From: Patescibacteria group bacterium
Lineage (GTDB): Bacteria; Patescibacteriota; Minisyncoccia; Phycocordibacterales; UBA5272
DNA: 35,412 nucleotides
Direction: 5' to 3'
NCBI GenBank assembly: GCA_030916895.1
Contig: JAUPVR010000006.1
Span: forward strand, 1-35,412
How positions within the stretch are numbered: the stretch's first letter is position 1; each line of letters starts with the position of its first letter. Below the pieces are notes generated by a model. It saw only the letters and a list, made by a program, of their open reading frames with translations. It did not search any database and was not told the origin of the DNA. The translations under genes were made by a program, and so were the position numbers. Shown piece by piece: positions 1-35,412 of this stretch.

Positions 1-35
1 GCACGCTCGGCTGGAATCAAGGGTGTCTAAGCAAT

Positions 36-78
36 ACAAATCAAAAAAACTCGCTCATGGCGAGTTTTTTTGATTTGT
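36..78. terminator. Bidirectional rho-independent terminator
   Basis: Perfect 19-bp hairpin ACAAATCAAAAAAACTCGC / GCGAGTTTTTTTGATTTGT with a 5-nt loop and A/T tracts. Confidence 0.8.
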
Positions 79-138
79 GGTAGGTTTAAACGTGAAAGCT
101 CTATTAATATTCCCGCAAGGGAGAAAGGTATAAACAAG

Positions 139-1284
139 ATGAACAAGTTCCCTGGTGTGGGGGTCTTTAGTCGGTTTGATCTCGAGACACTTATTGACCT
201 TGGACGAATCAAACCACTTCCCGGCTTTAATAAGGAACATATTCAGCCGGCATCAATTGACCTCACGGTTTCAAATGGTGAGGCTTATCAGATCGACCGC
301 CTGATGAGGCCTTGTGTCCGCCGAGAAAAGGTTCGCGACATGCTTCATGGGTTGGGGGCAAGAAAAATCGGAATCGGTTCTCGCCTTGAGCCGGGCTGTA
401 ATTACCTGGTGAAAGCAACCGTTGATGTGGATTTTCCTCCTGGCCTTTATGGTTACACTAACGCCAAGTCAACCTCAGGAAGGACATTTCTCTTTTCGCG
501 CATTCTCGTGGACACCATCGGCGCGTATGATACGGTCGATGATCGGACAAATGCGCTCACTGGGGAGGTGTGGCTTTCTCTTCAACCGCTTGTGTTTCCG
601 ATTGTCCTTTCCGACAAGGAATGCTACGCGCAACTCCGTGTTTTTGATGGAGACACGCGTATCAAGTCCGCGGAGGAAATCGACAGGTTTTTCCACTTGA
701 ATCCAGACATTGTTCTCCGTTCGGATGGGTCAAGGTTTACGCAGGAAGAGCTTGCTTTTTCGAGGGGCCGCGATGGGTCCATGCTTTGTACCTTGTTTGC
801 TAAAGCGGGGAACCTCATTGGGTTTCGGGCGCGTAATCCCGGAAGAGCTCTCGATCTTTCCTTAAGAGGGATGGATCCGCGGCCGTACTTTGAGCCGGTG
901 TATGCAGAGCCTGATCCATGTAACGGAGGTGGTGGCTCGGTGACCGTTGAGCCGGGGTGGTTTTATCTGTTTTCCACAAACGAAATGGTTCATGTTCCGG
1001 AACACATCTGTTTTGAATTGAAGATGCTTGATCCGAGGCTGGACATTTTTTTTAGCCACTTCGCTGGATTTTTCGATCCTGGATTTCTCGGGGTTCCGAC
1101 GCTTGAAGTTGCGACGATTATCCCGACGACACTCAGGCACGGACAAGAGGTTGCCTGTTTCGTTCCCGAGTATATGCGCTCAAAGACAGTGCCATATTTG
1201 GGGAATTACCAGAAGCAGGCAGGAACCAAGTTGCCAAAGCAGTTCAAGATGCCCGACGAATGGGAAAAGGCGATGCTTGGTTAA
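139..1284 (+). CDS. dcd: 2'-deoxycytidine 5'-triphosphate deaminase, long two-domain form
   Basis: ORF 70..1284. Start chosen at Met24 (MNKFPGVGVFSRFDLETLIDLGRI) because a GGGAGAAAGG purine-rich SD-like stretch lies upstream. Motifs QPASIDLTVSNGEAYQ, NAKSTSGR and FVPEYMRSKTVPYLGNYQKQ fit the dCTP deaminase family. Confidence 0.8.
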   Translation: MNKFPGVGVFSRFDLETLIDLGRIKPLPGFNKEHIQPASIDLTVSNGEAYQIDRLMRPCVRREKVRDMLHGLGARKIGIGSRLEPGCNYLVKATVDVDFPPGLYGYTNAKSTSGRTFLFSRILVDTIGAYDTVDDRTNALTGEVWLSLQPLVFPIVLSDKECYAQLRVFDGDTRIKSAEEIDRFFHLNPDIVLRSDGSRFTQEELAFSRGRDGSMLCTLFAKAGNLIGFRARNPGRALDLSLRGMDPRPYFEPVYAEPDPCNGGGGSVTVEPGWFYLFSTNEMVHVPEHICFELKMLDPRLDIFFSHFAGFFDPGFLGVPTLEVATIIPTTLRHGQEVACFVPEYMRSKTVPYLGNYQKQAGTKLPKQFKMPDEWEKAMLG

Positions 1285-1306
1285 GTTTCCTCCTGTTGTT
1301 TTTTTC

Positions 1307-1334
1307 GAGCCGTACCCTCGTGGGCGGCTTTTTG
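1307..1334 (+). terminator. Terminator after dcd
   Basis: AGCCGTACCC tcgt GGGCGGCT followed by TTTTTG. Confidence 0.6.
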
Positions 1335-1355
1335 TTTTTGGTATACTTTTGGTAT

Positions 1356-1775
1356 ATGAAACTTTTTGTAAAAAAGATGCGCGAGGATGCAAAGCTTCCA
1401 ACGCGCGCACATCACGATGATGCGGGAATTGATTTGTATGCGTGTGGAACACACACGGTAGCACCACATAAACAAGCAATGATTCCTGTTGGTGTTGCTT
1501 TTGAAATAGAGGAAGGGTATGTTGGTCTCATTTGGGATAAGTCGAGCATCGGTTTAAAGAGTATTAAGACATTAGGAGGAGTGATTGATGCGGGGTATCG
1601 TGGAGAAATTCATATTATGGTACACAACTTGGCAAATGAGTCATACACGTTTGAACATGGACACAAGGTTGCACAGATACTCATACAAAAAGTTGAATTT
1701 CCAGATATTATTGAGACAGAAGAGTTGTCAGATTCAAAGCGTGGCACAGGGGGATTTGGTAGTACGGGAAAATAA
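1356..1775 (+). CDS. dut: dUTP diphosphatase (dUTPase)
   Basis: HDDAGIDLYA, DKSSIGLK, GGVIDAGYRGEI, GHKVAQILI and RGTGGFGSTGK are trimeric dUTPase motifs; TATACT box 8 nt upstream of the ATG. Confidence 0.92.
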   Translation: MKLFVKKMREDAKLPTRAHHDDAGIDLYACGTHTVAPHKQAMIPVGVAFEIEEGYVGLIWDKSSIGLKSIKTLGGVIDAGYRGEIHIMVHNLANESYTFEHGHKVAQILIQKVEFPDIIETEELSDSKRGTGGFGSTGK

Positions 1776-1779
1776 GAAA

Positions 1780-1807
1780 AGCCAGCCTTGGAGGCCGGCT
1801 TTTTCGT
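1780..1807 (+). terminator. Terminator after dut
   Basis: AAGCCAGCC ttgga GGCCGGCTTTTT hairpin with T-tract. Confidence 0.65.
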
Positions 1808-1822
1808 TGCCCGCACGATGCT

Positions 1823-2353
1823 TCACGTGCGGACGTATTTTACGAAGTCGTAGTAGGTATCCGCTTTCTTATCGAAAAATCCTTCTCGACTGGTTTCTTT
1901 GAAACGCGAGTGGCGCTCAGGATCAAGAAATACAGGGAATGATCTAACACCGTCTGCGTCTGGCCGTGCGTACTCCTTGTTGACTTCCGTGATATAAAGT
2001 TCATCTGCAATGGGGAATGCCTCTCTCCAAACGCTTATTCCTCCAATCGCAAAGATGGTTCTACCTTCTGCGAGATATTTTGCAAGAGAGAGTGCCGAGG
2101 CGAAGTTACTTTCGATGAGTACTCCGTCCTTTGTCCTGGCTCTTCTGCTTACGACAATATTGATGCGGTGAGGGAGCGGTTTCTTGCCGAGTGATTCAAA
2201 CGTACCTCGTCCCATGATCACAATATTGCCGGTTGTCATTTGCTTGAAGCGCCGCATGTCTTCACGCAATATTACTCCGTGATGTTCCCAGGGGAGTTTG
2301 TTGCCAATACTGTAGACACCGTAGTTTCCAACTGCCGCGATGATTGCAAGCAT
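1823..2353 (-). CDS. folA: Dihydrofolate reductase
   Basis: MLAIIAAVGNYGVYSIGNKLPWE, IVIMGRGTFESLGKKPLPHRINIVVSR and FAIGGISVWREAF are DHFR motifs; ORF extends to 2383 but Met11 is the likelier start. Confidence 0.9.
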   Translation of the reverse strand: MLAIIAAVGNYGVYSIGNKLPWEHHGVILREDMRRFKQMTTGNIVIMGRGTFESLGKKPLPHRINIVVSRRARTKDGVLIESNFASALSLAKYLAEGRTIFAIGGISVWREAFPIADELYITEVNKEYARPDADGVRSFPVFLDPERHSRFKETSREGFFDKKADTYYDFVKYVRT

Positions 2354-2409
2354 GTACAGGTTTCCTTTGGTTATAGGATTCACAAAGTACTCTAGCGTGT
2401 TTATGGAGA

Positions 2410-2442
2410 AAAATCAAAAGGGGGCGCACAGCGTGCGCCCCC
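2410..2442 (-). terminator. Terminator after thyA (minus strand)
   Basis: GGGGGCGCAC agc GTGCGCCCCC, followed on the minus strand by TTTTGATTTTT. Confidence 0.75.
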
Positions 2443-2452
2443 TTGGAAGGGG

Positions 2453-3268
2453 TTACACCGCAATCGGCGCCTTGATTGGCGGATGCGGATTGTAGTTGAG
2501 AAAATCGAAGTCCTCGAACTTGTAGCTGAAAATGTTCTCAGGTTTTCTCTTGATGACGAGTCTCGGGTAAGGGAGAGGTTCACGGGAGAGCTGTTCTTTC
2601 ACTTGGTCGAAGTGATTGTTGTAGATGTGACAGTCTCCGCCTGTCCAGATGAACTCACCGACCCCAAGTCCACACTGCTGTGCGACCATACTCGTAAGGA
2701 GCGCATAGCTTGCGAGGTTAAACGGAAGGCCGAGGAAACTGTCGACCGACCGCTGGTACAATTGACATGAAAGCTTTCCGTCTGCCACATAGAACTGAAA
2801 CATGGTGTGGCATGGAGCGAGAGCCATGCTTGGAATGTCTGCAACATTCCAAGCACTCACGATAAGTCTCCGTGAGTCGGGGTTTGTCCTAATTTGCTCG
2901 ATGACATCGGTAATTTGGTCGATATGGCCACCATCAGGCTTGGGCCACGAGCGCCACTGATGCCCGTAGACGGGCCCAAGGTTGCCGTTTGCGTCTGCCC
3001 ACTCATCCCAAATAGTGACCCCGTTTTCCTTGAGGTATCTGATATTTGTGTCACCCGAAAGGAACCACAAGAGTTCGTGGATGATTGATTTCGTGTGTAC
3101 TTTCTTTGTGGTGACAAGCGGGAACCATTTTCCGAGGTCAAACCGCATCTGGTAACCGAAGACTGAAATAGTTCCGGTTCCTGTGCGGTCAGTTTTCTTT
3201 ACTCCGTTTTCGAAAACATGACGGAGGTATGTTTCGTACTGATTAACTGGGTACAGGTCCTGCTTCAT
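2453..3268 (-). CDS. thyA: Thymidylate synthase
   Basis: [46 protein letters not shown] and [17 protein letters not shown]; Met12 start with GGAG upstream. Confidence 0.95.
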
Positions 3269-3379
3269 AGTGTTTCTCCGAAAGTTAAAGGGCTTGTTCA
3301 TTAGAGACTGTATAGTATTTATCAGTACTTAGCAAATTCTTTTTGTTAGGGCGTAAATAAGGTATTATTAAGGGACTAT

Positions 3380-5104
3380 ATGGCTTTTGGTAAACAAGAA
3401 ATTATTGGAGTTATTAACGAAGCATTACACGAACTTGGTGTGAGCGAGGTTTCTTTTTCTGTAGAGCAACCACAAGAACTAACGCACGGGGACTATGCAA
3501 CAAATGTTGCTCTTATTGCAGGCAAGCGATTAAATATTTCTCCAAAAGAATGCGCAGAAAAAATCGTTTCTGTTCTGAAGAAGGGTGAGGCGATTAAAGA
3601 CGTACACATCGCAGGTCCCGGGTTTATTAATTTCTTTTTGAATGATGACATAGTACAAGACATTAACAAACAGAAAATTGAAAAACTAGAAACAAAATAT
3701 ACAGGAAAAAATATTTTGGTTGAACATTCTTCACCGAACTTGTTCAAGCCATTTCATATTGGGCATTTGATGAACAACATTGTTGGTGAGTTTGTGTCAC
3801 GAGCAGTAGAGGTGGGGGGTGGGGATGTAAAAGAAATATCCTTTCCATCAGATGTGTCACTTGGTATTGCTAAGGCCGCATATATTATTTTTGAAGACAA
3901 AAAACAAGGCTTTGATTTTGACTCAGAACCGCTTAACAAACAAATTATTTATTTTGGAGATGTATATAAAAAGGGGGTGGCTTATTTTGACGAGCATCCT
4001 GATGAGATACAGAAAGCAAAAGATATTGCACATATTATTTTTGATGAAACATCAAAAAGCGAAGAGTACCGTGTGTATGACACAATTAAAGAAAAAAACA
4101 TTGATTACTTTATCAACATCTTAAATAGTCTTGGTTCAAACATTCATCCAGTAAGCGGAATTATTTTTGAAAGTCAGGCAGGAAACAGAGGGAGAAAAAT
4201 AATAGAAGAAAATACAGGAGAAGGAAAAGTTTTTCAAAAAGGAGAGGGTGGTGCAATTATATATACTCCAGATGAGACAAGAAAAGATATAAACACAACA
4301 GTTTTTGTTAACAGTGATGGATATCCAACATACGAAGGTAAAGATTTAGGACTTATTGATATTAAGTTTACAAAATTTAATCCTGACATTTCTTTTTTTA
4401 TTACTGATGCAGAACAAGCACATCATTTTAAAATTGTTTTAGATGCAGCGTCTAAATTGAGTGGCAAGTGGCCAGAATGGGTAGAAAAAAGTAAACACAT
4501 TCCACACGGGAGAATGTTATTTAAGGGTCAGAAAATGTCGTCACGATTAGGGGGTGTACCCTTAGCTTTTGATGTTATTGATTTGGTTACAGAAGAAGCA
4601 GAAAGTCTTGCCGGGGAAAAGATAATTGACTTACCAGAAAAAGATAAGGCAGATCTTTGGAAAGAAATTGCACTTTCTGCACTTCGCATTGCAGTACTTC
4701 GTTCAAAGCCAGGACTTAATATCAACTTTGACCCGGAGAGCTCACTTTCATTTGAAGGAGATTCTGGCCCATACCTTCTCTACACGCACGCACGATGTGC
4801 TTCACTTCTTGAAAAAGGAAAGGGGGATCCAGAGTTTGGTTCATATGGTGTAACACCACTTGAGCGAGGGATGGTACACGCAGAAGAAATGTTTGTGAAA
4901 GCAATTGAAGATTTGGCACCGCAACAACTCGTCACATACCTTTTCTCCATTGCTCAGTTATTCAATAGTTGGTATGCGCAGGAACAAATTATCACTGATG
5001 ACAAAGAAAAAACAGCACACAATTTAGCAGTTGTCGCACGAGTTAAAAATATTTTAGAGAGAGGTCTATATATTCTAGGTATTGAGGCACCAAATAAAAT
5101 GTAA
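3380..5104 (+). CDS. argS: Arginine-tRNA ligase
   Basis: VEHSSPNLFKPFHIGHLMN (HIGH motif), KMSSRLGGVPLAFDV and C-terminal DALR-like region. Confidence 0.93.
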   Translation: MAFGKQEIIGVINEALHELGVSEVSFSVEQPQELTHGDYATNVALIAGKRLNISPKECAEKIVSVLKKGEAIKDVHIAGPGFINFFLNDDIVQDINKQKIEKLETKYTGKNILVEHSSPNLFKPFHIGHLMNNIVGEFVSRAVEVGGGDVKEISFPSDVSLGIAKAAYIIFEDKKQGFDFDSEPLNKQIIYFGDVYKKGVAYFDEHPDEIQKAKDIAHIIFDETSKSEEYRVYDTIKEKNIDYFINILNSLGSNIHPVSGIIFESQAGNRGRKIIEENTGEGKVFQKGEGGAIIYTPDETRKDINTTVFVNSDGYPTYEGKDLGLIDIKFTKFNPDISFFITDAEQAHHFKIVLDAASKLSGKWPEWVEKSKHIPHGRMLFKGQKMSSRLGGVPLAFDVIDLVTEEAESLAGEKIIDLPEKDKADLWKEIALSALRIAVLRSKPGLNINFDPESSLSFEGDSGPYLLYTHARCASLLEKGKGDPEFGSYGVTPLERGMVHAEEMFVKAIEDLAPQQLVTYLFSIAQLFNSWYAQEQIITDDKEKTAHNLAVVARVKNILERGLYILGIEAPNKM

Positions 5105-5183
5105 TTTCTCGGCGTAGGTGTTTACAAAGAGAGGTTTTCATGATTTAATGTATGTCTTGCTGTTTTTCTATGAGGAGAAATCC

Positions 5184-5351
5184 ATGATGGGCAACACCGT
5201 TTCCACCGGCCAAATGGCCGGCAGTCTCCCTGCCGGAGTTCCTCCGAGGGGGTTTCCGAAGGACAAGTTCGTGCCCAGGCACCCTCCGCAGGCGCAACAG
5301 CCACCGCGGGTCTTCCCGGCCAGGAACCAGCACCAGCAGCAACAACAATGA
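5184..5351 (+). CDS. Short Pro/Gln-rich hypothetical protein
   Basis: MMGNTVSTGQMAGSLPAGVPPRGFPKDKF...QHQQQQQ, with GAGGAGA SD-like sequence upstream and its own terminator; GC-rich compared with neighbours. Confidence 0.5.
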   Translation: MMGNTVSTGQMAGSLPAGVPPRGFPKDKFVPRHPPQAQQPPRVFPARNQHQQQQQ

Positions 5352-5367
5352 ACCGCTTCGGCGTTCA

Positions 5368-5397
5368 CCGCCGGCCCCCGAGGCCGGCTTTTTCTTT
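5368..5397 (+). terminator. Rho-independent terminator
   Basis: GCCGGCCCCCGAGGCCGGC followed by TTTTTCTTTCT. Confidence 0.75.
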
Positions 5398-5427
5398 CTA
5401 AAATAGATGAAGTATACTTACCAGTAT

Positions 5428-5931
5428 ATGAATGAACATGCACCACAAGGAAGGAAAGATGAAAAACCAAATGAAGGGAGAAGAAACTTTTTAAAAATTT
5501 TTGGAGGGGCGGTTGCCGGGTCTATTGTCGCACTTAAGGGTAATAAATATTTTGAACAAGAGAAAGAATTAAATAAATATCATGAACTTTTTAACGGCAA
5601 TGAAGAAAGTTTTTACTATGGCAATAAGGCCATCGGGTATTTACTTTACGAAATGGAGGTAGATAATATTGCTCGGGTAAAGATTTCTGGCACCGGTTCT
5701 GGAAATGTTAACGAAAGAATTGTGCTTCTTAGAGATTTTTTAACAAAGCACCTTAATTCAAGGGTTGGAAAAAAGTATCTTGGAGTCCGAGATTTAATTC
5801 TAAAGGATGGTGTTTACACAACTGACAATCTCCGCGTTCTTTTGGAGGTGTCTCAGCAGCTTTCTCTTAAGTATGATGGGGGAAATGTTGATAAAACAGA
5901 AGAAACACAGTCAAAAAATAAGCCAATCTAA
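5428..5931 (+). CDS. Hypothetical protein with twin-arginine-like signal
   Basis: ORF 5407..5931. Start moved to the second ATG because TATACT lies 9 nt before it. N-terminal GRRNFLKIFGGAVAGSIVAL resembles a Tat signal. Confidence 0.65.
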   Translation: MNEHAPQGRKDEKPNEGRRNFLKIFGGAVAGSIVALKGNKYFEQEKELNKYHELFNGNEESFYYGNKAIGYLLYEMEVDNIARVKISGTGSGNVNERIVLLRDFLTKHLNSRVGKKYLGVRDLILKDGVYTTDNLRVLLEVSQQLSLKYDGGNVDKTEETQSKNKPI

Positions 5932-5974
5932 AATTTACCGATGACAAGGTACTCGTTTTCTGGTAGTATTTAAT

Positions 5975-6158
5975 GTAATGCACTGAAGGGACTAATCACC
6001 CCTAAGCATGGGAAGAACACCGCTTTTTGTGGTTAGTAGAACCCAAACAAACGAGCCCGCACACTACACGCATGTGTAGACGGGGAAACAAGGTGGTACC
6101 ACGGCAAATGTCGTCCTTGGAAAAAATTCTCTTGGAGAATTTTTTCCAAGGACTTTTT
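5975..6158 (+). promoter_or_regulatory. T-box riboswitch-like leader of ileS, with terminator
   Basis: AAGGTGGTACCACGGCAAATGTCGTCCTT antiterminator (TGGT bulge, ACG/CGT and AAGG/CCTT pairings), overlapping GTCCTTGGAAAAAATTCTC / GAGAATTTTTTCCAAGGAC TTTTT terminator, immediately upstream of an Ile-tRNA synthetase gene. Confidence 0.85.
6113..6158 (+). terminator. T-box terminator hairpin
   Basis: Perfect 19-bp stem at 6113-6131/6135-6153 followed by TTTTT. Confidence 0.9.
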
Positions 6159-6182
6159 ATTTATTACATTACAAAATTGTAA

Positions 6183-9100
6183 ATGGCAGATACACATAAC
6201 AAACCGAAAACAATACACGACAAGGAAACTGAAGTACTTGCGTTTTGGGAGCACAACAAGATTTTTGAAAAATCTCTCGAAACACCGGGCGGGAATGAAC
6301 CCTCTGGTAATTTCAGTTTCTATGATGGCCCGCCGTTTGCGACTGGTCTTCCGCACATGGGGCATATTTTGGCAGGCACCATTAAAGATGCGATCCCTCG
6401 TTATCAAACAATGAAAGGAAACCATGTTAGGCGTATGTGGGGTTGGGATTGCCATGGACTTCCAGTTGAAAACTTGATTGAAAAGAAGCTTGGTCTCAAG
6501 TCGAAAAAAGATATTGAGGAGTATGGTATTGATAAATTTAATGATGCCGCATACAAGAGCGTGCTTACCTACGATGAGGAATGGAAAAAAGTAATTCCAC
6601 GTCTTGGTCGTTTTGTTGATATGGAGCATCCGTATAAGACGATGGATGCAACGTATACAGAAAGCATTTGGTGGTCGTGGAAGACACTGTATGAAAAAGG
6701 GCTGGCATATGAAGGAAGCAAGATGATGCATATTTGTCCCCGCTGTGAGACGACACTTGCACAGAGTGAGGTGGGAATGAACTACGAAGACGTGACGGAT
6801 ATTTCAGTAACAGCAAAATTTGAACTTGCAGGTGAACCTGGGACATTTGTACTTGCGTGGACAACAACACCGTGGACGCTTCCAGGGAATGTTGCGCTTG
6901 CGGTAAAGGAGGATGCACACTATGTAAAAGTCTCAATTGAAGGAATGGATGGTTTATATATTCTTGCTGAAGAAAGAATTGCGGAAATATTAAAAGATAT
7001 GAGGCATGAAGTAAAAGAAACGTTTATGGGTAAGAAACTTCTAGGCCTTACCTACAAGCCACTTTTTCCATATTTTGTTAATGCAGAACTTGAACACAAA
7101 GAAAATATTTGGAAAATTTGGCACGCAGATTTTATAACACTTGATACGGGTACTGGTATTGCTCATGAAGCGCCAGCGTTTGGGCAGGAAGATATGGATT
7201 TGGCAAAAGCAAATAATATTCCTGTTATCAAGCACATTAAGATGGATGGAACCTTCACTAAGGAGGTGACAGATTTTGCAGGGATGAAAGTAAAGACTGT
7301 TGGGGACACACAGTCAGCTGACGTTGCAATCATCAAATGGCTCGCGCATGCAGGACTCTTGTTTGAAAAGCATAAAATTATTCACTCCTATCCACTTTGT
7401 TGGCGATGTAAAACACCACTCTTAAATTATGCAACGTCGAGCTGGTTTGTTGATGTGCCAAAAATAAAAGAAAAACTTCTTTCTGAAAACAGGGAAATTG
7501 GATGGACACCAGAACACATCCGTGATGGGCGTTTCGGTAAGTGGTTAGAGGGGGCGCGTGAATGGGCGGTTTCTCGTGCGAGGTATTGGGGGGCACCTCT
7601 TCCTGTTTGGAAGTGTGACGAATGCGAAGAGGTGAGGATGATTGGTGGCTTGAAAGAATTATCCGTTGGAAAAAGGGCAAAGAATACCTACTATGTGATG
7701 CGCCACGGTCAGTCAGAAAGTAATGTTGCGGGAATTATTGATTGTGATGGTGATCATACAAATGGACTCACTGCACTTGGTAAAGAACAGGCACAAAAAG
7801 CAGGGGAAACGCTTAAGGATAAGAAGATTGATTTCATTGTCTGTTCGCCATTTTTGCGAACCAAGATGACTGCAGAAGTTGTTGCAAAAGAATTGGGCGG
7901 AATTGAGATTATTGAAGACGAGAGACTTAAGGAATTTAATTTAGGAGTTTACGATAAGCGAAAAATTGAAGACTACCTAAAAGAAGTTGGTGAACTCCGT
8001 TATCTAAAATTAGACACTCGCGTAGAGGGTGGGGAGACACATCGTGAAATGATGAATCGAGCAATTAGTGCGTGGATGGATTTAGAGAAGAAGTATGAAG
8101 GAAAAAATATTTTGATTGTGACCCATGGTGGACCCGCACGCATGCTTTTGGTTGGCACACACTTAATTACTGAAGAAGAATTAATTGATGATGAGAGTAA
8201 AGATGATACTGTTTTTTATCCAAAAAATGCCGAAGTGAGAGAACTTTCTCCACGCATTGTTCCGCGCGATGAAACGGGGGCAGTTAATCTTCATCGACCA
8301 TACATTGATGAAGCTACAATTACATGTGTGTGTGGAAAAGAAATGAAGAGAATTCCTGATGTGTTTGATTGTTGGTATGAATCAGGTGCCATGCCATTTG
8401 CTTCTATTCACTACCCATTTGAAAACAAGGAACTTTTTGATAAGAGTTATCCAGCAGATTTTATCGCTGAAGGACTTGATCAGACGAGGGGATGGTTTTA
8501 TTCGCTTATTAACTTAGGGGTCGGGTTGTTCGGTAAGGCACCATACAAGCATGTGATTGTAAACGGTCTTGTACTCGCTGAATCTGGAAAGAAGCTCTCT
8601 AAGAGTGAGTCAAATTATACGGATCCAGTTGAATTGGTTGATAGGTATGGCGCGGACGCCGTTCGTTACCTCTTGCTATCATCACCGGTTGTCAAAAGTG
8701 AAAGTATCCTTTTTTCCGATAAAGGAGTTGAGGAGATTTACAAGAAACTTATTTCTCGTCTTGAAAATGTCATAAGTTTGTATGAGATGAACAAAGAAGA
8801 AGGTATTAGTGCAAATGAGACGTCAAAAGATTTGCTTGATAGATGGATTGTTTCGCGTATACACGATGTTATTGAGCAAACAACCCGCGGGTATGATACA
8901 TATGAACTCGATAGCGCGACGCGACCACTCGAGAAATTCATTGATGATTTGTCTGTGTGGTACGTACGTAGGTCACGCTCTCGCTTAAAAGGAGAAACAG
9001 GGGAAGAAGATAAGAGGCGCGCGCTTGAAACTCTCTCATATGTACTTATTAATCTTTCTCAGGTAATGGCACCGAGTATGCCCTTTCTTGCTGAACGTGT

Positions 9101-9656
9101 ATATCAAGCGGTAAAAGAAACCAGTAAGGATTCTCGCGAAAGTGTGCACCTGTGTACATGGCCAAAAGGAGGACGTGTCGACACTCACATAAGCCAGGAG
9201 ATGGAAGCCGTGCGTGAAGTGGTCTCACTTGCCCTTATGGTACGCATGAAAGAAAATATTAATGTTCGTCAACCTCTTTCTCTCCTTAAGACAAATATTG
9301 TGATTACCAAGGAATACTATGACCTCATTTTAGATGAAGTAAATGTAAAGAAGGTAGAGGTAGATAAGGATCTGAACGAGAAAATTTATCTTGATACAAC
9401 GCTGACCGATGAACTTGTACGCGAAGGAGATGTACGTAACCTTATGCGTGCAATTCAAGATACACGCAAAGCCATGAACCTTTCTCCAAAAGAAGGTGTT
9501 ACGCTTACACTTCAAGCCACACAAGACTTAGGAATACTTGAAGCGCTTCAAAAAATCTGTAACGTTAGATCTGTTGACATCACCAAAGAAGAGCAAGAAC
9601 AAGAAGTGATGCTTTCGTTTGGGCGTGCAACATTCTCACTCCGTGTTATTTCATAG
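6183..9656 (+). CDS. ileS: Isoleucine-tRNA ligase with inserted histidine-phosphatase (phosphoglycerate mutase-like) domain
   Basis: PPFATGLPHMGHIL (HIGH), WGWDCHGLPVE, KKLSKSESNYTDP (KMSKS) and DLSVWYVRRSRSRLKG; internal YVMRHGQSESN...VTHGGPARMLL. Confidence 0.96.
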   Translation: MADTHNKPKTIHDKETEVLAFWEHNKIFEKSLETPGGNEPSGNFSFYDGPPFATGLPHMGHILAGTIKDAIPRYQTMKGNHVRRMWGWDCHGLPVENLIEKKLGLKSKKDIEEYGIDKFNDAAYKSVLTYDEEWKKVIPRLGRFVDMEHPYKTMDATYTESIWWSWKTLYEKGLAYEGSKMMHICPRCETTLAQSEVGMNYEDVTDISVTAKFELAGEPGTFVLAWTTTPWTLPGNVALAVKEDAHYVKVSIEGMDGLYILAEERIAEILKDMRHEVKETFMGKKLLGLTYKPLFPYFVNAELEHKENIWKIWHADFITLDTGTGIAHEAPAFGQEDMDLAKANNIPVIKHIKMDGTFTKEVTDFAGMKVKTVGDTQSADVAIIKWLAHAGLLFEKHKIIHSYPLCWRCKTPLLNYATSSWFVDVPKIKEKLLSENREIGWTPEHIRDGRFGKWLEGAREWAVSRARYWGAPLPVWKCDECEEVRMIGGLKELSVGKRAKNTYYVMRHGQSESNVAGIIDCDGDHTNGLTALGKEQAQKAGETLKDKKIDFIVCSPFLRTKMTAEVVAKELGGIEIIEDERLKEFNLGVYDKRKIEDYLKEVGELRYLKLDTRVEGGETHREMMNRAISAWMDLEKKYEGKNILIVTHGGPARMLLVGTHLITEEELIDDESKDDTVFYPKNAEVRELSPRIVPRDETGAVNLHRPYIDEATITCVCGKEMKRIPDVFDCWYESGAMPFASIHYPFENKELFDKSYPADFIAEGLDQTRGWFYSLINLGVGLFGKAPYKHVIVNGLVLAESGKKLSKSESNYTDPVELVDRYGADAVRYLLLSSPVVKSESILFSDKGVEEIYKKLISRLENVISLYEMNKEEGISANETSKDLLDRWIVSRIHDVIEQTTRGYDTYELDSATRPLEKFIDDLSVWYVRRSRSRLKGETGEEDKRRALETLSYVLINLSQVMAPSMPFLAERVYQAVKETSKDSRESVHLCTWPKGGRVDTHISQEMEAVREVVSLALMVRMKENINVRQPLSLLKTNIVITKEYYDLILDEVNVKKVEVDKDLNEKIYLDTTLTDELVREGDVRNLMRAIQDTRKAMNLSPKEGVTLTLQATQDLGILEALQKICNVRSVDITKEEQEQEVMLSFGRATFSLRVIS

Positions 9657-9671
9657 CGTAGAGGAAAATTC

Positions 9672-10226
9672 ATGGCAATTGAAAAACATACAACAGATAG
9701 CTTCGTTCTTGAAGGATACGAGCGGGCTGAACACGATAAAGTTTTTGCACTCTTCACGCGCGAGTTTGGTCTTGTTCTTGCCCATGCAAAAAGTATTCGT
9801 AAACTAGAAAGTAAACTACGAGCACATGTTTTACCAGGAAGTATGGCAACAGTAACCCTTGTTAAAGGGAAGGATGTTTGGCGTCTTGTGGGAGCCCAAG
9901 AAAAACATGCCTCAAAAAGGTTTATGCCAGAGATAGTTTTCTACTTGAAGCGTTTTATGAAAGGTGAAGGTGCAAATAAAGCGCTCTATGACAGAATTGT
10001 TTCCCTCCTTGGGAGGGTAGACGCATATGATGACTCAAAATCAAGAACTTTGCTCCTTTATGTTATTTTAGTGTCTCTTGGATATGCTGACGCTAAGGTA
10101 ATTGGTGCAAAAGATATTAAAGAGTATGCTCGGTTTACTGTGGATGATCTTTATACACACCTCCTTCTTTCATATGTGCCAGTTCGTAACCATGTCATAT
10201 CTGTGATGAAAGAAATGCAACTCTAG
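9672..10226 (+). CDS. recO: DNA repair protein RecO
   Basis: N-terminal OB-fold-like DSFVLEGYERAEHDKVFALFTREFGLVLAHAKSIRKLESKLRAHVLPGS. Confidence 0.7.
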   Translation: MAIEKHTTDSFVLEGYERAEHDKVFALFTREFGLVLAHAKSIRKLESKLRAHVLPGSMATVTLVKGKDVWRLVGAQEKHASKRFMPEIVFYLKRFMKGEGANKALYDRIVSLLGRVDAYDDSKSRTLLLYVILVSLGYADAKVIGAKDIKEYARFTVDDLYTHLLLSYVPVRNHVISVMKEMQL

Positions 10227-10253
10227 CAAAAGACGCGGTATACTAGAGGAACT

Positions 10254-12128
10254 ATGAATATTCCAGGTTTTAAAAAATCAAAACTTGATAAGCTTGAGGA
10301 AACTCTGTATGACTCAAAGGCTTCTGTTTCAGACACTATTGCAGTACACGATTCGAGGTCTCGGCGCATTGGTCAGCTACCAACAGCATGGGGAGATAAT
10401 TCCCCAATGCTTTCAAAAGAAACCGTTAAAGAAGCTGATCACTCTATGTCTTTTGGTGTTAAGCTTCTAATTTTTTCAATCATTTTTTTACTTGGTGTGA
10501 CAGCATACTCCGGGTGGAGAATTCTTTCTTCAAAAAATGTTGTTTCTTCGAGTAACATTAAGATAACCTCTGACATTAAACCATACGTTGAAGGTGGTGA
10601 GCAGGTCCCTGTTGTTGTAACGGTCGTTAACGAGAATGCTGTCCCACTCGAAAATACACAGCTCATTCTTATGTACGAAAAGGGTGTCGGTTCATCGGAT
10701 GAACAACAGAAAGTAACAGAAAAACGTGAACTAGGGACACTTGAACCAAACCAGATGCAAAAGCAAACATTCTCTGCTGTTTTTTACGGTGAAGAAGGTT
10801 CTGCTCGTGATGTTGTTGTCAGGTTTGAATATAAAGTTTCTGGTTCAAATGCTGTTTTTAATAAAACGGAAACAAAGACAGCGATACTTAAAACACCTCC
10901 AATTGGTGTTTACATTGACGGACCTGAACTGCTTTCACGTGGGCAGATTGGTACATATACAATTACTGCAAGAAATAATTCTTCCACATCATCCATTCCT
11001 TTTCGTCTTGCATTTATAGTGCCAGACGGCTTTACCAAAGAAAGCACGAATCCAAATGTGGCAGGAAGAGATATTAGTTGGAATATAGATTTTCTTGAGC
11101 CAGGAGAAACAAGGACGTTTATCGTGAAAGGGTCTTTTGGTGGAACGGCGGGTGAAGAAAATACTATTCGTGTTCTTGCGGGGAATGCAAAAAATGATTC
11201 AGATATTTCAACTATTTACTCCTCCGACTCTAAGGTGGTTGCAATTAGGACGTCACCTCTTTTTGTTTCATTTAATACGCAAACTATGCGAGGCGTAGGG
11301 GACTCTTTACGTTTTGGCGATCGCGCACTTGTTGATATTGTATATGAAAATAAAAGCCAAAGTACGCTTCGTAATATAGACCTCAGGCTTCACATTGAAG
11401 GCGACACTGTTGAATATGAGGGAATAATTCCAGAAAATGGTTACTATGATTCTGAAAATAAAACCATTGTTTGGAACAAGATTACCAACGCAAACTTAGG
11501 GACACTTTCTTCTGGTTTGTCTGGAACGCTTCGATTACAAATACCAATAGTGACTTCAGGCAGAGGAGCACCCACGTTTACCATTCGACTGGAAGGAACT
11601 GCTGACAGTCAGGAGACAGGGGATGTGAATGTTGATGTTTCAAAAACATACACTATTCAGGGTAGCGCTTCTCTTTCCGGGTGGTCACTTTATCGGGACT
11701 CACCGTTTCTTGGTACTGGACCTGTTCCTCCAGTGCCGAACCAGTCAACAACGTACACCCTTCATCTCGTTGCTTCAACACAAAATAAAGTAAGCGGAGC
11801 GAAGGTATCATTTATTTTGCCGGTATTCGTTTCTTGGACAAACGTTTTTACTGCGAATCAGAATGTTTCTTATGATGCAAGTTCAAGAACGGTGACATGG
11901 AACATTGGAGATATTGAAGCAGGAGGAACGATGACTAACGATATTCAAGTTTCTGTGAAGCCGTCACAAAGCCATGTTGGCACATCACCAGAAATAACCT
12001 CCGGTGTTGTCTTCGAGGCCCAGGAAATTGATACTCGTTCAAGGATTCGTGTAAATATTCCAGCTTTCACAACCTCGCTTTCTCGTGAGTCTTGGGGTGG
12101 CAACCCTTCGGTTGTTGTTGGTAGGTAG
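10254..12128 (+). CDS. Single-pass membrane protein with repeated DUF11-like/Ig-like extracellular domains
   Basis: TM segment LLIFSIIFLLGVTAYSGWRIL; repeats such as VTWNIGDIEAGGTMTNDIQVSV and ISWNIDFLEPGETRTFIVKG. Confidence 0.7.
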   Translation: MNIPGFKKSKLDKLEETLYDSKASVSDTIAVHDSRSRRIGQLPTAWGDNSPMLSKETVKEADHSMSFGVKLLIFSIIFLLGVTAYSGWRILSSKNVVSSSNIKITSDIKPYVEGGEQVPVVVTVVNENAVPLENTQLILMYEKGVGSSDEQQKVTEKRELGTLEPNQMQKQTFSAVFYGEEGSARDVVVRFEYKVSGSNAVFNKTETKTAILKTPPIGVYIDGPELLSRGQIGTYTITARNNSSTSSIPFRLAFIVPDGFTKESTNPNVAGRDISWNIDFLEPGETRTFIVKGSFGGTAGEENTIRVLAGNAKNDSDISTIYSSDSKVVAIRTSPLFVSFNTQTMRGVGDSLRFGDRALVDIVYENKSQSTLRNIDLRLHIEGDTVEYEGIIPENGYYDSENKTIVWNKITNANLGTLSSGLSGTLRLQIPIVTSGRGAPTFTIRLEGTADSQETGDVNVDVSKTYTIQGSASLSGWSLYRDSPFLGTGPVPPVPNQSTTYTLHLVASTQNKVSGAKVSFILPVFVSWTNVFTANQNVSYDASSRTVTWNIGDIEAGGTMTNDIQVSVKPSQSHVGTSPEITSGVVFEAQEIDTRSRIRVNIPAFTTSLSRESWGGNPSVVVGR

Positions 12129-12169
12129 TGTAGGTAGGCAAACACTCTAACGCGTGATAGGATACGGGT

Positions 12170-13219
12170 ATGAATGCAACTAATTACATCTCAATAAAAT
12201 CAAGTACTGTCGTTAAGGTAATTGCTGTTTGCGCTCTTGCATGGGGGCTTTATTTTATTCGTGATTTTGTCCTCGTCCTCTTAGTTGCGATTGTACTTGC
12301 CTCTTCTGTAGAACCACCTGTTCGTTTTTTTAGTAAGTTTGGTATTCCTCGTGTTGTTTCAGTTGCAAGTATTTTTCTTTTCATCATTGCGCTTGTTGTT
12401 GCAATTGCCTTCATCTTTGTTCCGCCTCTCGCTGATGATTTGGCTCGCTTTGTAAAAACGCTTCCAAAGATTCTTGAGTCAATTCGTGTCTTTGGTTATG
12501 ACCTCGGTTTTAAGGATATGGCAGCAACACTCTCTGAGCTTTCTCGCGACATTTCTAAGGGCCAGATTCTTACGGTCTTGAAAGAGTCTGTGTTTGGTTC
12601 AAGCGGGTTCTTCGCGACAACATCAATTGTCGTTGGAAGAATTTTTAATCTTGTCATCATGTTTGTGCTCGCTTTTTACATAGCTCTTGAAGAAAATGGT
12701 GTACATAAAGTTCTTCGACTGTTTACCCCAAAGGACAAGCAAGCATACGTGGAGGATTTGTGGAACCGTGCTCAGCGTAAGATTTCTCTTTGGATGCAAG
12801 GGCAACTACTCCTTTCGCTTTTAGTTGCACTCTTGGTGTACGTTCCGCTCCTTGTACTTAATATGCCATACGCTGCCCTTCTTGCGGTTCTTGCGTTTGT
12901 CGGTGAGCTCATCCCAATGGTTGGTCTTACTCTTGCAACAATTCCTGCACTTTTTATCGCCTGGAGTCACGGAGGGGTTCCTCTCCTTGGTGTTGTTGCG
13001 CTTGTTTACTTTATTGTCTCTCAACTTGAAAATCATGTATTGTATCCAAAGGTAATGAACAAAATGGTTGGTGTCCCGTCTGTTATTGTTCTCATTGCAC
13101 TTATCATTGGTGCAAAGTTTGCCGGTATTTGGGGTATTATTTTGTCGGTGCCTCTCGCATCCATTGTCATGGAATTTGTAAGCGATATTGAAAAGCGAAA
13201 GGACCATGAACAAAGTTAA
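12170..13219 (+). CDS. AI-2E transporter family permease
   Basis: Multi-TM protein with PLLVLNMPYAALLAVLAFVGELIPMVG and SQLENHVLYPKVMNKMVGVPSVIVLIALIIGAKFAGIWGIILSVPLASI. Confidence 0.85.
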   Translation: MNATNYISIKSSTVVKVIAVCALAWGLYFIRDFVLVLLVAIVLASSVEPPVRFFSKFGIPRVVSVASIFLFIIALVVAIAFIFVPPLADDLARFVKTLPKILESIRVFGYDLGFKDMAATLSELSRDISKGQILTVLKESVFGSSGFFATTSIVVGRIFNLVIMFVLAFYIALEENGVHKVLRLFTPKDKQAYVEDLWNRAQRKISLWMQGQLLLSLLVALLVYVPLLVLNMPYAALLAVLAFVGELIPMVGLTLATIPALFIAWSHGGVPLLGVVALVYFIVSQLENHVLYPKVMNKMVGVPSVIVLIALIIGAKFAGIWGIILSVPLASIVMEFVSDIEKRKDHEQS

Positions 13220-14672
13220 ACCATTTTATATTACAACGACATTACCGTATGTAAACGCAGAGCCACACATAGGTCATGCGCTTGAATTTGTTCGTGCTGA
13301 CGTTATTGCGCGTTATAAGGAGAGTGTTGGGTACGATGTATTTTTTAACACAGGCACTGATGAACACGGCACAAAGATTCTTGAGGGTGCTGAGAAAGAA
13401 GGGCTTCCAGTACAAGACTATGTAAACAAAAACGCTGCAAGGTTTAAAGAACTATACCCAAAACTTGGTATTAAAGAGGGTTTTCATTTTATTCGCACCA
13501 CAGAAGAACACCATATGCAAGCTGCCCAAGAAATGTGGCGAATTTGTGATAAAAACGGTTATATTTATAAAAAAGAATACGAAGCAAAATATTGTGTTGG
13601 TTGTGAGTTGTACAAAACGGACAGTGAGCTTGAGGACGGAAAGTGCCCCATTCATCCGAACCGCTCAATCGATATCATTAAAGAAGAAAATTATTTTTTT
13701 GCTTTCTCAAAATTAGAAGACAAACTTCGCTCGTTGTATGAACATAACCCAGAGCTGGTTGTCCCAGAATTTCGCTTTAATGAGATTAAAGCCTTTCTTG
13801 AGAGGGGGCTTGAAGATTTTTCTATCTCGCGCTTGAAATCAAAAATGCCGTGGGGTGTACCAGTACCTGGGGATGATGACCACGTTATGTACGTTTGGTT
13901 TGATGCACTAACTAATTATGTTTCTACACTCGGCTGGCCGGATGGAGATAACTATAAAAAATATTGGGAGCAGGGAGAACAGGAAGCAAGAGAGGTTGTA
14001 CAGTACTGCGGTAAAGATAACTTGCGACAGCAGTCAGCGATTTGGCAGGCAATGCTCCTAGCGTCTGGTCTCCCTCATACGACAAGTATTATTATAAACG
14101 GTTTCATTATCTCTGGTGGACAAAAAATGAGTAAGTCGACTGGAAACGGCATCAATCCTTTTGACATTCTCGATATGTTTAAGAGTGTTACCGATTATCC
14201 AGAAGACGTCCTTCGTTTTATTTTGCTTCACGAAGTTCCTTCATTTGAAGATGGTGATTTGACAATTGATTCAATTAAGACTGCTTATACCGCATACCTT
14301 GCTAATGGTATTGGAAATCTTACTAGTCGTATTATGAGGATGGCAATAACTAACAGTGTTTCATTGTCTGCTTTAACTCGAAACACAAAAGAGAAAGAAA
14401 ACAATTTGGAAAAATTTGATACTAATGTAGCAATTAAAAATCTCATGCAAACCATGCGAGCTCTAGATGAGTACATTGCCACACATGAACCATTTAAGGT
14501 TGTAAAAGTTGACCAAGAAAAGGGAAAAGAAATGATCTCCTTTTGTTTACGTGGTCTTCTTGATTTCTCAAATCAACTAGAAGTGTTTTTACCAAAAACA
14601 TCTGCAAAAATTTTGGAATGCATTCATGAAAATAAAATGCCAGAGAAGCCACTGTTTGGGCGACTCGCATAA
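13206..14672 (+). CDS. metG: Methionine-tRNA ligase
   Basis: PFYITTTLPYVNAEPHIGHALEFVRADVIARY, FFNTGTDEHGTKI, GQKMSKSTGNGI; overlaps upstream CDS by 14 nt. Confidence 0.95.
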   Translation: MNKVKPFYITTTLPYVNAEPHIGHALEFVRADVIARYKESVGYDVFFNTGTDEHGTKILEGAEKEGLPVQDYVNKNAARFKELYPKLGIKEGFHFIRTTEEHHMQAAQEMWRICDKNGYIYKKEYEAKYCVGCELYKTDSELEDGKCPIHPNRSIDIIKEENYFFAFSKLEDKLRSLYEHNPELVVPEFRFNEIKAFLERGLEDFSISRLKSKMPWGVPVPGDDDHVMYVWFDALTNYVSTLGWPDGDNYKKYWEQGEQEAREVVQYCGKDNLRQQSAIWQAMLLASGLPHTTSIIINGFIISGGQKMSKSTGNGINPFDILDMFKSVTDYPEDVLRFILLHEVPSFEDGDLTIDSIKTAYTAYLANGIGNLTSRIMRMAITNSVSLSALTRNTKEKENNLEKFDTNVAIKNLMQTMRALDEYIATHEPFKVVKVDQEKGKEMISFCLRGLLDFSNQLEVFLPKTSAKILECIHENKMPEKPLFGRLA

Positions 14673-14677
14673 AATTC

Positions 14678-15490
14678 ATGAAATATATCGATGTCCACGC
14701 GCATCTGCACGATAAAGCATTTAATGAAGACAGGGAGATTGTTATTTCAGAAATGAAGAAGAAAGGAATTGGTGCAATTACTGTTGGTACTGATTATATT
14801 CAATCGCAAAAGGCGGTTGAGCTTGCAGAAAAACACAGCAACATTTGGGCGACCGTAGGGTTTCATCCTGTCGATAACAAGGAAGAAACTTTTGACGTTC
14901 TTAGGTACATGGAACTCGCCAACCATCCAAAAGTTGTTGCAATCGGTGAATGCGGGCTTGATTACTATTGGCCAACAGAGGAAGGAAAGATGACAGAAGA
15001 AGAAAAAGAAAGACAAAAAAAGATTTTTAAAGCACAAATTGATTTATCTATTCGTGTTAGTAAGCCTCTCATGCTCCACGGGCGACCAAGCAAGGGAAGC
15101 ATGGATGCGTACGAGGATATGCTTTCAATGCTCTATGAACATAAAGGGATTGTGTCAGGGAACGCTCATTTTTTTGTAGGAGATACGAGTATTGCGAAGA
15201 GATTTTTAGACTTGGGGTTTACGATGAGCTTCCCTGGTGTGGTCACATTTGCGAAAGAGATTGGTGAAACAGTTTGTTTTGTTCCACTGGCATCAATGCA
15301 CGCTGAAACAGATAGTCCTTATGCGACACCATTACCTCATCGTGGGAAGAGGAATTCACCGCTTTATGTACCAATTATTGTTGAGAAACTTGCTGAACTA
15401 AAAAAAGAGTCCACGGAAGCTATGCAGAAAAAACTCCTTGAAAACGCTCGAGAAATGTTTGCTGTTGACAAGATTGCTTCAAAAGAGTAG
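14678..15490 (+). CDS. TatD family metal-dependent hydrolase
   Basis: MKYIDVHAHLHDKAFNEDREIVI, VGFHPVD, VAIGECGLDYYW, PLMLHGR, HAETDSPYATPLPHRGKRN. Confidence 0.93.
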   Translation: MKYIDVHAHLHDKAFNEDREIVISEMKKKGIGAITVGTDYIQSQKAVELAEKHSNIWATVGFHPVDNKEETFDVLRYMELANHPKVVAIGECGLDYYWPTEEGKMTEEEKERQKKIFKAQIDLSIRVSKPLMLHGRPSKGSMDAYEDMLSMLYEHKGIVSGNAHFFVGDTSIAKRFLDLGFTMSFPGVVTFAKEIGETVCFVPLASMHAETDSPYATPLPHRGKRNSPLYVPIIVEKLAELKKESTEAMQKKLLENAREMFAVDKIASKE

Positions 15491-15549
15491 AAATGGAACA
15501 GAAGTCTACGTAAAAAACCGCATTCTTCCCAAAATGAAAGGGGCGAGTC

Positions 15550-15930
15550 ATGAAAAACGACGCCAAAGAATCAAAGCCCCGTTCCTTTTCCTTTGTGGAA
15601 GGTAGAATTTCGGGGAGTATTCGTGTAGAAAAGCTCGTTGTCGGTGTTCCGTTCATCGGTCTTGCTGGTCTTTTTTTCAACGGCCAGTTGAAGGTTTTGC
15701 CGAAGGATGATCCCAGCATCGAGACGATCAAGGAAGCCGCCAAGAACAGACAGCGCATCGTCTGTTTGTTCCAGGAAGAAGAACATCTCTCTCATGTCGT
15801 TGCAGTGTACGTTGAGCCCAAAGGGTCTTTCCGTAAGGGGCTTTATGAAGCACTGTACGCCGTTTTGTGGGGAGACATAACCAGGGAAGAGCTTTTCGAA
15901 GAATTTCCTCCCCGGTATCCCAAGCGGTGA
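15550..15930 (+). CDS. Hypothetical orphan protein
   Basis: 126-aa ORF with SD-like GGGGCGAG, higher GC than neighbours and its own terminator. Confidence 0.6.
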   Translation: MKNDAKESKPRSFSFVEGRISGSIRVEKLVVGVPFIGLAGLFFNGQLKVLPKDDPSIETIKEAAKNRQRIVCLFQEEEHLSHVVAVYVEPKGSFRKGLYEALYAVLWGDITREELFEEFPPRYPKR

Positions 15931-15943
15931 GCCGGCCTCTGTG

Positions 15944-15976
15944 TCGGAAGACCCCTCCAAGTGGGGGGTCTTTTGC
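15944..15976 (+). terminator. Rho-independent terminator
   Basis: AAGACCCCTCCAAGTGGGGGGTCTTTT. Confidence 0.75.
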
Positions 15977-15988
15977 TTTTTGTGTGAC

Positions 15989-16017
15989 TTGAAAATGTAT
16001 TGAAAACATGGTATAAT
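15989..16017 (+). promoter_or_regulatory. Sigma-70-type promoter of rpsF
   Basis: TTGAAA (15989-15994), N17, TATAAT (16012-16017); ATG follows after 8 nt. Confidence 0.75.
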
Positions 16018-16025
16018 GACGCCCT

Positions 16026-16523
16026 ATGACTGAAATTAATGAAACCAAAGTAGGCGGCCGTGTTTATGAAATTTCTTTCATCTTTGATAACCGCTTAGAT
16101 GAAAGCACGGCGCTTGAGAAGGGAAACGCACTCAAGCAGTCTATTGCTACTCTAGGAGGTAGCTTCATTTCAGAAGAAGCTCCGTATATGCGAGAGCTTG
16201 CTTACGAAATGGTACGCGTTGTTAACAATGTTAATGTGAAATTTTCACAAGGGTATTTCGGGTGGATTAAGTTTGATCTCGCTGAAGATAAAATTAAGGA
16301 ATTTGAAGCGGCACTTAAGCTTGACCAGGAGGTTATTCGCTTCCTTGTTGTAAAGACTGTTCGCGACAATACTGTATTTACCAAGCGTGCGCCAGTTATA
16401 AAGATTGATGACCTTGCAGGAAACGAGGACGATGTAAATATTGACACAACGAAAGAAGTGGCAGTTGAAGATGGTCTTGTTCCGGAGGTCCCAGAGGTTG
16501 TGGTTGCAGAGGAGGTTAAGTAG
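16026..16523 (+). CDS. rpsF: 30S ribosomal protein S6
   Basis: YEISFIFDNRLDESTALEKGNALKQSIATLGG...ELAYEM...VKFSQGYFGWIKFDL; position upstream of ssb and rpsR. Confidence 0.85.
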   Translation: MTEINETKVGGRVYEISFIFDNRLDESTALEKGNALKQSIATLGGSFISEEAPYMRELAYEMVRVVNNVNVKFSQGYFGWIKFDLAEDKIKEFEAALKLDQEVIRFLVVKTVRDNTVFTKRAPVIKIDDLAGNEDDVNIDTTKEVAVEDGLVPEVPEVVVAEEVK

Positions 16524-16541
16524 GGAGTACACTAGATTCAT

Positions 16542-16994
16542 ATGTATCTAAATAAAGTATTCCTCTACGGCAACCTTACTCGCGATCCAGAAGCACGTTC
16601 ACTTCCTAACGGAACACCAGTTACTAATTTTTCTTTAGCAACTAATCGTACCTATAAGGATGCATCAGGTGCTCGCCAAGAACAAGTTGAGTACCATAAT
16701 ATTGTTGTCTTCGGACGACAAGCAGAAACAAGTGCTCAGTATCTAAAAAAAGGGCAAGGCGTCATGATTGAAGGACGTATTCAAACAAGAAGTTGGGATG
16801 ATAAAACGACAGGTGAAAAGAAGTATCGAACTGAAATCATCGCAGACGCAGTACAGTTTGGTCCAAAGACAGGGACATCATCAAATGAAGGGTTCACTGG
16901 AGAAAAGACACCAACTGCATCGACAAAAGCTCCAGATCTCGACACTATTGATTATGGAGATGCCAATGTGAACATCGACGACATACCCTTTTAA
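16542..16994 (+). CDS. ssb: Single-stranded DNA-binding protein
   Basis: MYLNKVFLYGNLTRDPEARSLPNGTPVTNFSLATNRTYKD; acidic tail NIDDIPF. Confidence 0.96.
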   Translation: MYLNKVFLYGNLTRDPEARSLPNGTPVTNFSLATNRTYKDASGARQEQVEYHNIVVFGRQAETSAQYLKKGQGVMIEGRIQTRSWDDKTTGEKKYRTEIIADAVQFGPKTGTSSNEGFTGEKTPTASTKAPDLDTIDYGDANVNIDDIPF

Positions 16995-17170
16995 ACAGCC
17001 ACTAGCACAACATCTACTTCGTTAAGAAATATTTTTTCTCCCGCGCCGTGCGTCCAGTACGTCTTAGTCGGAAAAATACTCCTTGCTTCGCATCTGTCGC
17101 ACTATTGTCCGTTTAAAACCAGAAATGAATTAACTAAGTACCAATAACAAATTACTAATAACTACCTGTT

Positions 17171-17374
17171 ATGAAAAAACAAGATTTTTTTAACCAAAAC
17201 AATATTAAGTTTATCGACTACAAGGATACAGAACTTCTCGCGAAGTTTTTGAATCCTCATGCTAGAATTTTGAACCGTCGCAAGACTGGTTTAACAGCAA
17301 AGAATCAGCGCGCTCTTGCAAACGCAATCAAGCGCTCACGATTCATGGGACTTCTCCCATATGTAGCTCACTAG
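17171..17374 (+). CDS. rpsR: 30S ribosomal protein S18
   Basis: [51 protein letters not shown]. Confidence 0.95.
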
Positions 17375-17387
17375 ATATGACTAAAAA

Positions 17388-17427
17388 CAAAAAGGGCGAC
17401 CGTATTGCGGTCGACCTTTTTGTTTTT
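17388..17427 (+). terminator. Terminator after rpsR
   Basis: AAAAAGGGCGACCG tattg CGGTCGACCTTTTTGTTTTTTT. Confidence 0.75.
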
Positions 17428-17471
17428 TTATGTTAAAATCTCTGCTACTATCTAGTAAATATTAATCACAC

Positions 17472-18086
17472 ATGTCAAAACCATCACACCCAAAGAAAGA
17501 ACTTTCTTATGTCATGATAAAGCCTGACGGTATTCAGCGTTCACTTGTTGGAGAAATTATTAAACGCATTGAGCGTACCGGTCTTAAGATTATCGCGCTT
17601 AAGATGTTTGTCCCGACAGAAGAGCAGTGCTGGACGCATTACAATAAGGATGATGCATGGTTTACAAGTAAAGGAGAAAGAACGGTTGAATTCCGTAAAA
17701 AATCAGGTCTTCCTGTTGAGAAAGAGGCGATTGAGTATGGTAAGGACATTGTTCGTGCGCTCATCAAGTACATGACAAGTGGTCCAGTCGTTGGATTTGT
17801 TGTTGAAGGAAATTCTTCTGTTACGGTGGTGAAGAAACTTGTTGGCGGAACCGAACCAGCAACATCTGATGTTGGTACGATTCGTGGTGATTACACAATT
17901 GATACCTATTCAATTTGTGATGTCGACGGCCGAGCGGTGAGGAATCTTATTCACTGTACTGATGGTGACCAAACGGAAGCACAGCGAGAAATTGCTATTT
18001 GGTTTAAACCAGAAGAAATTACCAACTATCGACTCGTTCAGGAAGAAATTCTATACGACGTGGACCTAGATGGAATCTTGGAGTAG
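17472..18086 (+). CDS. ndk: Nucleoside-diphosphate kinase, enlarged form
   Basis: ELSYVMIKPDGIQRSLVGEIIKRIE, YMTSGPVVGFVVEG, GTIRGDY, NLIHCTDGDQTEAQREIAIWF. Confidence 0.92.
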   Translation: MSKPSHPKKELSYVMIKPDGIQRSLVGEIIKRIERTGLKIIALKMFVPTEEQCWTHYNKDDAWFTSKGERTVEFRKKSGLPVEKEAIEYGKDIVRALIKYMTSGPVVGFVVEGNSSVTVVKKLVGGTEPATSDVGTIRGDYTIDTYSICDVDGRAVRNLIHCTDGDQTEAQREIAIWFKPEEITNYRLVQEEILYDVDLDGILE

Positions 18087-18087
18087 A

Positions 18088-18115
18088 AAAAAGCCCGCAA
18101 ATGCGGGCTTTTTTC
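18088..18115 (+). terminator. Terminator after ndk
   Basis: AAAAAAGCCCGCAAATGCGGGCTTTTTTC. Confidence 0.85.
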
Positions 18116-18190
18116 ATGTTTTCTTTTTTCTGTAAATCTATATACTTATACATATTAGAAAGGTAAGGGGGATTTATATACAAAACTACT

Positions 18191-19117
18191 ATGTTTTCAT
18201 TTCAAGGAAGGAGCACTCGTGGACAGTTTGCTGAAATCATTATTACTGACATTGTTTTTGTTGCTGTCGTTGTGGGGGCGTACATGTGGGTTGGAAAGAA
18301 TATGGGTGGAATAAGCGGTGTTCCGGTTGCTGTCATGGCCGTCACCTTGTTTGTTCTTTCTGCGCTCACTGTGCCACTTCTTGTTGCAACGTCTGCGGTC
18401 GCCGTGCGCCGTTTCCATGATAGGGGGAAGAGCGGATGGTGGGCACTTTCACTTCTTGTTGTTATCGGTATTTTTGAAGGAGCATTTGCAAAAGGAGTTT
18501 CTGGGAAAAATGAATACGGTGACGAAATTGTTCCAGTTGCAACACCAGTTCCAGGTAATGTTCCACAGGCACCAATATCTGCACCGGTCACCAAACCAAC
18601 ACAAACACCGACTCAAACGCCACCGGCTTCTCTAAAAACAGGAGTCGTGCCACCAACATCAACTTCGTCAACGCCAGTTCCACCAACACCAACACCAACC
18701 CAAGCAACATCAAGTGCTCCTGTTGCGCAGACCCCTCCTTCACAACCTTCTACACCTACCCCAGTTCAAGCAAAGCCAACTCCACCCGTTGAAGTAAAAC
18801 CAGCTACTATCCCTTCACAGCAAAGTGTTCCGCAAGCACGCTCCATGACAGAAATGCTTTCAGAGCTTCAGAAACTTGCACAACAGCAAGGTGAAATCAC
18901 AAATAAAGTTGTTTCTTCACAACCATCAACACCGGTCACCAAACCAACACAAACATCAAATCAAGTCTCAACACCTTCTTCACAAACAGCGTCTGTTCCA
19001 CCAAAGGTAGTCGTTCCACCAACCCCGACACCAGCTTCAACACCAGCAATGCCAAATCAACCGACATCGAGTACTCCTGTTGTGGAAACTCCTCAAAAAC
19101 CAGGACTAGGCAAGTAA
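18191..19117 (+). CDS. DUF805 membrane protein with long Pro/Thr/Ser-rich C-terminal tail
   Basis: FSFQGRSTRGQFAEI, VRRFHDRGKSGWWAL and GKNEYGDE (DUF805 hallmarks), followed by a low-complexity tail. Confidence 0.82.
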   Translation: MFSFQGRSTRGQFAEIIITDIVFVAVVVGAYMWVGKNMGGISGVPVAVMAVTLFVLSALTVPLLVATSAVAVRRFHDRGKSGWWALSLLVVIGIFEGAFAKGVSGKNEYGDEIVPVATPVPGNVPQAPISAPVTKPTQTPTQTPPASLKTGVVPPTSTSSTPVPPTPTPTQATSSAPVAQTPPSQPSTPTPVQAKPTPPVEVKPATIPSQQSVPQARSMTEMLSELQKLAQQQGEITNKVVSSQPSTPVTKPTQTSNQVSTPSSQTASVPPKVVVPPTPTPASTPAMPNQPTSSTPVVETPQKPGLGK

Positions 19118-19171
19118 TTTACTTCAAAATAAGCTCATTTTAATGATGGACTTATTCACAAAGGGAGGATA

Positions 19172-19199
19172 TTGCATTTAGAAAAAACAGGGATATAAT
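19172..19199 (+). promoter_or_regulatory. Promoter of structured ncRNA
   Basis: TTGCAT, N16, TATAAT. Confidence 0.7.
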
Positions 19200-19205
19200 A
19201 AAAGT

Positions 19206-19367
19206 AGGGTGTTCGGCAAATTTTTCTGGATACCTCATCTTTGGGTTATGGAATATTGCACGGCTCGCTGAGGCGTCCGTCGTTTCCCACCCACCTGACT
19301 TCAATGATCAGGAAGATGATACCGAATACCCGCGTAAGGAACCGATCCTCTAGGGAATCGGTTTTTT
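19206..19367 (+). ncRNA. Structured small RNA of unassigned class (rod-like fold, 6S-like overall shape)
   Basis: Closing stem GGGTGTTCGG/CCGAATACCC, TCATCTT/AAGATGA, TGGGT/ACCCA, side hairpin CCTGA/TCAGG, apical ACGG/CCGT; promoter upstream and terminator downstream. Confidence 0.6.
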
Positions 19368-19368
19368 G
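19340..19368 (+). terminator. Terminator of the ncRNA
   Basis: AACCGAT tcctctaggga ATCGGTT TTTT. Confidence 0.8.
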
Positions 19369-19409
19369 CTTCATATGAAGTCTTTAAATGAACTGGTATA
19401 CTAAAATGT

Positions 19410-19778
19410 ATGTCTAGGATTATATATTCACTTATCTTTTTAGCGACCCTCTTTCTTGTTTCTCGTTTTGTTTTTGAGCCAGCAAATCTCTACTACGAAT
19501 TGAAGTGGCTTGATATACCGATGCACGTTCTTGGTGGTTTAGGTATCGGCGCGCTTGGATATGCTGTGTTTACCTATCGTCAAAAAAGCATCTCTTTTTT
19601 TAGTTTGTTTTTAATGTTTGCTCTTGTGACTCTTGTGTGGGAGGGGTATGAGTTTTTGCGAGGCGTCATGGATTACAATGAACTTTCTGATTATGTAGAT
19701 ACGGTATTTGATACCATAAACGGCGCGCTTGGTGTTTACATTTCACACTTTTTAGCGACTAGTAGCAAGGAAAAATAA
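19410..19778 (+). CDS. Small multi-TM membrane protein
   Basis: Hydrophobic segments; WLDIPMHVLGGLGIGALGY and VWEGYEFLRG; TATACT 7 nt before the ATG. Confidence 0.7.
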   Translation: MSRIIYSLIFLATLFLVSRFVFEPANLYYELKWLDIPMHVLGGLGIGALGYAVFTYRQKSISFFSLFLMFALVTLVWEGYEFLRGVMDYNELSDYVDTVFDTINGALGVYISHFLATSSKEK

Positions 19779-19802
19779 TAAAATCTTACAATACAACGTT
19801 TT

Positions 19803-21176
19803 ATGTCAACGTGGAAAATTACATTTGCAGGCGGAGCACAAATGCCAACAGGGTCTAATTTTTTAGTGGAACTTGCTGGAAAAAAAATTCTCATCGATTG
19901 TGGTCTAGTACAAGGTGAGAAGTATTCGATTCCCCTTAACCGAGAAGAGTTTGCATACGGTGCAGGAACGGTTGACTTTTTATTTATTACTCACGCACAC
20001 CTTGACCATGTCGGGAGAATCCCGAAACTTGTACGTGATGGATTCAAAGGGAAAATCATAAGTACCGCTCCCACACGAGAGATGGCAGAACTCATCATGC
20101 TCGATTCAATGGGTATCCTTGCTAAAGAAGCGAAACACGAAAACGCTTCACAGTTGTATGAAGAAAAAGATGTATTCGATGCAATGAAGCTCTGGGATAC
20201 CATTATTGAATATCAGAAATCATACACCATAGAAACTGAAAATGGGGCAATCAGTGTTACACCACATGATGCTGGGCATATCTTAGGGAGTACGATGTAC
20301 GTCATTGAGTATCAAGGAAAAAAGGTTGCTTTTACTGGCGATCTTGGTAATACGCCGTCACCGCTTATGAATGATACTGACGGTATTGCAAACATTGATT
20401 ACCTCATCATGGAAAGTGTGTACGGTGATCGTAACCATAAAGATAAAGACAAACGTATTGAAATTTTTAAAGAAGCAGTTACGTCAACCATTAAAAAAGG
20501 GGGCACGGTGCTCATTCCTGCATTTTCTATTGAACGTACCCAAGAAATGCTTTTGGCATTCAATGAGCTTGTGGAGAGTAAGCAAATTCCTGAGGTTCCG
20601 GTGTACCTTGATTCTCCGCTTGGGATTAACATTACTTCAATCTACAAGAAGTATGAGTCGTGGTTTAATGACGACATTAAGAAAATTATAAAATCAGGGG
20701 ATGATATTTTTAATTTTAAAGGACTCATAAAGACCCCTGCTCCGGATGATAGTAAAGCTATTAATCACGATAATCGCCCGAAAGTTATCATTGCTGGTTC
20801 TGGCATGTCAAATGGTGGGAGAATTCTTCACCATGAAGCACGATATCTACCAGACCCAAATTCAACAATTATTATCGCTGGCTATCAAAGCGTCGGCACG
20901 CTTGGTCGCCGTATTGTTGAGAAAGAAAAGGAGGTATATATTCATGGCGAGAAGGTTAAAGTAAATGCGCGCCTTGTAAATATTCACGGTTTTTCTGCAC
21001 ATAAAGACTCTGATCACCTTGTTGAATTTGTTGGGCAGATGGCACCACACCTAAAGAAAGTATTTGTTGTGCTTGGTGAACCAAAGAGTGCATATTTTTT
21101 GGGACAAAAGATTCACGAAGAGTATCAGGTGCCTGTTGTTATCCCAGAGAAGGGTGATATTGTGGAGATTGAGTAA
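19803..21176 (+). CDS. MBL-fold/beta-CASP RNA metallo-hydrolase (CPSF-like)
   Basis: FLFITHAHLDHVGRIPKL, GHILGSTMYVIE, FTGDLGN, IIAGSGMSNGGRILHH, VNARLVNIHGFSAHKDSDHLVEFV. Confidence 0.93.
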   Translation: MSTWKITFAGGAQMPTGSNFLVELAGKKILIDCGLVQGEKYSIPLNREEFAYGAGTVDFLFITHAHLDHVGRIPKLVRDGFKGKIISTAPTREMAELIMLDSMGILAKEAKHENASQLYEEKDVFDAMKLWDTIIEYQKSYTIETENGAISVTPHDAGHILGSTMYVIEYQGKKVAFTGDLGNTPSPLMNDTDGIANIDYLIMESVYGDRNHKDKDKRIEIFKEAVTSTIKKGGTVLIPAFSIERTQEMLLAFNELVESKQIPEVPVYLDSPLGINITSIYKKYESWFNDDIKKIIKSGDDIFNFKGLIKTPAPDDSKAINHDNRPKVIIAGSGMSNGGRILHHEARYLPDPNSTIIIAGYQSVGTLGRRIVEKEKEVYIHGEKVKVNARLVNIHGFSAHKDSDHLVEFVGQMAPHLKKVFVVLGEPKSAYFLGQKIHEEYQVPVVIPEKGDIVEIE

Positions 21177-21209
21177 AACGTACGATATACTACAGTACAA
21201 TAAGAAATC

Positions 21210-21782
21210 ATGAAAGAAAAAATTACTATTAGCGTATCTGGTGCTGCGGAGATTGCACACTGCGGTCCGAGTATTATTCCGCTTGCAAAAGAACTTGGTC
21301 GTGAGATTGCGCGCCAGGGGTGCCAACTTGTGACAGGGGCAACGTCTGGTTTCCCGATGTACACCGCAGAAGGCACGAAAGAAGTTGGTGGGGTATCATT
21401 TGGTCTTTCTCCGGCGGCTAGTAAAAAAGAACACACAGAAGTTTATCGTTTACCCCTTAAGGCGCTTGATGCGGTTATCTACACAGGATTTGGATTTCCT
21501 GGACGAGATTTGATGCTTGTACGTTCATCTGATGCAATTGTCATTGGGTGTGGGCGCATTGGAACAATTCACGAGTTTACCATTGCTTGGGAGGCGGGGA
21601 TGCCAATGGGAATCCTTGAAGGGGAATGGCCAACTGATGAAGTGATTAAAAATATTATTGCTAACAGTAATCGTACCAATCCAAATGTTATTTTTGAAAA
21701 AGATCCAAAGAAGATGGTCGAGCGACTGATTGCGCTTGTGAGAAAACTTGAAGAAGAGAATGATCCGCCAATCAGACTTTAA
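21210..21782 (+). CDS. SLOG/LOG superfamily nucleotide-binding protein (TIGR00725-like)
   Basis: KITISVSGAAEIAHCG, CQLVTGATSGFPMYTAEGTKEVGG, IVIGCGRIGTIHEFTIAWEAGMPMGIL. Confidence 0.75.
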   Translation: MKEKITISVSGAAEIAHCGPSIIPLAKELGREIARQGCQLVTGATSGFPMYTAEGTKEVGGVSFGLSPAASKKEHTEVYRLPLKALDAVIYTGFGFPGRDLMLVRSSDAIVIGCGRIGTIHEFTIAWEAGMPMGILEGEWPTDEVIKNIIANSNRTNPNVIFEKDPKKMVERLIALVRKLEEENDPPIRL

Positions 21783-21821
21783 AAAAAGAAAATCGCGCAC
21801 AGGGCGCGATTTTCTTTTTTT
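21783..21821. terminator. Bidirectional terminator between convergent genes
   Basis: AAAAAAAGAAAATCGCGC acagg GCGCGATTTTCTTTTTTT. Confidence 0.85.
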
Positions 21822-22164
21822 ACTTCACTTGAGCGAGGATTCTCTTAAATGTTTCAGGGTTGTTTGCTGCGATGTCAGCAAGCATTTTACGATTGATTGA
21901 CATGCCATTTTTAGCAAGTTTTCCGATAAAGACGCTGTATGTGATTCCCTCTGCACGAAGACCTGCGTTTAAGCGAGCGGTCCAAAGGCGACGCATATCA
22001 GTCTTCTTGTCTTTTCTGTGTGCGAATGCATGAGCGCCAGCATGGCGTAGTGCTACTTTTGCTTCAATTTCTTTCTTGCTTCGTCCAAAACGGTATCCTT
22101 TTGCTCGTTTGAGGACATTTCGACGATGCTTCATCGCCATTGTGCTTCGTTTTACGCGTGCCAT
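21820..22164 (-). CDS. rplT: 50S ribosomal protein L20
   Basis: MARVKRSTMAMKHRRNVLKRAKGYRFGRSK...DMRRLWTARLNAGLR. Confidence 0.97.
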   Translation of the reverse strand: MARVKRSTMAMKHRRNVLKRAKGYRFGRSKKEIEAKVALRHAGAHAFAHRKDKKTDMRRLWTARLNAGLRAEGITYSVFIGKLAKNGMSINRKMLADIAANNPETFKRILAQVK

Positions 22165-22196
22165 AGTGGTGTGTTTAGGGTATTAAAAGATTACTT

Positions 22197-22385
22197 TTAG
22201 AGGAGACCAGGGAGGAAACGAGACTTCTCTTTTCCTGTCATAGCAAACTCCTGACCACGCTTTGCGGACATTTGTTTGTTGCGACGTGCCTTTGCGTTGA
22301 AATGATTAAGACCCGGCTTTCGGCCGATAATCTTACCATTCTTCGTTATTTTGAGGCGCTTTAGGAATGAGTTATTTGTCTTCAT
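22197..22385 (-). CDS. rpmI: 50S ribosomal protein L35
   Basis: NSFLKRLKITKNGKIIGRKPGLNHFNAKARRNKQ; located between infC and rplT. Confidence 0.93.
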   Translation of the reverse strand: MKTNNSFLKRLKITKNGKIIGRKPGLNHFNAKARRNKQMSAKRGQEFAMTGKEKSRFLPGLL

Positions 22386-22427
22386 ATAATTTCTACCTTC
22401 TCTGTATAGTTTGGCTATTCTAGCACA

Positions 22428-22523
22428 CTAAGTAGTAATAAGCAAGTGGTAAAAAGCAAAAATAACCATTTTTATAAAGCCTATTTTCTGTTTATCCGCC
22501 ACTTTTCGTTTTTTACTACTTAG
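22428..22523 (-). promoter_or_regulatory. Long-range stem-loop between infC and rpmI (candidate L20 operator)
   Basis: CTAAGTAGTAA (22428-22438) is perfectly complementary to TTACTACTTAG (22513-22523); AAGTGG (22444-22449) to CCACTT (22499-22504). Confidence 0.5.
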
Positions 22524-23028
22524 CTTTTTCGATGACAATCATCATAGACTTCGGGATTTTTTTCAAGGGTTCTGCAACTTTATACTCAGCTGGGATAACA
22601 GCTAAAATTCTGTCCATGCGCTCACGAAGGAATTTTTCTTCCATATATTTTGTACGCCCCTTTAATTGAAGTTCAATTTTGACGCGATGCCCTTCTTTGA
22701 TCCACTCTGCTGCCTGTTTAGCCTTAATCATAATGTCATGCTCGCCTATAGAAACACTAATTTGAATATTTTTTGTTTCTGTTGTGTGGGCTTTTGCTTT
22801 TACCTCTTTTAACTTCTTTGAAACTTCATAGGTGTATTTTCCATAGTCGGCGATACGGGCGACAGGAGGTTCTGCGTGAGGGGATACTTCAATAAGGTCA
22901 AGATTAGAAGCTTTTGCTTGCGCAAGAGCTTCTTCTTTTGTAATGACGCCTAAGTTTTCGCCAGCCGGTCCGATGACTCGAAGCTTTGGTGAGCGAATAT
23001 TGTTGTTGATGTTTACTTTTTCTGCCAA
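22516..23028 (-). CDS. infC: Translation initiation factor IF-3, TTG start
   Basis: NINNNIRSPKLRVIGPAGENLGVITKEEALAQAKASNLDLIEVSPHAEPPVARIADYGKYTYE. Confidence 0.96.
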   Translation of the reverse strand: MAEKVNINNNIRSPKLRVIGPAGENLGVITKEEALAQAKASNLDLIEVSPHAEPPVARIADYGKYTYEVSKKLKEVKAKAHTTETKNIQISVSIGEHDIMIKAKQAAEWIKEGHRVKIELQLKGRTKYMEEKFLRERMDRILAVIPAEYKVAEPLKKIPKSMMIVIEKAK

Positions 23029-23089
23029 GGGTTTATGTACCTAGTATGCTACCAGTATTTTGCTTGTAAAGCAAGGTTTTCTTAGATAT

Positions 23090-23881
23090 TTACTTTGGGG
23101 GAAGAGGAAGGAAAGGGCTTGTTTTTGCTTTGTACATTTCCCACTCAAGATCACCTGACCATTTTTGTTCAACCATAGGAATACCAGACACATAGAGGAG
23201 AAGGTAGGTGATAAGCATTGGCGATAAGAAGACAATCGCATTTCCTGATGCTGAGAATGCGACAAAAGCAATACCCCACCACATCATTGACTCACCAAAG
23301 TAGTTCGGGTGTCTCGTGTACCTCCAAAGACCGGTCTTCATGATTTTTTCTTTGAGGTAGCGTTTTCGCTTAATGAAGGTGTCTAGCTGTGCATCCCCAA
23401 TTGATTCAAATAAAAATCCAATGATCCAAATAGCCATACCAAAAAAAGATAGCGTAATAAATGGAGATGTGTTTTCAAGAGTAAGGGTGAACGGAAGAAG
23501 AACAACACTAACAACCAATCCTTGTAGGAGGAAAATTTGTAAATAGGAACGAACGTAGAAATAGGTTCTTCCTTCCGCAAGCCAAAGCGTGCGCCATATT
23601 TTGTAGCGAAAATCTTCCTCACCCCGCTCTCTGTTTTTTAGGTAGATACGAGTCGCTAAACGAATCCCCCAGATATAGATGAAAAGTAAGAGCACAACAA
23701 TGTGAGGACCAAGAGGGCCTTTAAGCGATACAAGCCAAGCAAGAAGGGTACTTGTAATAATAAAGAATATTCCGTAGGCGATGTCTATAATACTGTTGTC
23801 TTTTTTAATAATAGCAATTGCAAAGATGGTTGTGACACACACAAAAATCATTGCAAGGGAGATAAGGTAATAGGTAAGCAT
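23090..23881 (-). CDS. DUF1295/isoprenylcysteine methyltransferase-like membrane protein
   Basis: KTGLWRYTRHPNYFGESMMWWGIAFVAFSA and multiple TM segments. Start set at 23881 rather than ORF start 23983 because TATACT lies 8 nt upstream and a hairpin repeat overlaps the longer N-terminus. Confidence 0.85.
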   Translation of the reverse strand: MLTYYLISLAMIFVCVTTIFAIAIIKKDNSIIDIAYGIFFIITSTLLAWLVSLKGPLGPHIVVLLLFIYIWGIRLATRIYLKNRERGEEDFRYKIWRTLWLAEGRTYFYVRSYLQIFLLQGLVVSVVLLPFTLTLENTSPFITLSFFGMAIWIIGFLFESIGDAQLDTFIKRKRYLKEKIMKTGLWRYTRHPNYFGESMMWWGIAFVAFSASGNAIVFLSPMLITYLLLYVSGIPMVEQKWSGDLEWEMYKAKTSPFLPLPPK

Positions 23882-23925
23882 ACAGGGTAAGTATAGCAAA
23901 AAATAAACTCCTTGAAGTCGAAGGA

Positions 23926-23960
23926 TGTGGCGCCACGGAGTACCGTGGCATCCTACAAAA
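23926..23960. repeat. Hairpin repeat copy 1
   Basis: TGTGGCGCC-ACGGAGTACCGT-GGCATCCTACAAAAA. Confidence 0.7.
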
Positions 23961-23965
23961 ATATA

Positions 23966-24001
23966 CAAAAATTCCGCAATCATGAAATTGCAGAATTTTT
24001 A
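23966..24001. terminator. Bidirectional terminator between the hairpin repeats
   Basis: AAAAATTCcGCAAT catga ATTGCaGAATTTTT. Confidence 0.65.
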
Positions 24002-24018
24002 TTATTCACGAAAGGTTT

Positions 24019-24054
24019 TGTGGCGCCGACGATTACGTCGGCATCCTACAAAAA
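24019..24054. repeat. Hairpin repeat copy 2
   Basis: TGTGGCGCC-GACGATTACGTC-GGCATCCTACAAAAA; same flanks as copy 1 with a different but still complementary core. Confidence 0.7.
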
Positions 24055-24080
24055 CATAGTCACTTCGTTTCTTATTTTTG

Positions 24081-24468
24081 TGGAGATGGGCGGAATCGAA
24101 CCGCCGTGTATTGTCAGGATAACCGCGTGTCTACTGTGCTTAGTTTGCTTCATTTGTAGACAGATACGATAGAAACAAACGAAAGCCGTATCTGCTTAGC
24201 ATCATTACTTCAATTCTCCTATGATGCGGGAAGAGAATCTACACTCATTAGTATATTGCCCAATTACTTCCAAAGAGTATAGAAGTAGTGGACACCAGAT
24301 TGGCTATTTAAGCGAATGCTGGAACAAGTCCGTTTGCCATATATGGTGAACGGATTGCTGTTGCGGATTTATTTGCAACGTGTTTGCAGATGTGTTTTAC
24401 AAGATCACCTACATGCTTGGCACAGCAACACGGTAATCGATGACAATATCGAAACCAATGTCACCCCC
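24081..24468 (-). ncRNA. ssrA: Transfer-messenger RNA (tmRNA)
   Basis: Minus strand 5' GGGGGTGACATTGGTTTCGA and 3' GGTTCGATTCCGCCCATCTCCA pair as acceptor and T-arm; tag ORF inside; adjacent to smpB. Confidence 0.95.
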
Positions 24469-24472
24469 ATAT

Positions 24473-24901
24473 TTATGCACGCTCTTCACGACGAGCAATT
24501 TCTTTTTTAATTGATTCTCGCTTGTCGTGTTTCTGCAATTTTTTACAAAGTGCAACCTCACACTTGATGAGGTTCTTTTTAGTATAACACGAAACTGGGT
24601 GCATTGTCAAGTTAGACGACTCTTCTTTTTTCGAGAGGGCCATAATTTCTGACTTGGAAAGGAGGAGTCTGCGTGTTCGGTGAGAATCATAGTTTTTATC
24701 CGTGTTTTTTGGTTGATAGGCAGGGATGTATGAACCAACTAAAAAAACTTCCCCTCCACGAATAATAACCTTTGCACCATCAAGCGAACCAAGTTTTTCA
24801 CGAAGTGACTTCACTTCATGCCCAAAAAGCTCAATTCCCGCCTCAAAGGTTTCAAGGACGCTGTGGGTAAGGCCCAACTTTTTATTAAGTATTAACTTCA
24901 T
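24473..24901 (-). CDS. smpB: SsrA-binding protein SmpB
   Basis: AGIELFGHEVKSLREKLGSLDGAKVIIRGGEVFLVGSYIPAYQ, HRTRRLLLSKSEI, VALCKKLQKHDKRESIKKE. Confidence 0.97.
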   Translation of the reverse strand: MKLILNKKLGLTHSVLETFEAGIELFGHEVKSLREKLGSLDGAKVIIRGGEVFLVGSYIPAYQPKNTDKNYDSHRTRRLLLSKSEIMALSKKEESSNLTMHPVSCYTKKNLIKCEVALCKKLQKHDKRESIKKEIARREERA

Positions 24902-24949
24902 GGACTTATTCTAGCATGTGGTAGAATGCCTACATATAGACGAAATACC

Positions 24950-26845
24950 ATGAAGAAAGAAAACGAAAATAAAAAAATAAAGAAGGAAACAACACTCCAA
25001 AGAGTGGGGGGATTTTCTCAGCAGTTTGTTGGTACAATCCTCATCTTCATCGCGCTTTCTTGGGGGTATTCAATCATGACTAGTAAAGAAAAAGTACCAA
25101 CGGTTTCCCTTTCTGAACTCGCACAACTTGTGAACGCTCGTGAGATTCTAAAGATTGATGTTGAGGGTGATAAGCTCGTTGCTACGAAGAAAGATGAAAC
25201 GAAGGTAGAAAGTAAGAAGGAGCCATCGGCAAGCATTATTGAAACCCTTAAGGACTACGGGGCATCTCCTGTTTCTCTTGCATCAACAACAATTACTATT
25301 AAAGAAGATAGTGGTGTTATGGTGTGGCTTAAGATTCTTCCAATAATTATTCCACTCCTTTTCTTAGCGCTTATGATTTGGTGGTTGGCTCGCGGTATTA
25401 AGGGTGCGAATATGCAGGCGTTTTCATTTGGCCAATCTCGCGCAAAAATTATTCACCCAGATGACGGCAAACAAAAGGTGCTCTTCAAAGATATTGCTGG
25501 TGCGAAAGAGGCAAAAGAAGAACTCTCTGAAATTGTAGAATTCTTGCGCAGTCCGAAAAAGTTTTTGGATATTGGTGCGGTGATTCCAAAAGGCGTACTT
25601 TTGATGGGAGCACCGGGAACTGGAAAGACCATGCTTGCTCGTGCGGTAGCAGGAGAAGCGGGGGTTCCATTCTTTCACCTCTCTGGTTCTGAGTTTGAGG
25701 AAATGTTTGTCGGTGTTGGTGCGTCACGTGTGAGAGATTTATTTGATATGGCGAAAAAATCAGCACCATCAATTATTTTTATTGATGAAATTGACGCTGT
25801 GGGGCGCGCCCGTTCGGCGTCTATGGGAGGACAAGGTGAAGCACGAGAACAAACACTTAATCAAATCTTGGTGGAGATGGATGGATTTGAGCAAACGGAA
25901 AACGTGATTGTTATGGCGGCGACAAACAGGCCAGATGTGCTTGACGTGGCACTTCTTCGTCCAGGACGCTTTGATCGTCGCGTGACACTTGATCTTCCTG
26001 ATAGGAATGATCGCGAGGCAATTTTAGGTATCCATGCTAAAGGAAAACCACTTGCTGAAGATGTAAACCTTAAAACAGTCGCAGAAAGAACCCCTGGATT
26101 TTCAGGAGCTGATTTGTATAGTCTCATGAATGAAAGTGCAATTTTGGCAGCTCGTGAAGAGCGAAAGAAAGTTGCGCAGTTTGATTTGATTCGCGCAATT
26201 GAAAAGGTGATGCTTGGTCCTGAGCGTAAAAGTCACGTGCTTTCACTTCATGAGAAGAAAATTACTGCATACCATGAAGCCGGACACGCGCTCGTTGCGT
26301 CATGTTTACCGGATGCTGACCCAGTACACAAGATTTCAATTATTGCGCGCGGAAGGGCGGGTGGGTACACACTTAAACTTCCACTTGATGAACGAAGGTT
26401 GATGAGTAAGTCAATGTTCTTAGATGACATCGCGATGTCACTTGGTGGCTACGTTGCCGAAAAAGAAACGTTTGGGGATATTACCACTGGTCCATCAAAC
26501 GATCTTCAGGTAGCAACTGCAATGGCACGCGCCATGGTGACCAAGTACGGCATGAGTACGCTTGGGCCAATTGCGCTTGAGTCTGATGGTATGCCGGTGT
26601 ATGGTCGTGGTGTGTATGGCAAGGAGTATAGCGAGTCGTTTGGGCAAAAGATTGATGATGAGGTGAAGCGTATTATGGATGAAGCGTGGAACCGCGCACG
26701 AAAAATAATTATCGATAAGCGTGATGCACTTATGGCGATTGCTGAAGAACTTATCCGCGTTGAAAATATTGAACGCGATGAGTTTGAGAAACTTCTCCTC
26801 CTTCACGGTATACAACCAAAGAAAAAGGAAGAGATTCTTGTCTAA
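24950..26845 (+). CDS. ftsH: ATP-dependent zinc metalloprotease FtsH
   Basis: [74 protein letters not shown]. Confidence 0.98.
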
Positions 26846-26897
26846 AACAAATCTGTAGGTTGCATAGTAGGATATACTTGATGTAATCTACAGCGAC

Positions 26898-26933
26898 GCA
26901 TCCGTAGCTCAGTTGGTAGAGCCGTCGTCTTAT
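26898..26933 (+). pseudogene. 5' half of a tRNA-Ile(UAU) copy (tRNA positions 1-36)
   Basis: 36 nt identical to 26964-26999 of the full tRNA, ending at the anticodon TAT. Confidence 0.8.
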
Positions 26934-26963
26934 TTTAGGCAACGAGGACATTGTCACTAAAGT

Positions 26964-27036
26964 GCATCCGTAGCTCAGTTGGTAGAGCCGTCGTCTTATA
27001 CACGACTGGTCCCTGGTTCGAGTCCAGGCGGATGCA
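26964..27036 (+). tRNA. tRNA-Ile, anticodon UAU
   Basis: Acceptor GCATCCG/CGGATGC, D-arm GCTC..GAGC, anticodon stem GTCGT/ACGAC with loop CTTATAC (U33, anticodon TAT), T-arm CCTGG TTCGAGT CCAGG, discriminator A. Confidence 0.93.
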
Positions 27037-27077
27037 CTTTGGGGATAATGGACGAGTGAACCTAAAATACGATTTAG

Positions 27078-27118
27078 TATACACGACTGGTCACAGGTTC
27101 CTGGTCCAGGCGGATGCA
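27078..27118 (+). pseudogene. 3' half of a tRNA-Ile(UAU) copy with altered T-arm
   Basis: TATACACGACTGGTC...CCAGGCGGATGCA resembles the full tRNA from the anticodon onward; T-arm is ACAGGTTCCTGGTCCAGG instead of CCTGGTTCGAGTCCAGG. Confidence 0.8.
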
Positions 27119-27178
27119 CACCAATAGACTGTGTTGTTAGGTTTCTCAACACTGAGTTTTTGTTATACTATAGGAACC

Positions 27179-27544
27179 ATGATGTTTAATCTTTGGCCAT
27201 ACCTTATTCGCCTTGCGGTGGCGCTTTATTTTATCTATCCGCACGCACAACAACTCGCGTCGGGTGCACAAAAGTTACAGACATCTATTTTCGGGTGTAT
27301 CAATGAGTACATTCCTGCGACTATCGCGTTTACCATGTGGCACGCATTCTTTGTTGTTTTAGGTATTCTCATCCTCATTTGGCCAGCGCCAATACTTCCA
27401 CTTGTTCTTGCGCTTGTTATTCTCTCAACACAGCTTTATATAAACTTCTCTCTTAATAGTTACTCTCCAGAGAACATGTTGATTTTTATCTTAGTTCTTG
27501 TGTCGCTCTCGCTTATCATTTACCACTCCAGACCACAGAGGTAA
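27179..27544 (+). CDS. Small multi-TM (DoxX-like) membrane protein
   Basis: Four hydrophobic segments; TATACT 9 nt before this ATG; recG starts immediately downstream. Confidence 0.6.
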   Translation: MMFNLWPYLIRLAVALYFIYPHAQQLASGAQKLQTSIFGCINEYIPATIAFTMWHAFFVVLGILILIWPAPILPLVLALVILSTQLYINFSLNSYSPENMLIFILVLVSLSLIIYHSRPQR

Positions 27545-27545
27545 C

Positions 27546-29729
27546 ATGAAGCTTTCTTTTGACTCTCCGATTTCTGCGGTAAATAAAATATCCAAAGACC
27601 ACGCTGAAGGATTGAAACGTTTGGGTATTGTAACCTTGAAGGATTTGCTCTATCACTTTCCAACACGGTATGCCGATATGCGTGAACTTGGGAGTGTTGG
27701 CACTATTGCCCCCGGCAATCAGGTTACGATTTATGGCGTCATGGAAAAGGTTGCGGTGCGGCGAAGCTTTAAGGGTCACATTCCAATGACGGAGGCTCGT
27801 GTGGCGGACAATTCCGGTGCGATTAGGTGTATTTGGTTTAATCAGGCGTACATTGGGAAAATGTACCCTGACGGTACTAAGGTAAAAATTTCTGGTACGG
27901 TTCAGGAGGATAAACGGGGTTTGTTTCTGTCCAATCCTCACATTGAACGAACAGAAACAATTACACCAGAATCACAAGACAGTCTTTTTGCGAAGGGTGC
28001 CGATACGGAATTTCTAACCCCAGTGTATCGAGAAACAAAAGGGGTGTCGTCGCTTTACTTATACACACTTGTGAAGCGTGCTGTTTCTGGAGGAGTTCTC
28101 GAGACAGTCACTGATCCAATCCCGAAACATGTCCTTAGCAAACTACACTTACCAGAATTAAACGACGCTTTGTTGTACATTCATTTCCCAAAGCATGAGA
28201 ATTTAACAATTGCTGCACGAAAACGCTTTGCATTTGAAGAAATTTTTTACATGCAAATAAAACAGTATCGCGAAAAACTTGAAGCACAACACTTCCTCGC
28301 ACATCCAGTATCAGTAGAAAAAGAGATGCTTGGGAAGTTTATTGATAGGTTTTCATTTTCACCAACAAAAGCACAAATAAGCGCAATTGAATCAATTCTC
28401 CACGACATGGAAAGGTCGTTACCTATGGGGCGATTACTTGAGGGTGATGTTGGTAGCGGTAAGACATTTGTTGCAGCAACAGTTGCGTATGCGACACTCC
28501 TTAACCAAGCATCAGGCACTAAGCAACAATTGCAAGTTGCCTACATGGCACCAACAGAAATTTTAGCGCGCCAGCATTTTGAGAGTTTTATTACATTCTT
28601 CGGAGGAACATCGATTGAAATTGGGCTCTTGACGGGAAGTGGTTGTAGAAAATTTCCAAGTAAAACAAATGGTGAAGCATCAACAGATGTTTCTCGAACA
28701 CAACTCTTGAAATGGATTGCAGATGGTCGCATGTCGATTGTCATTGGTACTCACGCGCTCATTCAAAAGTCGATAACATTTGCTAACTTAGCACTCGTTA
28801 TTATCGACGAACAGCATCGTTTCGGGGTTAGCCAACGTAAAGCGTTAGTTCGTGGACGAAATTCTGGCGAAGAGACGCGACAGGTAGTGAAAATTCCACA
28901 TCTTCTATCGATGACCGCAACACCAATTCCGCGTACGCTTGCGCTCACCGTGTTTGGTGACCTTGATGTAACTATTATTGACGAGATGCCAAAGGAGAGG
29001 AAGAAAATTATCACGGAGATTGTTCCACAAAGAAAACGAAAAGAAACCTATGAAGCAATTCGCAAAGAATTGCAAAATGGAAGGCAGGTATACGTCATCT
29101 GTCCGCGTATCGACGAACAAGACGAGGAAGAGAGGCAAAAGAGAATACTAAAGAGTGTTAAGGAAGAAGCAAAACGATTGAGTGAAGAAGTATTCCCAGA
29201 GTTTGTTGTCGACACCATACACAGTAAAATAAAGAAAGGAGAAAAGGAAGAAGTGATGCAGGATTTTTTGGATAAGAAATCTGATATTTTGGTTGCAACA
29301 TCTGTTGTTGAGGTGGGGGTTAATGTTCCGAATGCAACGGTTATTATTATTGAGCATGCAGATAGGTTTGGCCTTGCTCAACTCCACCAGCTACGCGGTC
29401 GCGTTGGTCGTGCAGAGCACCAGTCGTACTGTTATTTGTTTACAGAGAGCACAGGAGAAGGAACCCTTGCGCGCTTGAAAGCACTTGTGACAGCAAAAAA
29501 TGGTTTTGAATTAGCGGAGCTCGATATGATGCAACGCGGTATCGGTATGCTTATGGATGGTAAGCAGTGGGGGATGAGTGACTTAGCAATGGAGTCAATC
29601 AAGAATCCAAAACTAGTTGAAGTTGCACGAAACGAAGCAAAAGATTTACTCGATAGTGATCCAACGCTTACAGAATTTCCTCTCCTTAATACGGTGGTGA
29701 AAGAAAGAGATAAGGTCCATATGGAATAG
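27546..29729 (+). CDS. recG: ATP-dependent DNA helicase RecG
   Basis: LKDLLYHFPTRYADM, GRLLEGDVGSGKTFVAATVAY, IIDEQHRFGVSQR, LSMTATPIPRTLALT, QLRGRVGRAEHQSYC. Confidence 0.97.
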   Translation: MKLSFDSPISAVNKISKDHAEGLKRLGIVTLKDLLYHFPTRYADMRELGSVGTIAPGNQVTIYGVMEKVAVRRSFKGHIPMTEARVADNSGAIRCIWFNQAYIGKMYPDGTKVKISGTVQEDKRGLFLSNPHIERTETITPESQDSLFAKGADTEFLTPVYRETKGVSSLYLYTLVKRAVSGGVLETVTDPIPKHVLSKLHLPELNDALLYIHFPKHENLTIAARKRFAFEEIFYMQIKQYREKLEAQHFLAHPVSVEKEMLGKFIDRFSFSPTKAQISAIESILHDMERSLPMGRLLEGDVGSGKTFVAATVAYATLLNQASGTKQQLQVAYMAPTEILARQHFESFITFFGGTSIEIGLLTGSGCRKFPSKTNGEASTDVSRTQLLKWIADGRMSIVIGTHALIQKSITFANLALVIIDEQHRFGVSQRKALVRGRNSGEETRQVVKIPHLLSMTATPIPRTLALTVFGDLDVTIIDEMPKERKKIITEIVPQRKRKETYEAIRKELQNGRQVYVICPRIDEQDEEERQKRILKSVKEEAKRLSEEVFPEFVVDTIHSKIKKGEKEEVMQDFLDKKSDILVATSVVEVGVNVPNATVIIIEHADRFGLAQLHQLRGRVGRAEHQSYCYLFTESTGEGTLARLKALVTAKNGFELAELDMMQRGIGMLMDGKQWGMSDLAMESIKNPKLVEVARNEAKDLLDSDPTLTEFPLLNTVVKERDKVHME

Positions 29730-29740
29730 GTTTCAAAACA

Positions 29741-29769
29741 AAAAACTGCCCTTACGGCAGTTTTTTGTT
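29741..29769. terminator. Bidirectional terminator between recG and the large secreted protein
   Basis: AAAAAACTGCC ctta cGGCAGTTTTTT. Confidence 0.85.
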
Positions 29770-29777
29770 TTCTTCTG

Positions 29778-32700
29778 TTATCCTTCGTTTTCTCGTACCA
29801 CACTGACGCGGTAGCGTGATGGAGTTCCAGCACTACATTCACCAATGAAGGTTGTTGTGTAGCGGACGCCGGTGATTGTTATTTTTCCGCGGGCGTTCGG
29901 TGTTAGATAGCCAGGTGCGGTGAGGGCCTCAGAGAGTGATCGTTGTCCACTTGGATCATTCACATCAGTTAGGATTGAAGCATTGGTTTCATCGAGGAAG
30001 TTGTTGTTTATTGTGTTTTGCGCAGAGGTTCTTTCATTAAGACACGTTGCTTGTGGGCCAGGGGCGAGGTTTGCACACGAGCTCGTTGAGACTTCTGCTC
30101 GTAGATTACACGAGTTATCTGGGTTAGAGATGTCCCATGAAAGTATCGTTGATACAGTTCCACCAACGGTTCGCTGTGTTCCAGAAAGTCTAAAGAATGG
30201 GTCAAACATCGTTGTGTCGATAAAGATGACAAGAGGAGGACCGTCATCACAGGTGATGGTGTAATTTCCAGAAACTGTTGGGCTCCATGAGATGGCGCCA
30301 ATAGTTCCAAGACCAGGGCCTGACTGTGTTGGTGCCGTTGTGTGTGTGATTGAATATGTTGTCGCTGCTGGTGAGCAGTGGAGTGTTACATCAGCAAGAG
30401 GAGGGTTCGCTCCTTCAGTTATGGTGTCAATGACTGGAATTGATGGTTGTTGTTTGACGAGTGTCCATGTTTTTGTGGTGATACTTCCGAAAGCATTTTG
30501 ACAGGTTATTCTCCAGTCGTGTTTTTGGACATAACTGTTAACAAAGGCCGTTCTGTCAGCTTGGAAGATGTCTGCCCAACGCATCGTGTACCCTACCGTA
30601 TTAGTATCGTACCCAGGTTCCGGATACCACGCACCATTGTCATTTCTTTGTTGCATGGTACACGATGTAGGAGTTCCAGCGGTCACCTCGTAGTGCCAAT
30701 CATAGAATGCGCCAGTGGTTGTCGTTGCGGTTGTGCTTGTTGTTGGGTCAGCAAGCTCTTCACGGATGTATGCATCAATAACGATAGGGGTCGGGTCCAT
30801 GTTTGTGTCTGTTGTCACCATAAGTTGTGCAGTGCCAAGAAGTCTGCCACTTACACCATTACCTGACCAACCATCATAGCAACGCAAGGTGTAGGTATAC
30901 GTCGTGTCCGGGTTAAGCCCAGTGTTGACGTACGACGGAGTACTGGTTGATTGGTAGGAGGTAGGATACATACCATACTCACGTTCAAGGGTCACACCAC
31001 GAGCAAGTGGCGTATTACAGTTCCATGCGATGTCAGCTGATGTCATGGTCATATCATTTGCGGTAATGGTTGGCGCTACTGACGAGTAGTATGCAGTTGC
31101 GGAATCATCAACTGTCTCACAAAGGAGGGTGTAACTGTAACCTGATTGCGGGGTAAAGGAACCATTACCAAGACCGAATTGATATGCTGGTGTATTTTTG
31201 AAAGGGAGAATGGTTCTATACGGGACCACAACATGATCTGGTTCAAGATTTTTTGTACCAACGAGACTTACATATTCTGCACCGAAACATCGCCAATCAA
31301 GAGAGCTTCCATTTGAAACAAATTCTGCACCAACACCAGCCACGTCAACTTTAAATTCACTTGTGTAACTGAGTCGTCCACCATCGGTGTAGTATCGGTT
31401 GTTTGGAGGGCTTACGATGTAGAGCAGGTTAGGGGTGTGTAGTGGGCTGTTTAACATGTCGTCACGCATGACGAAACGAACCCAATACGTTCCAATCGCT
31501 GTTGGTGTGAATGTTGCGGTGATAGTGTTGTTGTCTTTTTCAGTGAAGATGTCAGGGTTATTATATGAAACCGTACCGCGAGAAGGTGCTGTCCATGACC
31601 AAAGCCACGAACCGTCAGACTCTTGGTGACGCCATTCAAGTTGGTGAGCATTGAAGTCTGTTGTCGCGTCGCTTGCCGCTGAAGTGAAACTGACGGTTTG
31701 ACCTGTTGCCACTTTCACTTGGGTTGGCCCAAGGAGAAGTCCTCCACTTGTATGAGAAATACTTCCACCAGGAGCTGCGTTTGCACATGATGCAGGCGCT
31801 CCAGGCATTGCAGGTGTGCCGACGTAAGAGACTGGATCGCGAGGGCACCAGAGGTTAATAGTTACATTCGCGTCATAGAGTCCTCGGTTAACGTCGTAGG
31901 AATCATTACAACGCATGATGTAACCGAAGGAGCCGACGGTTTGAGGAAGGTCTGCGGTCGTGAGTGTTGCGGTATTTGTTGTTGTTGTGGAAACAGCACC
32001 TATCGACTTAATAAGTACAGTGCCATTGAAATTGTAGAGGTCACAGTAGACACCATCGGTTGTCCACTGAAGTATTGCACTACTTCCTAAGTACGTGCTT
32101 GTCGATGAGATGGTTGTTGTGATTGGATCTGGTCGATAGAGCGTTGCAGAAACAGAGTGGTCAGTGCTCATAGTAAAGTTGTTCGTTAAAGGAACAGGGG
32201 TTGAGCCGTTGACAGTTGTTATTGTGCCGTCAACATTTTTTGAAAGTAGGGCAGAGGATGCTCCTGTTGGTGGGATGACATAGCCATTTGGTGTGATGGT
32301 TACGGTAAGTGCTGTGTTGCTTGCATACAGGGTGCTTCCAGGTCCAGGAGTGATCGTTCCTGCGGATCCTCCAGTTTGTGTGATGGATGTTGTGAGCCAG
32401 TAACCAGTTTCTGAACACGAGGCATTTGTTCCGCCGTTTATGCTGTTACAATCCCACGTCCAGTCTCTCCCTGCACCAGGATTTGCTGGTGTTTGATTGT
32501 TTGCAGAAACACCGGTAGTACAGCTGAAGTGAAGTGGTGCACAGGTACCATTTGTTACTCTACGCACAGTCATGGTGTCGTTTGCTGTAAGGTTGTGATT
32601 GTCTGTTGCTACGAGACGAAAGGTGTAGGTTCCGTCAGTTGTCATTCCATTAAATGTTGGAGTGAGCGTGTTTCCGTTAACAATCGTTGGGGTAGGGCCT

Positions 32701-34220
32701 GGGCCTGAAACGAAATTCCATACTGTACTCACAAGTGTTCCGTCTGAGTCGCTTGCACTTGCTCCAGAGACAGTCGCTGTTGATATAGGGTTTACGATGT
32801 CCATGTTTGGTCCAGCGTCGACTGTTGGTGGAATACCGGTACAGGTGAAGGCGACTCCGCCTAGTGGCAGAAGGAGCGGAGTTGAAGTCTGTTGAACGGT
32901 TGAGTATGCGTATGCATAGAGTGTGTGGTTTCCTGGCATCATGTTAGGAAGTTGATATGAGTAGCCGTGATTACCTGATGCTCCATAGATTGTATTTACA
33001 TCGGAACGGAGTACATCGGTACTAATTTCACCTGAAGAGGGAACGCGTGTTCCGACACCTGCCGCACCATCTAGGTAGAAATGAACACCGATGGACGTTG
33101 AAAGAATGTCTTGATCAAGCGCCCAGCCAGAAGCGAGCCCACATGCTGCCATACCGCCCGATGAAACAGAATCAAGCCATCCGATAGGGACTTGATCAGG
33201 AGGTGCAACGGTGAGAGCGGCAGATGCCTGTGCGGAGTAGCCATTGCAAGAGTTTTTACATTGAATAGTCCATGTATCGCCATTACATGAAGAGTTTGAG
33301 CCATCGCACGGGTCAACTGTTCCATAAGACCAACCAGCGCCGTTGTTTGGGAACCATCCACCACTTGTTGTGTACCCAGTATCAGTTTGAAGTCCGACGA
33401 CAGGCTTGGTTCGTGTCCATCTACACGATGATGCACCGGAAGAGGTCCATGTGAGTGTTGATGATTGTCCGGTGGTAACAGATCCGGGTGACCAAGAAAT
33501 TGTTCGTATTGGGATTGCAGCACCACAAGCGAGGTTACAGTTTGCATTTGATCCGCCATTTGTTCCGTTACATGTCCACGAATATGCACCATTGACGCCG
33601 ATAGAACCATCAGAGAGGGAACCGTTTCCGGCGTAGTTTCCTGCACTACATGTGTATGCTGTTCCGCCACAGACCGCATTTACTGGGTCAGTGGTACACG
33701 TGGAACCATTCCAGTACGCAGGAGCGATACACGCTGCCAGACATGAAGATCCATTCCAGTTTGGATATGAAGGATTGCCACAGACATTACACGTATTGTA
33801 ATTGGTTGCATTATTGCCACAGGTGCCACACCGTTGAAGAGAAGAACTCCATTGCTCATTAGCATCACAATCGTTGACTGTTAGAGTGTCCGAATCATTG
33901 TTGACACCATCTGTACAGTAAAAAGTGTATACCTGTGGGAATCCAGCACTGGAGTTCCCGTTTACTTGGTTTAAGTACATGGTTCCGCTAGATGGATGGC
34001 TCGTAACCCATGCAGCAGTTATGCCATCACCAAAAGAACCTTCGTATCCAGGAACTGTTCCGTTACAGTTACCTGTTCCACCGGAAACAGTCCAGGTAAT
34101 ATATTTTGTATTGAGGGTTTGGGGCCCTCTTTTTACTGTTGTTGCTGCGTGTGCATGTTGTACAAAAAGAAAAACAAAAAATAAACTAATAAAAGAAAAG
34201 AAAAACTGGCGAATTGACAT
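29778..34220 (-). CDS. Very large secreted Cys-containing multidomain protein (Ig/PKD/FN3-like)
   Basis: Start at Met17 (MSIRQFFFSFISLFFVFLFVQHAHAATT signal peptide), TATACT 6 nt upstream; PKD-like PTVDAGPNMDI...GTYTFRLVATDNH; repeated WxCNGxNGGxNAxC motifs. Confidence 0.85.
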   Translation of the reverse strand: MSIRQFFFSFISLFFVFLFVQHAHAATTVKRGPQTLNTKYITWTVSGGTGNCNGTVPGYEGSFGDGITAAWVTSHPSSGTMYLNQVNGNSSAGFPQVYTFYCTDGVNNDSDTLTVNDCDANEQWSSSLQRCGTCGNNATNYNTCNVCGNPSYPNWNGSSCLAACIAPAYWNGSTCTTDPVNAVCGGTAYTCSAGNYAGNGSLSDGSIGVNGAYSWTCNGTNGGSNANCNLACGAAIPIRTISWSPGSVTTGQSSTLTWTSSGASSCRWTRTKPVVGLQTDTGYTTSGGWFPNNGAGWSYGTVDPCDGSNSSCNGDTWTIQCKNSCNGYSAQASAALTVAPPDQVPIGWLDSVSSGGMAACGLASGWALDQDILSTSIGVHFYLDGAAGVGTRVPSSGEISTDVLRSDVNTIYGASGNHGYSYQLPNMMPGNHTLYAYAYSTVQQTSTPLLLPLGGVAFTCTGIPPTVDAGPNMDIVNPISTATVSGASASDSDGTLVSTVWNFVSGPGPTPTIVNGNTLTPTFNGMTTDGTYTFRLVATDNHNLTANDTMTVRRVTNGTCAPLHFSCTTGVSANNQTPANPGAGRDWTWDCNSINGGTNASCSETGYWLTTSITQTGGSAGTITPGPGSTLYASNTALTVTITPNGYVIPPTGASSALLSKNVDGTITTVNGSTPVPLTNNFTMSTDHSVSATLYRPDPITTTISSTSTYLGSSAILQWTTDGVYCDLYNFNGTVLIKSIGAVSTTTTNTATLTTADLPQTVGSFGYIMRCNDSYDVNRGLYDANVTINLWCPRDPVSYVGTPAMPGAPASCANAAPGGSISHTSGGLLLGPTQVKVATGQTVSFTSAASDATTDFNAHQLEWRHQESDGSWLWSWTAPSRGTVSYNNPDIFTEKDNNTITATFTPTAIGTYWVRFVMRDDMLNSPLHTPNLLYIVSPPNNRYYTDGGRLSYTSEFKVDVAGVGAEFVSNGSSLDWRCFGAEYVSLVGTKNLEPDHVVVPYRTILPFKNTPAYQFGLGNGSFTPQSGYSYTLLCETVDDSATAYYSSVAPTITANDMTMTSADIAWNCNTPLARGVTLEREYGMYPTSYQSTSTPSYVNTGLNPDTTYTYTLRCYDGWSGNGVSGRLLGTAQLMVTTDTNMDPTPIVIDAYIREELADPTTSTTATTTTGAFYDWHYEVTAGTPTSCTMQQRNDNGAWYPEPGYDTNTVGYTMRWADIFQADRTAFVNSYVQKHDWRITCQNAFGSITTKTWTLVKQQPSIPVIDTITEGANPPLADVTLHCSPAATTYSITHTTAPTQSGPGLGTIGAISWSPTVSGNYTITCDDGPPLVIFIDTTMFDPFFRLSGTQRTVGGTVSTILSWDISNPDNSCNLRAEVSTSSCANLAPGPQATCLNERTSAQNTINNNFLDETNASILTDVNDPSGQRSLSEALTAPGYLTPNARGKITITGVRYTTTFIGECSAGTPSRYRVSVVRENEG

Positions 34221-34246
34221 ACCCTTAGTATATTGTTGATGTGTCA

Positions 34247-34301
34247 AAAGAAAAAGGCGCTTACCCACATTTCTGTGTGTAAGCGCCTGTACCGCATGTG
34301 C
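34247..34301 (-). repeat. 55-nt repeat copy 1, containing a minus-strand terminator
   Basis: AAAGAAAAAGGCGCTTACCCACATTTCTGTGTGTAAGCGCCTGTACCGCATGTGC; hairpin GGCGCTTAC/GTAAGCGCC followed on the minus strand by TTTTTCTTT. Confidence 0.9.
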
Positions 34302-34303
34302 AG

Positions 34304-35254
34304 TTAGTGGCTGTATTTCATGACCAGCTTGAAGACATCCGGGCCACTTGCTTGAGTGACGACGAGCACGTTATTGAAATCGTACCCGGTGCCGACCTTC
34401 GGCGAGAACTTGAGCGTCTGACCCGAACTCCACGGTCCCCAGTAGATACCATCAGCAACTTCGGCGTAGCCACCGGAGGGGCCGACGGAGTTTCCATAAG
34501 GCATGGCCGTGCCCCAAGCGAAACTGTGCCACTTCGTGTTGTCAAAGACGAAAGTGCCAGTGTACAACGACAATTCCTCGGTAATCGGATTGATTTGAAA
34601 CACCCGACGAACGAGGTCGACATTTGCGGCACAGCGTACCGGGACGATACCGTTCTCGACTGCTTCCTCGTAGAGGTCACAGTCGAAGAGGCCAAAGCCG
34701 GGAGAGGTGTACTGGGTCATATTTTTGACCTTCGTCACACCCGTCTTTGTCACTGCGTACGGATATCCACCGACATACAGCGTGTACACCTTGTCGGTGT
34801 AGGCAAACACTGAGCTTGTCGTGAAGGCAAAGCTCTGCGCTTCCGTCACACCACCGACGGTGACCCTCATTTGCCCCGAGCAGGGAAGTCCGAGGGGATA
34901 GGGGGCGGTCGGCACGGCGGATGCTTTCCACTGTTTGCCCACACTTCCTTGCGGGAGCGTGACAGCGGTCATGGTAGTGGAAAACGATATTTGCGTGCTA
35001 CCGCTACAGGTGAGCGACACCGTTGCCGACGGCGTCGACGTATCGGCGTTTACCACGTTGAACTCGGCCGAGAGTGTCGCTTGGGGCGACACGCCGACGG
35101 CGTTTACTGCGGGCGACACGCTTGCCGATACGAACGTGATGGAAACGACAGGAGCAGGCGGAGGCGAGGTTCCTCCGCCACCACCTCCACCTCCGCCACA
35201 CGCGGAAAGGAAAAGTACGACGCATCCTGAAAGCAAGCTTTTTAAGGGGTTCAT
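34304..35254 (-). CDS. Lipoprotein with poly-Gly linker and Ig-like domain
   Basis: MNPLKSLLSGCVVLFLSAC|GGGGGGGGG lipobox; Big_5-like VSPAVNAVGVSPQATLSAEFNVVNADTSTPSATVSLTC. Confidence 0.8.
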   Translation of the reverse strand: MNPLKSLLSGCVVLFLSACGGGGGGGGGTSPPPAPVVSITFVSASVSPAVNAVGVSPQATLSAEFNVVNADTSTPSATVSLTCSGSTQISFSTTMTAVTLPQGSVGKQWKASAVPTAPYPLGLPCSGQMRVTVGGVTEAQSFAFTTSSVFAYTDKVYTLYVGGYPYAVTKTGVTKVKNMTQYTSPGFGLFDCDLYEEAVENGIVPVRCAANVDLVRRVFQINPITEELSLYTGTFVFDNTKWHSFAWGTAMPYGNSVGPSGGYAEVADGIYWGPWSSGQTLKFSPKVGTGYDFNNVLVVTQASGPDVFKLVMKYSH

Positions 35255-35357
35255 GAGAATCTCCGTCTGGGTTGGAAAAGTGAAAGAATTTTGATACGGG
35301 GAATGGTACCGCACATCTTTGGTAACTCTACGAAACATCGATACATATGTCAATGGT

Positions 35358-35412
35358 AAAGAAAAAGGCGCTTACCCACATTTCTGTGTGTAAGCGCCTG
35401 TACCGCATGTGC
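35358..35412 (-). repeat. 55-nt repeat copy 2, at the end of the window
   Basis: Exact match to 34247-34301 that ends at the last base of the window. Confidence 0.9.

Follow-up and report, generated by a model that had tools for sequence, protein, structure and literature searches.

A tRNA-Ile gene nested within a split copy of itself in a Patescibacteria genome, and its counterparts across the order

Short hairpins such as the Rickettsia palindromic elements and REP sequences are dispersed through genomes, and palindromic repeats are also found inserted in RNA genes. Several other systems interrupt tRNA genes. In the tRNA-dependent lysogeny of actinobacteriophages, attB cores overlap the anticodon loop and the tRNA gene is left split, with an intact cognate tRNA carried inside the inserted DNA (PMC10865867). 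Islander integrative islands also target tRNA genes and have their ends marked by displaced tRNA fragments, the target being restored at one end and a single fragment left (PMC4383910). The introns, split genes and permuted genes of archaeal and algal tRNAs interrupt tRNA loops and place tRNA fragments near intact genes, and are served by a dedicated splicing endonuclease (PMC4033280, PMC3293823). Insertion into tRNA genes is also known from Dada transposons, eukaryotic, protein-coding DNA transposons that target small RNA genes (PMC8869645).

The locus described here, read directly from the sequence of a Patescibacteria genome, consists of an intact tRNA-Ile(UAU) gene nested within a second tRNA-Ile(UAU) copy that is split at its anticodon. 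It shares with tRNA-dependent lysogeny a split host tRNA gene whose insert contains an intact cognate tRNA; the phage system, however, involves a phage-sized element with an integrase, and has neither a conserved RNA hairpin around the tRNA nor serial nesting. Unlike the Islander arrangement, both halves flank a full tRNA and the DNA between them is gene-free. The splicing endonuclease of the archaeal and algal systems is absent from all 23 nested genomes tested, and those systems hold no intact tRNA of the same kind within the interruption. The hairpins differ from REP and the Rickettsia elements in that they occupy the loops of tRNA genes and are accompanied there by a complete tRNA copy. 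A search of the open-access literature found no counterpart for the nesting of a tRNA gene within its own split copy, recurring in about 20 families with an RNA helix preserved through compensatory changes. Such loci are overlooked by routine tRNA scans, which report only the inner gene. They would provide a natural series (plain, nested, decayed and triply nested) for studying how insertions into tRNA genes are tolerated and how these genes are replaced, as well as material for learning how pre-tRNA processing handles long leader-trailer stems, and they point to mobile non-coding hairpins as a scarcely studied layer of these otherwise highly reduced genomes.

Anatomy of the locus

The source genome comprises 660 kb over 37 contigs, of which contig 35 is the window, the whole stretch of 35,412 nucleotides analysed here. 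The 5' half of the outer tRNA-Ile(UAU) (26898..26933, +; GCATCCGTAGCTCAGTTGGTAGAGCCGTCGTCTTAT) equals nucleotides 1-36 of the inner tRNA, its last letters being the anticodon TAT. It is followed by an insert of 144 nt (26934-27077) that includes the inner, intact tRNA-Ile(UAU) at 26964..27036 (+), which ARAGORN places at 26964-27037 with anticodon TAT and which scores 68.6 bits against Rfam RF00005. The outer 3' half (27078..27118, +) starts with TAT at 27078-27080 and ends at the discriminator A, 27118. The inner gene has the complete cloverleaf and consensus loops of a functional tRNA according to both programs, whereas the outer T-arm is altered (GGTCACAGGTTCCTGGTCCAGG versus GGTCCCTGGTTCGAGTCCAGG), with two T-stem pairs broken and the TTCRA loop absent, so that the outer copy in the window lacks the complete T-arm of a functional tRNA. 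The split outer copy, the insert and the intact inner copy had all been noted in a preliminary description of this DNA, and direct reading places them at the same positions; its prediction that a tRNA scan would report the inner gene only was borne out as well, since this is the sole tRNA call at the locus by ARAGORN and Rfam and the outer halves go unreported. Chance resemblance of the halves is ruled out by their local-alignment scores, 72 for the 5' half and 57 for the 3' half, against shuffle maxima of 20 and 22. The genomes compared are MAGs, and misassembly is rejected as unlikely because the architecture is found with divergent sequence in four separately deposited assemblies (G006, G010, G013 and G004) and in other families.

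On either side of the inner gene, the arms of the insert pair with each other. The base helix joins UAUUUUAGG (26931..26939, +) to CCUAAAAUA (27061..27069, +) and is followed by a tandem G.A internal loop, formed by AACGAGGA (26941..26948, +) and GACGAGUG (27051..27058, +). Above it, a middle helix (CAUUGUC/GAUAAUG) and an extension helix (CUAAAGU/ACUUUGG), with 5' strands in 26949..26963 and 3' strands in 27036..27050 (both +), run straight into the inner acceptor stem, the discriminator A at 27036 pairing with U-1. These helices are supported by both the predicted fold and covariation. A small hairpin, UAC-GAUUUA-GUA (27068..27079, +), can be seen in the sequence immediately 5' of the outer 3' half, and its counterpart in relatives is UAUAUC..GAUAUA. 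The TAT present on both sides of the insert had earlier been likened to a target-site duplication, a proposal that is not convincing, as both copies are explicable by pairing: in relatives the 5' TAT lies within the base helix and the 3' TAT usually within the small hairpin (TATATC..GATATA; TAC-GATTTA-GTA in the window). For the full 221 nt, the predicted fold contains the outer acceptor stem and D arm, the long helix and the inner cloverleaf, at -92.6 kcal/mol (z = -5.7), and the antisense strand folds less stably (-79.7 kcal/mol).

Conservation, recurrence and decay

Nested loci follow two layouts built on one frame, in which the outer anticodon loop holds the G.A hairpin and then the small hairpin. 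In type 1, the layout seen in the window, the tip of the G.A hairpin carries the inner tRNA, with gaps of about 30 and 42 nt; in type 2 the tip of the small second hairpin carries it, with gaps of about 85 and 18 nt. Among four sequences from the genus, 13 of 28 arm pairs are changed on both sides, a count equalled by none of 500 shuffles. A covariance model built from the genus gave 93.8 bits to a locus of another family (L048), compared with 68-70 bits for plain tRNA-Ile genes of that locus's own family, and once the locus had been added 96.5% of cells were paired and 32 of 46 pairs were double-changed. In a set of 23 loci of type 1 or similar, 95.2% of cells are paired and double changes occur in all 24 arm pairs (0/500 shuffles), the signal being specific to the register; the GA letters of the tandem G.A motif are kept in 21 to 23 of these loci (22-23 for the 5' strand, 21 for the 3' strand). 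In the same set the arms contain 42 G-U pairs and 10 A-C mismatches (p 9e-6), an excess which implies that they are kept as sense-strand RNA or as the same strand in single-stranded DNA. Covariation above shuffles, register specificity and sense-strand G-U bias are together what a conserved structured RNA displays, and from these patterns the insert arms look maintained as RNA. Since G-U outweighs A-C and the G.A mismatches have been retained, the arms are unlikely to be a DNA palindrome devoid of an RNA role.

All 16 genomes of the genus possess tRNA-Ile(UAU). Both outer halves are found in G013 and G006, and in G010 and G004 the outer parts have decayed. The 5' half is gone from G001, which retains the 3' arm and 3' half, and in G003 the paired arms are the only remnant. 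The upstream flank of the single 5' end of G001 is common to the outer copy of G013, the expected outcome of recombination between two 5' halves, and these two genomes also have an altered outer T-arm related to that in the window. Where the gene is nested, a promoter-like TATAGTT box precedes the outer copy, which, with the flank, marks the outer 5' end as the native one. In G005, G007 and G015 a different element follows a plain gene, and the gene is plain in the others (7 of the 16 genomes). Unrelated tandem tRNA remnants in place of nesting, the finding that had been named in advance as fatal to the nested reading, did not occur in the sister genomes, and the search of related genomes that had been recommended at the same time recovered the split-tRNA arrangement both there and in other families.

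A second covariance model was searched over 397 genomes of the order and gave strong matches in 113, from which 90 loci were examined. Of 54 tRNA-Ile(UAU) loci selected by the model, the outer 5' half was significant in 34, the 3' half in 37 and both in 31, these last spanning 20 families of the order. A further sample that was not chosen by the model, with about one genome per family picked by anticodon-arm pattern (n = 47), had both outer halves in 8 and at least one in 16; a leader-trailer stem extension of at least 6 bp was present in 13 genes of this sample, 7 of them fully nested, and almost all others had 0-2 bp. tRNA-Ile(GAU) can be nested likewise (e.g., L126), and one tRNA-Thr (L118) has a 3' half downstream. 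A pattern scan of 384 genomes at class level found the tRNA-Ile(UAU) form only in the window's own genome, which indicates that outside the order the nested form is rare or different in sequence. Two exact patterns scanned against viral contigs gave no matches, leaving a phage vector without support. Judged by its recurrence in about 20 families, the nested arrangement is a recurrent architecture and not an accident.

The outer copies behave differently from the arms. Their stems contain 15 G-U pairs and 30 A-C mismatches (Fisher p 3e-6 against the arms), and this absence of a G-U excess fits decay. Many outer stems are broken and outer D and T loops are often replaced by hairpins. The outer copies look, from their sequences, like decaying genes, as had been suspected for the window and as the graded decay within the genus also supports, though some are intact or nearly so (L085, L103, L106 and L147) and could still function or be very recent. 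Between inner and outer copies there are 35 double-changed pairs in acceptor stems and 18 in T stems, which probably mostly mean two distinct, once-functional tRNAs. In 25 of the 31 loci the inner tRNA and its own outer copy are each other's closest relatives, a pattern that local copying or gene conversion fits better than foreign replacement. In family f62 the inner and outer copies are swapped between two loci, X lying inside Y in L115 and Y inside X in L134. Elsewhere (L046 and L047), one or two truncated remnants of tRNA 5' halves stand ahead of tRNA-Phe.

Serial nesting and related elements

Nesting can be repeated. One genome (G297, locus L219) has a triply nested tRNA-Ile(UAU), in which the outermost copy bears D- and T-loop hairpins, the halves of the middle copy are intact and the inner gene is intact. 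Three G.A-hairpin units lie in tandem in G222, and in G046 the intact tRNA is beside the interrupted copy, not inside it. The G.A hairpin also occurs away from any tRNA, ahead of a protein gene, in G065, and in the genus g58 it qualifies as a dispersed repeat, with several copies at unrelated loci near tRNA-Pro, tRNA-Trp and protein genes; the window's genome has one copy of the insert. In G318 (L223), beyond the outer 5' half and the G.A hairpin, the intact tRNA-Ile has the opposite orientation, as though it had been turned around between the inverted repeats of its own acceptor stem.

Loops other than the anticodon loop are occupied as well. At two loci from the GTDB scan (L044, 6252-6458; L045, 3972-4184), tRNA-Ile(UAU) is nested in a T loop instead; the outer tRNA-Ile copy that holds it has a paired acceptor stem and CCA, and a terminator-like hairpin comes next. 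A multi-copy structured element directly 3' of many tRNA genes (Ile, Val, Thr, Pro, Arg, Ser, Gln and others; L057-L076, e.g., L009 1583-1741) was observed in 12 of 16 genus genomes and is absent from the window's own; it has no Rfam match. Its acceptor strand is that of its neighbour, a hairpin stands where the D and anticodon arms would be, and the T loop holds a conserved three-way-junction core. The element is read here as a second copy of the neighbouring tRNA, one with insertions in its loops, and no longer as tailored inverted repeats. In other families (L121, L130, L135 and L151), outer copies of tRNA-Ile(GAU) have a three-way-junction core of the same type inserted in their D arm, which suggests that it may be an order-wide element.

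Origin of the nested genes and their surroundings

The explanation that we favour, with a probability of roughly 0.55, is that hairpins recurrently insert into tRNA loops and that the intact tRNA copy they contain takes over from the outer one, which decays. Palindromic, non-coding, hairpin-forming insertions would repeatedly have entered the loops of tRNA genes in this order, the hairpins presumably being mobile by transposition. In the window, the anticodon loop of the native tRNA-Ile(UAU) would have received the tandem-G.A hairpin and the small second hairpin, with an intact tRNA-Ile(UAU) copy sitting at the tip of the former. Ordinary tRNA maturation at both ends would release the inner tRNA from a single transcript, to serve as the working tRNA for AUA codons; it is probably essential, as these account for 57 of the 6542 codons in the window's genes. 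The split outer copy would yield no tRNA and erode, and the helix may be kept because it serves the one working pre-tRNA as its leader-trailer stem. The explanation builds on the anatomy of the locus, its recurrence in about 20 families, the strand-polar covariation, the intact inner gene, the decay of the outer copy, serial nesting and the dispersed hairpins; counting against it, several outer copies are intact or nearly so, the inner copy is mostly closest to its own outer copy, no mobilising enzyme was identified, viral contigs matched neither of two exact patterns, and the window's genome has the insert in a single copy. The preliminary description offered three options, namely a tiny element that targets tRNA genes and brings a replacement tRNA, an origin by nested duplication and deletion, and a structured RNA; it is a combination of them that finds support. 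The covariation of the insert upholds the structured RNA. The tiny element gains from recurrence at the same site in many families and from dispersal of the G.A hairpin in one other genus, but the inner tRNA is generally a local copy and not clearly foreign.

Four rival explanations were weighed. The scar of an integrative element, which entered at an anticodon-loop attachment site with a rescue tRNA and was later reduced to that tRNA and its flanks, would reproduce the topology of tRNA-dependent lysogeny (an element with a complete cognate tRNA between a 5' half and a 3' half; PMC10865867), and attachment sites are known in anticodon loops. Such a scar is quite improbable, since integrase and element genes are absent between the halves, where gaps of about 15-185 nt are too short for a gene, and since the inserts are uniformly short, share one conserved hairpin, nest serially, have dispersed hairpin copies and hold an inner tRNA usually closest to its own outer copy. 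That same kinship, the exchange of inner and outer copies between L115 and L134 and the inverted inner tRNA of G318 would suit local nested duplication and deletion through hairpin-driven template switching, involving neither an element nor a function; this account is hardly likely, since the tandem G.A motif and the layout of the helices recur in 20 families, with covariation that shows RNA polarity, and since the hairpin exists outside tRNA genes.

Two further rivals assign a role to the outer copy. The entire nested molecule, outer cloverleaf included, might be a functional RNA selected as a unit, serving tRNA-Ile as a cradle for processing or as a regulatory device. Its outer acceptor and T stems are often intact yet unlike the inner ones (the 35 and 18 double-changed pairs above), predicted folds agree and the tandem G.A motif is conserved; we nevertheless consider selection as a unit rather unlikely, in view of the missing G-U excess and many breaks in the outer stems, the frequent replacement of outer D and T loops by hairpins, and the 7 of 16 genus genomes that manage with a plain gene. 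It is highly improbable that the outer copy is a spliced, intron-containing tRNA whose intron happens to encode a second tRNA. The anticodon loop is a usual intron site, and the halves of L085, L103 and L147 would join into a perfect tRNA that could function; in the window, however, the broken T-arm precludes this, the anticodon-loop exon letters vary, and an intact tRNA is kept at every nested locus examined. The archaeal-type endonuclease (PF01974) was found in none of 23 nested genomes and in four archaeal controls. No group I or group II intron, and hence no group I catalytic core, was recognised in Rfam scans with E limits of 1 or 0.1; the insert minus its inner tRNA is about 70 nt.

The favoured explanation, recurrent entry of hairpins into tRNA loops, can be extended into a broader scheme that we offer tentatively, as something short of probable. 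In Patescibacteria, a class of minimal non-coding hairpin elements, namely the G.A hairpin found in anticodon loops and the three-way-junction core found in T and D loops, might colonise tRNA loops and persist through rescue of the host by an intact copy of the invaded tRNA, nested in the element or adjacent to it; repeated rounds might build Russian-doll genes, and the hairpins might move as folded RNA or single-stranded DNA.

The nested tRNA has ftsH (24926-26845) on one side and, on the other, an ORF without a Pfam match and then recG. Directly after the outer 3' half, window positions 27131-27161 hold a GTGTTG/CAACAC hairpin with a T run, a possible terminator whose 10-nt loop lies outside the limits of the terminator scanner. 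A tmRNA gene (24078-24468, -; Rfam RF00023, 106.8 bits), unreported by ARAGORN, is located 2.4 kb upstream of the nested tRNA. The isoleucyl-tRNA synthetase (TIGR00392) is also encoded in the window (6183-9656, +) and contains an internal histidine-phosphatase domain (PF00300, residues 504-657, E 7e-37).
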